Below, one piece after another: positions 1 to 64,000 of a stretch of 64,000 nt of DNA; the first letter of the stretch is position 1; every line of letters starts with the position of its first letter. The notes under the pieces are model-generated. The model was given only the letters and a program-made list of their open reading frames with translations. It had not been told where the DNA came from and did no database searches. A program made the translations under genes and the position numbers. The DNA is taken from assembly GCF_001488575.1 (NCBI RefSeq), contig NZ_LN831302.1:2418001-2482000 (forward strand). The letters are read 5' to 3'. Origin of the DNA: Halobacterium hubeiense (GTDB taxonomy: Archaea; Halobacteriota; Halobacteria; Halobacteriales; Halobacteriaceae).

Positions 1-1
1 A

Positions 2-619
2 GACCTCTACGAACTCGCGGAAGCGGACCTCGCGGAACTGGAGGGGTGGGGCGAGCGGAGCGCGCGGAACCTGCTCGCGGAGCTGGACGCCGCGCGCCAC
101 CCGCCGCTGGGCGAGTTCCTCGCCGCCATCGGCATCCCCGAGGTCGGGCCGACGGTCGCCCGCGACCTCGCCGACCACTTCGGGACGCTGGACGCGCTAC
201 TTTCCGCCGACGAGCGCGACCTCCGCGAGGTCGAGGGCGTCGGCGAGGTGGTCGCCGGCCACGTCCGGGAGTTCCTCGACAACGAGCGCAACCGCCGCGT
301 CATCGAGCGCCTCCGCGACGAGGACCGCCTCGGCGAACCCGAGTTCCCCGAAGAGACCGGTGGCGACGAACTCGAGGGACTCACTGTCGTCTTCACGGGG
401 AGCGTCGAGGGGTGGACGCGAGACGACCTCCAGGACCTCGTGGTGCGCCACGGCGGCGACGCGCCCTCCTCGGTGTCCGGGAACACCGACTACCTCGTCG
501 TCGGCGAGAACCCCGGCACGAGCAAGCGCGAGGACGCCGACGAGCACGACGTCCCCGAGCTCTCGCCCGGGGAGTTCTTCGAGCTACTGGACGAGCGCGG
601 CGTGGACGCGGACCGATAG
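2..619 (+). CDS. ligA: NAD-dependent DNA ligase, C-terminal part (5' truncated by window)
   Basis: The frame is open from base 2, so the N-terminal adenylation and OB domains lie outside the window; 205 residues are visible. The first ~95 residues form the helix-hairpin-helix region (repeated G-[VI]-G turns such as EGVGEVVAGHV). After a short linker a BRCT domain follows, starting near LEGLTVVFTGSV and ending at the stop. In LigA these domains hold nicked DNA and contact the duplex while the missing N-terminal lysine makes the ligase-AMP intermediate from NAD+. Many haloarchaea carry a bacterial-type LigA beside an ATP-dependent ligase. It converges on the sliding clamp gene 79 bp downstream. 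The HhH plus BRCT order is diagnostic. Confidence 0.93.
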   Translation, partial: DLYELAEADLAELEGWGERSARNLLAELDAARHPPLGEFLAAIGIPEVGPTVARDLADHFGTLDALLSADERDLREVEGVGEVVAGHVREFLDNERNRRVIERLRDEDRLGEPEFPEETGGDELEGLTVVFTGSVEGWTRDDLQDLVVRHGGDAPSSVSGNTDYLVVGENPGTSKREDADEHDVPELSPGEFFELLDERGVDADR

Positions 620-697
620 GCGTCGCCGTCGAGCGGAGCGTGACCCGCCGCGTCGCGGCGCGGGCGGAGCGCAGAAACGAGTCGTGGGGAACAGACG

Positions 698-1441
698 CTA
701 GTCGCTCTGAATCCGGGGCGCGAGCATGTAAGTGACGTGGCCCTGCGCCTCCGCGATGTCGAAGTGAATCTTGACGGGGTACTCGTCGCCGAGTTCGAGT
801 TCGACCTCCGCGTCCTTCGGGATGGCCTTGTTCATGTCCTTGAGGTAGTCGAGACTGAACAGGCTGTGGGCGTCGCCCGCTTCGAGGTCGATGAGGTCGT
901 CGCGCGTGAGTTCGAGGTGGACGTCGTCCGTGTCGCCCTCCGCGTCGACGTAGAACAGTTCGTCGGCGGCGTCGACGCCGAGCGCGATGTGGTCCGAGAC
1001 CATGTCGGCGGCGCGCACCGAGCGGTCGATGTCCGCGCCCTCGATGACGACGTTCGCGGAGAGGTCCAGGTCCGGGATGTCCGGCTCCTGTCGGATGGAG
1101 TCGGGGTCGATGAGCGCGAGCGTGTACTCCAGCCCGTCGATCTGGATGTGGAGCTTGCGGGTCTCCTCGTCGAGTTCCAGCTGGACGAGCTGGTCGGTGT
1201 CGGCCATCCCGGCGATGTCTTCGAGCCGGGAGAGATTGACGCCGATGATGCCGCCGTCGGCTTCGTAGGATTCGAACGCGGCCGCCCCGAGGTCGAGGTC
1301 GACCATGCCGACGTTCGCGGGGTCGACAGCGCGGATGGAGAGGCCGTCTTCGTCGAGGTGGATCTTGCATTCGTCCACCAGCACGCTCACGGAGTCAAGC
1401 GTTTCCCGGAGCGTGTCGGCGCTCACAATCGCCTTGAACAT
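698..1441 (-). CDS. pcn: DNA polymerase sliding clamp (PCNA)
   Basis: 247-residue homotrimeric clamp that encircles DNA and tethers replicative polymerases, FEN1 and ligase. The N-terminus [20 protein letters not shown] and the C-terminal tail ending LAPRIQSD match haloarchaeal PCNA; length is the family norm. An upstream in-frame ATG 18 nt earlier is rejected because the family starts at MFKA. A TATA-like CTTTTTAG (complement of 1467-1474) is centred 29 nt before this ATG, indicating a leaderless transcript. The clamp loader subunit (rfcS) and several clamp clients (ligA, priL) are in the same window but not in the same operon. Confidence 0.97.
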
Positions 1442-1558
1442 ATGCGAACTGCTACGCAATCAGGGACTAAAAAGCCCCACGTTCCGCGTGCGCGCGTGAA
1501 TCGCGGGACGGCGACGGGGTCGCGAGCGCGGCCGGCGCGCCGCGGCGAGCGGCCGTCG

Positions 1559-1590
1559 TTAACCCGGGTTAATCCGGGTTAATCCGGCGG
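1559..1590. promoter_or_regulatory. Palindrome and iterated TTAA repeats upstream of the lipoprotein gene
   Basis: A perfect 14-bp palindrome TTAACCCGGGTTAA (1559-1572) is followed in phase by CCGGGTTAAT and CCGG, so the half-site recurs at 10-bp spacing, about one helical turn. It ends about 25 bp before the CCCTTTAGG box (1612-1620) that precedes the lipoprotein start by about 33 nt. The arrangement suggests a regulator binding one DNA face upstream of BRE/TATA. The regulator is unknown. Confidence 0.5.
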
Positions 1591-1649
1591 TTGACCGGGT
1601 TCACGGCTTGGTCCCTTTAGGTGCGTGTGGCCCGTGGGGTCGAACGCAC

Positions 1650-3074
1650 ATGAGACGCACCGCAGCCAGCCTCCTCGTCGCAGTGCTCGTGGTGCTCGCC
1701 GGATGCGCCGGCGGCATCGCGGGCCCGAACGGGGAACAGACGGCCGACAGCGAGAACGGGACCGTCCAGTTCTACGTGAGCGACGAACAGAACGCCATCA
1801 GCCAGTTCGAGCACCTGAACGTGACCGTGACGAGCGTCGGGTTCGCGCAGACCGCGGCGGCGAACGCGTCCGGTGATGCCGACGTCGAGTCCGAGAGCGA
1901 GAACGGGCTCGCGGTCAGCGTCGTCGGGAACGTGACCGCCGGCGAGAACGCCACCGTGCTCGTGACCTACGACGGCGAGCCCGTCGAGAACGCCACCGTC
2001 GAAGTCGGCGACAGCGAGGCGACGGTGACGACCGACGCCAACGGCACCGCGACCGTGCAGGTGCCCGCCGACGCCGAGGAGTTCGGCGCCTCGGTCAGCA
2101 CCGACGAGGACAGCGAGTACGGCGAGGCCGAAGCCGAACTGGAGATCGAGTTCGACGAGGACGGCGAGGGCGACACCGAGTGGGTCGAGCGGGACGTCGA
2201 CTCGCGGGTCGTCGACCTGACCGAGTTGCAGGGCGCGAACGCGACCCTACTCGGGAACATAAGCGTCCCCGCGGGCGAGTACGAGAAGGTGTTCGTGCAC
2301 GTCGGCGAGGTCGAGGGGACGCTGAAGACCGGCGAGCAGGTGAACGTGAAGCTCCCGAGTCAGAAGCTCCACCTCAACGAGGACTTCACCGTGAACGCGA
2401 GCGGTGACGTCGAGTTCGTCTTCGACATCACGGTGTTCGAGGCGGGCAACAGCGGGAAGTACATCCTGAAACCGGTCGCCAGCGAGTCCGGCACCGACGT
2501 CCCCATCGAGCGCGTGGACGACGACGAGGCCGAACTCGAAGCGAACTTCGTCGGGAACGTGACCGCCGGCGAGAACGCCACCGTGCAGGTCACACAGGAC
2601 GGCGAGCCCGTCGAGAACGCCACCGTCGAAGCCGGCGACGTGACGGTGACAACCGACGCCGACGGCACCGCGACCGTGCAGGTGCCAGCCGACGCCGAGG
2701 AGTTCGAACTCGAAGCCTCGACGAGCGAGGACAGCGCGTACGGCGAAACCGAGGCTGAACTGGAGTTCGAACTCGGAGAGTCCGAAGGTGACGACGACAG
2801 CGACGACGCCGACAGCGAGGTCGAACTCGGCGCGGTCCTCGACGGCAGTCTCGCGCCCGGCGAGAACGCCAGCGTTCTCGTGACCGACGGCGACGGCGAC
2901 CCCGTCGAGGACGCCGAGGTCGCCGTGGACAGCGAGGTCGTCGGCGAGACGAACGCGGACGGCGAACTGACGTTCGCGGTGCCCGAGGACGCGAGCCTCG
3001 ACACCGAGGTGACGGTCACCGCGGACGGCGAGACGATTACGCTGGACTCCACGACGGCCGCGTCGGCGAGCTAA
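1650..3074 (+). CDS. DUF4382-type lipoprotein with internally duplicated Ig-like repeats
   Basis: 474 residues. The signal peptide (1-18) ends in lipobox LAGC with Cys19 as the predicted lipidation site, so the protein is probably anchored on the outer face of the membrane. The body resembles DUF4382 (VQFYVSDEQNAISQFEHLNV near residue 35; VVDLTELQGAN and GEYEKVFVHV further on), but this domain is interrupted at about residues 88-180 by an Ig-like module beginning VGNVTAGENATV. The same module recurs after the DUF4382 domain (about 297-380) and a divergent third copy closes the protein. The first two copies share 38 identical nucleotides at 1921 and 2548. The substrate or partner is unknown. 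The ATG chosen gives a canonical signal peptide; an upstream in-frame ATG at 1608 does not. Confidence 0.8.
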   Translation: MRRTAASLLVAVLVVLAGCAGGIAGPNGEQTADSENGTVQFYVSDEQNAISQFEHLNVTVTSVGFAQTAAANASGDADVESESENGLAVSVVGNVTAGENATVLVTYDGEPVENATVEVGDSEATVTTDANGTATVQVPADAEEFGASVSTDEDSEYGEAEAELEIEFDEDGEGDTEWVERDVDSRVVDLTELQGANATLLGNISVPAGEYEKVFVHVGEVEGTLKTGEQVNVKLPSQKLHLNEDFTVNASGDVEFVFDITVFEAGNSGKYILKPVASESGTDVPIERVDDDEAELEANFVGNVTAGENATVQVTQDGEPVENATVEAGDVTVTTDADGTATVQVPADAEEFELEASTSEDSAYGETEAELEFELGESEGDDDSDDADSEVELGAVLDGSLAPGENASVLVTDGDGDPVEDAEVAVDSEVVGETNADGELTFAVPEDASLDTEVTVTADGETITLDSTTAASAS

Positions 3075-3191
3075 CGGTCGGCTGCCGCGAGCGACTGCGG
3101 GCGGCTCTCCTGCGGTTTTTCGCGCCGACGTCGCGTAGCGTCCACAGCGACGTGGTTTTCAGTCCGGCCGCCCTACTTCTGGTAACTAACC

Positions 3192-3968
3192 ATGGGGAAC
3201 GGGAAAGACCACTACTACAACAAGTCCAAGCAGGAGGGCTACCGGACGCGGGCGGCGTACAAGCTCCAGCAGATAGACGACGAGTTCGACGTCCTGTTCG
3301 GCGGCGCGACGGTCGTGGACCTCGGCGCGGCGCCGGGCGGCTGGCTGCAGGTCGCCGCCGAGGAGACCGGCGCGCGCGGGAAGGTCGTCGGCGTGGACTT
3401 CCAGCGCATCGACGAGATAGAGGACGCCGAGGCGGGCGTCCAGACCATCAAGGGCGACATGACCGAGGCGGACACCCGCGAGGACATCGAGCGCGCCGCG
3501 CCGGGCGGCGTCGACGTCGTCATCTCGGACATGGCGCCGAACATGACCGGCGAGTACAACCTCGACCACGCGCGCTCCGTCCACCTCGCGCGGATGGCGC
3601 TGGACACCGCCCGCGAACTACTGAACGACGGCGGGCACTTCGTCGCGAAGGTCTTCGACGGCCAGGACTTCCAGGACTACCTCGCGGACGTCGAGGAGGA
3701 GTTCGCGTTCACGCGGACGTACACGCCGGACGCCTCCCGGGACTCCTCCTCGGAGCTGTACGTGGTCGCGAAGAACCGCGTGAACGCGCCAATCGAGAAA
3801 GGCGACACCATCGAGGTCGAAATCGTCAACGAGGGCAACGAGGGCGACGGCGTCGCGAAGGTCGAGGGGTACACGCTGTTCGTGCCGGACGCCGACGAGG
3901 GCGAGACTATCGAGGTCGAGGTGACGGACGTGAAGCCGAACTTCGGGTTCGCCGAGCGCCGCGACTAG
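3192..3968 (+). CDS. rlmE: 23S rRNA (uridine-2'-O-)-methyltransferase RlmE/FtsJ with C-terminal TRAM domain
   Basis: 258 residues. The FtsJ-type SAM methyltransferase occupies about residues 1-200, with motif I VVDLGAAPGGWLQVA at ~41-55, the SAM-binding aspartate region VVGVDFQRI, and DMAPNMTG and FVAKVFDG carrying members of the K-D-K-E catalytic tetrad (the first Lys is in RTRAAYKL). A TRAM RNA-binding domain follows (about 200-258, KGDTIEVEIVNEGNEGDGVA). The TRAM fusion is typical of haloarchaeal RlmE and absent from the bacterial enzyme. It is expected to 2'-O-methylate the A-loop uridine of 23S rRNA. Its stop codon overlaps that of the convergent transporter gene by 4 bp. Confidence 0.95.
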   Translation: MGNGKDHYYNKSKQEGYRTRAAYKLQQIDDEFDVLFGGATVVDLGAAPGGWLQVAAEETGARGKVVGVDFQRIDEIEDAEAGVQTIKGDMTEADTREDIERAAPGGVDVVISDMAPNMTGEYNLDHARSVHLARMALDTARELLNDGGHFVAKVFDGQDFQDYLADVEEEFAFTRTYTPDASRDSSSELYVVAKNRVNAPIEKGDTIEVEIVNEGNEGDGVAKVEGYTLFVPDADEGETIEVEVTDVKPNFGFAERRD

Positions 3969-4651
3969 CGGTCAGCGAGCAGCCGCCGGACGCCGTAGAC
4001 GAACGGCGTGTCCGCGACGGCGATGGCGAGCTTGAGGGCGTACTGGCCGACGATGAGCGAGAGAATCTGTTCCTGCCCGTAGACGGGGCCGACGCCGAGC
4101 ACCTGCGGCGCCGCCCAGAACGCGACGGTGACGAAGATGACGGTGTCGATGATTTGGCTGGTGGCCGTGGAGCCGACGTTTCGCAGCCAGAGGTAGGCGC
4201 CGTCGGTGCGCTCGCGGATGGCGTGGAACGCGAGCACGTCCCAGTTCTGACTGATGACGTACGCCAGCAGGCTGCCCGCGACGACGTTCGCGCTCGACCA
4301 GAGGACGCCCGCGAACTCGGACTGGCCGACGCCGGAGAACGGCGCGATGGGCGCCTCGATGGTGGTGTAGACGAGCGCGAGCATCACGAGCGTCATCGCG
4401 AACCCGACGTTCACCAGCACCTGCGCGGCGCGGCGGCCGTACAGCTCCGAGTAGCAGTCCGACGCGAAGAAGGTCAGCGCGTACGCCAGCGCCGCGCCCG
4501 GCATCACCAGCGACGACCCCGTGACCGGCAGCGAGAACGGAATCTGGAACAACAGCAGTTTCGACGCGGTGAGCTGGGCGGTCACCAGCGCGGTGACGAA
4601 CAGGCCGACGAGCGCGACCTGCCCGGCGACGAGGCGGTCCTCACTCCGCAT
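3965..4651 (-). CDS. Queuosine-precursor-type transporter (YhhQ/DUF165 family)
   Basis: 228 residues, six predicted membrane segments. Hallmarks of the YhhQ family are visible: LTASKLLLF in the first helix, ALTFFASDCYSELYGRRAA after the third, ISQNWDVLAFHAIR, and GSTATSQIIDTVIFV. Bacterial members import the 7-deazaguanine precursors preQ0/preQ1; in archaea the same bases feed archaeosine in tRNA. The substrate here is inferred from the family. Its start lies inside the 3' end of the ribbon-helix-helix gene (11-bp overlap), so the two are co-transcribed and probably translationally coupled. Confidence 0.87.
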   Translation of the reverse strand: MRSEDRLVAGQVALVGLFVTALVTAQLTASKLLLFQIPFSLPVTGSSLVMPGAALAYALTFFASDCYSELYGRRAAQVLVNVGFAMTLVMLALVYTTIEAPIAPFSGVGQSEFAGVLWSSANVVAGSLLAYVISQNWDVLAFHAIRERTDGAYLWLRNVGSTATSQIIDTVIFVTVAFWAAPQVLGVGPVYGQEQILSLIVGQYALKLAIAVADTPFVYGVRRLLADR

Positions 4652-4820
4652 CGTCGTCGAGCCTCCCGTGGCGTTCGTCGATTTCGTCGAGGATGTCGAG
4701 GTTCTTCCGGACGGACGCGCGGACGGCGTCGCTGCGGTTCACGTACTTGCCGTCGTCGCCGACGTGGTCGTCGAGGTCCGAGAGCAGCTCCTCGGGAATC
4801 TCGACGCTTATCTTGGGCAT
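4641..4820 (-). CDS. Ribbon-helix-helix (CopG/MetJ-type) protein
   Basis: 59-residue protein beginning MPKISVEIPEELLSDLDDHV. The short beta strand followed by two helices (RSDAVRASVRKNLDILDEI) is the ribbon-helix-helix DNA-binding fold. It is the first gene of a two-gene unit with the transporter and ends 11 bp inside the transporter's start region. The pairing suggests it may regulate uptake of the deazaguanine precursor or its own operon. No clear palindromic operator was seen in the 25 bp between this gene and tatC2. Confidence 0.85.
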   Translation of the reverse strand: MPKISVEIPEELLSDLDDHVGDDGKYVNRSDAVRASVRKNLDILDEIDERHGRLDDDAE

Positions 4821-4845
4821 ACCGCGAGAATACCGCGGGAATATC

Positions 4846-7032
4846 TTAAGCCGTTCGTGTCGAGGCGCTCCCGCCGCGGCGCCCGCCCAGCGTCACGACG
4901 GCGAGGATGGCGAGCCCGACGAGGTACATGACGGCGATGGGCAACGCGACGAGCAGCATCGTGTAGAGGCTGTCGGGCGTGACGAGCGCGCTGAACGCGA
5001 ACGCGCTGATGACCGGGACGCGCCAGCGCCGCCGCATCGTCTCGTAGGAGACGATGCCGCCGGCGTGGAACAGCACCATCGTCACCGGGATGTCCACGAG
5101 GATGCCGATGCCCACGGTCAGCAGGAACACCATCCAAGCGAACGTGCTGACGGTGAAGCTGATTATCATCTCGGCTTCGAGCGCGTCGTAGACGAGGAAC
5201 GAGATGACCTCGGGCGCGACGAACGAGTACCCGAGGTAGCTCCCGACCGCGAGCCCGCCGACGATTCCGCCGGCCCAGACGGCGATGACGCGGCGGTCGC
5301 CGGTCACCCAGCCGCGGTCCGAGAGCGCGGGCCACACGTAGTAGACGATGACGGGGAGCGTGCCGATGGCGGCCAGCACGACGGAAATCTTCACCTGGAA
5401 GACGAGCGCCTCGACGGGGTGGAGCGTGATGGGCCACTCGCCGCCGGTCGCCAGCGGCCGGACGTCCGCCGGGATGCGCGCGATGAAGTTGTCCCGGAGC
5501 TCCCGGAACCCGCCGTAGTAGAGCCACCCGAAGATGCCGACCATCAGCGCCATGAACGTCCCGACGATGCGGAACGCCCGCGAGCGCAGGGTGTCGAAGA
5601 CGAACCGGATGTCGTAGTAGTAGCCGCCGATGTCGTCCTCCGTGGTCTCCTCCTCGGTGAACGCGTCCATCATCCCCGCGGCCGTGCTCTGGACGGTGTT
5701 CGATTCCTCCTCCTCGGCGGCCTGCTCCTCGACGGCCTCCTCGTCGAGGTCGGCGTGGACCTCGTCGAAGCGGTCGAGGACCGCCTGGGCCTTCTCGTCG
5801 TCGCCGGCTTCGAGCGCGCGGTTGGCCGTCGAGAGCGCCTCGTCCTCGGTCAGCGACGCGAACGCTTCCGGCGGCGCCGCCAGCACGCCCTCTGCGTCGA
5901 GTTCGTCGAGGTCGATGTCGCCGGGGTTCTCGGGCTGGCCGAGCCGGGACCGGGCGACCTGCTGGGCGGCGCGGTCGATGGCGACGTACGTGTAGTACAG
6001 CCCCGCCGCGACGAGCGCGAGGACCGCGAACGCCGCGCCCAACAGCAGGTAGCCGGTCGCGGGGTCGACGCCGAGCGCGTCGCTGACGGTCGGCACGCGC
6101 ACCCGCGACCCGATGAACTCCAGGAAGCCGTTGAAGGCCGCGACGCCGCCGTACTGGCCAGCCGCGTAGCCCGCGGCGAACCCGAGGACGCCGACGCCGA
6201 GCACGCGGTTCCAGCGCTCGCGGAACACGCCCCGGACGTCGACGTGCTCGCGGCCGCGCTTCATCGTCACGACGATCTTCGCGCAGTACAGCGACAGCCC
6301 GTACAGCATGATGAGCGGGGACGCCCACAGGACCTGGGTGAACGGGTCCGGCGGCGAGAAGAACGCGCCGAACGCGAAGATGCCGACGACCGCGTACTTC
6401 CACTTGTCGCGGAACGTCTCGTAGGGGATGATACCGGAGTACGAGAACGCCGACACCGCCAGCGGGAGCTGGGCCGCCAGCGCGAACGAGAGCGCGAGGA
6501 AGAGGATGAACTCCGTCCACTTCACGATGGAGTACTTCGGCGCCAGCCCCGCGCCGACGGCGTTGCCCGCGAGGAAGTCGAACATCAGCGGGAAGAACAG
6601 GAAGTAGGCGTACGCGACGCCCGCGGACGCCAGCCCGATGCAGATGAGGACGACGGCCGCGACGTTGACCCGGGAGACGGAGACGTCGGGGATGATTTCG
6701 CGCTCCACGAGCGGGTCGCGGGCGTGGTAGAGGAGGACGGGAATCGCGCACGCCGCCCCGGCGAACAGCCCGATTTTCACCTGCATCAGGATGACGTCGA
6801 ACGGCGTCTGCGCGATGACGTTCGCGGTGTCCACGAGGAGGTCGTTCTCGAACTTCGGCCAGACGTACAGCCGCATCGCCATGATGCCGCCGACGAGCCC
6901 GACGACGAACGCGATGAAGACGTGCTGGAGCTTCGACTGGGCCGTGCGAAGCATCACGCCGAGGGTCTGCCGGCCGGACTCGATGGTGCGGGCCGTACTG
7001 GGGTCTATCGGGCCCGAGCCGGAGCTACTCAT
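4846..7032 (-). CDS. tatC2: Twin-arginine translocase subunit TatC2 (fused double TatC)
   Basis: 728 residues containing two TatC domains in tandem, about residues 20-270 and 420-720, joined by an acidic soluble linker that includes the stretch from IDRAAQQVARSR to the AAEEEES region. Each half has the TatC-type multi-helix hydrophobic pattern, giving roughly 12-14 membrane helices. The double TatC (TatCt) is a haloarchaeal hallmark; in halophiles the Tat system exports folded proteins and carries most of the secretome. Divergently transcribed from tatC1 with only 92 bp between start codons. A GATAATTA-like box about 25 nt upstream suggests a leaderless mRNA. Confidence 0.95.
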   Translation of the reverse strand: MSSSGSGPIDPSTARTIESGRQTLGVMLRTAQSKLQHVFIAFVVGLVGGIMAMRLYVWPKFENDLLVDTANVIAQTPFDVILMQVKIGLFAGAACAIPVLLYHARDPLVEREIIPDVSVSRVNVAAVVLICIGLASAGVAYAYFLFFPLMFDFLAGNAVGAGLAPKYSIVKWTEFILFLALSFALAAQLPLAVSAFSYSGIIPYETFRDKWKYAVVGIFAFGAFFSPPDPFTQVLWASPLIMLYGLSLYCAKIVVTMKRGREHVDVRGVFRERWNRVLGVGVLGFAAGYAAGQYGGVAAFNGFLEFIGSRVRVPTVSDALGVDPATGYLLLGAAFAVLALVAAGLYYTYVAIDRAAQQVARSRLGQPENPGDIDLDELDAEGVLAAPPEAFASLTEDEALSTANRALEAGDDEKAQAVLDRFDEVHADLDEEAVEEQAAEEEESNTVQSTAAGMMDAFTEEETTEDDIGGYYYDIRFVFDTLRSRAFRIVGTFMALMVGIFGWLYYGGFRELRDNFIARIPADVRPLATGGEWPITLHPVEALVFQVKISVVLAAIGTLPVIVYYVWPALSDRGWVTGDRRVIAVWAGGIVGGLAVGSYLGYSFVAPEVISFLVYDALEAEMIISFTVSTFAWMVFLLTVGIGILVDIPVTMVLFHAGGIVSYETMRRRWRVPVISAFAFSALVTPDSLYTMLLVALPIAVMYLVGLAILAVVTLGGRRGGSASTRTA

Positions 7033-7124
7033 TGGGTCGGGCTAACCCACTCGTAATTATCAATCTTCCCGTCCGCGCCCAAAAGAAAGCCTATAACGCC
7101 CCCGTCGCCAAAGCACGGACACGA

Positions 7125-8279
7125 ATGGCCGAGGAACCGGACGGCGGGCGCGACCGCAACCACGACTGGGAGGGGCTCGCGCCAGCCGTCCGTCCCGCCG
7201 ACGGCGCGGACCGCGGGCGCGAGTGGGACGACCTCACGCCCGCAGTCCGCCGGGTCGACGACGCCGCCGGCACCGCGGGCCCGCGGGTCACCCGGGACGA
7301 CGAGTGGCGCGATCTCACGCCCGCCGTCGAGCGCGTCGAGCCCGACGACGGCGACGAGTGGGACTGGGACGAGGACGCCATCGCCGCCGCCGGCGGGAGC
7401 GCCGACCCCGCCTCCGGCGGCGAACCCGAACTGCTCGCCGACGAGGAGCACCAGGCCGACGACCCCGACGAGGACGCCGCCCTCGACCCCCGCGAGAACT
7501 CCGTCGTCGACGCCGAAGAGAACCCGGCGCCGCCGGACGACGGCATCGGCCTCGACGCGCCCGAGTCCGACGTCGAGGAGCCGCTGGCCGTCCACGTCGA
7601 GGAGATGGTCAAGCGCCTCGCCATCGTCATCGCCATCGCCGCGCTCGTCAGCGTCGCCGTCTTCCCGCTCACCGAGGGCCTCATCACGACCATCTGGAAC
7701 TACGTCCTCCCCGGCGGCGAGGCCGTAGACCCCCGCGTCTACCAGCCCCTCGAACTCGTCATCACGCAAGTGAAAGTCGCCAGCCTCGCGGGCCTGGTCA
7801 TCGCGCTCCCCGTGTTCGTCTACGAGTCGTACGCGTTCATGCGCCCCGGCCTCTACAAGCACGAGCGCCGCTACTACCTCGCCGCCGTCCCCACCAGCCT
7901 CGTCCTCGCCGTGCTCGGCGTCCTGTTCGCGTACCTGCTCGTGCTCCCGTACACGATGGACTACTTCCAGGGCTACACCGAGGGGACGGCGGACGTCGCG
8001 TTCGCGCTCGGCTCCACGTTCAACCTCATCCTCATGGTGATGGGCTACCTCGCGGTGGTGTTCCAGATTCCACTCTTTATGATGCTCGCCATCATGCTCG
8101 GCGTCACCACCCGCCAGTGGCTCGAAGACCGCCGCCTCCTCTTCTGGGCGGCGTTCGCCGGCATCTCGTTCACGTTCGGCGCCATCGACCCCACTGGTGT
8201 CGTCCCCATCATCGTCGCGCTCACCATGATTGCGCTCTTCGAAGGGACGCTCGCGCTGCTGCGGTGGACGGGCAACTAA
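7125..8279 (+). CDS. tatC1: Twin-arginine translocase subunit TatC1 with long repetitive acidic N-terminal tail
   Basis: 384 residues. The C-terminal ~230 residues are a single TatC domain (EEMVKRLAIVIAIAALVSV, then VKVASLAGLVIALPVFVYES). The first ~150 residues form an acidic cytoplasmic tail not present in bacterial TatC. Within that tail a motif recurs three times: DWEGLAPAVRPADG, EWDDLTPAVRRVDD and EWRDLTPAVERVEP (about residues 12-75). The start at 7125 is chosen because CCTATAACG (7090-7098) lies about 30 nt upstream. The function of the repeats is unknown; they could bind a partner or the proximal TatA. A strong hairpin element begins one base after the stop codon. Confidence 0.95.
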   Translation: MAEEPDGGRDRNHDWEGLAPAVRPADGADRGREWDDLTPAVRRVDDAAGTAGPRVTRDDEWRDLTPAVERVEPDDGDEWDWDEDAIAAAGGSADPASGGEPELLADEEHQADDPDEDAALDPRENSVVDAEENPAPPDDGIGLDAPESDVEEPLAVHVEEMVKRLAIVIAIAALVSVAVFPLTEGLITTIWNYVLPGGEAVDPRVYQPLELVITQVKVASLAGLVIALPVFVYESYAFMRPGLYKHERRYYLAAVPTSLVLAVLGVLFAYLLVLPYTMDYFQGYTEGTADVAFALGSTFNLILMVMGYLAVVFQIPLFMMLAIMLGVTTRQWLEDRRLLFWAAFAGISFTFGAIDPTGVVPIIVALTMIALFEGTLALLRWTGN

Positions 8280-8280
8280 A

Positions 8281-8340
8281 CGCACTTTTTGCGCTGCGTG
8301 GGGCGCGCAAAGCGCGCCCCACTCGGCAAAAACTTGCGGA
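8281..8340 (+). repeat. 3' structured element A (nested hairpin after tatC1)
   Basis: Directly after the tatC1 stop. The outer stem TTTTTGC (8286-8292) pairs with GCAAAAA (8326-8332). The inner stem of 11 bp GTGGGGCGCGC / GCGCGCCCCAC (298-308 and 312-322 of the 8-kb block) has an AAA loop. The same flanking sequence with a different but still paired inner stem occurs after the cyclodeaminase gene (element C), and a related one after the thermosome gene (element B). The remaining sequence to 8529 is G+C-rich with the haloarchaeal TTCGCTTCGCTCA-type motif and contains the mutS5 promoter (ACCTTATTACG, 8496-8506). Confidence 0.75.
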
Positions 8341-8529
8341 AAAAGCACTCCTCCTTCGGTCCGCTTCGCGTCCCTCAGTCGTCGGCCTCCACTCGTTCGC
8401 TTCGCTCACTCGTGGAGTGAACCGCTCGCGCCTCGCGGCGCTCGCGGATGCTCGTCGGCGGTGGTTCCGTTAGGAACATCCGCGATTCGCGTAAGACCTT
8501 ATTACGTGTGAGCCACGTACCCCACGGCG

Positions 8530-10527
8530 ATGGAGTTAGAGGCGATTCCGGGCGTGGGCGCGAAGACCGCGGAGTCGCTGCGGTCGCTCGACGACCCCGA
8601 GGACGCACTACGGCGCGGGGACGTGGCGGCGGTCGCGCGGGCACCGGGGGTCACTGACGGGCGGGCCGCGCGCATCGTCCGCGGCGCGATTCGCGCGCGC
8701 CACGACGACCCCGGCGGGTTCCTGGCGACGGACCGCGCCGGCGAGGTGTACGAGCGCGTGCTCGCGCTGCTGCAGGAGCGCGCGGTGACCGACTACGCGA
8801 GCCAGCGCCTGCGGACGTTCTACCCGAGCGCCGCCGAGTCCCGCATCGCGGAGGTCAACGAGTTCGCGGAGGCGGCGATGGAACGCGACCCCGACCCCGC
8901 GGTGCTGGACGCGCTGGACGGCGTCGCGCCGCTGTCGCGCGCTGAGGGGCTGGCGGTCCGGGACCGGTGTCTCGCAACGACCGACGCGGAGACGTACAGC
9001 GCCGCGCAGGACGCGTTCCCCGAGCTGTCCGTGGAGGTCGTCGAGGACGCCCGCGGGCTCGCGGACCTCGCGCGCGGCTACTCGACGGTCGTGGCGCTCG
9101 ACGAGGCGTTCACGGGCGTCGAAGTGGACGGCGACGTGCGCGTGGAACCCGACGCGCTGGAGCGCCCGGAGGAGGTCGTCCCCGAGCGCGTGCTCTCCTT
9201 CTTCGCGACGAACCGCGACCGCATCCGCGCCGCGGTCGCCGTCCACGAGGCCGCCGGCCTCGAAACGGACGTGGACCTCGACGAACTGGACGCGGCGCTC
9301 ACGCAACTCGACTCGGAGGGGTCGGTCACGGGCGACGACGAACTCGACCGGCTCTCGACGGCGGTGGACGACCTCGACGCGGCCGTCTCCACCGCCGAGT
9401 CGGTGGCGAACGACCACCTCCGGGAGGTCATCCAGGAGCAGGACGTCACTATCGAGGGGTCGGACCTCCTGAGCCTCGTGGAGCGCGGCGCGGGCGTGGA
9501 CAGCCTGCTCTCGCGGGAGCTCGCCGACGAGTACGCCGAGGCGGTGGACGCCGCGCGCGACCACCTCGTGGACGCGCTGGCGTTGCGCGACGGGGAGGCC
9601 AGCATCGCCGAGCAGGCGTTCGGCGACTCGCCGACGTTCCCCGTCGACCACGACCCGGAGGCCGTCTCGCGACTGCGCGAGGAGCTCACCGCGGCCCGCG
9701 ACCGCCGGAGCGCCGAGCGCAAGCGCGAGCTGGCGGCGACGCTGGCGGACCTCCGGGAGCCGACGCGCGAACTCGTGGAGCGCGCGCTCGAACTGGACGT
9801 GGAGCTGGCGGTCGCGCGGTTCGCCGACGACTTCGACTGCGTGCTCGCCGAGCGCGGCGGCCGCGGGTTCGCCATCGAGGGCGGGCGCTCGCCGATTCTG
9901 GACGTCGCCTTCGAGGCGGTCGAGCCCGTGGATTACGGCGTGGACGGCGTGGCGCTCCTGTCGGGCGTGAACTCCGGCGGGAAGACGAGCACGCTCGACC
10001 TCGTGGCGGTCGTGGTCGTGCTCGCGCACATGGGCCTCCCGGTGCCCGCCGAGTCCGCCCGCGTCCCCGAAGTCGAGGAACTGCACTACTACGCGAAGTC
10101 ACAGGGGACGCTTGACGCGGGCGCGTTCGAGGCGACGCTCCGGGACTTCGCAGGGCTCACCGAGGGCGCGGCGCGCAAGCTCGTGCTCGTGGACGAACTG
10201 GAGTCCATCACGGAGCCGGGCGCGTCGGCGAAAATCGTCGCGGGCATCCTCGAAGAACTCCACGAAGCCGGCGCCTCCGGCGTGTTCGTCTCCCACCTCG
10301 CGGGTGAGATTCGCGACCAGTGCGGGTTCGACGTGACCGTGGACGGCATCCGCGCGCGGGGGCTGGAGGACGGCGAACTGGTCGTCGAGCGCTCCCCCGT
10401 GAAAGACCACCTCGCGCGCTCGACCCCGGAACTCATCGTGGAGAAGTTAGCGACCGAGGGCGACGGGACGGGCGGAGACGGCGCGTCCGCGGGGTCGTTC
10501 TACGACCGACTGCTCGGGAAGTTCTGA
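8530..10527 (+). CDS. MutS-family ATPase (MutS5/MutS2-like) with N-terminal helix-hairpin-helix
   Basis: 665 residues. It opens with a helix-hairpin-helix motif (AIPGVGAKTAESL), followed by a helical region comparable to the MutS core and lever (from about 80 to 400, including a coiled-coil-like AARDRRSAERKRELAATLADL). The C-terminal ATPase has Walker A SGVNSGGKTST near residue 480, Walker B KLVLVDELES near 550, and GVFVSHLAGEI after it. The mismatch-binding N-terminal domain of MutS1 is absent, so it belongs to the MutS5/MutS2 side of the family, implicated in recombination or branched DNA rather than classical mismatch repair. No C-terminal Smr domain is present. A TATA box 29 nt before the ATG indicates a leaderless mRNA. 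Confidence 0.87.
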   Translation: MELEAIPGVGAKTAESLRSLDDPEDALRRGDVAAVARAPGVTDGRAARIVRGAIRARHDDPGGFLATDRAGEVYERVLALLQERAVTDYASQRLRTFYPSAAESRIAEVNEFAEAAMERDPDPAVLDALDGVAPLSRAEGLAVRDRCLATTDAETYSAAQDAFPELSVEVVEDARGLADLARGYSTVVALDEAFTGVEVDGDVRVEPDALERPEEVVPERVLSFFATNRDRIRAAVAVHEAAGLETDVDLDELDAALTQLDSEGSVTGDDELDRLSTAVDDLDAAVSTAESVANDHLREVIQEQDVTIEGSDLLSLVERGAGVDSLLSRELADEYAEAVDAARDHLVDALALRDGEASIAEQAFGDSPTFPVDHDPEAVSRLREELTAARDRRSAERKRELAATLADLREPTRELVERALELDVELAVARFADDFDCVLAERGGRGFAIEGGRSPILDVAFEAVEPVDYGVDGVALLSGVNSGGKTSTLDLVAVVVVLAHMGLPVPAESARVPEVEELHYYAKSQGTLDAGAFEATLRDFAGLTEGAARKLVLVDELESITEPGASAKIVAGILEELHEAGASGVFVSHLAGEIRDQCGFDVTVDGIRARGLEDGELVVERSPVKDHLARSTPELIVEKLATEGDGTGGDGASAGSFYDRLLGKF

Positions 10528-10614
10528 GCGGAATCCGCTGGTTCGCGGGTTCTCGGCGGCGAACGCCGGTTCTGTGGCGAAGGGTTAAGTGGTTGCCCGA
10601 GCGTGGTGAAAGTG

Positions 10615-11739
10615 ATGGACGACGACCCCGAGGAGGGGATGCTGGGGTGGGACGAATCCGTGTTCCGGGACGAACACGTCCTCGAAATCGACTACGTCCC
10701 GGAGGTCTTCCAGCACCGCGAGTCCCAGCTCCAGACGCTGCAGTACGCGCTCCGCCCCGCGGTCCGGGGCAACCGCCCGCTGAACGTGATGGTGCGGGGG
10801 CCGCCGGGCACCGGGAAGACGACCGCGGTCCAGAAGCTGTTCGGGGAGCTGGGCGGCCAGCACGGCGTCCGCACGGTGCGCGTGAACTGTCAGGTGGACT
10901 CCACGCGGTACGCGGTGTTCTCCCGCATCTTCGAGGAGATTTTCGACTACGAGCCCCCCTCCTCCGGGATTTCGTTCAAGAAGCTGTTCGGGCAGGTCGC
11001 CGAGCGCATCGCCGACGACGACGAGGTGCTGGTGGTGGCCCTCGACGACGTGAACTACCTCTTCTACGAGGACGAGGCCTCCGACACGCTGTACTCGCTG
11101 CTGCGCGCCCACGAGACCCACTCGGGCGCGAAGGTCGGCGTCATCGTGGTGTCCTCGGACCTCGACTTGGACGTCATCGAGAACCTCGACGGCCGCGTGC
11201 AGTCGGTGTTCCGGCCGGAGGAGGCGTACTTCGCGTCCTACGACCGGGGCGAAATCACGGACATCCTCCGGGACCGCGTCGAGGTCGGCTTCCGGGAAGA
11301 CGCGGTGCCGACGACGGTGCTGGACCGCGTCGCCGAACTCACGGACGAGGCCGGCGACCTGCGCGTGGGCATCGACTTGCTGCGGCGCGCGGGCCTGCAC
11401 GCCGAGTCGCGCGCCAGCACCACCGTCGAACTGGAGGACGTGGAGGCCGTCTCCGAGAAGGCCAAGAACATCCACCTCTCGCGGAGCCTGCGCGCGCTCT
11501 CGGAGACGGAGCGGACGCTCGTGGAGACGGTCGCGGACTGCGACGGCGAGCAGGCCGGCGACGTCTACGACGCGTTCAACGACCGCACCGACCTCGGGTA
11601 CACGCGGTACACGGAGATCGTGAACAAGCTCGACAAGCTCGGGCTCATCGACGCCGAGTACGAGCAGCTCGACGGGCGCGGGCGCTCGCGGACCCTGCGG
11701 CTCACCCACGACCCCGAGGCCGTCAAGGAGCGGCTGTAG
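10615..11739 (+). CDS. Orc1/Cdc6 family replication initiator
   Basis: 374 residues. The AAA+ module has Walker A GPPGTGKTT (about 62-70), Walker B VVALDDVNYLF (about 140) and an arginine-rich sensor region. A C-terminal winged-helix domain covers roughly residues 285-374 (AGDVYDAFNDRTDLGYTRY). Archaeal Orc1/Cdc6 proteins bind origin recognition boxes and load MCM. Upstream in-frame GTG codons (10603, 10606) exist, but GGTTAAGTGG (10583-10592) places a transcription start close to ATG 10615, and GGTGA precedes that ATG. No origin-like repeats or AT-rich unwinding region were found in the 87 bp upstream, so this may be an orphan paralogue not tied to an adjacent origin. Confidence 0.92.
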   Translation: MDDDPEEGMLGWDESVFRDEHVLEIDYVPEVFQHRESQLQTLQYALRPAVRGNRPLNVMVRGPPGTGKTTAVQKLFGELGGQHGVRTVRVNCQVDSTRYAVFSRIFEEIFDYEPPSSGISFKKLFGQVAERIADDDEVLVVALDDVNYLFYEDEASDTLYSLLRAHETHSGAKVGVIVVSSDLDLDVIENLDGRVQSVFRPEEAYFASYDRGEITDILRDRVEVGFREDAVPTTVLDRVAELTDEAGDLRVGIDLLRRAGLHAESRASTTVELEDVEAVSEKAKNIHLSRSLRALSETERTLVETVADCDGEQAGDVYDAFNDRTDLGYTRYTEIVNKLDKLGLIDAEYEQLDGRGRSRTLRLTHDPEAVKERL

Positions 11740-11740
11740 C

Positions 11741-12253
11741 TCAGTTCTCGACCGACCGCACGCCGTCGAACAGCCCGGCGAGCCGGTCCAGTTCGCGCTC
11801 GTCGTGCGCCGCGGGGTCGGCGTGCACGTGGACGGTGCCGCCGGCGGCGCGCACGCGACCGCACAGCACCTGCAGGAAGCGGTAGGCGCGCTCCGTGTCG
11901 GCGTACTGGAGCAGCGTCGTCAGCGAGTCCACGCAGACGGCGGGCTCGGCGTCCTCCGGGAGGTCGCCGAGGCGCTCGGAGACCGCGATACCGAGGCCGG
12001 TGAGGTCACCGGGGTCGGCGACGGCGTTCGCGGCGTCGCCGTTGGGTTCGGCGGTGACGAAGCACGTCGGCGGGAGGGCGCCGTCGCGGGCGGCCCGCCA
12101 GTCCTCGGGCGGCCGGCGAAGCGAGACGACGAGCGCGGCGTCCGCGGCGGCGACCCGCTGGGTGCAGACGCGCGCGTCGTCCCCGGAGAGGCCTGGTGCG
12201 AGCACGAGCATCGCAGGCGCGTCCCGTGAGTCGGTGAGGGTGGCGTCGCTCAT
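11741..12253 (-). CDS. Haloarchaeal conserved protein, RecA/KaiC-like (DUF7504-like)
   Basis: 170 residues, convergent with the Orc1/Cdc6 gene (1 bp between stops). The strand-helix pattern with CVDSLTTLLQYADTERAYRF followed by VHVHADPAAHDERELDRLAG resembles the second half of a RecA/KaiC-type fold, where a hydrophobic strand ending in an acidic residue is Walker B-like. The N-terminus (AMLVLAPGLSGDDARVCTQR) has no intact P-loop, so ATP hydrolysis is doubtful. This matches the haloarchaea-specific DUF7504 proteins often labelled HTR-like. The long upstream in-frame extension is rejected because its composition is non-coding. The function is unknown. Confidence 0.65.
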   Translation of the reverse strand: MSDATLTDSRDAPAMLVLAPGLSGDDARVCTQRVAAADAALVVSLRRPPEDWRAARDGALPPTCFVTAEPNGDAANAVADPGDLTGLGIAVSERLGDLPEDAEPAVCVDSLTTLLQYADTERAYRFLQVLCGRVRAAGGTVHVHADPAAHDERELDRLAGLFDGVRSVEN

Positions 12254-12363
12254 GTGCGGTCGTCTCCCCTCGACTCCCGTAGTTATCCGCCGCTTACCGG
12301 AGTTCAGGCACCGGTTACGGTCGGTGCGTGGGTTTTTCCTCGGGGGTGGTCCACGGTATGGGT

Positions 12364-13038
12364 ATGAAGAACTCGGGCGGCGGCGACGCGGCGAAGCGGC
12401 GCGCGGGCGAGGCGGCGGCCGACGAGGTCGAGGACGGGATGGTCGTCGGGCTCGGCACCGGGAGCACGGCGGCGCACGCGATTCGCGCCATCGGCGAGCG
12501 CGGCCTCGACGTGGCGGGCGTGGCGACGTCCTATCAGTCGCGACAGCTCGCCATCGACGCGGGGATTCCGCTGACGACGCTGGAGGAGGCGTCGGTGGAC
12601 CTCGCCATCGACGGCGCCGACCAGGTGGCAGACGGGAATCTCGTGAAGGGCGGCGGCGCGGCGCACGCCCGCGAGAAGTACGTGGACGCCAGCGCGGACC
12701 GCTTCGTCGTCGTCGCGGACCCCTCGAAGGAGGTGGACGCGCTGGACTACCCGGTTCCGGTCGAAGTGCTGCCGGACGCGCGGCCGGTCGTCGCCAAGCG
12801 CGTGCGCGCCCTCGGCGGGGGGCCGGAACTGCGGGCCGCCGAACGCAAGGACGGCCCCGTGGTGACGGACAACGGCAACCTCGTGCTGGACTGCGCGTTC
12901 GGGGAAATCGACGACCCCGAGGAAGTGGCGGCGTCGCTGTCGGAACTCCCGGGCGTCGTCGAACACGGGCTGTTCGTCGGGCTGGCGGACGCTGTCTACG
13001 TGGGGACCGAGGATGGCGTGCGAGTGACGGACGCGTAG
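12364..13038 (+). CDS. rpiA: Ribose-5-phosphate isomerase A
   Basis: 224 residues. It interconverts ribose 5-phosphate and ribulose 5-phosphate; haloarchaea use it to supply nucleotide ribose. Family signatures: [13 protein letters not shown] (phosphate loop), [12 protein letters not shown] with the catalytic Asp pair, and [13 protein letters not shown] with the catalytic Lys region and following Glu/Arg. Start ATG 12364 ([13 protein letters not shown]) gives the usual length and lies 29 nt after GGTTTTTCC; ATG 12358 is two codons upstream behind GGTGGT and cannot be excluded. Confidence 0.95.
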
Positions 13039-13082
13039 CTACGGGGCGTGGCGTCGCAAAAAACGGAAAGGGTCGAACCTCG

Positions 13083-13250
13083 TTACAGGTCGCGCGGCTG
13101 GACGGTCTTGCGACCGTTGGACTCGGCGCGAGCCGCGGCGTCTTCGAGGAGCTCGGAGACTTCTTCGTCGAGCGCCTCGTAGAAGTCGGAGGCAACGTTC
13201 TTGTCGTCGAGTTCTTCCTTCACAGCGGCCTTGACGATGAGGTCTGCCAT
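13083..13250 (-). CDS. Small histone-fold-like protein (DUF1931 family)
   Basis: 55 residues, MADLIVKAAVKEELDDKNVA to the C-terminal KTVQPRDL. The sequence matches the short haloarchaeal DUF1931 proteins, which adopt a histone-like or NF-YB-like helical fold (central SDFYEALDEEVSELLEDAAA, terminal TVQPRDL). It may dimerise and bind DNA; its role is not established. The upstream in-frame ATG at 13313 is rejected: a strong palindromic TATA box (CTTATAAG, 13275-13282) lies inside that extension, 28 nt before the chosen ATG. Confidence 0.85.
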   Translation of the reverse strand: MADLIVKAAVKEELDDKNVASDFYEALDEEVSELLEDAAARAESNGRKTVQPRDL

Positions 13251-13274
13251 ACGACCTGGTTTTTTCTTCGCCTC

Positions 13275-13282
13275 CTTATAAG
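13275..13282 (-). promoter_or_regulatory. TATA box of the DUF1931 gene
   Basis: CCTTATAAGG is a near-consensus archaeal TATA box and perfectly palindromic. Its centre is about 28 nt from the ATG at 13250, the spacing expected for a leaderless transcript. It is one of the strongest-looking core promoters in the window, consistent with an abundant chromatin-like protein. Confidence 0.75.
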
Positions 13283-13496
13283 GCTTCCCATAATATGCGG
13301 TCAGAACGGCCACTCACGCCTTCCTACAGGGGGCGAGCCCACTGAACGCTGGCCGAACGAGCCTGCGGCGGGGCACCCAGCACGAAGCGCGAACTCTCCT
13401 TCGAGTTTGGCGAAATTTTGTTCGAAATTGGGAAAACCCACTTATCGGTGTGCGGCGTACTGACACACACTGGCCGTCGCGCCAGAGACCACGACA

Positions 13497-13646
13497 ATGC
13501 CCCGCTGTGACCACTGCGACGCCCACGTCTCCGAGAACTTCGCGCGCGTGTTCGCCGACGAGGACGGTCGCCTCCACGCGTGCCCGAACTGTGCGGCGAA
13601 CGTCGGCATCGCCGAAGTGTCGAAAGACCGCGCCCGCCGGGCCTGA
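13497..13646 (+). CDS. Small zinc-finger protein (DUF7563-like)
   Basis: 49 residues, MPRCDHCDAHVSENFARVF then LHACPNCAANVG. Two CxxC knuckles (CDHC at 4-7 and CPNC near 29-32) form a one-zinc ribbon; the spacing is that of a haloarchaea-specific small protein family. The preceding 246 bp holds its likely promoter (CACTTATCGG at 13440-13449), giving a short leader, and the divergent DUF1931 promoter; nothing else was recognised there. The GIY-YIG gene begins 38 bp downstream. Role unknown; such proteins may bind nucleic acid or protein. Confidence 0.8.
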   Translation: MPRCDHCDAHVSENFARVFADEDGRLHACPNCAANVGIAEVSKDRARRA

Positions 13647-13684
13647 CCGAAACGCAGTCCTCGCCGCGGCACGTCGTCGCGAGC

Positions 13685-13942
13685 GTGCACTACGTCTACG
13701 TGGTGGAGTGCAGCGATGGCACCTACTACACGGGCTACACGACCGACGTCGAGCGCCGCGTCGCCGAGCACGACGCCGGCGACGGCGCGAAGTACACGCG
13801 CGGTCGCACCCCCGTCACGCTCCAGTACGTCGAGTCCTTCGAGACGAAGTCCGCGGCGATGAGCCGCGAGTACGAGCTAAAACAGCGCTCGCGCTCGCAG
13901 AAGGAGCGGCTCGTCGCCGGGCAGGACGACCCGTGGCCGTAG
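13685..13942 (+). CDS. GIY-YIG nuclease domain protein (UPF0213 type)
   Basis: 85 residues starting at GTG (VHYVYVVECSDGTYYTGYT). The GIY-YIG signature appears as YVV...YTGYT, followed by the conserved Arg in TTDVERRVAEH and a Glu in the last helix (REYELKQRSRSQKERLV). This short stand-alone type resembles the SLX1 catalytic fold and the bacterial YhbQ group; structure-specific DNA cleavage is plausible but unproven. ATG 13580 would extend it 35 residues into the zinc-finger gene in another frame; that segment lacks family similarity. It converges exactly on the flavin reductase gene. Confidence 0.85.
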   Translation: MHYVYVVECSDGTYYTGYTTDVERRVAEHDAGDGAKYTRGRTPVTLQYVESFETKSAAMSREYELKQRSRSQKERLVAGQDDPWP

Positions 13943-14509
13943 TCAGTTCCGCGGCTCCCGGTCGGCGAGCTCCCAGCGGTACGCGGCGTCCACGACGGCG
14001 CTCGCGAGGTCGTCGAGTCGCTGTGCGAGGTCGTCGTCGGTGAGGGCGCCGCCCTCGAAGTACCGCGAGGCGTTCCGTACGCCGACCTGCTCGGCGACCA
14101 CGTCGGCGTGGACGCCCCGCATCGTGACGCGCAGGTGGTCCAGCGGCGACGCGATGGTTCCGCCGCCCGCGACGACGACGAGGCCGACGGGCGTGTCCGT
14201 GTACTCGTCGAACCCGCAGTAGTCGTGGAAGTTCCGGAACGTCGAGGAGTAGCTGCTGTGGTAGTTCGGCGACCCGACGACGACGGCGTCCGCGGCGCAC
14301 ACGCGTTCGAGCAGCGCTTCGGCGTCCCCCGCGTCGGCGAGGTCGCGGTCGGGGTCGTACAGCGGCAGGTCGGCGGTCCCGAGGTCGATGTGGTCGGTGT
14401 CGGCGCCCGCGCGCTCGGCGGCGTCGAGGGCGTGCTCGATTGCCTGCCGCGTGTAGCTGGTGGCGCGTTGGCTGCCGGTGACGCCGACGACCAGCGGTGT
14501 GAACTCCAT
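13943..14509 (-). CDS. NADPH-dependent FMN reductase family protein
   Basis: 188 residues with a flavodoxin-like fold. FMN-phosphate binding is indicated by GVTGSQRATSYTRQA at the N-terminus and the second signature GSPNYHSSYSSTFRNFHDY around residue 75. Family members reduce FMN, quinones, azo dyes or chromate using NAD(P)H. It stands alone between convergent genes, so context gives no substrate. The 104-bp interval to the phosphohexomutase contains both divergent promoters. Confidence 0.9.
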   Translation of the reverse strand: MEFTPLVVGVTGSQRATSYTRQAIEHALDAAERAGADTDHIDLGTADLPLYDPDRDLADAGDAEALLERVCAADAVVVGSPNYHSSYSSTFRNFHDYCGFDEYTDTPVGLVVVAGGGTIASPLDHLRVTMRGVHADVVAEQVGVRNASRYFEGGALTDDDLAQRLDDLASAVVDAAYRWELADREPRN

Positions 14510-14613
14510 GCGTCCGGGTTCGGCGACGGCCGGTAAAACTCGACGTGGTCGCGCTCGCCGCGCCGACCGCGGGGACCGCAGGGGTTTTGACGCGACGCGG
14601 CGACGCTCCGCGC

Positions 14614-15984
14614 ATGGACGCCATCTCCTTCGGGACGGACGGCTGGCGGGCGACGCTGGACGTGTTCACGAGCGGGCGCGTCCGCTCGGTCGCACAGGCT
14701 ACCGCGGACTACCTCGCCAGCGAGGGCCACACGGGCGAGACGGTCGCGGTCGGCTACGACGCGCGCGAGACGTCGGCGGGGTTCGCGGAGGACGCCGCGG
14801 ACGTACTCGCGGCGAACGGCTTCGACGTGTTGCTCCCCGAGCGCGACTGCCCGACGCCGCTGGTCGCGCACGCCATCGTAGAGCGCGACCTCGCGGGCGC
14901 GCTGGTCATCACGGCCTCCCACAACCCACCGGAGTACAACGGCGTGAAGTTCATCCCCGAGGACGGCGCGCCCGCGCTCCCAGCGGTCACGGAGGCCATC
15001 GAGGCGAACCTCCGCGAGCCCGTCGAGGGCGCGCGGCAGGGCGAGGTCCGCGAGGCCGACCTCGTGACGCCGCACGCCGAGCACTGCCGCGACCTGATAG
15101 ACGCGGACCTCTCCGGACTGACTGTGGTGTACGACGCGATGCACGGGAGCGGCCGCGGCGTCACCGACGCCCTGCTGGAGGCCGCCGGCGCGGAGGTGAT
15201 TCGGGAGCGCTGCGAGCGCGACCCCGAGTTCGGCGGCACGCCCCCGGAACCGGACGAGGCGAACCTGCAGGGACTCGCGCTCGCCGTCGACGAGCACGAC
15301 GCTGACTTCGGCGTCGCCAACGACGGGGACGCCGACCGCGTCGCCGTCGTCACGCCCGAGCGCGGCGTCCTCGACGGGAACCGGTTCTACGCGCTCGCGT
15401 ACGACTACCTCCTCGAAGCCGACACCGGGCCGGCGGTCCGCACGGTCTCGACGACGTTCCTCGTGGACCGCCTCGCCGACGCCCACGACTGCGGGGTCGT
15501 GGAGACGCCGGTCGGCTTCAAGTGGGTCGCCGACGCGATGGGCGAGCACGACGCGCTGTTCGGCGGCGAGGAGTCCGGCGGGTACACGATGCGCGGGCAC
15601 GTCCGCGAGAAGGACGGCGTGCTGATGGCGCTGCTGGCGGCCGCCGCGGCCAGCGAGCGCGACCTCGACGACCGCCTCGATGCCATCGCCGACGAGTTCG
15701 GCGACATCCACCAAGACAAGGTGAGCGTGGACTGTCCGGACGACCGCAAGAGTGCGGTCCTCGACGAACTCGAAGACCGCCTACCCGACGAGGTGGCGGG
15801 CGTCCCCGTCGAGCGCGTCAACGACACGGACGGCTTCAAAATCCTCCTCGAAGACGGCTCGTGGCTGCTCGTCCGGCCCTCCGGCACGGAGCCGAAGATG
15901 AGGGTGTACGCGGAGGGCGACAGCCCCGAGCGCGTCGAAGCACTGCTGTCGGCGGGCCGCGACCTCGTCGAACCGCTAGTCTAG
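14614..15984 (+). CDS. Phosphohexomutase (phosphoglucomutase/phosphomannomutase family)
   Basis: 456 residues in the four-domain alpha-D-phosphohexomutase layout. The phosphoserine loop TASHNPPEYNG lies near residue 100, the Mg-binding DGDADR near 238, the sugar loop GEESGG near 318 and the phosphate-binding RPSGTEPKMRVY near 420. All key residues are intact. It interconverts hexose 1- and 6-phosphates, feeding glycan and nucleotide-sugar synthesis; glucose, mannose or glucosamine specificity cannot be read from the sequence. Start ATG 14614 follows a GGTTTTGAC box by 28 nt. Its 3' end overlaps the convergent GNAT gene by 9 bp. Confidence 0.92.
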   Translation: MDAISFGTDGWRATLDVFTSGRVRSVAQATADYLASEGHTGETVAVGYDARETSAGFAEDAADVLAANGFDVLLPERDCPTPLVAHAIVERDLAGALVITASHNPPEYNGVKFIPEDGAPALPAVTEAIEANLREPVEGARQGEVREADLVTPHAEHCRDLIDADLSGLTVVYDAMHGSGRGVTDALLEAAGAEVIRERCERDPEFGGTPPEPDEANLQGLALAVDEHDADFGVANDGDADRVAVVTPERGVLDGNRFYALAYDYLLEADTGPAVRTVSTTFLVDRLADAHDCGVVETPVGFKWVADAMGEHDALFGGEESGGYTMRGHVREKDGVLMALLAAAAASERDLDDRLDAIADEFGDIHQDKVSVDCPDDRKSAVLDELEDRLPDEVAGVPVERVNDTDGFKILLEDGSWLLVRPSGTEPKMRVYAEGDSPERVEALLSAGRDLVEPLV

Positions 15985-16380
15985 AACTCCTCGGTAGCGC
16001 TCGCCTCGCTTCTCGCAGTCGAAGCCAAGCGACTCGTAGAACGGCTTCACGTCCGGGTCGAAGTCCGCCGTCAGCGGCGTCCACTCGTCGGCGGCGTGCT
16101 CGACGAGCGCGGTACCGATGCCGTCCGCGCGCCGCCGCCGGCGCACGGCGATTGCTTCGACGTGGGCGCCTGTTTTGCGCTGGTTAGCTACGAGCGCGCC
16201 GACGATGCGGTTGTCGTCGTCCGCCACGACGACCGTGCCGGCGTCGATGCGGCGCTGCGCGGTGTCACCGGAGAGTTCGAGGTTCGCGCCGTCGAGCACG
16301 CGCATCACGCCGAGGTGGTCGCGGGCCGACGCCCGCCGCACCACCACGCCGCGCGGTCCCGTCGTCGGCACGCTACCCAC
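15976..16380 (-). CDS. GNAT family N-acetyltransferase
   Basis: 134 residues. The acetyl-CoA pyrophosphate loop is visible as RRRRRADGIGTALVEHA, preceded by the central strands IVGALVA and VEAIAV, and followed by the C-terminal PFYESLGF typical of GNAT enzymes. Translation appears to start at GTG 16380, whose codon overlaps the 3' end of samp2 by 8 bp; later GTG codons are possible starts because the family core begins at VVVRRAS. Operon position behind a ubiquitin-like modifier is suggestive, but the acceptor substrate is unknown. Confidence 0.83.
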   Translation of the reverse strand: MGSVPTTGPRGVVVRRASARDHLGVMRVLDGANLELSGDTAQRRIDAGTVVVADDDNRIVGALVANQRKTGAHVEAIAVRRRRRADGIGTALVEHAADEWTPLTADFDPDVKPFYESLGFDCEKRGERYRGVLD

Positions 16381-16570
16381 CCCGGATGAGCCGCAGCACG
16401 CGTACGTGCTCGGCGTCGACGGGCTGATCCTCGGGGACCGGCGTCCCGTCGACCATCACCGAGACCTCGTGCGGGCTCAGCTCGACTGCTTCGAGGAGGT
16501 CGGCGTACGTCTCGTCGGTCACGTCGAACTCGTGGGTGTCCTCGCCGACCACCTCGACGGTCACGCGCAT
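16373..16570 (-). CDS. samp2: Small archaeal ubiquitin-like modifier protein SAMP2
   Basis: 65-residue beta-grasp protein: MRVTVEVVGEDTHEFDV start, LSPHEVSVMVDGTPVPEDQP centre, and C-terminal VRVLRLIRGG. It ends in the diglycine that E1-like UbaA activates. The sequence pattern matches haloarchaeal SAMP2, which both tags lysines of target proteins and donates sulfur for tRNA wobble uridine thiolation. A single lysine-free tail is consistent with a C-terminal donor role. It is first in a two-gene unit with the overlapping GNAT gene. Confidence 0.93.
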   Translation of the reverse strand: MRVTVEVVGEDTHEFDVTDETYADLLEAVELSPHEVSVMVDGTPVPEDQPVDAEHVRVLRLIRGG

Positions 16571-16617
16571 GAGCGATAGTAGCCGACGGGCGGCCTTAGG
16601 AGCCGCGGTCGCGACGG

Positions 16618-17673
16618 TCAGGCGGCCGAGTCGTCGTCCCGGCGCCGACGGCGGACGTGCCGGTAGCCGGCGACGGTGAGGCCGCCGAGCCCAAACAGGA
16701 GGACGACGAACTCGATGAGGGCGCCGAGGAACGGCGCGTAGCTGACAACGTGGACCGCGAGCACACCGGCGACGAGCGCGAGCCAGCGGCTCTCGCGGTC
16801 GGCGAGCCCGAGTAGCCGCGACCCGACGGCGTACGCGCCCCAGACGTACGAGAGCACGAGTACGAGCGCGTAGAGGAGCATTCCGACGACGGCGACCGGG
16901 ATGCCGACAATGGTGAACAACAGCAGGACGAACGCCAGCGGCGCGCCGACGAGCGTGAGGAAGCCCGCGCCGAGCGTGCGCAGCGGCGCGGTCGCGGTGG
17001 CGTCGGCGACGGTCGCGGAGACGCCGGGGAGCGCGACCAGCAGGAGCGCGCCGACGAACAGCGTGACCGCGAGGAAGTACAGCGTCACGAGCCAGCCCGC
17101 GACATCAGGGAGGACGGAGACCTGCATCGAGCCGAGGTCGGGGTCGTGGCGGACCTCGCCGCCGACGGTGGCGCCGTCGGCCCGCGTGAACTCGCCGTCG
17201 TAGACGAAGTCGCCGCCGACCGACGCGGTCGAGGCCAGCGTGACGGTGCCGGCGCCGACCCGCACCGACCCGTTGACCGTGCCGGCGTGCGTGAACGAGC
17301 CCGCGCCCGCGGTCACGTTCCCGCCGACCACGCCGGTCTCGGTGACGTGGATGCTCCCGGCGGCGGCGTCGACGCCGCCCTCAACGGTGCCGGCGACGCG
17401 AATCGACCCGGCGGCGCCGCCGAGGTCACCGGTGACGGTGCCGGTCTCGGTGACGTCGACGCTGCCGGCGAACGCTTCGAGGTCCCCCTGCACGGTGCCG
17501 CGGACGACGACCGTGCCGCCGGTCGCTTGCAGGCCGTCGGTGACGGTCTGGCCTTCCTCGACGACGATGGTGCCGCCGGCCCGGTCGTCGGCGGCGGCAA
17601 CCCCGGCGAACGTCGAGACGGCGAGGGCCACGACGAGGGCGAACGCGAGCGCGCGGCGGGGGGTGCGGGGCAT
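16618..17673 (-). CDS. Secreted beta-helix (bactofilin-like) domain with C-terminal membrane helices
   Basis: 351 residues. A Sec-type signal sequence (residues 1-28, [17 protein letters not shown]) is followed by a run of short imperfect repeats (about 35-185) of the pattern V-x-x-T-G-x-V-x-G (for example [28 protein letters not shown]), the signature of a right-handed beta-solenoid as in polymer-forming bactofilins. Four to five hydrophobic segments occupy the C-terminal half, ending in a basic tail HVRRRRRDD. The solenoid therefore lies outside the cell, unlike cytoplasmic bactofilins. A surface or envelope organising role is an inference. Confidence 0.78.
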
Positions 17674-17818
17674 ACGCTACCTGTCACCCGACGCGAACTT
17701 AACTCTACTGCGGGTGAGCCGCCGATTCCGGGGGCGTAGCGCGGCTCCGGCGGGGCGCGACGCCCCGGCCGGTCGCCGTCTCGCGGCCTTTAAGGCCGGG
17801 TGGGACCTGAGTGTGGGT

Positions 17819-18790
17819 ATGGCAGACGCCGCCGGCGGTCGGCAGGAAATCTGGGTGGAGAAGTACCGACCACAGCGCCTCGAAGACGTCGTCGGGCACC
17901 CCTCTATCACCGAGCGCCTCCAGAGCTACGTCGACCGCGACGACCTCCCGCACCTCCTGTTCGCGGGGCCCGCGGGCACCGGGAAGACCACCGCCAGCAT
18001 CGCCATCGCCAAGGAGATCTACGGCGACGACTGGCAGGACAACTTCCTCGAACTGAACGCCAGCGACGAGCGCGGCATCGACGTGGTCCGGGACCGCATC
18101 AAGGACTTCGCGCGCACGTCGTTCGGGGGCTACGACCACCGCATCATCTTCCTCGACGAGGCGGACGCGCTCACCGACGACGCCCAGTCGGCGCTGCGCC
18201 GCACGATGGAGCAGTTCTCAGAGAACACCCGCTTCATCCTCTCCTGTAACTACTCCTCGAAAATCATCGACCCGATTCAGTCGCGGTGTGCGGTGTTCCG
18301 GTTCTCGCCCATCGACGACGACGCAGTCGCCGCGCACCTCCGCGACCTCGCGGCCCGCGAGGACCTCGAATACACGGAGGACGGCATCGACGCGCTCGTG
18401 TACGCCGCGGACGGCGACATGCGCCGCGCCATCAACGCCCTGCAGGCGGCGTCCGCGACGGGCGACGTGGTGGACGAGGAGACGGTGTTCGCCATCACGG
18501 CGACCGCGCGCCCCGAGGAAATCGAGGACATGGTGACGGAGGCCATCGACGGCGACTTCACGGCCGCGCGCTCGACGCTCGACGACCTCATCTCGAACCG
18601 GGGGCTCGCCGGCGGCGACATCATCGATCAAGTGCATCGCTCCGTCTGGGAGTTCGATGTTAAGGAGGCGGCCGCGGTCCGGCTGCTGGACCGCCTCGGC
18701 GAGGCCGACTACCGCATCGCGGAGGGCGCCAACGAGCGCGTCCAGCTCGAAGCGCTGCTGGCGTCGGTCGCGCTGAACGCCGACGAGTAA
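17819..18790 (+). CDS. rfcS: Replication factor C small subunit (clamp loader ATPase)
   Basis: 323 residues. AAA+ motifs are complete: Walker [11 protein letters not shown] (~48-57), the DEAD-like FLDEADAL, sensor 1 [10 protein letters not shown] and the SRC arginine-finger motif [10 protein letters not shown]. With the large subunit it opens PCNA and loads it on primed DNA. The start follows CCTTTAAGG (17788-17796) by about 28 nt, indicating a leaderless transcript; a long in-frame upstream extension is rejected. No intein is present, although archaeal rfcS genes are frequent intein hosts. Confidence 0.97.
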
Positions 18791-18841
18791 GACCGCGGGC
18801 GCGAACGACAGGACTCTGCTCGTCGCGTCCGCACGGCGAGT

Positions 18842-19156
18842 ATGGAAGACTCACCGAGTACCAAGAGGAGGTCATCGAGACGGTTTCGACGCTGGACGAC
18901 GTGCCGATGGCGTTTCTGTACTACGCGCTGAACGGCCCGGAGATGTTCCTCCAGAACGACCACAGGGACCACGACGATGTCTCCCACACGTCGGCCTACT
19001 GGCGGCGGTACGCGATTCAGGTGGGCCAAGACAGCGGCCACGACACCAGCGAGATTCTGCGCGCGGCCGACGACAGAGATTCACGAGTGAGCCGAGAAGG
19101 GCGTCGCCATCACCGCCGAGGAGCGCGGCGGCCCCGACTTCGACGCCGAGGAGTAG
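18842..19156 (+). pseudogene. Decayed small gene of unknown function (frameshifted)
   Basis: Codon-like signal runs through this interval but changes frame. ATG 18842 opens a frame that is abandoned within a few codons. From 18844 a coherent frame encodes TEYQEEVIETVSTLDDVP and then MAFLYYALNGPEMFLQNDH up to about 19075. The last part makes sense only in another frame (AEKGVAITAEERGGPDFDAE, stop TAG 19154-19156), which also contains a TGA at 19088. At least two indels or stops are therefore needed to restore one protein of about 100 residues. The family was not recognised. The stop abuts the end of the convergent transferase gene. Confidence 0.5.
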
Positions 19157-20140
19157 CTACTCCTGCAGGTCAGCGGGCGGGCCGCCCGGGAGTTCGTCGC
19201 GGTCGTAGGGCGCGAAGAAGTCCGGATTCGGGCCGGTGGGAACGAGCCGTTTTGGATTGAGGTGGCCGTGACTGCGGTAGTAGTGCTGCTTGACGTGGTC
19301 CATGTGCAGGGTGTCCGCGACGCCGGGAAGCTGGCAGAGCTCGCGGAGGTACGGCCAGAGGTTGTCGTAGTCGACGATGCGCTTGCGGTTGCACTTGAAA
19401 TGCGTGTGGTAGACCTCGTCGAAGCGGTACAGCGTCGTGAACATCGCGACGTCGGCCTCCGTGAGCACGTCGCCCGCGAGGTAGCGCTGGTCGGCGAGGA
19501 GGTCGTCGTAGTGCGCGAGCGCCTCGAAGAGGTCGTCGACGGCGTTGTCGTACGCGCGCTGGCTGTCCGCGAACCCCGCGCGGTAGACGCCGTTGTTGAT
19601 GGGGTCGTATATGTCCTCGATGAGCCGGTCGACCTCGTCCTGATAGCCCTCGGGGTAGAGGTCCACGTCCCGGGTGGCGTACTCGTTGAAGGCGACGTCG
19701 AGCATCCGCATTATCTCCTCGCTCTCGTTGTTCACGATGGTGTCTTCCTCGGTGTCGTAGAGGACGGGCACCGTGACGCGGCCCGTGTACTCGGCGTCGG
19801 CGTGCGCGTACACCTCCCGGAGATAATCCGAGCCGAAGAGGTGGTCGGGAGAGGTTCCGGGCTTGTCGGGGTCGAACTCCCAGCCCTGGTCGAACCGGAC
19901 GGGGTCGACGACGCTCACCGAGACCGCGTCTTCGAGGCCCTTGATCGCTCGCGTGACCAGCGTGCGGTGCGCCCACGGGCACGCGTAGGAGACGTAGAGG
20001 TGGTAGCGCCCGGACTCGGCGGGGACGTCCTCGCCCACCCAGTCGCGGAACGTCGTCTCCTCGCGCTCGAACTCGCCGCTCTCGCCGTGTGCTATCATCT
20101 CCTCCTCGGTGCGCCACTCGCCGTCCACCATGCGCCCCAT
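19157..20140 (-). CDS. Glutathione S-transferase-fold protein (glutathionyl-hydroquinone reductase type)
   Basis: 327 residues. The thioredoxin-fold N-terminal half carries the Xi-class catalytic motif SYACPWAHRT with Cys54, followed by VVDPVRFDQGWEF, and the helical C-terminal half holds LIEDIYDPINNGVYRAGFA and YRFDEVYHTHFKCN, all diagnostic of the YqjG/ECM4 group. Bacterial members reduce glutathionyl-hydroquinones; haloarchaea use gamma-glutamylcysteine instead of glutathione, so the physiological thiol is probably different. Start ATG 20140 (MGRMVDGEWRTEEE) matches the family. Confidence 0.9.
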   Translation of the reverse strand: MGRMVDGEWRTEEEMIAHGESGEFEREETTFRDWVGEDVPAESGRYHLYVSYACPWAHRTLVTRAIKGLEDAVSVSVVDPVRFDQGWEFDPDKPGTSPDHLFGSDYLREVYAHADAEYTGRVTVPVLYDTEEDTIVNNESEEIMRMLDVAFNEYATRDVDLYPEGYQDEVDRLIEDIYDPINNGVYRAGFADSQRAYDNAVDDLFEALAHYDDLLADQRYLAGDVLTEADVAMFTTLYRFDEVYHTHFKCNRKRIVDYDNLWPYLRELCQLPGVADTLHMDHVKQHYYRSHGHLNPKRLVPTGPNPDFFAPYDRDELPGGPPADLQE

Positions 20141-20198
20141 GTCCGGGTAGTGGGGCGCCCACGGTTTAGCCGTTGAGGGAGTCGGCCCGCCTCGCCGG

Positions 20199-20782
20199 CT
20201 ACACGAACGCGCGCACGGAGTTGTCGTACATCGCGCCGGCCTCGTCCTTGATGCAGATGCCGGCGTACAGCACGTCGTCGACAACGATTGGCGCGCCGTA
20301 CGTGAGGTGGAAGACATCCTCGGTGAGTTCAAACTGGACGGCCCCCGTTTCGGCGTCGAGCGCGAACACCGGTTCGCCGCCGACGTACAGCGTCCCGCCA
20401 CCGAACGCCATCCCAGTCAACTGAGTGCGGTCGCTGGCCGCGCGCCAGTCCTCGTCGCCGGCGTCGTCGTAGGCCACGATGTCGTCGGCAGTGAGGACGA
20501 ACAGCCGGCCGCCCGCGACCGCGGGCTCGCGGAGCGCGTAGATGCCATCCACGAACCCCTCCCAGACTTTCGTCGGGTCGCCGCCGACGCCGCCGGCGGC
20601 CGGGTTGTGACCGGTGTGCGTCGGCGTGTAACCGTACGTCGACCAGCTGGCGTCGCCGGTCAGCGAGATTCGGGGCCTGGGACTCCGTGGTTGGCTGGGA
20701 GGGCCGGGGGCGTCGGCGGGCGCGGTGCAGCCGCGCCGAGCGCGCCGAGGAAGGCGCGCCGCGGGAACCGGCCTTGTGACAT
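20199..20782 (-). pseudogene. PQQ-type beta-propeller lipoprotein, frameshifted and truncated
   Basis: ATG 20782 opens a Tat/lipoprotein signal (MSQGRFPRRAFLGALGAAA). Immediately afterwards the coding sense moves to another frame, reading GCTAPADAPGPPSQ, then SLTGDASWSTYGYTPTHTG, and continuing as propeller-like strands (AVAGGRLFVLTADDIVAYD, GGTLYVGGEPVFALDAETG) to the stop at 20199. The distance from start to stop is not a multiple of three. Only about two propeller blades remain, while PQQ-repeat lipoproteins usually have six to eight, so an internal deletion is also likely. Resequencing would exclude an assembly error. Confidence 0.72.
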
Positions 20783-20823
20783 GGTAACATTATTGTCAGC
20801 CGGTTGCCGTAAGGCTATCGCTC

Positions 20824-20864
20824 GCCCCGAAATCACCGAGTTCGGGGCTCACGAGTCAGCCCCG
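20824..20864. promoter_or_regulatory. Two overlapping inverted repeats upstream of the alaS promoter
   Basis: GCCCCGAA (20824-20831) pairs with TTCGGGGC (20841-20848). The right arm is reused by a second repeat, CGGGGCT (20843-20849) with AGCCCCG (20858-20864). The alaS TATA box GTTTTACT (20870-20877) follows at once, 28 nt before the start. The repeats lie upstream of the expected transcription start, so a protein-binding or BRE-proximal role is more likely than RNA structure. Confidence 0.45.
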
Positions 20865-20901
20865 GAACTGTTTTACTCGTCGGTCGGCCACAATACTGGT
20901 A

Positions 20902-23685
20902 ATGAGCGACCTCGAGTCGGAGTACCGCCTCGACTACTTCGAGGAGGAGGACTTCCAGCGACGGGAGTGCACGGAGTGTGGGGCGCACTTCTGGACGCGC
21001 GACCCGGACCGCGAAACGTGCGGCGAACCCCCCTGCGAGGACTACCAGTTCATCGACGACCCCGGGTTCGACGACGAGTACACCTTAGAGGAGATGCGCG
21101 AGCGGTTCCTCTCGTTCTTCGAGGCCCACGACCACGAGCGCATCGACCCGTACCCGGTCGCGGCGAACCGGTGGCGTGATGACGTGCTGTTGACGCAGGC
21201 CTCCATCTACGACTTCCAGCCGCTGGTGACCTCCGGCCAGACGCCGCCGCCCGCCAACCCTCTCACGGTGAGCCAGCCCTGCATCCGGATGCAGGACATC
21301 GACAACGTCGGGAAGACGGGCCGGCACACGATGGCGTTCGAGATGATGGCCCACCACGCGTTCAACACGCGCGAGGACGCCGACGAGGAGTACGCCTACG
21401 AGGGCGAAGTGTACTGGAAGAACGAGACGGTCCAGTACTGCGACGAGTTCTTCGTGGACATGGGCGTGGACCCACAGGACGTCACGTACATCGAGGACCC
21501 GTGGGTCGGCGGCGGCAACGCCGGGCCCGCCTTCGAGGTCATCTACAAGGGCGCGGAGCTGGCGACGCTGGTCTTCATGTCGATGGAGCAGGACCCCGAC
21601 GGGGACTACGAGATGAAGGACGGCAACCGTTACAGTCCGATGGACACGTACGTCGTGGACACCGGCTACGGGCTGGAGCGCTGGACGTGGGTGAGCCAGG
21701 GAACCCCGACCGTCTACGAGGCCATCTACCCGGAGACCATCGAGTTCCTGAAAGCGCAGGCGGGCATCGAGCACACCGAGGAGGAGGAGCAGCTCGTCCA
21801 CCGCGCGGCGAAGCTCGCGGGCCACCTCGACATCGACGAGGCCGAGGATATCGAGGCGGCGCGGGACAACATCGCCGACCAGCTCGGCGTCGAGACCCAG
21901 CGCCTGCTGGACCTCCTGCGCCCGCTGGAGGACATCTACGCCATCGCGGACCACTCCCGGACGCTGGCGTACATGTTCGGTGACGGCATCGTGCCGTCGA
22001 ACGTCGGCACCGGCTACCTCGCGCGCATGGTCCTCCGGCGCACGAAGCGCCTCGTGGACAACGTCGGCGCGGACGTGCCGCTGGACGAGCTCGTGGACAT
22101 GCAGGCCGAGCGCCTCGACTACGAGAACCGCGACACCATCCGCTCCATCGTCCGCTCGGAGGTCGAGAAGTACGCCGAGACGCTGGAGCGCGGCGGCCGG
22201 AAGGTCCGCCAGCTCGCCGAGGAGTACGCCGAGCGCGGCGAACCTATCCCGACCAGCGAGCTCATCGAGCTGTACGACTCCCACGGCATCCAGCCGGACA
22301 TGGTCGAGGACATCGCCGGCGAGGTCGGCGCGACCGTGGACGCGCCCGACGACTTCTACTCGCTGGTCGCCGAGCGCCACGACTCCGCGGAGGCGCTGGA
22401 AACCGACGACAGCGAGGACGAGCGCCTCGACGACCTCCCGGAGACGGAGCCGCTGTACTACGACGACCCCTACCGCTCGGAGTTCGAGGCGGTCGTGCTC
22501 GACGTCTTCGAGCGCGAGGAAGACGGCGAGGAGGTGTACGACGTGGTGCTCGACCAGACAATGTTCTACCCGGAGGGCGGCGGCCAGCCCGCCGACCACG
22601 GGACGCTCTCGACGGACGACCAGTCCGTCGAAGTGGTGGACGTCCAGAAGCGCGGCGACGTGGTGCTGCACCGCACCACCGACGACCCCGGGAAGGGCGA
22701 GTTCGTGCGCGGGCAGATAGACATGGAGCGCCGCGAGCGCCTGATGGCCCACCACACGGCGACCCACGTGGTCGTCCACGCCGCCCGCCGGGTGCTCGGC
22801 GATCACGTCCGGCAGGCCGGCGCGCAGAAGGGTACCGACAGCTCCCGTATCGACATCCGGCACTACGAGCGCATCGACCGCGAGACGGCGAAACGCATCG
22901 AGCGCGTCGCCAACGAAGTCGTCCGCGAGAACACGAGCGTCCAGCGCGAGTGGCCCCACCGCCACGAGGCCGAGGAGAAGTACGGGTTCGACCTCTACCA
23001 GGGCGGGATTCCCGCCGGGGAGAACATCCGCCTGATTCACGTCGGCGAGGACGTGCAGGCCTGCGGCGGGACGCACGTCAACCGCACGGGCGAAATCGGC
23101 GCCATCAAGCTGCTGAACACCGAGCGCGTGCAGGACGGCGTCGAGCGGCTGACGTTCGCCGCGGGCGAGGCCGCCGTCGAGCACGTCCAGGATCTCGAAG
23201 ACGACCTGCTGGCGACCGCGGAGACGTTCGACGTGGCGCCCTCGGAGGTGCCGGAGACCGCCGAGCGGTTCTTCACGGAGTGGAAGGAGCGCGGGAAGAC
23301 CATCGAGGACCTCAAAGAGCAGGTCGCCGAGGCCCGCGCCTCCGGCGGCGGCGACGGCGAAGAAGTGGAAGTCGGTGACGTCACGGCGGTCGTGCAGCGC
23401 CTCGACGGCGACATGGACGAGCTACAGGCGACCGCGAACGCGCTCGTGGACGAGGGCAAGATAGCGGTCGTCGGCTCCGGGGCCGACGGCGCGCAGTTCG
23501 TCGTCGCGGTGCCGGACGGCGCGCCGGTGAACGCCGGCGAAGTCGTCGGCGAGCTCGCGAGCATGGTCGGCGGCGGCGGCGGCGGTCCGCCGGACTTCGC
23601 GCAGGGCGGCGGCCCCGACGCCGAGAAGCTCGACGAGGCGCTGGAGGCCGCGCCCGAGGTTCTGCGGGAAGTCGCGAGCGCGTAG
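20902..23685 (+). CDS. alaS: Alanyl-tRNA synthetase (archaeal type)
   Basis: 927 residues. It begins with the archaeal-specific extension containing a cysteine cluster ([19 protein letters not shown]) before the catalytic domain. Class II features follow, including FEMMAHHAF and [11 protein letters not shown]. The editing domain has the zinc ligands HHTATH near residue 616 and CGGTH near 720. A glycine-rich DHHA1 C-terminal region ([17 protein letters not shown]) closes the protein. It charges tRNA-Ala and deacylates mischarged Ser/Gly-tRNA-Ala. It is a single gene with its own leaderless promoter. Confidence 0.97.
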
Positions 23686-23736
23686 CGAACGTCTTCGGCG
23701 GACGGCTCTTTCTGGCGGCGGTGGTAGGCCCAGAGG

Positions 23737-24669
23737 ATGCAGGCACAGACGACACTCGAAGACGGCGACGTGGCATCGTCGGTCGGCGAACTAATCGGCG
23801 AGACGCCGCTGCTGCAACTGGACGCGTTCGCACAGAACCTCCTCGGGAAGGTCGAGTCCGCGAACCCGTACTCGGTGAAAGACCGCATCGCCCGCGAGAT
23901 GCTCGACGACGCCGAGGCCGCCGGCGACCTCGAACCCGGCGGGACCGTGGTGGCCTCGACCAGCGGGAACACGGGCATCGGGCTGGCGTCGGTCGCGGCC
24001 GCGCGGGACTACGACTGCGTGTTGACGATGCCGGCGTCGATGTCCGAGGAGCGGCGCGCGCTCCTGTCCGCGCTCGGCGCGGACCTCGAACTCACGCCCG
24101 CCGACGAGGGGATGGGCGGCGCGAACGAGCGCGCCGCGGAACTCGCTGACGAGCACGAGAACGCGATACTCGCGCGGCAGTTCGAGAACCCCGCGAACGC
24201 CCGCGCGCACCGCCGGACGACCGGCGCGGAAATCTACGAGAAGACCGACGGCGCGGTCGATGCAGTGGTCGCGGGCGTCGGCACCGGCGGCACCATCACG
24301 GGCGTCGGCCGCTACCTCACCGAGGACGCGGACGCGGACGTGACGATGGTCGGCGTCGAACCGGCGGCGTCGCCGACGCTCTCCGAGCGCAGCAGCGCCA
24401 GCCACGACATTCAGGGCATCGGGCCGGGCTTCCTCCCGGACGTGCTGGACACGGACGTCGTGGACGAAGTACGGGGCGTCGGGAACGAGGAAGCGAAGGA
24501 AGCGGCCAGGCGCGTCGCCCGCGAGGAAGGCCTGCTCGTGGGCATCTCCGCGGGCGCGGCGGTCGCGGCGGCCGCCGAGTACGCCCGCGAGCACCCCGAG
24601 GAGGTGACCGTCGCCGTGCTCCCGGACGGCGGCGAGCGCTACCTCTCGACGGACCTCTACGAGGCCTGA
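23737..24669 (+). CDS. cysK: Cysteine synthase / O-acetylserine (or phosphoserine) sulfhydrylase, PLP-dependent
   Basis: 310 residues, fold type II PLP enzyme. PLP lysine lies in NPYSVKDRIA (~residue 47), the substrate loop is STSGNTGIGLA, the PLP-phosphate loop is GVGTGGTITGVGRY, and the C-terminal serine is in SAGAAVAA. It makes cysteine from an activated serine and sulfide. Acetylserine versus phosphoserine use cannot be decided by eye. It follows alaS by 51 bp with its own weak TATA (GCTCTTTCTGG) and converges tail-to-tail with the HD-domain gene with no spacer. Confidence 0.9.
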   Translation: MQAQTTLEDGDVASSVGELIGETPLLQLDAFAQNLLGKVESANPYSVKDRIAREMLDDAEAAGDLEPGGTVVASTSGNTGIGLASVAAARDYDCVLTMPASMSEERRALLSALGADLELTPADEGMGGANERAAELADEHENAILARQFENPANARAHRRTTGAEIYEKTDGAVDAVVAGVGTGGTITGVGRYLTEDADADVTMVGVEPAASPTLSERSSASHDIQGIGPGFLPDVLDTDVVDEVRGVGNEEAKEAARRVAREEGLLVGISAGAAVAAAAEYAREHPEEVTVAVLPDGGERYLSTDLYEA

Positions 24670-25854
24670 CTACTGTTCGGTGGTGTCGCCGACGTCGTCG
24701 AGGCCGAGCACGCGCTCGGCGGCCGCGGCGACCTCGGGGACGTGTTCGTCGGGCGCGTAGACGCCGAAGCGCCACTGGACGCGCTGGGACTCCTGCAGGC
24801 CCTGCACGAGCGGGGACTGCTGGTCGAGCGGGCGGAGTTCGTCGCCGACGACGACGCGCGCGGAGGACTCGGGCATCGACGGGTGGCCGGGGTTGTCCAC
24901 GAAGACCTCGCCGTCGGGGACGCCGGCGGTGTCGGCAATCTCGCGCTCGAACGCGCGGACGGTCTCGTAGTCGGCGTCCACGACGTCGCCGGGGACGGCA
25001 CCGCGTTCGGCCCAGACGGCGCGCTTGTAGAGATCGCGTTCGGTGATGCGGCGAGCGGCGTCGGCGGTGGCGTCGTGCTCGCGGAGCGCGCCCAGGAGTT
25101 CGGCGTCGGTCATGCGCGCGAACGCCTCGGCGTCGATGGCGGCCGCGTCGAGGAGGCGCTCGCCCGCGCGGTCCAGCATCGTCCCGGCGATGCGGGAGAC
25201 GTGGTGGCGGTAGACGGTCGCGTTCATCAGCGCGCGCCCGACAAGCAGCGATTCCGCGGTGGCGACGTTGCCCTCGGCGAGCACGAGGTCGTCGCCGCGG
25301 AACGTGAGCGCGCGCAGCAGCCGGCCGTAGTCGATGGTGCCGTAGGGGACGCCGGTGTGGTGGGCGTCCCGCACGAGGTAGTCCATCCGGTCCACGTCTA
25401 GCTCCCCGGCGACCAACTGGCCGAGTTTGCCGTCGCCGCGGACGGTGGCGGCGACTCGCTCGGGGTCGAGGCCGTGGTCGCGGAGTACAGCCCCAATATC
25501 GCCGTCCACGAGGAGGTGGGCGACGTCGTCGTGGTGACGGCCGAGGTGGCGCTGGATGATGCCCTCGGTCTGGTGGCCGTAGGGGCCGTGGCCGACGTCG
25601 TGGAGGAGCGCGGCGGCGCGCACGGTGTCGGCGCGCGCGCCGGTGACGTCGAGGTGGGCGAGCGCGCGGTCCGCGAGGTGGTAGACGCCAAGCGAGTGCT
25701 CGAAGCGCGTGTGGTTCGCGGAGGGGTAGACGAGCCGAATCGTCGAGAGCTGCTTGATGTGGCGCAGGCGCTGGACGGCGGGCGTGTCCAGCAGGGCTTC
25801 GGCGACGCCGTCGACCTCCACCCAGTCGTGAACGCTGTCCTTGATGGCGCGCAT
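24670..25854 (-). CDS. HD-domain phosphohydrolase (dNTP triphosphohydrolase-like)
   Basis: 394 residues. The metal-binding HD motif set is present: TRFEHSLGVYHLA (His), ALLHDVGHGPYGHQTEG (HD pair) and GELDVDRMDYLVRDAHHTG (Asp), the arrangement of SAMHD1/dGTPase-like enzymes. Archaeal members are usually annotated as HD superfamily phosphohydrolases; nucleotide triphosphate hydrolysis is the best guess. A palindromic CCACCTTTGGTGG sequence sits about 33 nt upstream of the start and may include the TATA box. Confidence 0.87.
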   Translation of the reverse strand: MRAIKDSVHDWVEVDGVAEALLDTPAVQRLRHIKQLSTIRLVYPSANHTRFEHSLGVYHLADRALAHLDVTGARADTVRAAALLHDVGHGPYGHQTEGIIQRHLGRHHDDVAHLLVDGDIGAVLRDHGLDPERVAATVRGDGKLGQLVAGELDVDRMDYLVRDAHHTGVPYGTIDYGRLLRALTFRGDDLVLAEGNVATAESLLVGRALMNATVYRHHVSRIAGTMLDRAGERLLDAAAIDAEAFARMTDAELLGALREHDATADAARRITERDLYKRAVWAERGAVPGDVVDADYETVRAFEREIADTAGVPDGEVFVDNPGHPSMPESSARVVVGDELRPLDQQSPLVQGLQESQRVQWRFGVYAPDEHVPEVAAAAERVLGLDDVGDTTEQ

Positions 25855-26085
25855 CCTACCTTCGAGGAGGGGGCGAGCCCACCAAAGGTGGTTCGGAGAC
25901 GCCCCGAACGTTTGCGCCGTTCCGTAGAGTTATGTTCTAGCGCGTTAGTTGTTACCACGCAGCGAATAGCACAGTCCAAGCGTCGACGGGAGAGGCGGAG
26001 ACGGCCTGTCATCCCCGTCTCCGACGTCGCGACAGGACGTGTGAGCGCCGAAACGCCTTTTGACCGCGGACGACTTCCAACGACC

Positions 26086-26775
26086 ATGAGTCGGCCACGC
26101 GTCGCGTTACTGAACGCGGCCCACGACCCCACGAACACGACGCGGAACTTCCGCCGCGAGCTCGACGCGGAGCTCGTGGAGTTCCACGCCGCCGACGGCG
26201 ACCTCCCCGACAGCCACGACTACGACGGTGTGGTGGTCACGGGGTCGCGGTCGTCGGTGTACTGGGACGAGGACTGGATTGACCCGCTCGTGGCGCACGT
26301 CGCGGACTGCCACGACGCGGGCGTCCCCGTCCTCGGGGTCTGTTTCGGCCACCAGGTCGTCGCGGCGGCGCTGGGCGGGCGCGTCGACGACATGGGCGAG
26401 TACGAAATCGGCTACCGGAGCGTCGAGCGCGTCGCCGACGACCCGCTGTTCGACGGCATCGACGAGACGTTCACCGCGTTCACCACGCACTCGGACGCGG
26501 TCGTGGAACTGCCGCCGGGCGCGCAGCTGCTCGCGGAGAACGACTACGGCGTCCACGCGTTCCGGCTCGGCGAGTCGGTGGGCGTGCAGTTCCACCCCGA
26601 GTACGACACCGAGACCGCCGCGGACGTCACCGCGCGGAAGGACGACCTCGCCGACGAGCGCAAACAGGACGTGTTAGACGGCATCACGCCGGAGAACTAC
26701 GCCGCGGCCTGCGAGGCGAAGCGGCTGTTCGAGAACTTCACGCAGTCGCTGGTCCAGCCGAAGGCCGCGGACTGA
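26086..26775 (+). CDS. Class I glutamine amidotransferase-like protein
   Basis: 229 residues. The nucleophile elbow GVCFGHQVVA and the His-Glu pair in GVQFHPEYDTET complete the Cys-His-Glu triad of class I amidotransferases. No synthase domain is attached, and the protein is closer to GMP synthase-like stand-alone members than to GuaA or TrpG. The acceptor is unknown. The start follows CGCCTTTTGACC by 28 nt. The 231 bp upstream hold the two divergent promoters and one weak inverted repeat (GGAGACGG/CCGTCTCC); I recognise no gene there. Confidence 0.87.
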   Translation: MSRPRVALLNAAHDPTNTTRNFRRELDAELVEFHAADGDLPDSHDYDGVVVTGSRSSVYWDEDWIDPLVAHVADCHDAGVPVLGVCFGHQVVAAALGGRVDDMGEYEIGYRSVERVADDPLFDGIDETFTAFTTHSDAVVELPPGAQLLAENDYGVHAFRLGESVGVQFHPEYDTETAADVTARKDDLADERKQDVLDGITPENYAAACEAKRLFENFTQSLVQPKAAD

Positions 26776-27147
26776 CTACTGGCGGGCGGGCGGCTCGTCG
26801 CGGACGATTTTCCCGAGGAGGTCGCGGTTGTCCGCGCCCCAGCGGTAGAGGTGCTCGCGGAGTTCCACGTAGCCCGGCACCTCGCGGAGCGCGCCGAAGA
26901 CCGGCGCGAGCACCGGGAAGTCGTGGGCGAGCGTGTGCTCGATGGCAGCGCCCGCAGAGTAGACGGCGTCGTCGGTGAGCAGGTGCGCGGAGCGCTCGTA
27001 GTCGGCGGGGAGGCGCGCGAGCTGGTCGGGGGAGAGCTCGGAGAACCCCACGATTTCGACGTCGCCGTGACGCTCGGCGAAGTGCGCACACCACGTGCAG
27101 AACCCGCAGTCGTCGTCGAAGACGAGCCGGGGCGGATGCTCGGTCAT
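26776..27147 (-). CDS. DCC-type thiol-disulfide oxidoreductase-like protein (DUF393)
   Basis: 123 residues. The family signature DDDCGFCTWCAHF near the N-terminus gives the D-x-x-C-x-x-C redox motif (here with an additional Cys), and a later GAAIEHTLAHDFPVLAPVF matches the helical half. DUF393 proteins are thioredoxin-like in pattern; their substrates are unknown. It converges directly on the amidotransferase gene (adjacent stops). Confidence 0.88.
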   Translation of the reverse strand: MTEHPPRLVFDDDCGFCTWCAHFAERHGDVEIVGFSELSPDQLARLPADYERSAHLLTDDAVYSAGAAIEHTLAHDFPVLAPVFGALREVPGYVELREHLYRWGADNRDLLGKIVRDEPPARQ

Positions 27148-27190
27148 GCCCGCGACTACGAACCGGGGGACAAGAAAGCCGTCGGCCGCG

Positions 27191-27700
27191 TCAGTCGAAG
27201 CGCCCGGTGACCGCGCCGCAGGCCTCGCAGACGGCGTGAATCTCGCTGTGGTCGTCCGCGAGCTCGATTTCCTGGGTGGTCGTCTCGCCGCAGTCCTCGC
27301 ACTCGCGGAGAATCTCGGTGTCGCCGGCGTCCTGGGGCGCGCCGACTGCGAGCGCGCGCACGCGCTCGTCGCCGCGGTTGACGCCGCGCTGGAACTCGCC
27401 CGGCCCGAAGCGCACGAGCTCGCCCGCGCTCACTTCGACTTCCTCGGTGCTGGCGGGCTCCTCGTCGGGGTCGGCGGCCTGCTGGACGTCCAGCGTCTCG
27501 AAGGTGACCGTCCCGTCGAGCACGTGGAATATCTCCTCCTGGTTCTGGTGGCTGTGGAGGCCGTAGGAGAAGCTGTCGCCGGCGTCCAGTTCGTAGTAGT
27601 TGAGCGCGGCGTCGGCGACGCCGAGCGCGTCCGTCAGCGGGACGTTGTGGTCGGCGGGCCCCATCCGGGAGTCGAGGTCGTCGAGGCGGACTTTCCGCAT
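27191..27700 (-). CDS. Cupin-domain protein with C-terminal zinc ribbon
   Basis: 169 residues. The cupin core has motif 1 around SYGLHSHQNQEEIFHVLDG and motif 2 around VRFGPGEFQRGVNRG. A second module follows with two CxxC pairs, CEDCGE and CEACGA, forming a zinc ribbon (about residues 127-165). The His pattern in motif 1 supports metal binding. Ligand and reaction are unknown. Start ATG 27700 (MRKVRLDDLDSRMGPAD) is preferred over an upstream in-frame ATG that lacks family similarity. Confidence 0.87.
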   Translation of the reverse strand: MRKVRLDDLDSRMGPADHNVPLTDALGVADAALNYYELDAGDSFSYGLHSHQNQEEIFHVLDGTVTFETLDVQQAADPDEEPASTEEVEVSAGELVRFGPGEFQRGVNRGDERVRALAVGAPQDAGDTEILRECEDCGETTTQEIELADDHSEIHAVCEACGAVTGRFD

Positions 27701-27735
27701 GGACGGTGGGACGCCGCGAGTTCGGATAAGCCTGA

Positions 27736-28113
<378 letters not shown>

Positions 28114-28151
28114 GGAGGACTCGTTGGGCGGGCGGGACCGCTGCGGGGACG

Positions 28152-28313
28152 CTACGACCGTTCGATTTCGAGCTGCTCTCGGAGCTGCTGGAGGGCCTCG
28201 TTGTCGGAAAGCTCGTCGAGCCGCTCCTGGAAGTGCTCCTCGCAGACGCCGACCTTCAGGCCGCCCTTCTCGACGGTGAGGTCCGCGTCCCGGTCGCAGT
28301 AGTGACACTGCAT
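28152..28313 (-). CDS. Small zinc-binding protein (DUF6757-like)
   Basis: 53 residues, MQCHYCDRDADLTVEKGGLK, then GVCEEHFQERLDELSD. A CxxC knuckle at 3-6 and a C-x-x-H pair (CEEH) could bind one zinc. The same layout and length define a conserved haloarchaeal family (DUF6757). The function is unknown. It is too short for most gene callers but has a coherent codon pattern on this strand. Confidence 0.83.
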   Translation of the reverse strand: MQCHYCDRDADLTVEKGGLKVGVCEEHFQERLDELSDNEALQQLREQLEIERS

Positions 28314-28374
28314 ACGCCTCGCTTGGGCCCACAGCTACCTGAACCTCACGGCACCGGCACGCGCCCGTCAGCGC

Positions 28375-29175
28375 TCAGAGTCGCGCGCGGACGTCGGCGT
28401 AGGCGGCCTCGTCGAGGCCCTCGACGCCGAGTTCGCGGCCGTGGGCGTCGGTCCCGCCGGTCGCGAGGAGGTCGTGCTCGTCGATGGCGGCCTCGACGAG
28501 CGCGCGGCCGTCGTCGGCGGGGTCGTCGCCGACTGGTCGGTCGTAGGGGTAGTGGAGTTCGACGGCGTCGAGCGCGTCACAGCGCGCGAGCGCGGCCTCC
28601 GGGTCGGGGTAGCGAAGGGGGTGTGCGAGGCCGACGACGCCGCAGGCGTCGGTGAGTAGTTCGACGCCCGTCTCGAAGTCGGGGACGTCGCGGGCGACGA
28701 AGCAGGGGCCGTCGTTGCCGATGAGGTCCGCGAACACCGCGTCGGGCACCTCGTAGTCGGTGTCGGGGTGGGCGACGACGCTGCGGGCGACGTGCGGGCG
28801 GCCCAGTCCCTCGCGGGGTTCGACGTCGAGCGTGACGCCGAGTTCGCTTTCGACGTTCTCGATGATGGCGCGGCCGCGGGCGACGCGGTCGCGCTGGATG
28901 CGCTCGGTCTTGGCGACGAGGTCGTCGGTGGGGGTGACGCCGTAGCCGAGGAGGTCGAGGCGCTGGTCGCCGGCCTCGACGCGGAGTTCGATGCCGGCGA
29001 CGACCTCGACGCCGCCGCGCTCCTCGACGGGCGCGCGGAAGCCGGGGTGGATGCGGTCGTGGTCGGTGACCGCGACGGCGCTGACGCCGGCTTCGCGGGC
29101 GGCCGCGGGCACCTCGTCGAGCGTGAGCGTGCCGTCGGAGTGCTGGGTGTGGACGTGGAGGTCCGCGTAGACCAT
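28375..29175 (-). CDS. PHP-domain metal-dependent phosphoesterase
   Basis: 266 residues. The PHP metal ligands are evident: YADLHVHTQHSDG at the N-terminus, VAVTDHDRIH, GIELRV and the C-terminal ATGGTDAHGRELG. Stand-alone PHP proteins of this length hydrolyse phosphoesters (for example histidinol-phosphate-like or nucleoside 3',5'-bisphosphates). The start MVYADLHVHT is preferred; the eight extra upstream residues do not match the family. Confidence 0.9.
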   Translation of the reverse strand: MVYADLHVHTQHSDGTLTLDEVPAAAREAGVSAVAVTDHDRIHPGFRAPVEERGGVEVVAGIELRVEAGDQRLDLLGYGVTPTDDLVAKTERIQRDRVARGRAIIENVESELGVTLDVEPREGLGRPHVARSVVAHPDTDYEVPDAVFADLIGNDGPCFVARDVPDFETGVELLTDACGVVGLAHPLRYPDPEAALARCDALDAVELHYPYDRPVGDDPADDGRALVEAAIDEHDLLATGGTDAHGRELGVEGLDEAAYADVRARL

Positions 29176-29305
29176 ACGTAGAGGGTGGGACGCCGCCACC
29201 TAAACGAACTGGTGTGACTCGTCGTGGGATACAATGGCCCTTAGACAAATTAAATTCTTCACTATCGTTCATGGGTAACGTACTTGTGTATCGTGAAAGT
29301 TCGTG

Positions 29306-29596
29306 ATGTTGATGACGCTCCGAGAGACCGCCGACGTCCTCGCGTCGCAGAGCTACCCGCTGACCGCCGACGAGCTGGCCGACCGAATCGGGGACCACGA
29401 GCTCTCCCACCCCGACGGCTCCGAGAGCCTCGAATCCGTCATCGAGCGCACCGGCGAGTCGCGCTTCGAGGACGCACAGGACGCGACGTTCGCGGTGTAC
29501 AGCGCGCTCGACGCCGGGGCGGTCGGCCGCGTCGGGTACAGCGACCGCGACCCCACGCCGATGGGGACGGACGGCCCCGGGCAAGTGTCGTTCTGA
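29306..29596 (+). CDS. DUF5789-like haloarchaeal protein
   Basis: 96 residues. The pattern ASQSYPLTADELADRIGDHE near the start and AVGRVGYSDRDP near the end matches the haloarchaeal DUF5789 family; a second, longer member lies at 55630-56013. The family resembles small winged-helix-like helical proteins of unknown role. GTG 29303 and ATG 29312 are alternative starts. The 127-bp upstream gap contains AATTAAATTC (29247-29256) and a further GTGTATCG box nearer the start. Confidence 0.72.
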   Translation: MLMTLRETADVLASQSYPLTADELADRIGDHELSHPDGSESLESVIERTGESRFEDAQDATFAVYSALDAGAVGRVGYSDRDPTPMGTDGPGQVSF

Positions 29597-29661
29597 CCGC
29601 GCGATACCTGAACGTCCGTTACATTCTTAATCACAAACTTCCAAGGGTGGGTGTAGTTACC

Positions 29662-29835
29662 ATGTCAATGGGTGCCTATGACGAGGCCGAGCACGAGCGC
29701 CGCGAAGCGAAGACCAACAACGTCGAGGTCGCCGACGACGACACCCGCACGACCTACGAGGGCTCCGTGGAGTTCGAGGACGGGGACTCCGCGGAGGACC
29801 TCATCGACCAGTTCCAGCAGCTGCAGTCGAACTAG
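29662..29835 (+). CDS. DUF5786-like small acidic protein
   Basis: 57 residues, MSMGAYDEAEHERREAKTNN to LIDQFQQLQSN. The opening and the TTYEGSVEFEDGDSAEDL segment are hallmarks of the haloarchaeal DUF5786 family. It is nearly all charged and probably helical, with no catalytic motif. TTACATTCTTAATC (29621-29634) about 30 nt upstream is the likely TATA region. Its stop overlaps the end of the convergent membrane protein gene by 4 bp. Confidence 0.85.
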   Translation: MSMGAYDEAEHERREAKTNNVEVADDDTRTTYEGSVEFEDGDSAEDLIDQFQQLQSN

Positions 29836-30542
29836 CCGTCCTGTTTTATCGCGAGCAGCGACCCCGTAGCGACGAGCACGACCGCGGCGACGTGGCCGGC
29901 GACGGCGACCGCCAGCGGCGGGTGCGTCCACACGAACGGCAACAGCACCGACTGGAGCGCGCCGAACGCCAGTGTCCGCCGGTCGACCGCGCGCACGACG
30001 GCGGCGGTGTCGGCGTCGAACTCGTAGGAGAGCGAGCGCCACAGCGCGACGACCGCCGCCCACCAGCCCGTGCCGATGCGGTAGCAGACGTCCCACAGCA
30101 CGAGCAGCGCGAACGCCGCCGGCAGCACGGGCGGCCGCTCGCCGAGCAGCGCCGCGAACAGCGTCGCACCGTCCCGCGGGTCGTAGACGAACAGGTACGT
30201 GAGCAGGGCGACGTACGCGACGACGCCCAGCACCACCTCGATGCTGGACGCGAACAGCAGCCGCCGGTAGCGCACCGGCACGCCCGCGTTGCGGGCTTGG
30301 CGGCCGATGGAGAGCATGAACGCGCTCCCCGCGGCAGCGACGGCGACGGCCGCAGTGCCCGGAACGACGGTGCCGGGGAGGTCGTACGCGAACGCGAGCG
30401 CGAGCAACACCGCCTCGAAGCCCGCGAACTGGACGAGGACAGCAGTGCGGTCGGAGACCTCGACGCCGGGAATCGCGCCGACGATGCTCTCGTACACCCA
30501 CGCCTCGCCGTAGACCGCCTGCGTCCGGTCGCCGTCACCCAT
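29832..30542 (-). CDS. Haloarchaeal integral membrane protein of unknown function (DUF7530-like)
   Basis: 236 residues with five to six hydrophobic helices (for example AVLLALAFAYDLPGTVV, SSIEVVLGVVAYVALLTYLFV, AFALLVLWDVCYRI). No catalytic motif is seen. The conserved cytoplasmic stretches YRIGTGWWAAVVALWRSL and RAVDRRTLAFG suggest a lineage-specific family. It starts 8 bp inside the end of the upstream epimerase-like gene, so the two form an operon and may act together at the membrane. Confidence 0.7.
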   Translation of the reverse strand: MGDGDRTQAVYGEAWVYESIVGAIPGVEVSDRTAVLVQFAGFEAVLLALAFAYDLPGTVVPGTAAVAVAAAGSAFMLSIGRQARNAGVPVRYRRLLFASSIEVVLGVVAYVALLTYLFVYDPRDGATLFAALLGERPPVLPAAFALLVLWDVCYRIGTGWWAAVVALWRSLSYEFDADTAAVVRAVDRRTLAFGALQSVLLPFVWTHPPLAVAVAGHVAAVVLVATGSLLAIKQDG

Positions 30543-31437
30543 CGACGGCCTCCCCGTACTCGCGGAGCGCGCGCTTGGCGGCGTCCTCGAACGGCGTCAG
30601 TTCGACGGGGAGCACGTCCCTGATGCCGTGGTCGGTGACGACGACGGGGTTTTTCAGGCCGTGAATCAGGGGGTGGGCGACGGACTTCGGCACGTCGGTC
30701 ACGAGGTCCACCCAGTACGTCGAGAGCCGCGGCGAGAGCACGGGAATCGGGAGGACGAGCAGGCGCTTGCCCGCGAGTTCGGCGGTGCGTTCGAGCATCG
30801 TCTCGTAGGACAGCACCTGCGGCCCGCCGACCTCGTAGGTCTCGCCGGCGGTCTCGGGGTGGTCGAGGACGCCGACAAGGTAGGCGACGACGTCCCGGAC
30901 GGCGATGGGCTGGCAGGGCGTGCGCACCCACTGCGGAGTCACCATCACGGGGAGCTTGTCGACGAGCTGATAGACCATCTCGAAGCCCGCGCTGCCGGCG
31001 CCGACGATGACGGCGGCGCGCAGGGTCGTAAGGTCGAAGGCGGCGTCCGCGAGCACGGCCTCGACCTCGCGGCGGGAGGCGAGGTGCGGGGAGAGGTCGT
31101 CGCCGGTCTCCCCGAGGCCGCCGAGGTAGACCACCCGGGAGACGCCGGCAGCGTCCGCGCCCGCCGCGAAGTTCCGGGCGGCGCGGCGGTCGCGCTCGGC
31201 GAAGTCACCGCCCGACCCCATCGAGTGCACGAGGTAGTAGGCGGCGTCGACGCCGTCGAAGACGCCGGCCAGCGAGGCTTCGTCGAGCAGGTCGCCAGTG
31301 ACCACCTCGACGCCCTCGGGCGCGTCGTAGCGCTGAGGGTCGCGGACGAGCGCCCGGACGTCGTGGCCGGCGGCGACGAGTTCGGGAACGAGGTGCCCGC
31401 CGACGAAGCCGGTAGCACCCGTGACGAGCACGCGCAT
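30535..31437 (-). CDS. NAD(P)-binding atypical SDR (NDUFA9/complex I-type epimerase-like)
   Basis: 300 residues. The Rossmann fingerprint VTGATGFVGGHLV at the N-terminus is followed by DLLDEASL and YYLVHSM. The usual YxxxK catalytic pair of classical SDRs is replaced by the atypical pattern around VVYLGGLGE. The C-terminal part (GGPQVLSYETMLERTAELAG) matches the SDR_a5/NDUFA9-like group that binds NAD(P)H structurally. It is first in an operon with the overlapping membrane protein gene. Confidence 0.85.
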   Translation of the reverse strand: MRVLVTGATGFVGGHLVPELVAAGHDVRALVRDPQRYDAPEGVEVVTGDLLDEASLAGVFDGVDAAYYLVHSMGSGGDFAERDRRAARNFAAGADAAGVSRVVYLGGLGETGDDLSPHLASRREVEAVLADAAFDLTTLRAAVIVGAGSAGFEMVYQLVDKLPVMVTPQWVRTPCQPIAVRDVVAYLVGVLDHPETAGETYEVGGPQVLSYETMLERTAELAGKRLLVLPIPVLSPRLSTYWVDLVTDVPKSVAHPLIHGLKNPVVVTDHGIRDVLPVELTPFEDAAKRALREYGEAVDG

Positions 31438-31461
31438 ACCGGACCGTGGGCCCGCGGCCGC

Positions 31462-32331
31462 TTAACTGTCGAGGGCGTCCCAGCCGGGGGTCGAAGGTGC
31501 GCCCCGCGCTTCCTCGACGGGGTCGCCGAGTTCCGGGTCGGGGTCGTCGCGGGCCGCGCGCTCGCGCCACTCGCGGGCGGCGGCACCCACCCACGACTCG
31601 GCGTTCACGGCGGTCTCGTAGGCCCGCTCGCGCTTGTTCGGCTCGACGGCGGTGGTGCCGGGCGCACTCGCGGCGGCGACGGCGACGAAGCGCGCGCGGT
31701 CCGCCGGAGTGAGGTCGCCGGCGACCAACCTATCGAAAAAGCCGGCTTCGAGGTCCGCGGGGTCGGGGTACGCGAACACCTTCTCGCCGACCGCCTGCGG
31801 GCCGAACAGTAGCGAGGACTGCTCCTCGGGGGGTTCGTCGTCGAGCAGGCGGTCGCCGCCGACGTGGCGCTCGACGCGCTCGCACTCCGCGTCCACGTCG
31901 AGCGCGAGGTTGTGGCCGGGGTACTCCGCGCACTCCTCGGGGTAGGCGTCGGTGTCGTGGATGCGACACTGCAGGGTCTCGGGGTCGAGGAACGCGCACG
32001 CGGGGAGCCACGACGCGTCGGCGTCGAAGGGCGCGACCGGCTTCGGGAGCTTCCGGACGCCGACGAAGAACGCGGGCTTCCCGGCGATGGCGGCGACCTC
32101 GCGGCCGTCGATTTCGACGCTCGGGCCGTCCCGGGCTGCCCAGAGCCGGGGCGTGAGCGCGTCCGCGAGGCCCGCGTCGAGGAACGCGCGTACGTCCTCG
32201 CGGGTGAGCGGCACGAGGTTGTATGTGTCGTCCAGCGGGCGCTGGGGGCCGCGGCGCTCGTGGTCGGGGACGTCCGCGAGCGGGCGCCAGTCCACGCAGC
32301 AGCCGGCGCAGTTCTCGCAGTCGACCTCCAT
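31462..32331 (-). CDS. YkgJ-type cysteine cluster protein
   Basis: 289 residues. The N-terminal CENCAGCCVDWRPL and later Cys residues (ACAFLDPETLQCRIHDTDAY, ECAEYPGHN) form the CxxCxxCC...C...C pattern of the YkgJ/UPF0153 family, believed to bind zinc or an Fe-S centre. The remaining sequence is lineage-specific. The start is the first ATG and immediately precedes the Cys cluster. It diverges from the DUF7561-like zinc protein with 58 bp between them. Confidence 0.87.
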   Translation of the reverse strand: MEVDCENCAGCCVDWRPLADVPDHERRGPQRPLDDTYNLVPLTREDVRAFLDAGLADALTPRLWAARDGPSVEIDGREVAAIAGKPAFFVGVRKLPKPVAPFDADASWLPACAFLDPETLQCRIHDTDAYPEECAEYPGHNLALDVDAECERVERHVGGDRLLDDEPPEEQSSLLFGPQAVGEKVFAYPDPADLEAGFFDRLVAGDLTPADRARFVAVAAASAPGTTAVEPNKRERAYETAVNAESWVGAAAREWRERAARDDPDPELGDPVEEARGAPSTPGWDALDS

Positions 32332-32389
32332 ACTGGAAGGTCGAGCGCGCGAGCCGAAAGGGTTTGCCCGCGGAGCGCGAACTGAAGGT

Positions 32390-32647
32390 ATGAGCGAGCG
32401 CTGTGAGGGCTGCGGGGACAGCGTCCGGGTCGCCGGCGGCATCGGCGACATCTGGACGATGGACCCCACGGGGACCGGCGGGATGACGCTGGAGTTCACC
32501 GACGTTCAGGAGTCGCAGAGCGACTCCTGCAGCCCATCAGAAGCGCGAAGCGATTCTGAGGACGACCCCGAGTTCTTCCTCTGTTTCGACTGCATCGACG
32601 CGCTCCCGGACGAGCCGAGCGCGGGCGACGTGGCGGCGCTGGATTAG
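32390..32647 (+). CDS. DUF7561-like small zinc protein with an in-frame palindromic insertion
   Basis: 85 residues. The first CxxC knuckle (ERCEGCGDSV) and the second (FFLCFDCIDALPDEP) define a one-zinc fold as in haloarchaeal DUF7561 proteins. Between them, residues ~40-56 (VQESQSDSCSPSEARSDSE) are encoded by two consecutive hairpin-forming repeats: a perfect CAGGAGTCGC-AGA-GCGACTCCTG (32507-32529) and an imperfect CAGAAGCG/CGATTCTG (32538-32558). The block is about 51 nt and keeps the frame, so it looks like an inserted mini-repeat. It overlaps the end of the convergent regulator gene by 4 bp. Confidence 0.75.
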   Translation: MSERCEGCGDSVRVAGGIGDIWTMDPTGTGGMTLEFTDVQESQSDSCSPSEARSDSEDDPEFFLCFDCIDALPDEPSAGDVAALD

Positions 32648-32877
32648 TCGAGGTCGGAGACGGTCGCGTCGAGGTCGATTTCGGGGTCGAACAGCGCCTC
32701 GACCGAGACCTCGAAGAACGCCGCGAGCTTGAACACGAGTTCGACGGAGGGGTCGTAGCGGTCGCCCTCGACGGCGTTGATGGTCTGACGGGTCACTCCG
32801 ACGCGCTCGGCGAGCTCGCGCTGGCTGATGTCGTGGCGCTCGCGGTGCTCGCGTAGCGAGTTCTCCACTGCGGTCAC
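32644..32877 (-). CDS. XRE-family helix-turn-helix regulator
   Basis: 77 residues. The Cro/CI-type HTH is clear: DISQRELAERVGVTRQTINA followed by VEGDRYDPSVELVFKLAAF. This compact type is common beside small membrane proteins in archaea. GTG 32877 overlaps the TGA of the upstream DUF2178 gene (GTGA), indicating translational coupling; GTG 32868 is an alternative. The two palindromes in the operon promoter (33365-33407) are its most likely binding sites, giving autorepression. Confidence 0.87.
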   Translation of the reverse strand: MTAVENSLREHRERHDISQRELAERVGVTRQTINAVEGDRYDPSVELVFKLAAFFEVSVEALFDPEIDLDATVSDLD

Positions 32878-33266
32878 CTCCGCCGCCGGACGGCGAACAG
32901 CAGCCCCGCGTACGTGAGGTACAGCGCCGCGACGCCGAACGCGATAGCGCGGGCGCCCGGCCCCCACTCGAAGTGGCCGAGCCCCCACGCGAGGGTGAGC
33001 GCGGGGAACACGACGGCGGACGCCCAGCCGAAGACGGTCAGCGTGAGCTGGGCGGCTTCCTCGGCGATGGCTTCGTCGCGCTCGTCGAAGACGGTCGTGT
33101 CCGCGCGGAACTGGACGGCGACGACGCCGACCATGGCGACGGCGTAGACGCCGACGCCGACGAGCGGCTGATTCAGCACGGTGAACGCGGCGAGCGCGAG
33201 GCCGGCGACGGCGGCCAGGACGCCGACGGTCCGGCGGACGTTCCGCGGGTCGGCAAAGGCGTTCAC
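32874..33266 (-). CDS. DUF2178-like membrane protein
   Basis: 130 residues with four hydrophobic segments: VGVLAAVAGLALAAFTVL, GVGVYAVAMVGVVAVQF, TVFGWASAVVFPALTLAWGL and AIAFGVAALYLTYAGLLF. The cytoplasmic loop DTTVFDERDEAIAEEAAQLT is the characteristic DUF2178 motif. It starts at GTG 33266, overlapping the TGA of a preceding 23-codon ORF, and ends overlapping the regulator's GTG. DUF2178 proteins are regularly paired with XRE regulators; the signal sensed is unknown. Confidence 0.85.
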   Translation of the reverse strand: MNAFADPRNVRRTVGVLAAVAGLALAAFTVLNQPLVGVGVYAVAMVGVVAVQFRADTTVFDERDEAIAEEAAQLTLTVFGWASAVVFPALTLAWGLGHFEWGPGARAIAFGVAALYLTYAGLLFAVRRRR

Positions 33267-33334
33267 GGGCGACTCACCCCGGGGAGCGCGGCGGTTCCTG
33301 CGGGCGGTGCGGGCGTGGCGTGGGTTCCGAACAT
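33263..33334 (-). CDS. Possible 23-residue micropeptide at head of the DUF2178-XRE operon
   Basis: ATG 33334 is preceded by a strong Shine-Dalgarno GAGGTGA (complement of 33340-33346, 5-nt spacing), the best in the window. The ORF encodes MFGTHATPAPPAGTAAL and six further residues, then stops at TGA overlapping the DUF2178 GTG (GTGA). The same coupling recurs between DUF2178 and the regulator. The peptide has no recognised similarity; it may be a coupling leader rather than a functional protein. Confidence 0.5.
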   Translation of the reverse strand: MFGTHATPAPPAGTAALPGVSRP

Positions 33335-33364
33335 CTGGGTCACCTCGAACGCCCCGTAAAGAGT

Positions 33365-33407
33365 GTTTTACGGTAAAACGTCTTTGACACTGTAAAATAA
33401 GTTTTAC
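33365..33407 (-). promoter_or_regulatory. Twin palindromic operators over the promoter of the DUF2178-XRE operon
   Basis: GTTTTAC-G-GTAAAAC (33365-33379) and GTAAAA-TAAG-TTTTAC (33392-33407) are perfect palindromes sharing the same half-site, with centres 27-28 bp apart. On the minus strand the second contains the likely TATA (CTTATTTTA) and the first covers the expected transcription start. A further half-site CGTAAA lies at 33355-33360. Occupancy would block TBP/TFB and the polymerase, which is consistent with autorepression by the operon's HTH protein. Confidence 0.72.
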
Positions 33408-33484
33408 GGCGGTGCGGGTGTGGGGCGCTCGCGGGTCGGCGTCGAGCGGTGGCGTTAACCCCCCGGCGCGCCTGCCATCGAGCA

Positions 33485-35293
33485 GTGAATCCCGAGCGCA
33501 TCGTCGGGGAGTTCCCCGCCCCCGAGTTCCGCGGCGCCCAACAGCAGGCGCTGCAGGACGTTCGCGAGGCGTTCGAGGCGGGCAACGACGTGGTGCTGGT
33601 GCGCGCGCCCACCGGCAGCGGGAAGAGCCTCATCGCGCGCGCCATCATGGGCTGCGCGCGCCACGTCGAGGACGCCGACCCCGTGGACGCGACGGGCGCG
33701 TACTACACGACGCCGCAGGTCTCCCAACTGGACGACGTCGCCGAGGACGACCTGCTCGACGACCTGAAACTCATCCGCGGGAAGTCCAACTACACCTGCA
33801 TCCTCCCCGGGGAGGAGGACACGCCCGTGGACCGCGCGCCCTGCGCCCGCGAGCGCGGCTACGACTGCGCGGTCAAGCACCGCTGCCCGTACTTCTCGGA
33901 CCGCGCCATCGCCTCCTCCCGGGAGTTCGCCGCGATGACGCTGGCGTACTTCATGCGGACCGCCGGCTCGGAGGTGTTCCGCAAGCGCGACGTCTGCGTC
34001 GTCGACGAGGCCCACGGCCTCGCGGAGTGGGCGGAGATGTACGCCACCATCGACCTGAACGAGCACACCGTCCCCGTCTGGGAGGACGTCCGCGTGCCGG
34101 ACGTGGACGGCGACCCGGACGGCGCCGTGAACTTCGCGGAGCACCTCGTGCGGACCTGCGAGAGCGCGAAAGACGAACTGCTCGGGCAGGACGAACTCAC
34201 GCCCGAGGAAGCCGGGAAGCGCGACCGCTTGCAGGAACTCATCTCGGAGCTGAACTGGTTCGTGGAGGACTACAACGACCCCGAGTCGGCGACCACGTGG
34301 GTGGTAGATGCGGACGACCAGTCGGTGACGGTGAAGCCGATGGACCCCGAGCGCTACCTCAAGCACACCGTCTGGGACCGCGCGAACAAGCACGCGCTCC
34401 TGTCGGCGACCATCCTCAACAAGGAGGCGTTCTGCCGGAGCGTCGGCCTCGACCCCTCGAACGTCGCGCTCGTGGACGTCGAACACACGTTCCCCCTCGA
34501 AAACCGCCCGCTGTACGACGTGACGCAGGGGAAGATGACCTACGAGGAGCGCGAGACGACGCTCCCGAAGGTGGCGGAGACTATCGTGCGCGTGATGGCC
34601 CACCACCCCGACGAGAAGGGCATCGTCCACGCCCACAGCTACGACATCGCGGAGAAGCTCGCGGGCCAACTGGAGGATTTCGGGGTCGGCGACCGCGTGC
34701 GAACCCACGACTCGGACACCCGGGACGCCGAACTGGAGCGCTGGAAGGACAGCGACGATCCCGAGGTGTTCGTCGCGGTGAAGATGGAGGAAGCCCTCGA
34801 CCTGAAGTACGACCTCGGGCGCTGGCAGGTGCTGTGCAAGGCGCCGTTCCTGAACACGAACGACTCGCGGGTGGCCGCGCGCCTCGCGGACGGCCAGTGG
34901 GCGTGGTACTACCGGACCGCGCTCCGCACCGTGATTCAGGGCTGCGGGCGCGTCGTCCGCGCGCCCGACGACCACGGCGCCACCTACGTCGCGGACGCCA
35001 GCATTCTGGACCTCTTCGACCGCGCGCGCACCGACATGCCGCCGTGGTTCCGCGACCAGGTGGACGCGATGACGACTCCCGACCTCCCCGAGCCTGACCC
35101 CGCGGCCGCGCTCGCCGGAATCACGGGCGAAATCGACCAAGTGGAGCCGACGTACGCCAGCGAGTCGAGTAGTGCGTCGAGTGCGTCGTCGAGCGCGAGG
35201 ACGAGCGGGCGGAGCAATACGAGCGACGACCGGGACGGCGGCCGCAGTTCCGGCTCCGGGAGCCCGCTCGCTGACGTCTGGGACGCCGAGTAG
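33485..35293 (+). CDS. XPD/Rad3-like superfamily 2 DNA helicase with Fe-S cysteines
   Basis: 602 residues starting at GTG. Walker A is RAPTGSGKSL (~40-49) and the DEAH box VVDEAHGLAE is near 172. Four cysteines at about 105, 120, 129 and 134 (CILPGEED, CARERGYDC, RCPYF) match the [4Fe-4S] cluster of XPD-family helicases. The C-terminal motor has motif VI-like QGCGRVVRAPDDHG. A Ser-rich low-complexity tail (ASESSSASSASSSARTSGRS) ends the protein. A role in nucleotide excision or other repair is expected from the family; haloarchaea usually have more than one Rad3-type helicase. Confidence 0.88.
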   Translation: MNPERIVGEFPAPEFRGAQQQALQDVREAFEAGNDVVLVRAPTGSGKSLIARAIMGCARHVEDADPVDATGAYYTTPQVSQLDDVAEDDLLDDLKLIRGKSNYTCILPGEEDTPVDRAPCARERGYDCAVKHRCPYFSDRAIASSREFAAMTLAYFMRTAGSEVFRKRDVCVVDEAHGLAEWAEMYATIDLNEHTVPVWEDVRVPDVDGDPDGAVNFAEHLVRTCESAKDELLGQDELTPEEAGKRDRLQELISELNWFVEDYNDPESATTWVVDADDQSVTVKPMDPERYLKHTVWDRANKHALLSATILNKEAFCRSVGLDPSNVALVDVEHTFPLENRPLYDVTQGKMTYEERETTLPKVAETIVRVMAHHPDEKGIVHAHSYDIAEKLAGQLEDFGVGDRVRTHDSDTRDAELERWKDSDDPEVFVAVKMEEALDLKYDLGRWQVLCKAPFLNTNDSRVAARLADGQWAWYYRTALRTVIQGCGRVVRAPDDHGATYVADASILDLFDRARTDMPPWFRDQVDAMTTPDLPEPDPAAALAGITGEIDQVEPTYASESSSASSASSSARTSGRSNTSDDRDGGRSSGSGSPLADVWDAE

Positions 35294-35377
35294 CTAGAAG
35301 AAGGAGAGCCCGTAGACGAGCGACGACCCGAGCATCAGAGCCACGAGAAAGACGGCGAGTATTTGGTCCCGCGTCAT
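35294..35377 (-). CDS. Tiny single-pass membrane protein
   Basis: 27 residues: MTRDQILAVFLVALMLGSSL, then VYGLSFF. One hydrophobic helix covers nearly the whole chain, with a charged N-terminus. Similar MTRDQ-initiated mini-proteins recur in haloarchaeal genomes by my recollection, but the family is not named. It sits tail-to-tail against the helicase stop with no spacer. Confidence 0.6.
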   Translation of the reverse strand: MTRDQILAVFLVALMLGSSLVYGLSFF

Positions 35378-35415
35378 ACCCGAGCCGTGGGGTTCGCCGG
35401 CCAAAGCCGTACTGG

Positions 35416-36456
35416 TTAGTCGACGCGCGCGTCCAACACGACGTGTTCGACGCCCGCGCTGTGGGACTTCACGCGGCGCCGCGCCCCGATTTCGACCGTT
35501 CGCCCGGCACGCTCGCAGCCCGCGCGCAGCCGCGACTCGGGGCGCTCCCAGAGTTCGGCCTCGGGGACGGCGCTGTGGACGTGCAGGACGCCGCCGGAGA
35601 CGAGGTTGTCGAGCGCGGCGTCCAGATAGCCCGGGCCGCCCTCGCTCGTCCCCGCCTCCGCTACGGGGCCGCCGCCGAGCGCGTCGTAGTAGCCCATCAC
35701 GACGCGGTCGGCCTCGCTGTCGACCTCGCGACAGTCGCCGAGCACGCAGTCCAGATTCCCGCTGACGCCGTTGAGCTGGGCGTTCTCCGCGAGGTAGCGG
35801 AACGACTCGGGGTTCTTCTCGACGGCGGTGACGCGGGCACCGGCGCGCGCCATCGGGAGCGCGAAGTAGCCGACCCCCGCGAACATGTCGAGGACGCGCT
35901 CGTCCTCGGCGACAACCTCGCCCATGCGGGCGCGCTCGGCCTTGTTCCCAGGCGCGAACATCACCCGGGAGAGGTCCAGCGCGTACTGCGTGCCGTGCTC
36001 GGTGTGGACGGTCTCGGTGTCGCCTTCGCCGGCGACCACGGAGACGTCGGGTTCGCGGTGCTCGCCGTCGATGCCGCCGCGCGCGAGCACGGTGTCGGCC
36101 TCGCTGTGGAGGTCCAATAGGGCGTCCCCCACTTCCGCGCGACGCGGGCAGTCGGTGAAGTCCGCGAGAATCACGGTGCCGACGACCGCCCACGACGACG
36201 GCGCGCGGTCGCGCTCCGCGTCGCTCCAGCCGCGCTCGCGGAGCAGGTCGTCGAGGCCGGGCGCGCGCAGTTCGGGGTCGTCCTGCTCGACGAGCCGGTC
36301 GAAGTCGGTCTCGCGGGGACGGTCAGAGACCGGGAGTTCGACGCGGTCGGCGTCGTGCTCCCGAATCTTGCGGGCGTCGTCGTAGACGCCCTCGGCCTCC
36401 AGGTCGGCGATGCGGGCTTCCGAGTCGGGTTTCGGGACGACGACGGCGAGGTCCAT
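35416..36456 (-). CDS. tRNA methyltransferase-like protein of the Trm5/Taw2 family
   Basis: 346 residues. The Met-10+ type Rossmann core has DMFAGVGYFALPMARAG (SAM loop), VEKNPESFRYLAENAQLNGV and LGDCREVDSEADRVVMGYY. Family members either methylate G37 of tRNA (Trm5) or transfer the aminocarboxypropyl group in wyosine synthesis (TYW2/Taw2). The final motif reads MGYY rather than the MN-L-P typical of Trm5, which favours the Taw2 branch, but this is not decisive. Its ATG overlaps the NMD3 stop (ATGA), so the two are translationally coupled. Confidence 0.82.
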   Translation of the reverse strand: MDLAVVVPKPDSEARIADLEAEGVYDDARKIREHDADRVELPVSDRPRETDFDRLVEQDDPELRAPGLDDLLRERGWSDAERDRAPSSWAVVGTVILADFTDCPRRAEVGDALLDLHSEADTVLARGGIDGEHREPDVSVVAGEGDTETVHTEHGTQYALDLSRVMFAPGNKAERARMGEVVAEDERVLDMFAGVGYFALPMARAGARVTAVEKNPESFRYLAENAQLNGVSGNLDCVLGDCREVDSEADRVVMGYYDALGGGPVAEAGTSEGGPGYLDAALDNLVSGGVLHVHSAVPEAELWERPESRLRAGCERAGRTVEIGARRRVKSHSAGVEHVVLDARVD

Positions 36457-37556
36457 CAGGCCTCGGGGAGGACGTGGAGGCCCGCGCGGGACTTCAACGC
36501 GGGGACGGTGCTGGCGTCGGCGTCCACGTAGTCCGGGCGCGGGACGGTCTTGGACTCGTAGGTCTCGGGGTCGAGAATCTGGACGGCGTTGTCGTCCTCG
36601 ACGGTGACGACGGTGGCGTCCGTGGCGTCCTCGACCGTCCCGAGTTTGCGCGCGTCGGGCGCGTCGCCCTCCTCGTAGCTGGCTTCGTAGGGTTCGCCCG
36701 TGGTGACGCGGACGCCCTTGAGATTCCCGTGGACCGAGCGCACGAGCACCGGGCCGCCGTCGTCGTCGGCGAGGTCGATGACGTCCCCGGGCTTGAACTC
36801 GGGGAGGCGGACGGCGTAGGTCACGCGGTACACCTCGTTGCCGTCCTCGTCCTCGGTGACGAGCTTCTCGTGGTCCTCGAAGCTCCCGCCGAACTCCTCG
36901 ATGAGCTTGCGCGCGAGCTTCAGCCCGATCTTGTTCGTCGAGAGTTTGAGGTCGATGCCGGACTCGGCCTCCGAGACGTCCGTGACGAAGGCGTTGCGGT
37001 CGCCCGTCTCCTCCATGTCGGCGACGATTTGGTGGGCGAGTTCGGTGGCGCGCTCGGTCTCCTCGCTGGTGGGGTCCCGGCCCACCGCCCGCACCTGCAC
37101 GATGGACGCGAAGGAGTCGCCCGCGATGCGGCCGCAGCGCTTGCACGTCTGCCGGCTGACCTTCACGGGGACGACGACCTCCTCCGTCTGGACCTCGCCG
37201 CGCACGACGCCCGAGAACAGGCAGTGCATCCGGATGGTGTTCTGATCGACCTGCTCGGGGCGGACCTCCCAGTCGACGTCCTCGGCCTCGACGTGGACCG
37301 CCAGCGCCTCGCTGACCTCCTCGATGGCGACGTCGGTGTAGTCGTCGGCGTCGACGTCCACCCAGCGGTTCCCGCGGTGGACGGCGCCGCAGCGCGCACA
37401 CACCATCACTTCGATGCGCTCGGGCGCGTCCACGAACTCGAAGTCCTCGAAGTAGCAGGCGTCACACAGCGACCGCTCGCGGCGAGTGACACCCTCCCCG
37501 TCGTCGGCGTCGATGGCGTCGCCGCAGCGGGGGCAGAAGGTGCCTGCGTCAGTCAT
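36456..37556 (-). CDS. NMD3-like ribosome-associated protein
   Basis: 366 residues. Three CxxC-type pairs at the N-terminus (FCPRCGDAI, LCDACYFEDF, VCARCGAVH) and CKRCGRIAGD give the zinc-binding region of NMD3, followed by the eIF5A-like and SH3-like OB segments (TYAVRLPEFKPGDVIDL; GGPVLVRSVHGNLKG). Eukaryotic NMD3 exports 60S subunits from the nucleus; the archaeal protein presumably acts in large-subunit maturation or recycling. It forms an ATGA-coupled operon with the tRNA-modification gene. Confidence 0.92.
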   Translation of the reverse strand: MTDAGTFCPRCGDAIDADDGEGVTRRERSLCDACYFEDFEFVDAPERIEVMVCARCGAVHRGNRWVDVDADDYTDVAIEEVSEALAVHVEAEDVDWEVRPEQVDQNTIRMHCLFSGVVRGEVQTEEVVVPVKVSRQTCKRCGRIAGDSFASIVQVRAVGRDPTSEETERATELAHQIVADMEETGDRNAFVTDVSEAESGIDLKLSTNKIGLKLARKLIEEFGGSFEDHEKLVTEDEDGNEVYRVTYAVRLPEFKPGDVIDLADDDGGPVLVRSVHGNLKGVRVTTGEPYEASYEEGDAPDARKLGTVEDATDATVVTVEDDNAVQILDPETYESKTVPRPDYVDADASTVPALKSRAGLHVLPEA

Positions 37557-37697
37557 GCGCCGGGGTAGGCCGCGCTGCCTGTTAAGTTGCCCGTCGCGCA
37601 CTCACCGGACGACCGGCGGTCGAGCCCGGGCGCCAGTTTCACTTTCAATCCGGTGTATACGAGGCTTTATGATGCGGTGGGGCCAACCTCCGTGTAC

Positions 37698-38729
37698 ATG
37701 CCCGAAGCAGACCTCGAGGAACTCCCCGGTGTCGGCCCCGCGACCGCGGAGAAACTCCGAGAGAACGGATTCGAGTCGTTCCAGAGCATCGCCGTCGCGT
37801 CCGCCGGCGAGCTCTCCAACACCGCGGACATCGGCGACAGCACCGCCGCAGACGTCATCCAGGGCGCCCGCGAGGCGGCCGACGTCGGCGGCTTCGAGAC
37901 CGGCGCGACCGTCCTCGAACGCCGCGAGCAGATTGGCAAGCTCACGTGGAACGTCCCCGAGATCGACGAGATGCTCGGCGGCGGCATCGAGACCCAGTCC
38001 ATCTCGGAAGTGTACGGCGAGTTCGGCGCCGGCAAGTCCCAGGTCACCCACCAGCTCTCGGTGAACGTCCAGCTCCCCCAGGAGCAGGGCGGCCTGCGCG
38101 GCCGCGCCATCTTCATCGACTCCGAGGACACGTTCCGCCCCGAGCGCATCGACGACATGGTGCGCGGGCTCAGCGACGAGCAGCTCCAGGCCGCGATGGA
38201 CGACCGCGACATCGACGGCACCCCCGACGACGAGGACGCCATGGAGGAGCTCGTCGAGGAATTCCTCGACAAGATTCACGTCGCGAAGGGGTTCAACTCC
38301 AACCACCAGATGCTGCTCGCGGAGAAGGCCCAGGACATCGCCTCCGAGTACGAGGACGACGAGTACCCCGTCCGCCTGCTCTGTGTCGACTCCCTGACCG
38401 CGCACTTCCGCGCGGAGTACGTCGGCCGCGGCGAGCTCGCCGACCGCCAGCAGAAGCTCAACAAGCACCTCCACGACCTCGACAAGGTCGGCAACCTCTA
38501 CAACGCCGCCGTCGTCGTCACCAACCAAGTGCAGTCCAATCCGGACTCGTTCTTCGGCGACCCCACCAAGCCCATCGGTGGCAACATCCTCGGTCACAAG
38601 TCCACGTTCCGGATGTACCTCCGCAAGTCCAAGAACGACAAACGCATCGTCAAGCTCGTCGACGCACCGAACCTCGCCGACGGCGAGGCCGTGATGCGCG
38701 TGCAGGACGGCGGCATCAAGCCGGAGTAA
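37698..38729 (+). CDS. radA: DNA repair and recombination protein RadA
   Basis: 343 residues. An N-terminal helix-hairpin-helix domain ([18 protein letters not shown]) is followed by the RecA core with Walker [10 protein letters not shown] (~109), the L1 region and Walker [12 protein letters not shown], then L2 near [16 protein letters not shown]. It forms filaments on ssDNA and performs strand exchange. No intein interrupts it, although archaeal radA can carry one. The start follows CTTTATGAT (37664-37672) by about 30 nt. A GC-rich hairpin lies 20 bp after the stop. Confidence 0.98.
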
Positions 38730-38748
38730 GACGTACTTCTCGCTGTGG

Positions 38749-38767
38749 GAGCGGCCTCCGGCCGCTC
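38749..38767 (+). terminator. Hairpin downstream of radA
   Basis: GAGCGGCC (38749-38756) pairs with GGCCGCTC (38760-38767) around a TCC loop. It starts 20 nt after the radA stop. There is no long T-tract after it, so it may protect or process the 3' end rather than terminate by itself. It differs in sequence from the 3' element family after tatC1 and the thermosome gene. Confidence 0.45.
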
Positions 38768-38818
38768 ACGCGACGACTTCTGCACTTCAGAACTCGCTAC
38801 GATGCGCTCAACAGCGGG

Positions 38819-38941
38819 TCACGGCGTCAGCGTCAGGTAGGTCGCGACGAGCGCGACGCCGAGCGCCGCGAGGAACAGCAGGTAGCCGACGAGCGTCGTG
38901 AAGCCCGCTCCGCCGCCCATGGACGACTTGCTCATGGACAT
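38819..38941 (-). CDS. Small glycine-rich single-pass membrane protein
   Basis: 40 residues, MSMSKSSMGGGAGFTTLVGY then LLFLAALGVALVATYLTLTP. The hydrophilic N-terminus and one C-terminal helix suggest a small membrane or translocon-associated peptide, but it does not match SecG/Sec61-beta clearly. ATG 38935 is an alternative start two codons in. The coherent reading frame and its position upstream of a membrane lipid gene support it being real; function unknown. Confidence 0.6.
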   Translation of the reverse strand: MSMSKSSMGGGAGFTTLVGYLLFLAALGVALVATYLTLTP

Positions 38942-38995
38942 ACGCGATAGTTGTCACGCGCCCGTCAAAATACTGGTGGCGTCGGCTCCGACTTC

Positions 38996-39604
38996 CTACT
39001 CGCGGTTCGGCGACCGGCGCGCCACGACCGTCTCGCCCGCGCTAACTTTCTCGCCGTTCTCGACGAGGAGGTCGTCGCGGTCGTACTCCCGGGGGAGAAC
39101 CACGTCCGCGCGGCTGCCGAAGGAGATGTGGCTGATGCGGTCGCCGCGCGCGAGGTCGTCCCCGGGCTCGACGTAGGGGTGGATGCGGCGGGCGAACGCG
39201 CCCGCGATGAGGACCACTTCGTAGTCGTCGCACGTCACGCGGACGCGCTCGTTGCGCTCCGATTCCTTGTCGAAGGCGGGGCGGTGGCCGCCGTCGCGGT
39301 GCTCGACGGCCTCGACCGTGCCGGCGAGCGGCGCGCGGTTCACGTGCACGTCGTGGACGTTCATGAACACGCCCACGCGGAGGCGGCCGTCGTCGGTCTC
39401 CCGAGCCACCGACACCTTGCCGTCCGCTGGCGTGAGGACGCCCCGTCCCTCAGGCGTGCGTTCGGGGTCGCGGTGGAACCAGACGACGAACCCCGCGAGC
39501 GCGAGCGCCGCGACGCCCCACAGCGACGACACGAGCAACAGCGCCGCGCCGGCGACCGCCGCCGGCAGGGCGTACGTCCACTTCCAAGAGCCACGCGCGA
39601 GCAT
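38996..39604 (-). CDS. Phosphatidylserine/archaetidylserine decarboxylase family protein
   Basis: 202 residues, the compact archaeal form. Two N-terminal membrane helices (YALPAAVAGAALLLVSSLWG, ALALAGFVVWF) precede the core: RDPERTPEGRGVLTPADGKV, VGVFMNVHDVHVNRAPL and the processing region RISHISFGSRADVVLP, where cleavage before the Ser would create the pyruvoyl prosthetic group. It decarboxylates archaetidylserine to archaetidylethanolamine in archaeal membranes. The serine substrate is inferred from the lineage. Confidence 0.9.
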   Translation of the reverse strand: MLARGSWKWTYALPAAVAGAALLLVSSLWGVAALALAGFVVWFHRDPERTPEGRGVLTPADGKVSVARETDDGRLRVGVFMNVHDVHVNRAPLAGTVEAVEHRDGGHRPAFDKESERNERVRVTCDDYEVVLIAGAFARRIHPYVEPGDDLARGDRISHISFGSRADVVLPREYDRDDLLVENGEKVSAGETVVARRSPNRE

Positions 39605-39701
39605 ACTCGTCGTTGGCCGGCCGCCACCGATAGCCCTTCGGTCGCGCGCGACCGTCGCGAGCCGGGGTGTTTATCGGCATCCGCTCGCAAGCATGGAGTC
39701 G

Positions 39702-40787
39702 ATGAACGCGCGCCACGCTCGCTACCCGTTCCTCGGCGAATCCCGGCAGGCGGTCCAGGAGGCCGGGGTGGACCTTGCGGCGGTCGTCGCCGAGGACGAC
39801 GCGGTCGTCGAGCGCGCCCGCGAGCGCGTCGTCGGCGCGCTCACCAGCGGCGAGGTCGGCGAGCCCGCGCGCTCGAACCGCGTGGAACTGCTCTCCTACC
39901 CCGTGGCGCGCGTGCTCGTCTCCGTCGTGGACGAACACGTGCTCGTGCGGAAGTACGCCGACGCCGAGGCCAACGCCGCCTACGAGCGGTTCACCGCCGA
40001 CGAGACCGACGACTCCGAATTGAAGAGCGTCGGCGACGACGCCAGCCTCTCGCGGAGCGACCTCCTCCGGGAGTTCGACCTGACGAGCCACGTCCACGCC
40101 ACGCAGGACGGCTACGACGTGGACGTGCCGACGTACCTCCTGCTGTCGTCGTCCCTGCGTCCGGACAAGTGGCGCCTCGTCAATCGCGTGCTCGACGACG
40201 GTCGCGTGCCGGTCAGCGAGCCCGAACTCGACACGCTCCTCCGGGAAGCCGTCCGCGAGCGCGTCGCCGAGGGCCTCCCGCTGAGCGTCCCCGACGAGGT
40301 TGCCGACGCCCTCGAGGGCCCGGAGACCGCGGTCCGAGACGTGCTCTCGGAGATGGACCTCACGCGCGAAATCGACACCGTCGTCCCGGAGCTGTTCCCG
40401 CCGTGCATGCAACACCTCCTCGACCAGGTGCAGCGCGGCGAGCACCTCCCGCACCACAGCCGCTTCGCCATCACGACGTTCCTCGCGAACATCGGGCTGA
40501 CGACCGACGAAATCGTGGACATCTACAAGGTGAACCCGGGGTTCGGCGAGGAGATGACGCGCTACCAGACCGACCACATCCGCGGGGAGTCCAGCCCCAC
40601 GGAGTACACGGCGCCGTCGTGCGCGACGATGAAGGCCTACGGTGACTGCGTGAACCCCGACGACCTCTGCGACGCCATCAACCACCCGCTGTCGTACTAC
40701 GAGGCGAAACTCGACGACGAAGAAGACGAGGACCTAGAGGACTGGCGCGAGCGCGAGAACGAGGACGGCGAGGACGCCGAAGCCTAA
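39702..40787 (+). CDS. priL: DNA primase large subunit PriL
   Basis: 361 residues (364 from ATG 39693). The N-terminus NARHARYPFLGESRQAV is typical of haloarchaeal PriL. The C-terminal half has the Fe-S cysteines: PPCMQHLLDQV, PSCATMKAYGDC and DDLCDAINHPLSYYE. With the catalytic subunit PriS it synthesises RNA/DNA primers; the cluster is needed for initiation. GTGTTTATC (39667-39675) is 30 nt before ATG 39702, favouring that start for a leaderless mRNA. The C-terminus is very acidic. Confidence 0.95.
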   Translation: MNARHARYPFLGESRQAVQEAGVDLAAVVAEDDAVVERARERVVGALTSGEVGEPARSNRVELLSYPVARVLVSVVDEHVLVRKYADAEANAAYERFTADETDDSELKSVGDDASLSRSDLLREFDLTSHVHATQDGYDVDVPTYLLLSSSLRPDKWRLVNRVLDDGRVPVSEPELDTLLREAVRERVAEGLPLSVPDEVADALEGPETAVRDVLSEMDLTREIDTVVPELFPPCMQHLLDQVQRGEHLPHHSRFAITTFLANIGLTTDEIVDIYKVNPGFGEEMTRYQTDHIRGESSPTEYTAPSCATMKAYGDCVNPDDLCDAINHPLSYYEAKLDDEEDEDLEDWRERENEDGEDAEA

Positions 40788-40988
40788 CTACTCCTGCTTG
40801 CCGGAGAGCCAGTAGCCGACCCCGGCCATCACGAGGATGAAGACGACGACGGCGCCGATGACGCCGTAGGCGCCCGTCTCACCGAACCCCTCGCTCATCG
40901 TGCCGGCGACCACGAGGAGGGCGATGAAGACGAGAGTAGACAGGATGGCGATGCCCGCTTCGAGGCGGGCGTCGGGCCCTTCAGACAT
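40788..40988 (-). CDS. Small two-helix membrane protein
   Basis: 66 residues. Two hydrophobic segments (IAILSTLVFIALLVVAGTMS and YGVIGAVVVFILVMAGVGYW) are linked by a short polar loop SEGFGETG and framed by charged ends. No family was recognised. It converges on priL with adjacent stops. The start MSEGPDARLEAG is preferred to an in-frame codon nine residues upstream. Confidence 0.7.
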   Translation of the reverse strand: MSEGPDARLEAGIAILSTLVFIALLVVAGTMSEGFGETGAYGVIGAVVVFILVMAGVGYWLSGKQE

Positions 40989-41070
40989 ACTGCGGGCTTT
41001 CGTCGGCCCCGGCAAAAGCGCTTCGAAGCCGTCGCGCCCGCCGCGAGTCGCGGCCCCCGCAACGCCCCGG

Positions 41071-41565
41071 TCAGTCGAGCATCGACGCCGCTTCCTCGGG
41101 CGACAGCACGCCCTGCTCGACGGCGTGCAACACGTCCTCGACGTCGTTGCCCTCGGCGTCTCCGTCGCCGTGGTGCTGGAGGTCGTCGAACGTCTCGCCG
41201 TCCTCGATGGCGGTCTCCTTCTTCACGCGGTAGTTCCCGCCGTCGGTCTGGTAGACGTCCGCCGGGTGGAAGAAGTACCAGTCCTCGCGGTCGAAGCGCA
41301 CCCCGATTTTGGGTTTCGCGCCGAAGTTCTGGCTGAAGTACACCAGCGCCTCGACCTCCTCGCCGGTGAGGTAGATGGGGTCGCTCGCGCTGGACTTCGC
41401 CTCGACGGCGTAGAAGACGGTGCCGTCGCCCGCGAGCACGTCGGGGAGCTCGCGGTCGGTCGCCGCGCCGCTGGCGGGCGCGCGCATCACCGCGAACCCG
41501 CGCTCGTCGAAGGCGTTCACGAGCTCTCGTTCTCGTCGATTCCCTTTCGCGTTCGAGTTAGACAT
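41071..41565 (-). CDS. hjc: Holliday junction resolvase Hjc
   Basis: 164 residues. The archaeal Hjc nuclease fold has the catalytic Glu in [12 protein letters not shown], the Asp in [15 protein letters not shown] and the E-x-K in [15 protein letters not shown], the PD-(D/E)XK arrangement of this family. It cuts four-way junctions made by RadA recombination. An acidic C-terminal extension ([18 protein letters not shown]) with a helical end is typical of haloarchaeal members. The 133 bp to the next gene hold no other recognisable feature. Confidence 0.93.
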
Positions 41566-41698
41566 GCTCCGCACCCGTGGCCGCTGTCATGCACGCGGCT
41601 ACGCAGTCGGGGGATAGGAGGCTTGCGCCACGCGCCCGCCACCGACGTTAACGCCGAGCCGTTTCCCGCGTCCCGCCGCGCGAGCGACGACAGCGCGC

Positions 41699-41875
41699 CT
41701 AGAAGCCGAACATCCCCATGACCGACTTGGCCGCCCGGCGGACAACGAGCGCGAGGCCGAGCAACACGAGGACGAGGCCGGCGGCGACGACGGGCGCGTT
41801 CCACGCGACGACGCCGATGCCGGCGAGAATCAGCAGAGCGCCGAACAGTCCGGAGAGACCGAGCTTATCGAGCAT
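41699..41875 (-). CDS. Small two-helix membrane protein (DUF7470-like)
   Basis: 58 residues: [20 protein letters not shown], then a second helix [18 protein letters not shown] and a basic end [13 protein letters not shown]. The topology is a hairpin with both ends probably cytoplasmic. It belongs to a haloarchaea-only set of very short membrane proteins. It is divergent from eif1A; the 105-bp intergenic region holds the eif1A core promoter. Confidence 0.72.
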
Positions 41876-41980
41876 GTGCGGGACGAGCGCCACCACGAGG
41901 GTAAGCGTACTGGTCCAGCGAGCGCGGCCCCACACCCCAATTGTGCAGGGTTTAAACCGCTCGCTGTCCTATTCGGCCCC

Positions 41981-42268
41981 ATGAGCGACGACGAAGGTGG
42001 ACGCACGAACCTTCGGATGCCCGAGGACGACGAGGTGTTCGCGGAAGTCACAGACATGCTCGGCGCGAACCGCGTCCGGGTTCGTTGCGCGGACGGGGAG
42101 GAGCGGACCGCCCGCATCCCCGGCCGGATGCAGAAGCGCATCTGGATTCGGGAGGGCGACGTCGTGCTCGTCGAGCCGTGGGACTGGCAGGACGAGAAGG
42201 CCGACGTCGTGTGGCGATACGAGAAATCGGAGGCCGACCAGCTCCGTGACGAAGGACACATCCAATGA
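41981..42268 (+). CDS. eif1A: Translation initiation factor eIF-1A
   Basis: 95 residues with an S1-like OB fold: [40 protein letters not shown] and the C-terminal [15 protein letters not shown]. aIF1A stabilises initiator tRNA on the small subunit and supports leaderless initiation. Palindromic TATA TTTAAA (41951-41956) is 27 nt before the ATG. It is first in the conserved archaeal eif1A-rio1-KH cluster, which here is interrupted by trpS. Confidence 0.96.
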
Positions 42269-42278
42269 CGGGTCGGCG

Positions 42279-43166
42279 GTGACCGACGACTTCGGGCTCG
42301 CCGAGAACACGGAGGGCGCGGCCGGCGACGAGTTCGAGGAGATCGACGTCTCGGACACTGAAGCCGACCGCATCGCGCGCCGACAGGACCGCGAGTTCGC
42401 GGAGTTCCGCAAGCGCCTGAAGGACAACGAGCGGTTCAAGCTCGACGACGGCGCGTTCGACGACGCGACGTACGCCGCCATCTACAAGCTCGTCGAGGAC
42501 GGCTACGTGGGCGCGTTCGGCGGCCCGATTTCGACCGGGAAAGAGGCCAACGTCTACGAGGCCCTGGACCACGACGGCGGCGACGTCGCGGTGAAGGTCT
42601 ACCGCATCAACGCGTCGAACTTCAAGCAGATGCGGGGCTACCTCGAAGGGGACCCGCGCTTCGAGGGGATTCGCGGCGACAAGAAGGCGGTCGTGTTGTC
42701 GTGGACGCGCAAGGAGTTCTCGAACCTCCAGCGCGCCCGCGAGGCCGGCGTTCGCGTGCCCGAGCCCATCGCGGTCCAGCGGAACGTGCTCGTGATGGAG
42801 CTCATCGGCCAGGAGGGCGACGCCGCGCCGACGCTGAACGACGTGGACGTGGACAACCCCGAGACCGCCTACGAGGTCGTCCGCGAGTACATCCGCCGGC
42901 TGTACGACGCGGGGCTCGTACACGGGGACCTCTCGGAGTACAACCTCGTGGTGTACGACGGCGAACTCGTCGTCATCGACGTCGGGCAGGCGGTCACCAT
43001 CCACCACAACAAGCACGACGAGTACCTGCGCCGGGACTGCCGGAACGTCGCGAACTTCTTCGCGCGGCAGGGCGCGGACGCCGACCCCGAGTCGCTGTAC
43101 GACTACGTGGTGGAGAACGCGTCCCCGCGCTCGGACGAGGAGACCGAGCGCCCCGACGACGAGTAA
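42279..43166 (+). CDS. rio1: RIO1-type serine/threonine protein kinase
   Basis: 295 residues. After an acidic N-terminus and the conserved RIARRQDREFAEFRKRLKD come the kinase motifs: P-loop ISTGKEANVYEA, lysine in VAVKVYRI, catalytic loop VHGDLSEYNLV and metal-binding VVIDVGQAV. RIO1 acts in late maturation of the small ribosomal subunit. Start is GTG 42279 or the upstream GTG 42246, which would overlap eif1A. It is 11 bp downstream of eif1A, consistent with one operon. Confidence 0.94.
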   Translation: MTDDFGLAENTEGAAGDEFEEIDVSDTEADRIARRQDREFAEFRKRLKDNERFKLDDGAFDDATYAAIYKLVEDGYVGAFGGPISTGKEANVYEALDHDGGDVAVKVYRINASNFKQMRGYLEGDPRFEGIRGDKKAVVLSWTRKEFSNLQRAREAGVRVPEPIAVQRNVLVMELIGQEGDAAPTLNDVDVDNPETAYEVVREYIRRLYDAGLVHGDLSEYNLVVYDGELVVIDVGQAVTIHHNKHDEYLRRDCRNVANFFARQGADADPESLYDYVVENASPRSDEETERPDDE

Positions 43167-43208
43167 CCGACCGGAATCGTTTTCACCGGACTCCGACTAC
43201 CGCCGAGT

Positions 43209-43277
43209 ATGCAGTCCGCTCCCATCGGCTGGCGCTGGCGTGCTCCGGGAGCGGACAGTCTCGCCGCCGCGGCCTGA
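43209..43277 (+). CDS. Putative tryptophan leader peptide of trpS (22 codons, W-R-W)
   Basis: ATG 43209 opens a 22-codon ORF MQSAPIGWRWRAPGADSLAA plus two alanines, ending at TGA 43275. Two of the 22 codons are tryptophan (TGG at 43230 and 43236), a rare residue in the proteome. The ORF begins about 28 nt after AATCGTTTTCACC (43175-43187), so it is placed to be the leaderless first cistron of the trpS mRNA. The trpS start is 87 bp beyond the leader stop. Position and Trp content suggest ribosome stalling under tryptophan or Trp-tRNA shortage. No homologue or experimental evidence is known to me. Confidence 0.62.
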   Translation: MQSAPIGWRWRAPGADSLAAAA

Positions 43278-43294
43278 CGGGCGTCACCCGGCCG
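43214..43294 (+). promoter_or_regulatory. Hairpins of the trpS leader (attenuator-like)
   Basis: Hairpin 1 is a perfect 10-bp stem, GTCCGCTCCC (43214-43223) with GGGAGCGGAC (43247-43256); its 23-nt loop contains both Trp codons. Hairpin 2, CGGCC-TGAC (43270-43278) with GTCA-CCC-GGCCG (43283-43294), encloses the leader stop codon. A ribosome stalled at the Trp codons would open hairpin 1, whereas one that reaches the stop would open hairpin 2. There is no clear T-tract terminator, so control could act on elongation, RNA stability or trpS translation. Confidence 0.55.
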
Positions 43295-43364
43295 GGCCGG
43301 GCGCGTGGCTCCCTCGCTTCTCTCGCGCACCGCTCGCCGAGCACCAGCCACATCCACACACACA

Positions 43365-44525
43365 ATGCCAGCCGACGACACCCAGCAGGACAGCACAGAC
43401 TCCGTCACGCCGTACAGCGTCGCGGGCGACCTCGATTACGAGAGACTGCTCGCGCAGTTCGGCGCGGACGAACTGACCGACGACCAGCGACGGCGCTTCC
43501 CCGACCACCCGCTCGTGCGCCGCGGCTCGTTCTACGCGGGCCGCGACGTGGACGCCTTCCTCGACAGTGAGGAGCAGTCCGTCGTCACGGGCATCGGGCC
43601 GTCCGGGCCGATGCACCTCGGGCACGCGATGGTGTTCTACTTCGCGAAGCGCCTCCAGGACGCGTTCGGCGCGCGCGTCTACGTCCCCGTCTCGGACGAC
43701 GAGAAGTTCTGGTTCAAGGACCAGACCGCCGCGGAGACGAGCGAGTACCTCGAATCGAACCTCCGGGACCTGCTCGCGGTCGGCTTCGACCCGGAGCTGA
43801 CCAGAATCGTCGTCGACACGGAGGACGCCGACGTAATCTATCCGCTGGCGACGGCGTTCGGGCGAGACATCACGAATTCGACGCTGGAAGCGGTCTACGG
43901 CACCCCGGAGAACCTCGGGCAGGGGTTCTACCCCGCGGTCCAGACCGCGCACCTGTTGCTCCCGCAGCTCGTCCACGGCGAGCACGAGACGCTGGTCCCC
44001 ATCGCCGTCGACCAAGACCCGCACGTGCGGGTGAGCCGGGACGTGGCCGCGAAGGCCCGCTACCCCGCGACCAAGCCGGGCGCGCTGCTGATGCGGTTCC
44101 TGCCGTCGCTGGGCGGGCCGGGGAAGATGAGCAGTTCCGAGGGTGTCGCAATTCGGCTCACGGACGACGCCGAGACAGTCCGGGAGAAGGTCCGCGAGCA
44201 CGCCTACACGGGCGGCCGCGCGAGCGTCGAGGAACACCGCGAGCACGGCGGCGACCCCGACGTGGACGTGCCGTTCCAGTACCTCGCGGCGTTCTTCGAG
44301 CCGGACGACCGCGAACTCGCGCGCGTCGAGCGCGACTACCGGAACGGCGATCTGCTCTCGGGCGAACTGAAGGAGCTAGCCGCCGACCGCATCGCGGAGT
44401 TCTTGGAATCGCACCAGCGTCGCCGGAACGCGCTGGGTGACGTGCGCGAGGAACTGGCCGCCTACCGGCTCACCGACGCAGAACGCGAGCGGGCGCGGGA
44501 CGCGGTCGGCTTCCAGCGCGCGTGA
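43365..44525 (+). CDS. trpS: Tryptophanyl-tRNA synthetase
   Basis: 386 residues, class I synthetase. The HIGH-equivalent is GPMHLGHAMVFYFAKRL, the KMSKS-equivalent is GPGKMSSSEGVAIRL, and Trp-binding segments such as VYVPVSDDEKFWFKDQT and ALLMRFLPSLGG are present. Archaeal TrpRS of this type forms dimers. It lies between rio1 and the KH-domain gene, whose neighbours are normally adjacent in archaea, so it appears inserted into that cluster. It is preceded by a Trp-rich leader ORF and hairpins. Confidence 0.95.
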   Translation: MPADDTQQDSTDSVTPYSVAGDLDYERLLAQFGADELTDDQRRRFPDHPLVRRGSFYAGRDVDAFLDSEEQSVVTGIGPSGPMHLGHAMVFYFAKRLQDAFGARVYVPVSDDEKFWFKDQTAAETSEYLESNLRDLLAVGFDPELTRIVVDTEDADVIYPLATAFGRDITNSTLEAVYGTPENLGQGFYPAVQTAHLLLPQLVHGEHETLVPIAVDQDPHVRVSRDVAAKARYPATKPGALLMRFLPSLGGPGKMSSSEGVAIRLTDDAETVREKVREHAYTGGRASVEEHREHGGDPDVDVPFQYLAAFFEPDDRELARVERDYRNGDLLSGELKELAADRIAEFLESHQRRRNALGDVREELAAYRLTDAERERARDAVGFQRA

Positions 44526-44627
44526 CCGCGGAACTCGGAGTGGCCGTCAACCCGACGGAACGGGCGTGAAGCGGTCACACGACGGGAGAGAAGGCTTTTA
44601 CGCGCCCGTGCAGTATTCTGGTGTATC

Positions 44628-45179
44628 ATGAAACACGTGAAGATTCCGCAGGACCGCATCGGCGCGCTCATCGGGGAGGGGGGTGAGACGCTGCGGCGCA
44701 TCGAGCAGGCCGCGGAGGTCCGTCTCGACGTCGACTCCGAGGACGGGTCGGTCGCCATCGAGCGCACCGGCGACCCCGTTCGCGGGATGCAGGCGCCGGA
44801 AATCGTCCGCGCAATCGGCCGCGGGTTCGACCCGGACGCGGCGCTGAGCCTGCTGGACGACGAGATGCGGATGTTCGAGACGGTGGACATCGAGCGCGCC
44901 GCCCGCAACGACAACGACCTCCGCCGCAAGAAGGGGCGGCTCATCGGCGAGAACGGCCGCACGCGCGAGCTGATGGAGGAGCTCACCGGCGCGAACGTCG
45001 TCATCTACGGGTCGACGTTCGGCGTCATCGGCCAGCCGAACGAGGTCGACGTCGCCCGGTCGGCCGCGGAGATGCTGCTCGACGGCGCCCCGCACGGCTC
45101 CGTCTACTCGTTCCTCGAGCGCAAGCGCGCCGAGGAGCTCAAACAGCAGGGCATGGAGTACCACGAGTTCCCCGGCTGA
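44628..45179 (+). CDS. KH-domain RNA-binding protein (Dim2/Pno1-like)
   Basis: 183 residues with two KH modules. The first has the GxxG loop in RIGALIGEGGETLRRIEQ and the second in GRLIGENGRTRELMEEL, followed by VVIYGSTFGVIGQP. Archaeal members correspond to eukaryotic Pno1/Dim2, which binds the 3' region of small-subunit rRNA with RIO1 and Nob1 during maturation. The upstream TATA GCTTTTACGC is 28 nt before the ATG, so it has its own promoter after trpS. Confidence 0.93.
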   Translation: MKHVKIPQDRIGALIGEGGETLRRIEQAAEVRLDVDSEDGSVAIERTGDPVRGMQAPEIVRAIGRGFDPDAALSLLDDEMRMFETVDIERAARNDNDLRRKKGRLIGENGRTRELMEELTGANVVIYGSTFGVIGQPNEVDVARSAAEMLLDGAPHGSVYSFLERKRAEELKQQGMEYHEFPG

Positions 45180-45245
45180 ACCGGGTTCGCAGTCCCTGCA
45201 CACGCTTCTGCGGTTTTACCTCTCGCCGTCTCGTCGCCGTCACCG

Positions 45246-45428
45246 ATGGCTAGTGATTCGGTCGTTGGCCTCGGGACGATGCTGGTGGGCGTGGAGTTGA
45301 CCGTGCTGGGTCACGTCGTCGCCACGCACGCGCTGGTGCCGTTCGCCGCCGAACCGGCGGGGAACACGCTCGTGCTGGCCGGCGTCCTGTTCTGTCTGGC
45401 GGGCGCGATGCGCGTGCGGAACGCGTAG
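45246..45428 (+). CDS. Small two-helix membrane protein
   Basis: 60 residues: MASDSVVGLGTMLVGVELTV followed by a loop and LVLAGVLFCLAGAMRVRNA. Two hydrophobic helices with a short PFAAEPAGN connection form a hairpin. No family was recognised. It follows the KH-domain gene by 66 bp on the same strand. Composition and length resemble other haloarchaeal membrane mini-proteins. Confidence 0.65.
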   Translation: MASDSVVGLGTMLVGVELTVLGHVVATHALVPFAAEPAGNTLVLAGVLFCLAGAMRVRNA

Positions 45429-45459
45429 CGGCGCGGACGCGTTCGCTCCGCGGATACTA

Positions 45460-45556
45460 CATAAATAGGAGCGGCGGGTTCGCGGGAGTTGGCGCGTACC
45501 GGCGTCTGAGACCGTCTCCCAAGGTGTGGTACTCCCTTACGCACAATCTTTAAATA
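45460..45556 (+). promoter_or_regulatory. Thermosome promoter with an additional upstream TATA box
   Basis: TTTAAATA (45549-45556) is centred about 30 nt before the thermosome ATG and is one of the few AT-rich stretches of the region, giving a leaderless start. A second good TATA-like ACATAAATAGG begins at 45460, about 120 nt before the start codon, with no ORF positioned for it. It may be an alternative (for example heat-responsive) promoter giving a longer leader, or drive a small RNA. ATG 45573 between promoter and gene is out of frame. Confidence 0.6.
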
Positions 45557-45582
45557 GAATCGCATTCAATCAATGAGTGACT

Positions 45583-47262
45583 ATGGCGCAGCAGATGGGC
45601 AATCAGCCACTTATTGTACTCTCCGAGGACAGCCAGCGCACCTCCGGAGAGGACGCACAGTCGATGAACATCACCGCCGGGAAAGCCGTCTCCGAGGCCG
45701 TTCGGACGACGCTCGGCCCGAAGGGGATGGACAAGATGCTCGTGGACTCCACGGGCGAAGTCGTCGTCACGAACGACGGCGTCACCATCCTCAAGGAGAT
45801 GGACATCGAGCACCCGGCGGCCAACATGATCGTCGAGGTCGCCGAGACACAGGAGACCGAGGTCGGCGACGGCACCACGTCCGCCGTCGTCGTCTCCGGT
45901 GAACTCCTCTCGGAGGCCGAGGACCTCCTCGAACAGGACATCCACGCGACCACGCTCGCGCAGGGCTACCGACAGGCCGCCGAGCAGGCCCGCGAGTTCC
46001 TCGAGGAGAAGGCCGTGGACATCTCCCCGGACGACACCGAGGAGCTGGAGAAGCTCGCCGCCACCTCGATGACCGGGAAGGGCGCCGAGAACGCCAAGGA
46101 CGTCCTCTCCAGCCTCGTGGTCCGCGCCGTCCAGTCGGTCGCCGACGAGGACAGCGTCGACACGGACAACATCAAAGTCGAGAAGGTCACCGGCGGCGCC
46201 ATCGAGAACTCCGAGCTCATCGAGGGCGTCATCGTGGACAAGGAGCGCGTCAACGAGAACATGCCCTTCGGCGTCGAGGACGCCAAGATCGCGCTCGTCG
46301 ACGACGGCCTCGAAATCAAGGAGACCGAAATCGACACCGAGGTCAACGTCACCGACCCCGACCAGCTCCAGCAGTTCCTCGACCAGGAAGAGGAGCAGCT
46401 CAAGGAGATGGTCGATTCGCTCGCCGACGCCGGCGCGAACGTCGTCTTCGTGGACGGCGGCATCGACGACATGGCCCAGCACTACCTCGCGCAGGAGGGC
46501 ATCCTCGCCGTCCGCCGCGTGAAATCCGACGACTTCACCCGTCTGTCCCGCGCCACCGGCGCGACGCCGGTCTCGAACGTCAACGACATCGAAGCCGACG
46601 ACCTCGGTGAAGCCGGCAGCGTCGCCCAGAAGGACATCGGCGGCGACGAGCGCATCTTCGTCGAGGACGTCGAGGAAGCGAAGTCCGTCACGCTCATCCT
46701 CCGCGGCGGCACCGAGCACGTCGTCGACGAAGTCGAGCGCGCCATCGACGACTCGCTCGGCGTCGTTCGCGTCACGCTCGAAGACGGCAAGGTGCTGCCC
46801 GGCGGCGGCGCCCCCGAGACCGAGCTCGCGATGGAGCTGCGCCAGTTCGCCGACTCCGTCGGCGGCCGCGAGCAGCTCGCCGTCGAAGCGTTCGCGGACG
46901 CGCTGGAAGTCATCCCGCGCACGCTCGCGGAGAACGCGGGCCACGACCCCATCGACTCCCTCGTGGACCTCCGCAGCCAGCACGACGCCGGCAACTCCGC
47001 GGCCGGCCTCGACGCCTACACCGGCGAAGTCATCGACATGGACGCCGAGGGCGTCGTCGAGCCGCTCCGCGTGAAGACCCAGGCCATCGAATCCGCCACC
47101 GAAGCGGCGACGATGATTCTCCGCATCGACGACGTCATCGCCGCGGGCGACCTCGCCGGCGGTCAGGTCGGCGGCGACGACGGCGGCGACGAAGGCCCGC
47201 CCGCCGGCGGCCCCGGCGGCATGGGCGGCGGTATGGGCGGCGGCATGGGCGGGATGATGTAG
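45583..47262 (+). CDS. Thermosome subunit (group II chaperonin)
   Basis: 559 residues. The equatorial ATP site is shown by [30 protein letters not shown] and [15 protein letters not shown], and by [14 protein letters not shown] in the second half. The apical domain is central. The C-terminus is a glycine/methionine-rich tail ([18 protein letters not shown]) typical of haloarchaeal thermosomes and projecting into the cavity. It folds proteins in an ATP-dependent octameric double ring. Which paralogue (thsA/B/C) it represents cannot be told here. Four tandem hairpins follow the stop. Confidence 0.96.
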
Positions 47263-47265
47263 TAC

Positions 47266-47408
47266 CTTTTTCCTGCACTCACTCGGGCGCTGACGCGCCC
47301 TCGTTCGCTGGGAAAAAGCTACGCTAAAAAGCCCCGTCGGACCCCCTACGGGGGTCCTCGGGGCCAGCGCGCTTCGCGCGCTGTGAACCGGCGACCTCCG
47401 GTCGCCGG
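47266..47408 (+). repeat. 3' structured element B: four tandem hairpins after the thermosome gene
   Basis: Hairpin 1: outer stem CTTTTTCC (47266-47273) with GGAAAAAG (47311-47318), inner GGGCGC-TGAC-GCGCCC. Hairpin 2: GCCCCG-TC-GGACCCCC (47331-47346), loop TAC, GGGGGTCC-T-CGGGGC (47350-47364). Hairpin 3: CAGCGCGC/GCGCGCTG (47365-47383). Hairpin 4: CCGGCGACC/GGTCGCCGG (47388-47408). They begin 4 nt after the stop. The rest of the 272-bp gap to the next gene shows only that gene's promoter region. Hairpins 1-2 are homologous to element C. Confidence 0.75.
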
Positions 47409-47534
47409 ATGCTCCCGTTCGCGCCGCGCTGCACCGCTCGCTCACCGACTCGCGTCTTTCTTTCCGAACTGCCGGACAGCGTCGGCTGTCGACACAAGGG
47501 AGGTTCTAAGTGCGGTGCCCGCAATTTTTGCGGC

Positions 47535-48521
47535 ATGGAGACGCTGCTGCTCAACAAAGACGACGTCAGCGAGAACGTCCAGATGGCGGACCTGATTCCG
47601 GCCGTCGAGGACGCGTTCGCGGCCTACCAGACGGGCGACGCCCAGATGCCCTCGAAGTCCTACATCGACCTCCCCGAGTACAACGGCGACTTCCGGTCGA
47701 TGCCCGCGTACCTGGACGCCGGCGACTGGGACGCCGCCGGCATCAAGTGGGTGAACGTCCACCCGGACAACCCCACGCACTACGACCTCCCGACCGTGAT
47801 GGGGACGATGGTGTACTCCGACCCCGAGAACGCCTACCCGCTGGCCATCATGGACGGCACCGAACTCACGATGCAGCGCACGGGCGCCGCCGCGGCCGTC
47901 GCCACCGACTACCTCGCAATCGAGGACGCCACCTCGTTCGGCGTCGTCGGCGCCGGCGTCCAGTCGTACACGCAGCTGGAAGCCATCTCGACGGTCCGCG
48001 ACATCGAGGAAGTCGTCGTCAGCGACGTCAACGAGGACGCCGTGCGCGCGTTCGTCGAGCACTTCGAGGACCGCTTCGACGTCCGCGAGGGCTCGATTAG
48101 CGACGCCGGCCACTGCGACGTGCTCTCGACGGTCACCCCCGTCGAGGACCCCATCGTCTCCCGCGAGGACGTCGCCGACCACACGCACGTCAACGCGATG
48201 GGTGCCGACGCCGAAGGCAAACACGAACTCGCCGACGACCTCCTCCTCGACGCCAAACTCGTCATCGACGACCACGCCCAGACCACGCACTCCGGCGAAA
48301 TCAACGTACCCTACAACGCGGGCGTGCTCGGCGACGACGACATCTACGGCGAAGTCGGCGAACTCGTCACCGGCCTCAAGGACGGCCGCACTCCCGACGA
48401 CGGCGTCACCGTCTTCGACTCCACGGGACTGGCGATTCAGGACGTCGCCGCCGCCCACGTCGCCTACGAGCACGCCGACGAACACGACAACGGCTACGCG
48501 TTCGACCTGCTCGGGGTCTAG
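47535..48521 (+). CDS. Ornithine cyclodeaminase / mu-crystallin family dehydrogenase (alanine dehydrogenase-type)
   Basis: 328 residues. The substrate half has MPSKSYIDLPEYNGDFRSMP and AAGIKWVNVHPDNP, with the family Lys, and GTELTMQRTGAAAAVATDYL. The NAD-binding Rossmann motif is VVGAGVQSYTQLEAI. Archaeal members include an NAD-dependent alanine dehydrogenase and ornithine cyclodeaminases, and the substrate cannot be chosen by eye. The start follows a GGTTCTAAG/ATTTTTGC region and is the family start (METLLLNKDDV). Element C begins just after its stop. Confidence 0.9.
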   Translation: METLLLNKDDVSENVQMADLIPAVEDAFAAYQTGDAQMPSKSYIDLPEYNGDFRSMPAYLDAGDWDAAGIKWVNVHPDNPTHYDLPTVMGTMVYSDPENAYPLAIMDGTELTMQRTGAAAAVATDYLAIEDATSFGVVGAGVQSYTQLEAISTVRDIEEVVVSDVNEDAVRAFVEHFEDRFDVREGSISDAGHCDVLSTVTPVEDPIVSREDVADHTHVNAMGADAEGKHELADDLLLDAKLVIDDHAQTTHSGEINVPYNAGVLGDDDIYGEVGELVTGLKDGRTPDDGVTVFDSTGLAIQDVAAAHVAYEHADEHDNGYAFDLLGV

Positions 48522-48529
48522 GAACGCAC

Positions 48530-48624
48530 TTTTTGCGCTGCGGGGGTGCGCCGAAGGCGCACCCCTCTCGGCAAAAACTTGCAGAAAAAGCGCCGTCGGA
48601 CCCCACTACGGGGGCCCTCGGCGC
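48530..48624 (+). repeat. 3' structured element C after the cyclodeaminase-type gene
   Basis: Hairpin 1: outer TTTTTGC (48530-48536) with GCAAAAA (48571-48577), inner GGGGTGCGCC-GAA-GGCGCACCCC (48543-48565). Hairpin 2: GCGCCG...CGGCGC (48590-48595 with 48619-48624) enclosing GGACCCC/GGGGCCC with one mismatch. Relative to element B the second stem has a compensated C-G to G-C exchange at its third pair; relative to element A the inner stem is entirely different in sequence but still perfectly paired. The flank GGCGCTCGCGGATGCT is also shared with the tract after tatC1. Confidence 0.75.
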
Positions 48625-48650
48625 CAGCGGCGCTCGCGGATGCTTGCTCG

Positions 48651-49634
48651 TTACTCGCTGCGAAGCTCGCGGAGGCGCTGGCGGCCGGGCGCGATGAGTT
48701 CGTCGAGGTAGTCCGCGAGCGCGCCCTTCGCGTCCGCGGGGTGGAGTTCGCCGGCTTCGAGGTCCGCGGCGAGCGCCTCGTAGTCGTCGTACTCCAGATT
48801 CCCGCCGTACTCGTCGGGGCGCTCGACGACGACCTCCTCGAAGCGCGGGAAGACGTGGTACTGGAACAGCTCCAGCACGGGGTTGACGAGGTCGCCCTCG
48901 GGGTCGCGGGTCGGCGGGCAGAACGCCGAGTTCACCTTCTCTTCGAGGTCTTCCGTGGAGTCCTCCATGGAGATAGTGATGCCCTCGCTGGAGGACATCT
49001 TCCCCTCGCCCGTGCCGAGGTCGCCGACGATGGGCGTGTGGATGGCGGGGCGCTTCTCGTAGCCCAGACTCGGGAGTTCCTCGCGGGCGAGCATGTGGAC
49101 CTTCCGCTGGTCCATCCCGCCGACGGCGACGTCGACGTCGAGGTACTCGATGTCCAGCGCCTGCATCAGCGGGTAGACGACGTGGCTGACCTTCGCCGTC
49201 TCGCCGCCCTGAATCTCGGCCATCGCGCGCTGCGCGCGGTTCAGCGACGTCGCCAGCTCCAGCTCGTGGAGGTCGAGTTCGTAGTCGTCGTCGAGCTGGT
49301 AGTCGCTACCGAGCACGAACTCCGTCTGGTCGTCGTCGAGCCCGTACGCGAGGAACTGCTCTTTCATCTGCTCGGCGGTGTCCCGAATCTCCTCGAAGGA
49401 GCCCTTCCCGTTGAGGTACGCGTGGACGTCCGCGAGGAGGACGACGACCTCTAAGCCGGCGTCCTGCAGGTCGATGAGCTTGTTCGCGGTGAGCAGGTGG
49501 CCGAGGTGGAGCACGCCCGAGGGCTCGTAGCCGACGTACGCTCGCTTCCCGTCGGGGTCGTCGGCGAGCGCTTCGACTTCCTCCTCGGTCACGACTTCCG
49601 CCGCGTTCCGCGTGAGGAGTTCGTAGGTGTCCAT
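48651..49634 (-). CDS. tyrS: Tyrosyl-tRNA synthetase
   Basis: 327 residues, the short archaeal/eukaryotic type without a bacterial S4 domain. The HIGH-equivalent is SGVLHLGHLLTANKLIDLQ and the KMSKS-equivalent GEGKMSSSEGITISM. Tyr recognition is expected from YVGYEPSG and QALDIEYLDVDVAVGG. It charges tRNA-Tyr. Monocistronic, convergent with the cyclodeaminase gene across element C. Confidence 0.95.
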   Translation of the reverse strand: MDTYELLTRNAAEVVTEEEVEALADDPDGKRAYVGYEPSGVLHLGHLLTANKLIDLQDAGLEVVVLLADVHAYLNGKGSFEEIRDTAEQMKEQFLAYGLDDDQTEFVLGSDYQLDDDYELDLHELELATSLNRAQRAMAEIQGGETAKVSHVVYPLMQALDIEYLDVDVAVGGMDQRKVHMLAREELPSLGYEKRPAIHTPIVGDLGTGEGKMSSSEGITISMEDSTEDLEEKVNSAFCPPTRDPEGDLVNPVLELFQYHVFPRFEEVVVERPDEYGGNLEYDDYEALAADLEAGELHPADAKGALADYLDELIAPGRQRLRELRSE

Positions 49635-49693
49635 ACGACTGCGGAGTCAGCGCTGGGGGTTAAGCGGTTTGGATGCGTGCCAACGCGTCAGAA

Positions 49694-50086
49694 TCAGGGG
49701 ATGACCGTCACGGGCACGCGGTCGGCGTGCAGCACGGTCTCGGCGGCGCTCCCGAGGAGCGCGCGCTCGATTGCGCCGGCGCCGTGGTGACCCATCACGA
49801 CGTGGTCGTAGCCGCGGTCCTCGACGAGTTCGAGGATGTCGTCGCCGACGCTGTCGCTGGGCCGGAACTCCACGTCGACGTCCGTGTTGACCTCGGGTTC
49901 GGTGTCGACGTCCTGTGCGTCGAGGACGCGCGCGGCGCGGTCGAGGACGGCGTCCGTGCTCTCGGACTCGGCCTCCGCGAAGTGGACGGCGTCGAGGCGT
50001 CCCTCGTAGCGGCGCGCCATCTCCGCGGCGAACCCGAGCGCGCGGAAACTGCAGTCGGAGCCGTCGACGGGGACGAGGATGTCCAT
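49694..50086 (-). CDS. Universal stress protein (UspA family)
   Basis: 130 residues. It opens MDILVPVDGSDCSFRALGFA and ends VVMGHHGAGAIERALLGSAA followed by ETVLHADRVPVTVIP. The G-x2-G-x9-G-(S/T) ATP-binding pattern is recognisable in the last part. USPs are abundant in haloarchaea and are linked to stress survival; specific roles are unassigned. It precedes (downstream on the minus strand of) the autoantigen-type zinc protein gene by 24 bp and may be co-transcribed with it. Confidence 0.92.
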   Translation of the reverse strand: MDILVPVDGSDCSFRALGFAAEMARRYEGRLDAVHFAEAESESTDAVLDRAARVLDAQDVDTEPEVNTDVDVEFRPSDSVGDDILELVEDRGYDHVVMGHHGAGAIERALLGSAAETVLHADRVPVTVIP

Positions 50087-50110
50087 GTGCGGTAGTGCGC
50101 TGCCGCGGAG

Positions 50111-50758
50111 TTACGCGTTGCGGTGGAGCGCGTCCAGCGCTTCGGCGGCCTCGCGGGCGGCTTCGAGGAACTCGCGGGCGCGCCGCGGGTCGTCGGCGCT
50201 GGCGCCGCGACGCGCGAGCGCGGCAATCGAGGATTCGAGGGCGTCGGCGGCCTCGCCGGTCGCCGCGCTGGCCGCTGGCTCGCCGCGGGCCGCCGGCTGT
50301 TCGGTCGGCGCGGAGCGCTGTTCGCGGGCGGGCTGGGAAGCTTGGCGGTCGGCGGGCTGGCGGGCCTCGGCGGGCGGCTGGCGTTCCGCGGCGTTCCCGG
50401 GCTGCCGGCCGGCGCGGGCGGACTCGGCCGCCTCCGTCTCGCCACTCGCGGACTGCTGGGACTGGCGAGCCGGTCGTTCCTGTGCGTCGGCTCGCTGCTG
50501 GCCGGCGTCCTGCTGTGCGGCCTGCTGCTGTGCGGCCTGCTGTTGTTCGGCGGCCTGCTGGCAGTTCGGGCAGAACGACTCGCCCTCGTAGCGGAAGATG
50601 GGGTTCCCGCAGCGGTCGCAGTGCTGGTTGGTCATCGTCGCGCCCTGCAGGAGGAGTTCGCTCATGCGCTCGGTCTCGCCGCGGTCGTCGTCGGCGTACT
50701 TCTCGCGGAGTTCCTCGCGCACGGCTTCCTCGTCGAAGCCGTCGTCCGTGTCGCTCAT
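50111..50758 (-). CDS. Zinc-ribbon protein of the Sjogren's/scleroderma autoantigen 1 (p27) family with Gln/Ala-rich linker
   Basis: 215 residues. The N-terminal helix-plus-ribbon module has MSELLLQGATMTNQHCDRCG and SFCPNCQQA, giving the CxxC...CxxC ribbon. A long low-complexity Gln/Ala linker follows (for example QQQAAQQQAAQQDAGQQ), ending in a helical C-terminus (REFLEAAREAAEALDAL). The zinc module is known from archaea and eukaryotes (p27), with centromere links in eukaryotes; the archaeal role is unknown. Probable first gene of a unit with the USP gene. Confidence 0.85.
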   Translation of the reverse strand: MSDTDDGFDEEAVREELREKYADDDRGETERMSELLLQGATMTNQHCDRCGNPIFRYEGESFCPNCQQAAEQQQAAQQQAAQQDAGQQRADAQERPARQSQQSASGETEAAESARAGRQPGNAAERQPPAEARQPADRQASQPAREQRSAPTEQPAARGEPAASAATGEAADALESSIAALARRGASADDPRRAREFLEAAREAAEALDALHRNA

Positions 50759-50815
50759 GGGAGGATACAGGACGCGACGCCTCGAAAAGCCTGCGGCAGC
50801 CGCCCGCCGGCAGCC

Positions 50816-50835
50816 GATTCGACGGTCGTCGAATC
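50816..50835. promoter_or_regulatory. 20-bp palindrome between the zinc-ribbon gene and mdh
   Basis: GATTCGACG-GT-CGTCGAATC is a perfect inverted repeat with 9-bp arms. It lies 57 bp before the zinc-ribbon start and about 75 bp before the mdh TATA-like GCGCTTAACGG (50896-50906). Such size and symmetry fit a dimeric regulator site that could serve either divergent gene. No regulator gene is adjacent. Confidence 0.5.
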
Positions 50836-50933
50836 GTCGTTAGTCGGTCGTCGCCGTGCGTGCGGGTGGTTTTCCCGCGTTCGCGGAGTCACCGAAGCGC
50901 TTAACGGATTCGCCGGCGGTGGGTATACGTGAT

Positions 50934-51848
50934 ATGACGAAAGTCAGCATCGTGGGGGCCGCCGGCACGGTCGGCGCCGCCGCAGGCTACAACCTCGCGC
51001 TCCGCGACGTCGCCGACGAGCTCGTGTTCGTGGACATCCCGGACAAGGAAGACGAGACCATCGGGCAGGCCGCGGACGCGAACCACGGCGTCGCCTACGA
51101 CTCCAACACGGAGGTCTATCAGGGGTCCTACGAGGACACCGCCGGCTCCGACGTGGTCGTCATCACCGCCGGGATTCCCCGCCAGCCCGGACAGACGCGC
51201 ATCGACCTCGCGGGCGACAACGCGCCCATCATGGAGGACATCGGCTCCTCCATCGCCGAGCACAACGACGACTTCGTGACGGTGACGACGTCGAACCCCG
51301 TCGACCTGCTGAACCGCCACCTCTACGAGGCGGGCGACCGCGACCGCCACAAGGTCGTCGGGTTCGGCGGCCGCCTCGACAGCGCGCGCTTCCGCTACGT
51401 GCTCAGCCAGCGCTTCGACGCGCCCGTGCAGAACGTCGAAGCCACCATCCTCGGCGAGCACGGCGACGCGCAGGTGCCCGTGTTCTCGAAGGTGCGCGTG
51501 AACGGCGCCGACCCCGAGTTCAGCGACGACGAGCGCGAGGAAATCCTCGAAGAGCTCCAGCAGTCCGCGATGGACGTCATCGAGCGCAAGGGCGCGACCC
51601 AGTGGGGGCCGGCGACGGGCGTCGCCCACATGGTCGAGGCCATCCTCCGCGACACCGGCGAAGTCCTCCCCGGCTCCGTCGTCCTCGACGGCGAGTACGG
51701 CCTCGACGACGTGGGCCTCGGCGTCCCCGTGAAGCTCGGCTCGAACGGCGTCGAGGAGGTCGTTGAGTGGGACCTCACGGAGTACGAGCGCGACCAGCTC
51801 GGCGAGGCCGCCGAGAAGCTCTCCGAGCAGTACGAGAAAATCGCGTAA
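50934..51848 (+). CDS. mdh: Malate dehydrogenase (LDH-like type)
   Basis: 304 residues. NAD-binding motif [19 protein letters not shown], substrate-binding [20 protein letters not shown] and the active-site [16 protein letters not shown] (catalytic His) mark the [LDH-like] tetrameric malate dehydrogenase of halophiles, a model protein of halophilic adaptation. The chain is very acidic. It oxidises malate to oxaloacetate in the TCA cycle. The start is the ATG after GGGTATACGTGAT, and the family start [11 protein letters not shown] supports it. Confidence 0.96.
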
Positions 51849-51864
51849 TTCCGGCGCCGGCTCG

Positions 51865-51969
51865 TCAGGCCGGCGCGACCTCTTTCGTCACGTCGTCTGG
51901 TTCGTCCTCGGTCGCTTCCGCCTCCGGTTCGAGTTCCCGTATCGGCACCTCCTCCCAGTGGTGGCACAT
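51865..51969 (-). CDS. Small acidic haloarchaeal protein (MCHH-type)
   Basis: 34 residues: MCHHWEEVPIRELEPEAEAT then an acidic tail EDEPDDVTKEVAPA. A His-Cys rich start followed by an acidic tail recurs in haloarchaea as tiny conserved proteins. An in-frame ATG at 51999 would add ten residues, but the likely TATA AGATTTATGG (52000-52009) lies on top of it, so 51969 is preferred. A metal-binding role is a guess. It converges on mdh. Confidence 0.6.
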   Translation of the reverse strand: MCHHWEEVPIRELEPEAEATEDEPDDVTKEVAPA

Positions 51970-52024
51970 CGCAGTCGCTAGTGTGTGGTGCGTTACCATA
52001 AATCTAGGTGGGCGCGAGCGCCGC

Positions 52025-52267
52025 TCAGACGACCTGCTCGCCGTCCTCGTCGTAGACGGCGATGGCGTCAACGGGACACGAGCGCGCCGCGAACTTCGCG
52101 TCCAACTCGGCGTCCTCGGGAACCTCCCGCGCGAACACGCCGTCCTCGACCTCCTCGCTGTCCCGCAGGACTGCCTTGCCCGCGTCCGTGTCCTCCTCGA
52201 ATGCGTCCCACTCCGCCACGCACTGGAACATCCCGATGCAGACGTCCCGGTCGAACTCGACTCGCAT
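52025..52267 (-). CDS. Monocluster ferredoxin (three-Cys, [3Fe-4S]-like)
   Basis: 80 residues. Only three cluster Cys are visible: CIGMFQC near residues 10-16 (C-x5-C) and SCPVDAIAVYDEDG near 66. The missing second Cys of the CxxCxxC triplet suggests a [3Fe-4S] cluster, as in ferredoxins that serve cytochrome P450 or similar oxidoreductases. Highly acidic. No partner enzyme is adjacent. Confidence 0.83.
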   Translation of the reverse strand: MRVEFDRDVCIGMFQCVAEWDAFEEDTDAGKAVLRDSEEVEDGVFAREVPEDAELDAKFAARSCPVDAIAVYDEDGEQVV

Positions 52268-52348
52268 ACGCAACCGTGGTACCGCCCCGCGTATATCGTT
52301 GCCGGGCTAGGTCAGATACGCTCGGCTGGAGTGGCGAGTACAGTCTCG

Positions 52349-52621
52349 AACACCTCGAAAGCCCCGAGGCTGTGGACTCGGGAGGCTCGCTGCGCTCCTC
52401 GGCCTCCGGCCTGCGGTGCTCACGTCGCCTGCCTTCGTCTACAGCCTCGCCCCTTTCAGTCCCATCACCGCCTGTTCGTCAGCCGGTGCTGGGTGGACTG
52501 AAAGGGGCGGCGGGCTCGCGCTCGCGTGGTCGTCTCGCCGGCCGCTATCCGCGAGGGAGCGAAGCGACCGAGCGGATATGTCGGCGAGCGACCGCGAGCC
52601 CGCCGGGGCTTTCGAAGTGTT
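52349..52621. other. Four-way-junction-forming repeat element upstream of hel308
   Basis: Four inverted repeats abut with no linker. P1: 52349-52365 with 52605-52621 (AACACCTCGAAAGCCCC / GGGGCTTTCGAAGTGTT, one mismatch). P2: 52366-52377 with 52437-52448 (GAGGCTGTGGAC / GTCTACAGCCTC, one G-U). P3: 52449-52462 with 52495-52508 (GCCCCTTTCAGTCC / GGACTGAAAGGGGC, perfect). P4: 52509-52520 with 52593-52604 (GGCGGGCTCGCG / CGCGAGCCCGCC, perfect). P2-P4 contain further internal stems (for example TATCCGC/GCGGATA). It fills most of the 450-bp gap between ferredoxin and hel308; the remainder is the hel308 promoter GTTTAAACC (52685-52693). No ORF in it was accepted. Confidence 0.75.
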
Positions 52622-52717
52622 CACGGAGAAGTCTGCGACAGTGTTCACACGAGAAGCCTAAAACCACGTTCGGCCGGTGCGACAGTTTAAACCGCGGGAC
52701 GCGCCTACTTCGGGGCA

Positions 52718-55081
52718 ATGAAAGTCGCGGACGTACCGGGGCTCCCCGAGGGGGTCGCCGACCACCTCGAATCGGGGGGCATCGAGGAGCTGTACCCGCC
52801 GCAGGCCGAGGCCGTGGAGGCCGGCGTCGCGGAGGGCGAGAGCCTCGTGGCGAGCGTGCCGACCGCCAGCGGGAAGACGCTCGTCGCGGAGCTGGCGATG
52901 CTGTCGGCGGTCGAGCGCGGCGGAAAAGCACTCTACATCGTGCCGCTGCGCGCGCTCGCCGGCGAGAAGGCCACCGAGTTCGAGGAGTTCGAGCAGTTCG
53001 GGTTCTCAGTGGGGGTCTCCACGGGGAACTACGAGGACGACGGCTCGCGGCTATCGGGCAACGACATCATCGTCGCGACCTCCGAGAAGGTGGACTCGCT
53101 GGTGCGCAACGGCGCGGGCTGGATCGACGACCTCTCCTGCGTGGTCGCGGACGAGGTCCACCTCGTGGACGACGACCACCGCGGGCCGACGCTGGAGGTG
53201 ACGCTGGCGAAGCTCCGCCAGCGCGTGCAGGACCTCCAAGTGGTGGCGCTGTCCGCGACGGTAGGCAACGCCGACGAGATAGCCGAGTGGCTGGACGCCG
53301 AGCTCGTGGACTCGACGTGGCGGCCCATCGACCTGCGGACGGGCGTCCACTACGGGCAGGGGGTCCACTACGACGACGGCACGCAGGAGGAGCTGGCGAC
53401 CGGCGGCAGCGACAGCCAGACCGCCGCCATCGTCGAGGACACCCTCCAGGACGGCGGCTCGACGCTCGTGTTCGTGAACTCCCGGCGGAACGCCGAGGCG
53501 GCGGCGCGCCGGCTCGCGGACGTGACCAAGCAGGGCATCAGCGACGACGACCGACAGCGGCTCCGGGAGGTCGCGGACGAAATCCGGGGCGTCAGCGACA
53601 CCGAAACGAGCGACGACCTCGCGGACGCCGTGGAGAAGGGCGCGGCGTTCCACCACGCCGGGCTCGCGCGCGAGCACCGCGAACTCGTCGAGGACGCGTT
53701 CCGCGAGCGCGCCATCAAGGTCGTCTCCGCGACGCCGACGCTCGCGGCGGGCGTGAACACGCCGAGTCGCCGGGTCGTGGTGCGGGACTGGCAGCGCTAC
53801 GACGGCACCGCGGGCGGGATGCAGCCGCTGTCCGTGCTGGAAGTCCACCAGATGTTCGGGCGCGCGGGCCGCCCCGGCCGAGACCCGTACGGGGAAGCGG
53901 TGTTGCTCGCGAACAACCACGACGAGCTGGAGGAGCTGTTCGACCGCTACATCTACGCGGAGCCCGAGCCCGTGCGCTCGAAGCTCGCGGCCGAGCCCGC
54001 GCTCCGGACGCACGTGCTCGCGGCGGTCGCGACCGGCTTCACGACGACGGAGGACGCGCTCCACGAGTTCCTCGGGGAGACGCTGTACGCGACGCAGACC
54101 GATGACCCCGGCCGCCTGAAGCGCGTCACGAAGGACGTGCTGGCGTACCTCGAACGGAACGGGTTCGTGGAGCGCGAGGACGGCACGCTGCGCGCGACCA
54201 GCACCGGCCACCTCGTGAGCCAGCTGTACGTCGACCCAATGAGCGCGGCGACGCTCGTGGACGGCTTGCGCGCCGCCGAGCGCGGCGAAACCGCCAGCAG
54301 TGGCCGCCAGCGAGCGAGCGGCGACCCCGAGGAAGCGGGCTTCCAGACGGCCGGCGAGATGCAGGAAACCGACTCGGAGGCGGACAGTGACGCCGACGGC
54401 GAGGGCGCGAGCCCGACGCCGTTCGGCCTGTTCCACCTCGTGAGCCGGACGCCGGACATGTACGAACTCTACCTGCGGTCGGGCGACCGCGAGCAGTACA
54501 CGGAGCTCGCCTACGAGCGCGAGGACGAACTGCTGGGGTCGGCGCCCCGCGAGGAGGAGGCGGCCTTCGAGGACTGGCTGTCCGCGCTGAAGACCGCGAA
54601 ACTCCTCGAAGACTGGGCGTCCGAACTGGACGAGGACCGCATCGCGGAGCGCTACGGCGTCGGCCCGGGCGACATCCGCGGGAAGGTCGAGACCGCGGAG
54701 TGGCTGCTGCACGCCGCCGAGCGGCTCGCGGGCGACCTCGACGACGTGGAGTCCGCGGCCGCCGTGCGGGAGGCGCGCAAGCGCGTGGAGTACGGCGTCC
54801 GGGAGGAACTGCTGGACCTCGCCGGCGTGCGCGACGTCGGCCGGAAGCGCGCGCGACGCCTCTACAACGCGGGCATCGAGTCGCGGGCGGACCTCCGGAA
54901 CGCGGAGAAGAGCCTCGTGCTGGGCGCGGTCCGCGGGCGCGAGAAGACCGCCGAGCGCATCCTCGAGAACGTCGGCCACCCGGACCCGGAGATGGACGCC
55001 GTGAGCGCGGACGCCGACGCGGCGGCGGCCGCCGAGGAGGCCGACCGGAGCGGGCAGGCGAATCTGGGGGACTTCTCGTGA
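52718..55081 (+). CDS. hel308: Hel308-type Ski2-like DNA helicase
   Basis: 787 residues. Motor domain 1 has [17 protein letters not shown] (Walker A) and [16 protein letters not shown]; domain 2 has [36 protein letters not shown] and motif [20 protein letters not shown] ratchet and C-terminal helix-hairpin-helix ([19 protein letters not shown]) follow. Hel308 unwinds branched structures at stalled forks, 3' to 5'. A C-terminal acidic tail ends in a PIP-like QANLGDFS. It shares GTGA overlap with cgi121, so the two are co-translated. Confidence 0.96.
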
Positions 55082-55587
55082 AACTGGTCGCCGGCACCGC
55101 AGTCGTCGAGGACGTGGAGACGTTCGTCGCGGACCTCCCGGACGGTGGCCCGGAGACAGCGGTGCAGGCGTTCGACGCGGAGTACGTGGCGGGCCGCGAG
55201 CACCTCGCGGCGGCGGTCGAGCACGCCGACCGCGCGTTCGACCGCGGGGAGAACGTCGCCAGCGACCGCGCGGTCGAAGTCCTGCTGTACGCGGCGGGCC
55301 GCCGGCAGATTCGGGAGGCGCTGGCGATGGGCGTCGCGGCGGGCGAGCAGGCGGTCGTGGTCGTCGTCGCGGGCGGCGACGAGGAGCGCGCGGCGGCGGC
55401 AGTCGCGGCATTCCTCGACGACTCGCGAGTGCTGGCGGCCGACGAGCCCGGCGGGGCGGGCGTCTACGGGGACCGCGAGACGATTCGGGAGTTCTTCGAT
55501 GTGGGCGACGCGGAACTGGACGCGGCCGCGGGCGACCTCGCGGGCGTCGTCCGGGAGCGCGTGGCGCTGCTGGACGTCGAGAAGTAG
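55078..55587 (+). CDS. cgi121: KEOPS complex subunit Cgi121
   Basis: 169 residues starting at GTG 55078, which overlaps the hel308 stop (GTGA). The family segments include [40 protein letters not shown] and [20 protein letters not shown]. Cgi121 binds Bud32 and tRNA within KEOPS, which makes N6-threonylcarbamoyl-adenosine at position 37 of tRNA. Adjacency of hel308 and cgi121 is a recurrent archaeal arrangement. Confidence 0.92.
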
Positions 55588-55629
55588 GCGGCCAGCACGC
55601 ATTTAGCGGGCGCGTCGGACCTCCTAGGT

Positions 55630-56013
55630 ATGAGCGACGACAGCGAGGAGTACGTGCCCGAGGAGTCGACCGAGGAGTTCCCCAGCGAGCACGAGCGCAC
55701 GCAAGCGGAGCACGTCGAGGAGACCCTCGAAGCGATGGAGGCGGCCGTACAGAGGTCGAGCTACCCGACGAACGCGAGTTCGCTGAAGGCCAAGTACGCG
55801 ACCGCCCGCGACGAAGCCGTCAACGAGACGGAGGCGCTAGCGGACGTCTTCGACCGGCTGGTGCCCGAGGAGTACGACACCCCCGAGGACGCCCGGGAGG
55901 CGATTCTCGGCGAGTTGACCGGGCGCGCGGGCATCGAGCACGGGAACCACGCGGAGTACAACCCCGGGCGCGAGCTCGACGCGATGGACCTCGTCAAGGA
56001 CGAGTGGCGCTAG
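55630..56013 (+). CDS. DUF5789-like haloarchaeal protein
   Basis: 127 residues. An acidic N-terminus is followed by LEAMEAAVQRSSYPTNASSL and FDRLVPEEYDTPEDAREAIL, the pattern of haloarchaeal DUF5789 proteins (small helical proteins of unknown role). The last 25 residues (IEHGNHAEYNPGRELDAMDL) are basic/polar. A second, shorter member lies at 29306-29596. It follows cgi121 by 42 bp. Confidence 0.75.
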   Translation: MSDDSEEYVPEESTEEFPSEHERTQAEHVEETLEAMEAAVQRSSYPTNASSLKAKYATARDEAVNETEALADVFDRLVPEEYDTPEDAREAILGELTGRAGIEHGNHAEYNPGRELDAMDLVKDEWR

Positions 56014-56022
56014 CACACCTCG

Positions 56023-56137
56023 TTCCAGTCGAAACGGAGGGGTGTGGGGTGCTCGTCGTCGTGCGGTTCTGTCGCCGGGAAGGTGGTGGCGGGGTCGCGT
56101 CGTTCGGGAGGTGTCAGCGGGTTTTCCAGTCGAAACG
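56023..56137 (+). repeat. Direct repeat resembling archaeal origin recognition boxes
   Basis: TTCCAGTCGAAACG occurs at 56023-56036 and again at 56124-56137 in the same orientation, 101 bp apart. The first is followed by a G-rich run, GAGGGGTGTGGGG. The combination TTCCA-G..GAAAC plus G-string is reminiscent of ORB/mini-ORB elements. There is no AT-rich unwinding region and no orc1/cdc6 gene nearby, and the second copy lacks the G-string, so an origin is not claimed. Confidence 0.4.
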
Positions 56138-56175
56138 CCGCCCGCGAGGAGCGGACGGTTGTCAGACGCCCGGCG

Positions 56176-56313
56176 TCACTGCCGGAGGTCGCGGCGGTCG
56201 TAGTGGCGCTGGCAGCTACGGCAGTAGTACCGGCCGTCGCGCTGGCGGCGCAGTCGCGTGTGGCCGCGCGGGCACTTGACGCGCCAGCCGGCGTCGGACG
56301 GGTAGTCGGGCAT
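56176..56313 (-). CDS. Small zinc-ribbon protein
   Basis: 45 residues: MPDYPSDAGWRVKCPRGHTR, then RYYCRSCQRHYDRRDLRQ. One knuckle is C-P-x-x-H (CPRGH), the other CRSC, giving a C2HC-type zinc ribbon. The overall design resembles a haloarchaeal translation- or RNA-associated ribbon, but no family was identified. It is transcribed away from the DUF5789 gene across the ORB-like repeats. Confidence 0.68.
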   Translation of the reverse strand: MPDYPSDAGWRVKCPRGHTRLRRQRDGRYYCRSCQRHYDRRDLRQ

Positions 56314-56378
56314 AGCTGCGTCTGACGCGCGTCGCACACAAGAACGGAATCCTGCCGCGCGGTGAAACTGAAAGTGGG

Positions 56379-57125
56379 TCACACCAGCGAACCCACGAAC
56401 AGCAGGACCGCGACAACGCCCGAGGCCGCGGCAGCGCTCCCGAACGTGCCGTCGTGGCCTTCGTGGAGGCCGTGCGTCCAGATGTACGCCTGCCACGCGG
56501 TGCCGACGAGCGCGCCGAGCGCGCCGATTGCGGTGCCGGTCGTGTTCGTGAGCTGCCGGAGCTGGTCGGCCAGCAGTTCCGGGTCGCTGGCGAAGTCGAC
56601 GCCCGAGAACAGGACGACGAGGCCGACGACGCCGAAGGCGGTCTGGACGAGCTGCGCGGGCATCGCCCAGCCGGTGACCGACAGCGTCGCGGTGAACGAC
56701 CCGCGGCTCCCGGTGAACGCGCCGACCGCGTGCAGCGCGACGGCGACCACCACCCAGCTGAGGAGAGTGCCGAAGAAAATCAGGGGAATGCGCCCGTATA
56801 TCGCGTCCCGGAGCTCTGCGCCGACCGAGACCTGCTCGGTCCGCGGTTCGTCGATGGTGCACTGCTCGGGCAGCGAGACGTTCATCTCCGCGAACGACTG
56901 GCACGTCGACTCGGGCCACGGCTCCATCGTCGTGCGCGTGACGGTGGCGTCGATTTGGGCGGCCATGTACTCGCCGATGCCGGCGACCACGACGGACGTG
57001 ACGACGGCGACCGCGACGACGACGAGCGCGGCGCCGGCGAGCGAGCGCTCGGGCGGGTGCGTCTCGAAGAACGAGCCCGGGTCGAACAGCAGCGACCGCA
57101 GGCCGTGGAGGGCGTCCCGGAGCAT
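56379..57125 (-). CDS. Yip1-domain membrane protein
   Basis: 248 residues with five hydrophobic helices. The start LRDALHGLRSLLFDPGSFFE followed by a hydrophobic AGAALVVVAVAVVTSVVVAG and the later IYGRIPLIFFGTLLSWVVVA match the YIP1 superfamily as found in haloarchaea. An extracellular loop carries two Cys (WPESTCQSF, LPEQCTIDE) that could form a disulfide. Function unknown. Confidence 0.82.
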   Translation of the reverse strand: MLRDALHGLRSLLFDPGSFFETHPPERSLAGAALVVVAVAVVTSVVVAGIGEYMAAQIDATVTRTTMEPWPESTCQSFAEMNVSLPEQCTIDEPRTEQVSVGAELRDAIYGRIPLIFFGTLLSWVVVAVALHAVGAFTGSRGSFTATLSVTGWAMPAQLVQTAFGVVGLVVLFSGVDFASDPELLADQLRQLTNTTGTAIGALGALVGTAWQAYIWTHGLHEGHDGTFGSAAAASGVVAVLLFVGSLV

Positions 57126-57186
57126 GGGGCGGGTGGTTCGCCCACGGCGCGCTTCAACGTACCGGCGACTCGCGGCGCGTGCGAGG

Positions 57187-57897
57187 TCAGTCGTGCTTCC
57201 GGAGGGACTCCTCGCGGAGTTCGCCGCGCGCGTGCCACGTCCGCGGCCGGCACGCGACGGCGACCGCAGTCCCGTACGTCGCGGCGACGGCGGCCGTCAC
57301 GACGACGCCGGGCAGCGAGCCAATGGCAGCGCTGGCCGGCCACGCCGCCGGGGAGAACGCGGTGACGCGCACTACCCACGCCACGAGCAGCACCGTCGAT
57401 AACGGCAGATAGATGCGGCGCAGGCGGTGGGCTATCGCCTCCTCCGCGGACACCTTGATGGTGGGTTCGCGGTAGTCGCGGGCGAGGCGCTCGCGCCAGT
57501 CGGCGTCCGGCGACGTCTCGCCGGGCGCGAGGCCGACGGCGACGACGTTCTCTTGGAGCGTGCGGACGCGGCTCCGCCAGATGTCGTAGCCGCGGTAGCG
57601 GCGCGCTTCCACGCCGAGGAAGGCGCCGAGCGCGACGACGCCGACGAGCAGGAGGTAGTGGGGGTTCGAGCGCCCGGAGAACGCCCACGTGAGGACCGCG
57701 GCCATCACGACGACCGCCCAGTTCGTCGTGCGGTCGAGGCGCTCGCGCCAGAACTTCATGCGGTGAATCTCCCCGCGGTAGACGTGCGCGAGCGCTGAAC
57801 TGGGACCCATGTCCGTCTCGAACAGTCCCACGCCGAGTTCGGGGTCGGTCGCGGTCGCGTCGTCACCGCCGGGCGAGTCAGAACTGTCGTCGGGCAT
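57187..57897 (-). CDS. DUF2270-domain membrane protein
   Basis: 236 residues. An acidic N-terminus precedes the DUF2270 signature ALAHVYRGEIHRMKFWRERL, then two membrane hairpins (NWAVVVMAAVLTWAF, YLLLVGVVALGAFLGVEARR; YLPLSTVLLVAWVVRVTAFS) with the central cytoplasmic RYRGYDIWRSRVRTLQENVV. The family is of unknown function and almost restricted to haloarchaea and some bacteria. It lies 4 bp downstream of no other gene on its strand; dsrE starts just beyond it. Confidence 0.87.
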   Translation of the reverse strand: MPDDSSDSPGGDDATATDPELGVGLFETDMGPSSALAHVYRGEIHRMKFWRERLDRTTNWAVVVMAAVLTWAFSGRSNPHYLLLVGVVALGAFLGVEARRYRGYDIWRSRVRTLQENVVAVGLAPGETSPDADWRERLARDYREPTIKVSAEEAIAHRLRRIYLPLSTVLLVAWVVRVTAFSPAAWPASAAIGSLPGVVVTAAVAATYGTAVAVACRPRTWHARGELREESLRKHD

Positions 57898-57900
57898 CGG

Positions 57901-58452
57901 TCAGACGAGCAGCTGGACGTCCGCGTCGGCCATGTCCCGGAGCGCGGTGGCGGCGCCGACGCCGACGGTGACGCCGTCGTAGAAGTCGTCGGCGTCGTAG
58001 TCCAGCAGGTCGATGGTCATCTGGCAGGCCTGGAACTCCACGCCCATCTCGATACCCGTTTCGAGGAGGTCGGCGACCGAGGCGGTGCCGTTGGCGTCGA
58101 GTTTGCGTTCGAGCATCCGCGTGGTCACGCGATCCATCCCGGGCAGCGCCGCGACGGCGTTGGGCACCGGGAGGTTGGGGTTGCCGACGGCGCTCAGTTC
58201 GAGGCTGTCGGCGCGCTCCTCGTGGAGGACGTCCAGTCCCCAGAACGTGTGGAAGACGGTGACGTCCCAGTCGAAGGCAGCGGCCGTGGTCGCGAGGATG
58301 AGCGGCGGGTACGCCATGTCGAGCGTGCCCTTCGTGGCGATGATGCTCAGTTTCGGTTGGTCCTCGTCGTCGGCATCGTCGAGGCGGGCTTCGAGGTCGG
58401 CGACGCGCGCCGCGAGCTCCTCGCGCGTGGGTTCGGCCGATTCCGCGCTCAT
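57901..58452 (-). CDS. DsrE/DsrF-family sulfur-trafficking protein
   Basis: 183 residues. A coiled-coil-like N-terminus (EELAARVADLEARLDD) precedes the DsrE-like domain: LSIIATKGTLDMAYPPLILA, VTVFHTFWGLDVL, and the conserved Cys in GVEFQACQMTIDLLDYDAD. This is the DrsE-like (YrkE/peroxiredoxin-family) type commonly next to tusA. It probably carries a persulfide between partners. The stop lies 3 bp beyond the DUF2270 start; the start codon overlaps the tusA stop (ATGA). Confidence 0.9.
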   Translation of the reverse strand: MSAESAEPTREELAARVADLEARLDDADDEDQPKLSIIATKGTLDMAYPPLILATTAAAFDWDVTVFHTFWGLDVLHEERADSLELSAVGNPNLPVPNAVAALPGMDRVTTRMLERKLDANGTASVADLLETGIEMGVEFQACQMTIDLLDYDADDFYDGVTVGVGAATALRDMADADVQLLV

Positions 58453-58685
58453 CGGTCCGTCCGGCGGACGTAGTGCGTGTAGACGTCGCCGTCCTCGGTC
58501 TGGTCGAGGAGTTCGACGCCGCCGGTGCCGTCGGCCCACCCGGCGAGGTCGCTGACGCTCCCGGGGTCGGTCGCGCGCACTTCGAGGACGTCGCCGACCG
58601 CGAGGTCGTCGGTCGCCTGCTTGGTCTTGACCACCGGCATCGGGCAGCTCAGGCCGGTCGCGTCGAGGGTTTCGTCTGCGTTCAT
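58449..58685 (-). CDS. tusA: TusA-family sulfurtransferase carrier
   Basis: 78 residues: LDATGLSCPMPVVKTKQATD contains the Cys-Pro-x-Pro motif that holds a persulfide. The acidic beta-alpha fold matches TusA/SirA. It passes sulfur to acceptors for tRNA thiolation, cofactors or sulfur oxidation. ATGA overlap with the dsrE-like gene shows an operon. It diverges from the rhodanese/metallo-beta-lactamase gene across 210 bp holding both promoters (minus-strand GGCTTTTCACC near 58720). Confidence 0.92.
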   Translation of the reverse strand: MNADETLDATGLSCPMPVVKTKQATDDLAVGDVLEVRATDPGSVSDLAGWADGTGGVELLDQTEDGDVYTHYVRRTDR

Positions 58686-58895
58686 GATTGTGCTCGTCCC
58701 GCAATACCGGTCGATGGGTGAAAAGCCCGTCGGTAGTAGTTCAGTAGTGAAGCAATAGCCCAAATCCATATGTCGAAGATGACGCCCCAAATTATCTATT
58801 CCGCGTGTTTTCCGTCTAATCCAGAGTCGGTATTGTACTCCCTATGCTCTTCTACGCGAAGGTTTATTCGTCCGGGTCCGGTAACCACAGCCGAG

Positions 58896-60071
58896 ATGAA
58901 ACCCGAAGACTTCCCGGCGACCGACGCGACCCCCGACAGCGTCGCGCCGAGCGAGCTGAAATCCCGCATCGACGCCGGCGAAGACGTCTTCGTCCTCGAC
59001 GTGCGCGCGGCGAGCAACTACGAGGAGTGGCACATCGACGGCGGCGTCGAGTCGCTGAACGTCCCGTACTTCGAGTTCCTCGACGGACTCCCCGAGGACA
59101 GCCTTGCAGCACTGCCCGAGGACCGCACGGTCACGGTGGTCTGCGCGAAGGGCGCGTCCAGCGAGTTCGTCGCGGGCCGCCTGCTCGACGCGGGCTACGA
59201 CGCCGAACAGCTCGCCGACGGCATGCGCGGCTGGGCGCGCGTCTACGAGGCCCGCGAGGTCGAGACGGGCGGTGATGCGACGGTCGTGCAGTACCGCCGG
59301 CCGTCCAGCGGCTGTCTCGCGTACCTCGTCGCCTCGAACGGTGAGGGCGCGGTCATCGACCCGCTCCGGGCGTTCACCGACGCGTACGTCGAAGACGCCC
59401 GCGAGCGCGGCGTCAGCATCGAGTACGCCGTCGACACGCACGTCCACGCGGACCACGTCTCGGGCGTCCGGGAACTCGCCGCGGCGACCGGCGCGACGGC
59501 AGTCCTCCCGGAAGCGGCCGTCGCGCGCGGCGTCGACTACGACGCGCCGTTCGAGACTGTCGCGGACGGCGACGAGCTGACGGTCGGCGACGCCACCATC
59601 GAGGCCGTCCACACGCCCGGCCACACGACCGGCATGACGGCGTACCGCGTCGACGACGCCCTGTTCACCGGCGACGGCCTGTTCACCGAGAGCGTCGCGC
59701 GCCCCGACCTCGAAGACCCCGACGCCGCCCGCGACGCCGCCGAGACGCTGTACGACACGCTCCACGAGCGCGTGCTCGCGCACGACGACGACACGCTCGT
59801 CGCGCCTGCACACTACGGCGACGGCGCGGTGCGGCGCGAGGACGACACGTACACCGCGCGACTCGGCGAGGTCGTCGACCGCGTGGACGCGCTCTCGCTG
59901 GACCGCGAGGCGTTCGTGGAGTTCGTCACCACCGACATGCCGCCGCGGCCCGCGAACCACGAGGACATCGTCGCGACGAACCTCGGCGAGCGCGCGCCCG
60001 GCGACGACGAGGCGTTCACGCTCGAACTCGGGCCGAACAACTGCGCGGCCAGCGGGGAGGCCGCGGAGTAG
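58896..60071 (+). CDS. Rhodanese-metallo-beta-lactamase fusion (persulfide dioxygenase-like)
   Basis: 391 residues. Residues ~12-115 form a rhodanese domain with active-site VVCAKGASSEFVA (Cys). The C-terminal metallo-beta-lactamase domain (about 120-370) has THVHADHVSG, the later TPGHTTGMT and LFTGDGLF metal ligands, similar to ETHE1/persulfide dioxygenases. The usual order is lactamase then rhodanese; here rhodanese is N-terminal. GGTTTATTCG (58861-58870) is 31 nt before the ATG. Followed at once by the two YeeE/YedE genes, forming a sulfur operon. Confidence 0.9.
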   Translation: MKPEDFPATDATPDSVAPSELKSRIDAGEDVFVLDVRAASNYEEWHIDGGVESLNVPYFEFLDGLPEDSLAALPEDRTVTVVCAKGASSEFVAGRLLDAGYDAEQLADGMRGWARVYEAREVETGGDATVVQYRRPSSGCLAYLVASNGEGAVIDPLRAFTDAYVEDARERGVSIEYAVDTHVHADHVSGVRELAAATGATAVLPEAAVARGVDYDAPFETVADGDELTVGDATIEAVHTPGHTTGMTAYRVDDALFTGDGLFTESVARPDLEDPDAARDAAETLYDTLHERVLAHDDDTLVAPAHYGDGAVRREDDTYTARLGEVVDRVDALSLDREAFVEFVTTDMPPRPANHEDIVATNLGERAPGDDEAFTLELGPNNCAASGEAAE

Positions 60072-60557
60072 ATGACGGGCGCACTCGTCGCGGCCGACCT
60101 GTTCCCGCGCGGGGTCGCGCAGTACCTCGTCGGCGGCGTGTTCGTCGGACTCGGCGCCGCCATCATCTACTTCGGCACCGGCATCATCGCGGGCGCGAGC
60201 ACGTTCCTCGAATCCACGCTGTCGTACGTCTCCGACGTCGACCGGTTCAACCGGGGGAAGTACGTGCGCTCGCGGGACTGGCGGGTCGTGTTCACCGTCG
60301 GCATCGTCGCCGGCGCGGCCGTCTACACGCTCGTCTCCGGGAGCGGCGCGTGGACGACTGACGTCCAGTGGTGGCGGCTGCTCGGCGGCGGCGTCCTCGT
60401 CGGCGTCGGCACGCGCGTCGGGAAGGGCTGCACGTCCGGGCACGGCGTCTGCGGCGTCGGGTCGCTCTCCGACGCCTCGCTCGTGAACGTCGCGACGTTC
60501 CTCGGCGTCGCCATCGGAACGGCACAACTGGTGCAGGCCGTGGGGGTGTCGCCGTGA
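60072..60557 (+). CDS. YeeE/YedE-family sulfur permease, first half
   Basis: 161 residues with four hydrophobic segments. The family motif GKGCTSGHGVCGVGSLSDAS has the conserved Cys that is thought to pass sulfur across the membrane. Classical YeeE proteins are about 350 residues; here the function is split with the next gene. It begins directly after the fusion protein's stop, and its TGA overlaps the start of its partner (GTGA). Confidence 0.92.
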   Translation: MTGALVAADLFPRGVAQYLVGGVFVGLGAAIIYFGTGIIAGASTFLESTLSYVSDVDRFNRGKYVRSRDWRVVFTVGIVAGAAVYTLVSGSGAWTTDVQWWRLLGGGVLVGVGTRVGKGCTSGHGVCGVGSLSDASLVNVATFLGVAIGTAQLVQAVGVSP

Positions 60558-61006
60558 CCCGCGAGAGCGAAGCGACCGACGGGAGCGAGCGCAGTCCGCT
60601 GGTGCTGGCCGTCGTGCTGCTGGGCGGGCTCGTGTTCGGGTTCGGGCTGGCGCTCAGCGAGATGGCGAAACCCGAGGTCGTCCTCGACTTCCTCCAGCTG
60701 GAGGACCTCGGGCTCGTCTTCGTGATGGGCGGCGCGGCCGTCGTCTCCGGGCTGTCCTTCTTCGTCGCGACGCGGTACCTCGACCGCGCGCCGGTGACCG
60801 GGAGAGCCTACGGCCGCCGGCTGAAAGACCTCGACCGGAACGTCGTCGTCGGCGGCGCGGTGTTCGGCGTCGGCTGGGGGATTTCGGGCATCTGCCCGGG
60901 CGCGGCGTACGCCAGCCTCGGCGTCGGCAACCTCCCGATTCTGTGGGGCGTCGCGGGGATGTTCCTCGGCGCGTACGCGCAAGGCTACTGGCGGAGCCGG
61001 AGCTGA
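60554..61006 (+). CDS. YeeE/YedE-family sulfur permease, second half
   Basis: 150 residues starting at GTG 60554. The motif WGISGICPGAAYASLGVGN carries the second conserved Cys. The N-terminal hydrophobic LVLAVVLLGGLVFGFGLALS and other helices give four membrane segments. With its partner it presumably makes a thiosulfate/persulfide-type transporter (TsuA-like), feeding TusA, DsrE and the rhodanese fusion. The gap to the permease contains a short GATTC-CCAC-GAATC repeat but no gene. Confidence 0.92.
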   Translation: MTRESEATDGSERSPLVLAVVLLGGLVFGFGLALSEMAKPEVVLDFLQLEDLGLVFVMGGAAVVSGLSFFVATRYLDRAPVTGRAYGRRLKDLDRNVVVGGAVFGVGWGISGICPGAAYASLGVGNLPILWGVAGMFLGAYAQGYWRSRS

Positions 61007-61124
61007 CGGTCTTGTCCGATTCCCACGAATCAGTTTGTGGGCAAGTCGCGTTCCGGTCGAGGTGCCGGAGTGAGTGCGCGGCTCCGCCAGCGTACCTCGC
61101 GCCCGGTACCGCGGCTGTCCGCCG

Positions 61125-62345
61125 TCAGTGCGCGTGCGCTCGCTCCGTGTCTTCGTCGGCGTTCGCGCCGTACATCAGGTAGAGTTCCGCGAGGAAGACC
61201 AGCGTGAACGCCGCGTTCAGGTACGTCGTGTACCCCGAGGGCGCGGTGCCGCCGGCTTCGCCCTGCGCGGGCACGAGTCCGAGGCCGTGCCACGCGTAGT
61301 GGATGACGATACCGGAGACGACGGCGGTGACGAAGATGCCGACGAACAGCACCGCTGCCATCCGCAGCCCGTAGTACCGGCGGTAGGCGTCGGTGATGGT
61401 CGGGACGATGAGGTCCGCGAAGATGAACGACATGACGCCGCCGAACGCGATGCCGTTGCTCCAGAGGATGACTGCGAACGGGACGTTCCCCACCGAGCAG
61501 ACGAACGTCACGACGCCGACCGTGACGCCGATGATGGCGCTCGCGGCGACCCACGTGAACGACCCCTGCGCGCCGACGTCGAACAGCGTCGTCCACCACG
61601 CGCGCGGCACGAACGCGCCGATGAGGCCCGCGACGAGGAAGCCGGCGACGATGTCCGTCCACAGCATCTTCCACTCGCCGACCGCGTTCTTCGCGGCGAG
61701 CCGCCAGCCCTGCCGGGTCGCGAGACTGGGCTGGCGCTCGCCGGCCTCGCGTTCCTCGCGGTACGTGCGCTTGCAGGACTCCGAGCAGAAGTACTCGGTC
61801 CCCGAGTCGGTCTCCAGCGTGACGACGTCGTCGCTGGTCGGGTCCACGTCCATCCCGCACACCGGGTCGCGGACGCCCTCCGCGGCCTGAACGTGCTCGC
61901 GGGCGGCCGCGAACCACGACTCGGGCACGACGAACTTGAAGACGCCGGCGAGCAACACGATGAGCAACAGCCCGGCGACGTAGTCGGCGAGCACGAACTC
62001 CCAGCCGAGCAGAATCCACATCACCAGCCCGAGTTCGATGACGAGGTTCGTGGACGCGAACTGGAACGCCGCCAGGCTCGCTATCGGGGACGCGCCCTTC
62101 TTGAAGAGGCTCTTGGTCGTCGCGACGGCGCCGAACGAACACGACGACGACGCGGCGCCGAACAGCGTCCCGAGCCCGAGTTCGCGGAGGCCGGACCCGC
62201 CGAGCACCCGGGACATCCGCTGTTCGCTGACGAACGTCTCGACGGCGCCCGCGATAGTGAACCCGAGCACGAGCGCCCACCACGTCTCCCAGAACATCTC
62301 GGCGCCGAACCTGACGCCCGCCGCGAGCGTGTCGACGACGCTCAT
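61125..62345 (-). CDS. Permease (ArsP/DUF318-type) with an embedded YHS metal-binding domain
   Basis: 406 residues. Two bundles of four to five helices carry the permease signatures AASSSCSFGAVATTKSLFKK and TFVCSVGNVPFAVILWSNG. Between them a YHS domain is inserted (DPVCGMDVDPTSDDVVT... FCSESCKRTYREE), a small domain that binds heavy metals. This arrangement occurs in predicted metal or organoarsenical efflux proteins. The substrate is not readable. A palindrome between its TATA and start codon (62351-62369) is a likely repressor site. Confidence 0.88.
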   Translation of the reverse strand: MSVVDTLAAGVRFGAEMFWETWWALVLGFTIAGAVETFVSEQRMSRVLGGSGLRELGLGTLFGAASSSCSFGAVATTKSLFKKGASPIASLAAFQFASTNLVIELGLVMWILLGWEFVLADYVAGLLLIVLLAGVFKFVVPESWFAAAREHVQAAEGVRDPVCGMDVDPTSDDVVTLETDSGTEYFCSESCKRTYREEREAGERQPSLATRQGWRLAAKNAVGEWKMLWTDIVAGFLVAGLIGAFVPRAWWTTLFDVGAQGSFTWVAASAIIGVTVGVVTFVCSVGNVPFAVILWSNGIAFGGVMSFIFADLIVPTITDAYRRYYGLRMAAVLFVGIFVTAVVSGIVIHYAWHGLGLVPAQGEAGGTAPSGYTTYLNAAFTLVFLAELYLMYGANADEDTERAHAH

Positions 62346-62350
62346 GTGTC

Positions 62351-62369
62351 AACGAAGGGGCGCTTCGTT
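62351..62369 (-). promoter_or_regulatory. Palindromic operator of the YHS permease gene
   Basis: AACGAAG-GGGCG-CTTCGTT is a perfect inverted repeat with 7-bp arms. It starts 6 bp from the permease ATG and overlaps the TATA-like CACTAAACG on the minus strand (about 62366-62375). A metal-responsive repressor (ArsR/DtxR-like) bound here would block initiation. No regulator gene is adjacent in this window. Confidence 0.6.
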
Positions 62370-62465
62370 TAGTGGCGTTGTGGTTGGATTCGTTCGGCTA
62401 CTCGGTGGTGGAATCTTGGAACGTAAAGCAGACGCGCCGCTACGAAGTCGAGGAGTGAAGGAAAG

Positions 62466-62538
62466 TAGTCCATCCTGGATTCGAACCAGGGTCGAAGCCC
62501 CCAGAAGGCTTCAGGATTGGCCGCTACCCCAATGGACT
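62466..62538 (-). tRNA. tRNA-Gln (anticodon CTG)
   Basis: On the minus strand the 73-nt cloverleaf is complete. The acceptor AGTCCAT pairs with ATGGACT, with discriminator A. The D-arm has GGGGTAGCGGCC. The anticodon stem GAAGCC/GGCTTC encloses loop TTCTGGG, giving anticodon CTG for glutamine. The T-arm is CCTGG-TTCGAAT-CCAGG. No intron is visible and the CCA end is not encoded. In archaea Gln-tRNA is normally made by the amidotransferase route. Between it and the permease the 120 bp hold the permease promoter only. Confidence 0.95.
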
Positions 62539-62689
62539 GCTCGCACACGGTAGAAGGCGATTGTGGCTTATGAGTGTTGCGAACCCCGACGACGGAGGTG
62601 CTGCGAGCGCTCCGGCGACCGCGTCACGCCGACCGCGCGAACGTGCCCAGTTCGACGCCTATTTGCCGTCCGAGGATGCACGTTCGCGT

Positions 62690-63274
62690 ATGTACGTCGG
62701 ACGGTTCGTCGTCGTCGGTCCGGACGTGGCAGCGTACCGAGTGTCCTCGCGGTCGTTCCCGAACCGCCGGGTAGTCGAGCGCGAGGACGCGCTGACGGTC
62801 GCGCCGACGCCGGACGCGCCGGAGACGGACAACCCCTACGTGTCGTACAACTGCTACCGGACGGCGGCGGGCCACGCGGTCGTCGGGAACGGCAGCCACG
62901 TCGACCCGATTACGGAGAAGCTCGGGCTGGGCTACCCGGCGCGGGACGCGCTCGCTGAATCGCTGCTCGCGCTCGACTACGAGAAAGACGACTACGACAC
63001 GCCCCGCATCGCGGGGGTGCTGACGCCCGACGCCGGGGCGTACGTCGGGACGGTGCGGAAGGACGCGCTGCTCGTCGAAGAAGTCGAGGAGCCGACGCTG
63101 GTCGCGACCTACGAGAAGGACAGTCCCGAGCCAATCGGCTTCGAGGCCGACACCGCCAGCGAGGCCGCCGGAGAGGCGTACAGCGCGGCGTTCGAGCACG
63201 CGGTGTGTTCGGTCGGCGTCGTGCGCGACGGCGACGGGTACGCGACGGCAATCGAGAACGGGCCGGAGAACTAA
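62690..63274 (+). CDS. purO: IMP cyclohydrolase (archaeal PurO)
   Basis: 194 residues: [40 protein letters not shown] and [20 protein letters not shown] match archaeal PurO, the NTN-fold enzyme that closes the inosinate ring from FAICAR in purine synthesis. An upstream in-frame stretch of 43 codons from 62561 is rejected: GCCTATTTGCCG (62657-62668) lies 28 nt before ATG 62690. It is followed by the phosphoesterase gene after 25 bp. Confidence 0.94.
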
Positions 63275-63299
63275 GGGCGAGCGCGACCGACTCGCTGGT

Positions 63300-63959
63300 A
63301 TGAAGGTCGCCGTCGTCTCGGACGTTCACTCGAATCTGGTGGCGCTGGAGGCCGTCCTCGACGACCTGCCGGACGTGGACGCGGTCGTCTGCGCCGGCGA
63401 CGTGGTCGGCTACAACCCGTGGCCCGCCGAGTGCGTGGACGCGCTCCGCGAGCGGGACGTGCCGACGGTGATGGGAAACCACGACCGGATGGTGGCGACC
63501 GACCGGAACTTCGGCGGAAACGGGATGGCGCAAGCCGGAGTCAGGCACGCCAAGCGGGAGCTGAACGACGTGCAACTGGACTGGGTGCAGCGGCTCCCGC
63601 GCGAGCGCACGCTGTTCGACGGGCGCGTGAAGGTCGTCCACGACCACCCCGAGGTGCAGGACCGATACACGTATCCGGACGCGTTCGGCCCGCACCTGAT
63701 CGGCGACGAGGACGCCCTGATTCTCGGGCACACGCACGTCCAGCACCACGAGGTCTACGACGAGGGAATCGTGTTGAACCCGGGGAGCGTCGGTCAGCCG
63801 CGGGACCGCGACCCTCGCGCGGCGTACGCGGTGCTGGACGTCGAAACGCCGTCGGTCGAGGAGCGACGCGTCGAGTACGACGTCGACCGCGTCGCGGAGG
63901 CGGTGCGGGACGCGGGGCTGCCCGACGGGACCGCCGACCGGCTCGCGGACGGGCGGTAG
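63300..63959 (+). CDS. Metallophosphoesterase (YfcE/calcineurin-like)
   Basis: 219 residues. Metal ligands are in order: VVSDVHSNLVALEAVL, CAGDVVGYNPWP, MGNHDRMVA and ILGHTHVQHHEVY, then NPGSVGQPRDRDPRAAYAVL. All are intact. This is the class of small bacterial/archaeal phosphodiesterases (YfcE-like). The natural substrate is unknown. It is in the same orientation as purO and probably co-transcribed. The window ends 41 bp after it with no further feature. Confidence 0.92.
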   Translation: MKVAVVSDVHSNLVALEAVLDDLPDVDAVVCAGDVVGYNPWPAECVDALRERDVPTVMGNHDRMVATDRNFGGNGMAQAGVRHAKRELNDVQLDWVQRLPRERTLFDGRVKVVHDHPEVQDRYTYPDAFGPHLIGDEDALILGHTHVQHHEVYDEGIVLNPGSVGQPRDRDPRAAYAVLDVETPSVEERRVEYDVDRVAEAVRDAGLPDGTADRLADGR

Positions 63960-64000
63960 GCAGCCGTCACTGGGAGGGTGCGTGGGCATTCTCGTCGACG

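Follow-up and report, generated by a model that had tools for sequence, protein, structure and literature searches.

In Streptomyces coelicolor, the auxiliary, indolmycin-resistant tryptophanyl-tRNA synthetase (TrpRS) TrpRS1 is, according to what Vecchione and Sello are said to have reported, under attenuation. The likeness to the haloarchaeal locus described here is that the attenuator stands on a second TrpRS gene and not on the housekeeping one; the differences are another domain of life and another RNA, and there are no resistance data for the haloarchaeal TrpS2. An attenuator has also been predicted before trpS2 of Streptomyces avermitilis (PMC1262725), and these predicted Streptomyces trpS attenuators are the closest known case.

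Bacterial attenuators of trpS and trpE, of the E. coli trp type, share with the haloarchaeal element the Trp codons in a short leader ORF and, as far as folding and inference go, the mutually exclusive pairings and the control of a Trp gene, TrpRS included. The haloarchaeal element differs in that it is archaeal, has a probably leaderless start and an additional helix that parts region 2 from region 3, and lacks both a clear poly-U terminator and an Rfam match. T-box riboswitches likewise sense tRNA charging and control the matching synthetase, but they bind the tRNA without translation, whereas the haloarchaeal leader conserves a codon frame and a start codon. In E. coli tnaC and Rho-dependent attenuation, a stalled leader ribosome gates a termination factor, as access of FttA might be gated here; what tnaC senses is not the charged tRNA but free Trp, by way of its nascent peptide, and its logic is the opposite. 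As for the archaea, a paper of 2021 stated that neither attenuation nor antitermination was known (PMC8448881), and the literature, as far as it is open access, yielded no archaeal precedent.

The element lies in a stretch of 64,000 nucleotides of a haloarchaeal (Halobacterium) genome (G000:C1:2418001-2482000), called the window below. With high confidence, we read it as a ribosome-mediated attenuator of the downstream TrpRS gene, with charged tRNA-Trp as the signal that it senses, the regulation itself being inferred, with no expression data. Its parts are collected in Table 1.

Table 1. Features of the trpS2 leader region, in window positions
Feature	Position	Strand	Evidence
BRE (ccggaa) with a TATA-like TTTT, 26-38 nt 5' of the leader start	43171..43183	+	Column consensus of 117 leaders; consensus of PMC4983044
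Leader ORF MQSAPIGWRWRAPGADSLAAAA, probably the leaderless first cistron	43209..43277	+	22-codon ORF in 11/11 congeners with this trpS; homologous leader at 121/125 trpS2 loci
Arm 1 (5' arm of stem 1)	43214..43223	+	Covariation with arm 2
Two putative regulatory Trp codons within the stem 1 loop (TGG at 43230-43232 and at 43236-43238)	43230..43238	+	In-frame excess of TGG in 117 leaders
Arm 2 (partner of arm 1 or, alternatively, of the downstream tract)	43247..43256	+	Covariation; refolding; nucleotides kept where the leader frame differs
Helix 2 (AGTNTCG... with ...GCT, directly after arm 2; holds the leader stop codon)	43257..43310	+	Pair counts; RNAalifold
Pyrimidine tract (region 3), predicted alternative partner of arm 2	43311..43324	+	Refolding with arm 1 masked; duplex energy
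trpS2, auxiliary tryptophanyl-tRNA synthetase, 386 aa	43365..44525	+	NCBIfam NF008927 tryptophan--tRNA ligase

The trpS2 gene and the distribution of its leader

The product of the gene matches its family model with 533 bits against a cut-off of 478, and its named relatives at 81-90% identity are from Halobacterium, including H. salinarum DSM 3754. The same genome carries a second, distant TrpRS gene, trpS1 (G000:C1:26564-28078); the two are paralogues of about 33% identity. In Halobacterium, the housekeeping trpS1 lies directly 3' of another gene, and the Trp leader is absent there. Among 391 haloarchaeal genomes searched, trpS2 was found in 135.

How closely does the leader follow this gene? 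In each of the 11 Halobacterium species that have trpS2, the leader is 22 codons long, with WRWR at codons 8-11 in the same place, and the leader is also present in the laboratory species H. salinarum, reading MQSAPCGWRWRVRGADSFAAAA before trpS2 in strain DSM 3754. A covariance model for the leader singles out precisely those 14 of the 26 family genomes that encode trpS2 and none of the 12 that do not; two Halobacterium congeners without trpS2, one with a near-complete genome, have no leader either. Across the class, the DNA 5' of trpS2 was read at 110 further haloarchaeal loci, and at 106 a leader was found that holds one to four Trp codons between its two arms, which, with the loci of the genus, the family and G159, brings the total to 121 of 125. 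No recognizable leader precedes trpS2 at the remaining four loci (L151, L155, L156 and L157). For comparison, 117 leaders were anchored on the motif that follows arm 2.

The leader also occurs before trpS1, namely in 22 fetched genomes and in G101, and trpS2 was found in none of these. Judged from sequence, in the cases looked at each genome bears the leader on a single TrpRS gene. A second model (R2) gave about 155 strong matches in about 150 of the 391 haloarchaeal genomes, these approximate figures referring to the matches listed. In a sample of the phylum there was no strong match outside the class Halobacteria; the only match to the leader model outside the class is a borderline one (G555:C49:22629-22717, E 3e-5). 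As a separate observation, contig 6 of G236 holds a second leader (L212) followed by an apparent broken copy of trpS2.

A probably leaderless ORF with Trp codons in frame

The first-pass annotation had described a 22-codon ORF beginning at ATG 43209, with Trp codons at 43230 and 43236, and the window sequence bears this out, with the stop codon at 43275-43277. It had further suggested that a TATA-like sequence upstream makes this ORF the leaderless first cistron. TTTT at 43180-43183 lies 26-29 nt 5' of the leader ATG, TA at 43198-43199 is the -10 element, and a T-rich box is found at the same distance upstream in 11 Halobacterium species despite a differing upstream gene. When the 117 leaders are aligned on their start codon (ATG in 104, GTG in 13), the BRE and TATA bases stand at a fixed distance, the consensus being C/G/AAA at -38 to -34, T-rich at -30 to -26, and A at -11. 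The BRE, TATA and -10 elements so placed, at -38 to -33, -30 to -26 and -12/-11, agree with the published haloarchaeal promoter consensus, CGAAA / TTWT / WW (PMC4983044). Because the consensus bases line up on the leader start codon, the ORF is probably a leaderless first cistron, and transcription most likely starts at or adjoining its ATG rather than 3' of 43277, a site that would have told against the first-pass annotation, as far as promoter elements can tell in the absence of start-site data.

The Trp codons keep their frame. In the 117 anchored leaders, TGG occurs 266 times in the leader frame against 13 times in the other two frames together, and the short ORF carries one to four Trp codons in frame. 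Could the UGG triplets instead bind the CCA anticodon of uncharged tRNA-Trp without translation, in the manner of a T-box? Bacteria are known to sense tRNA directly, and UGG does sit in a loop ahead of a TrpRS gene. Nevertheless, we find this very unlikely: UGG shares one frame with the start codon, its number varies at multiples of three, and the Arg codons between the Trp codons vary at the third base (CGC 86, CGT 14, CGG 6, CGA 4). Moreover, Rfam yielded only two unrelated sub-threshold matches near the window locus, with no Trp_leader or T-box, and no match in six other leaders.

If the ORF is translated, the peptide itself might be the functional product, whether as an arrest peptide or as a small protein. 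In most species WRW and the ADS tail do look conserved; yet some groups read arm 2 in another frame (ERTVS), and the ORF may end inside loop 1 (MSTSPETDERRWR), with the RNA kept in both situations, so that we hold a functional peptide to be highly improbable. The nucleotides of arm 2 and of the following AGUNUCG are conserved even where the leader frame differs or stops earlier, and it follows that this part acts as RNA.

The position of the leader stop codon ranges from within loop 1 to within helix 2. In six leaders (L096, L120, L129, L137, L209 and L210) it follows the Trp codons immediately, still inside the stem 1 loop, an arrangement that separates Trp sensing from the translation of arm 2. 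In L098 (G193), where TGA has replaced a Trp codon, the leader is cut to MTTALEWQ, and the RNA is retained.

A covarying stem around the Trp codons

The perfect 10-bp stem reported around the Trp codons is present in the window as described. Its single-sequence case is weak, since the fold of the window leader is no better than chance for this GC-rich DNA (z -0.6). The comparison among species is more informative. Stem 1 forms 1169 of 1287 pairs, against 1072 +/- 7 when the arms are permuted among species (2000 shuffles, maximum 1096). Kinship among species inflates covariation tests by arm shuffling; column counts on 37 diverse sequences agree with the test. Across groups, G-C is exchanged for A-U, C-G for U-A, and U-A for C-G, and compensatory changes are seen within Halobacterium too. 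Stem 1 is predicted in 99 of 115 full-length leaders.

The first-pass annotation would have fallen had the Trp codons and the stem not been conserved in related genomes; in fact, the Trp codons are kept and the stem covaries across the haloarchaea, and the comparison shows that the ORF, its Trp codons and the stem are under selection. The inverted repeat from +6 to +48, strongly conserved in its arms and close to the promoter, might also be the DNA site of a repressor, with the ORF incidental. We regard such an operator as barely tenable: the distance between the arms differs greatly, with loops of roughly 14 to 60 nt, the arms covary, which a fixed protein site does not favour, and the Trp codons hold their frame. 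The loop of L045 (G019) has even received an inserted perfect hairpin, GAATCCCG/CGGGATTC, with the frame and the spacing between Trp codon and arm 2 maintained.

Helix 2, the pyrimidine tract and a predicted alternative pairing

The second hairpin of the first-pass annotation, placed at 43270-43294 around the stop codon, is real, but it is only the inner part of a longer conserved helix, here called helix 2. The latter has 936 pairs against 853 +/- 10 in permuted sets, and RNAalifold recovers it separately in most aligned groups. Directly 3' of helix 2 follows a tract, missing from the first-pass annotation, that is 85% pyrimidine. Runs of at least three T occur in 51% of these tracts and in 10% of control windows, and only 29 of 116 tracts have a run of at least four; the tract of the window itself has none above two.

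What is the role of this tract? When folding was begun at arm 2, so that arm 1 was masked as by a stalled ribosome, helix 2 remained and arm 2 was predicted to pair with the tract; in 105 of 115 leaders the pairing measure exceeds 0.3. In the window the part of the tract so paired is about 43313-43321, and the pairing falls in two adjacent registers. The mean duplex energy of arm 2 with its own tract is -11.43 kcal/mol, against -10.90 +/- 0.19 kcal/mol with swapped tracts (17 of 5000), and the own tract is also better than shuffled ones. In addition, a pairing of 8-10 pairs is found in 21 of the 22 trpS1 leaders, which had been held out when the pairing was defined. On the other hand, the covariation between arm 2 and the tract is modest, G-U pairs carry much of the pairing, and a simpler fixed-window scan lent it only weak support. 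The alternative pairing, as modelled, is probable, not proved.

Other partners were also considered. GCUCMC, which lies at the foot of helix 2, was rejected as a partner for arm 2: the complementarity is constant, there is no covariation, and it appears in few leaders on refolding. One predicted fold also hints that the Trp-codon region might pair with CCAGC ahead of trpS.

Proposed mechanism and its output

Sequence comparison shows the anatomy, the promoter position, the codon frame and the stem covariation, and folding predicts the alternative pairing; inference covers the stall at low Trp-tRNA, the direction in which control runs and the nature of the output. When Trp-tRNA is ample, the ribosome would pass the Trp codons, stem 1 would form, and the tract would be left exposed beside helix 2, where it might end transcription early, intrinsically or with the help of FttA/aCPSF1, or act negatively in some other way. 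When Trp-tRNA is scarce, the ribosome would stall over arm 1 and the loop; with arm 1 hidden, arm 2 would pair with the tract, and trpS would be expressed. Such an architecture would correspond to the 1:2 / 2:3 switch of a classical attenuator.

The geometry is compatible with this scheme. Bacterial footprints place the front edge of a ribosome with the last Trp codon in its A site at about the start of arm 2. In 69 of 117 leaders 10 nt separate the last Trp codon from arm 2, and from this spacing a stalled ribosome would be expected to lie over arm 1 and reach roughly to arm 2. Where the stop codon lies inside loop 1, leader translation can affect only stem 1, which makes the blocking of stem 1 the common denominator. 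The idea that a stalled ribosome melts hairpin 1 remains the best one on offer, but it was incomplete as first proposed, because arm 2 is probably freed to pair with the tract downstream of helix 2.

The output is less certain. We lean only slightly toward termination as against a translational effect. Many tracts are C/U mixtures with few long T-runs, which makes intrinsic termination doubtful, and the low U content leaves a translational or cleavage output possible. Could the same sensor act through the tract or the spacer on ribosome entry, or on cleavage and hence RNA stability? The U-poor tracts speak for it, as do the C/A-rich spacer of some 40-50 nt between the tract and the trpS start and the nature of aCPSF1, a ribonuclease that works with U-tracts (PMC8716108). 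Yet T-runs are clearly enriched directly 3' of a strong helix, and neither arm 2 nor helix 2 showed a conserved pairing with the start region of trpS; a translational or stability output is possible but rather unlikely. Returning to the attenuator, the points counted against it are the C/U tracts, the modest covariation between arm 2 and the tract, the four trpS2 loci without a leader, and the Trp-less copies before acetyltransferase genes that are described below. The element appears, from its sequence, to work like a leader-peptide attenuator; its output has not been shown, so it may be counted among the transcription attenuators only provisionally.

Copies before other genes, and significance

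Stem 1, helix 2 and the tract are also found before genes for GNAT (RimL-like) acetyltransferases, at L046 (G025), L047 (G024) and L204 (G172). The copies in G024 and G025 have no Trp codon; that in G172 has one Trp codon and new compensatory arms. A further element with one Trp codon stands before an ABC transporter gene (L211, G282:C1:1342560-1344360). A link of the GNAT copies to resistance against synthetase inhibitors is a guess.

In its fullest form, the proposal would make this element the first transcription attenuator with antitermination in Archaea: a leaderless leader peptide would be translated, and the ribosome stalled on it would keep a U/pyrimidine tract out of reach of RNA polymerase or FttA. 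The proposal would further include movement of this RNA between the two TrpRS paralogues and its spread to GNAT acetyltransferase and ABC transporter genes, perhaps in answer to TrpRS inhibitors. We see the chances of this whole picture as evenly balanced. If true, it would mean that transcription-translation coupling, or at least leader translation, serves regulation in archaea, and attenuation could be compared between bacterial and archaeal RNA polymerases. The haloarchaeal leader would offer a concrete and easily tested case of archaeal attenuation.
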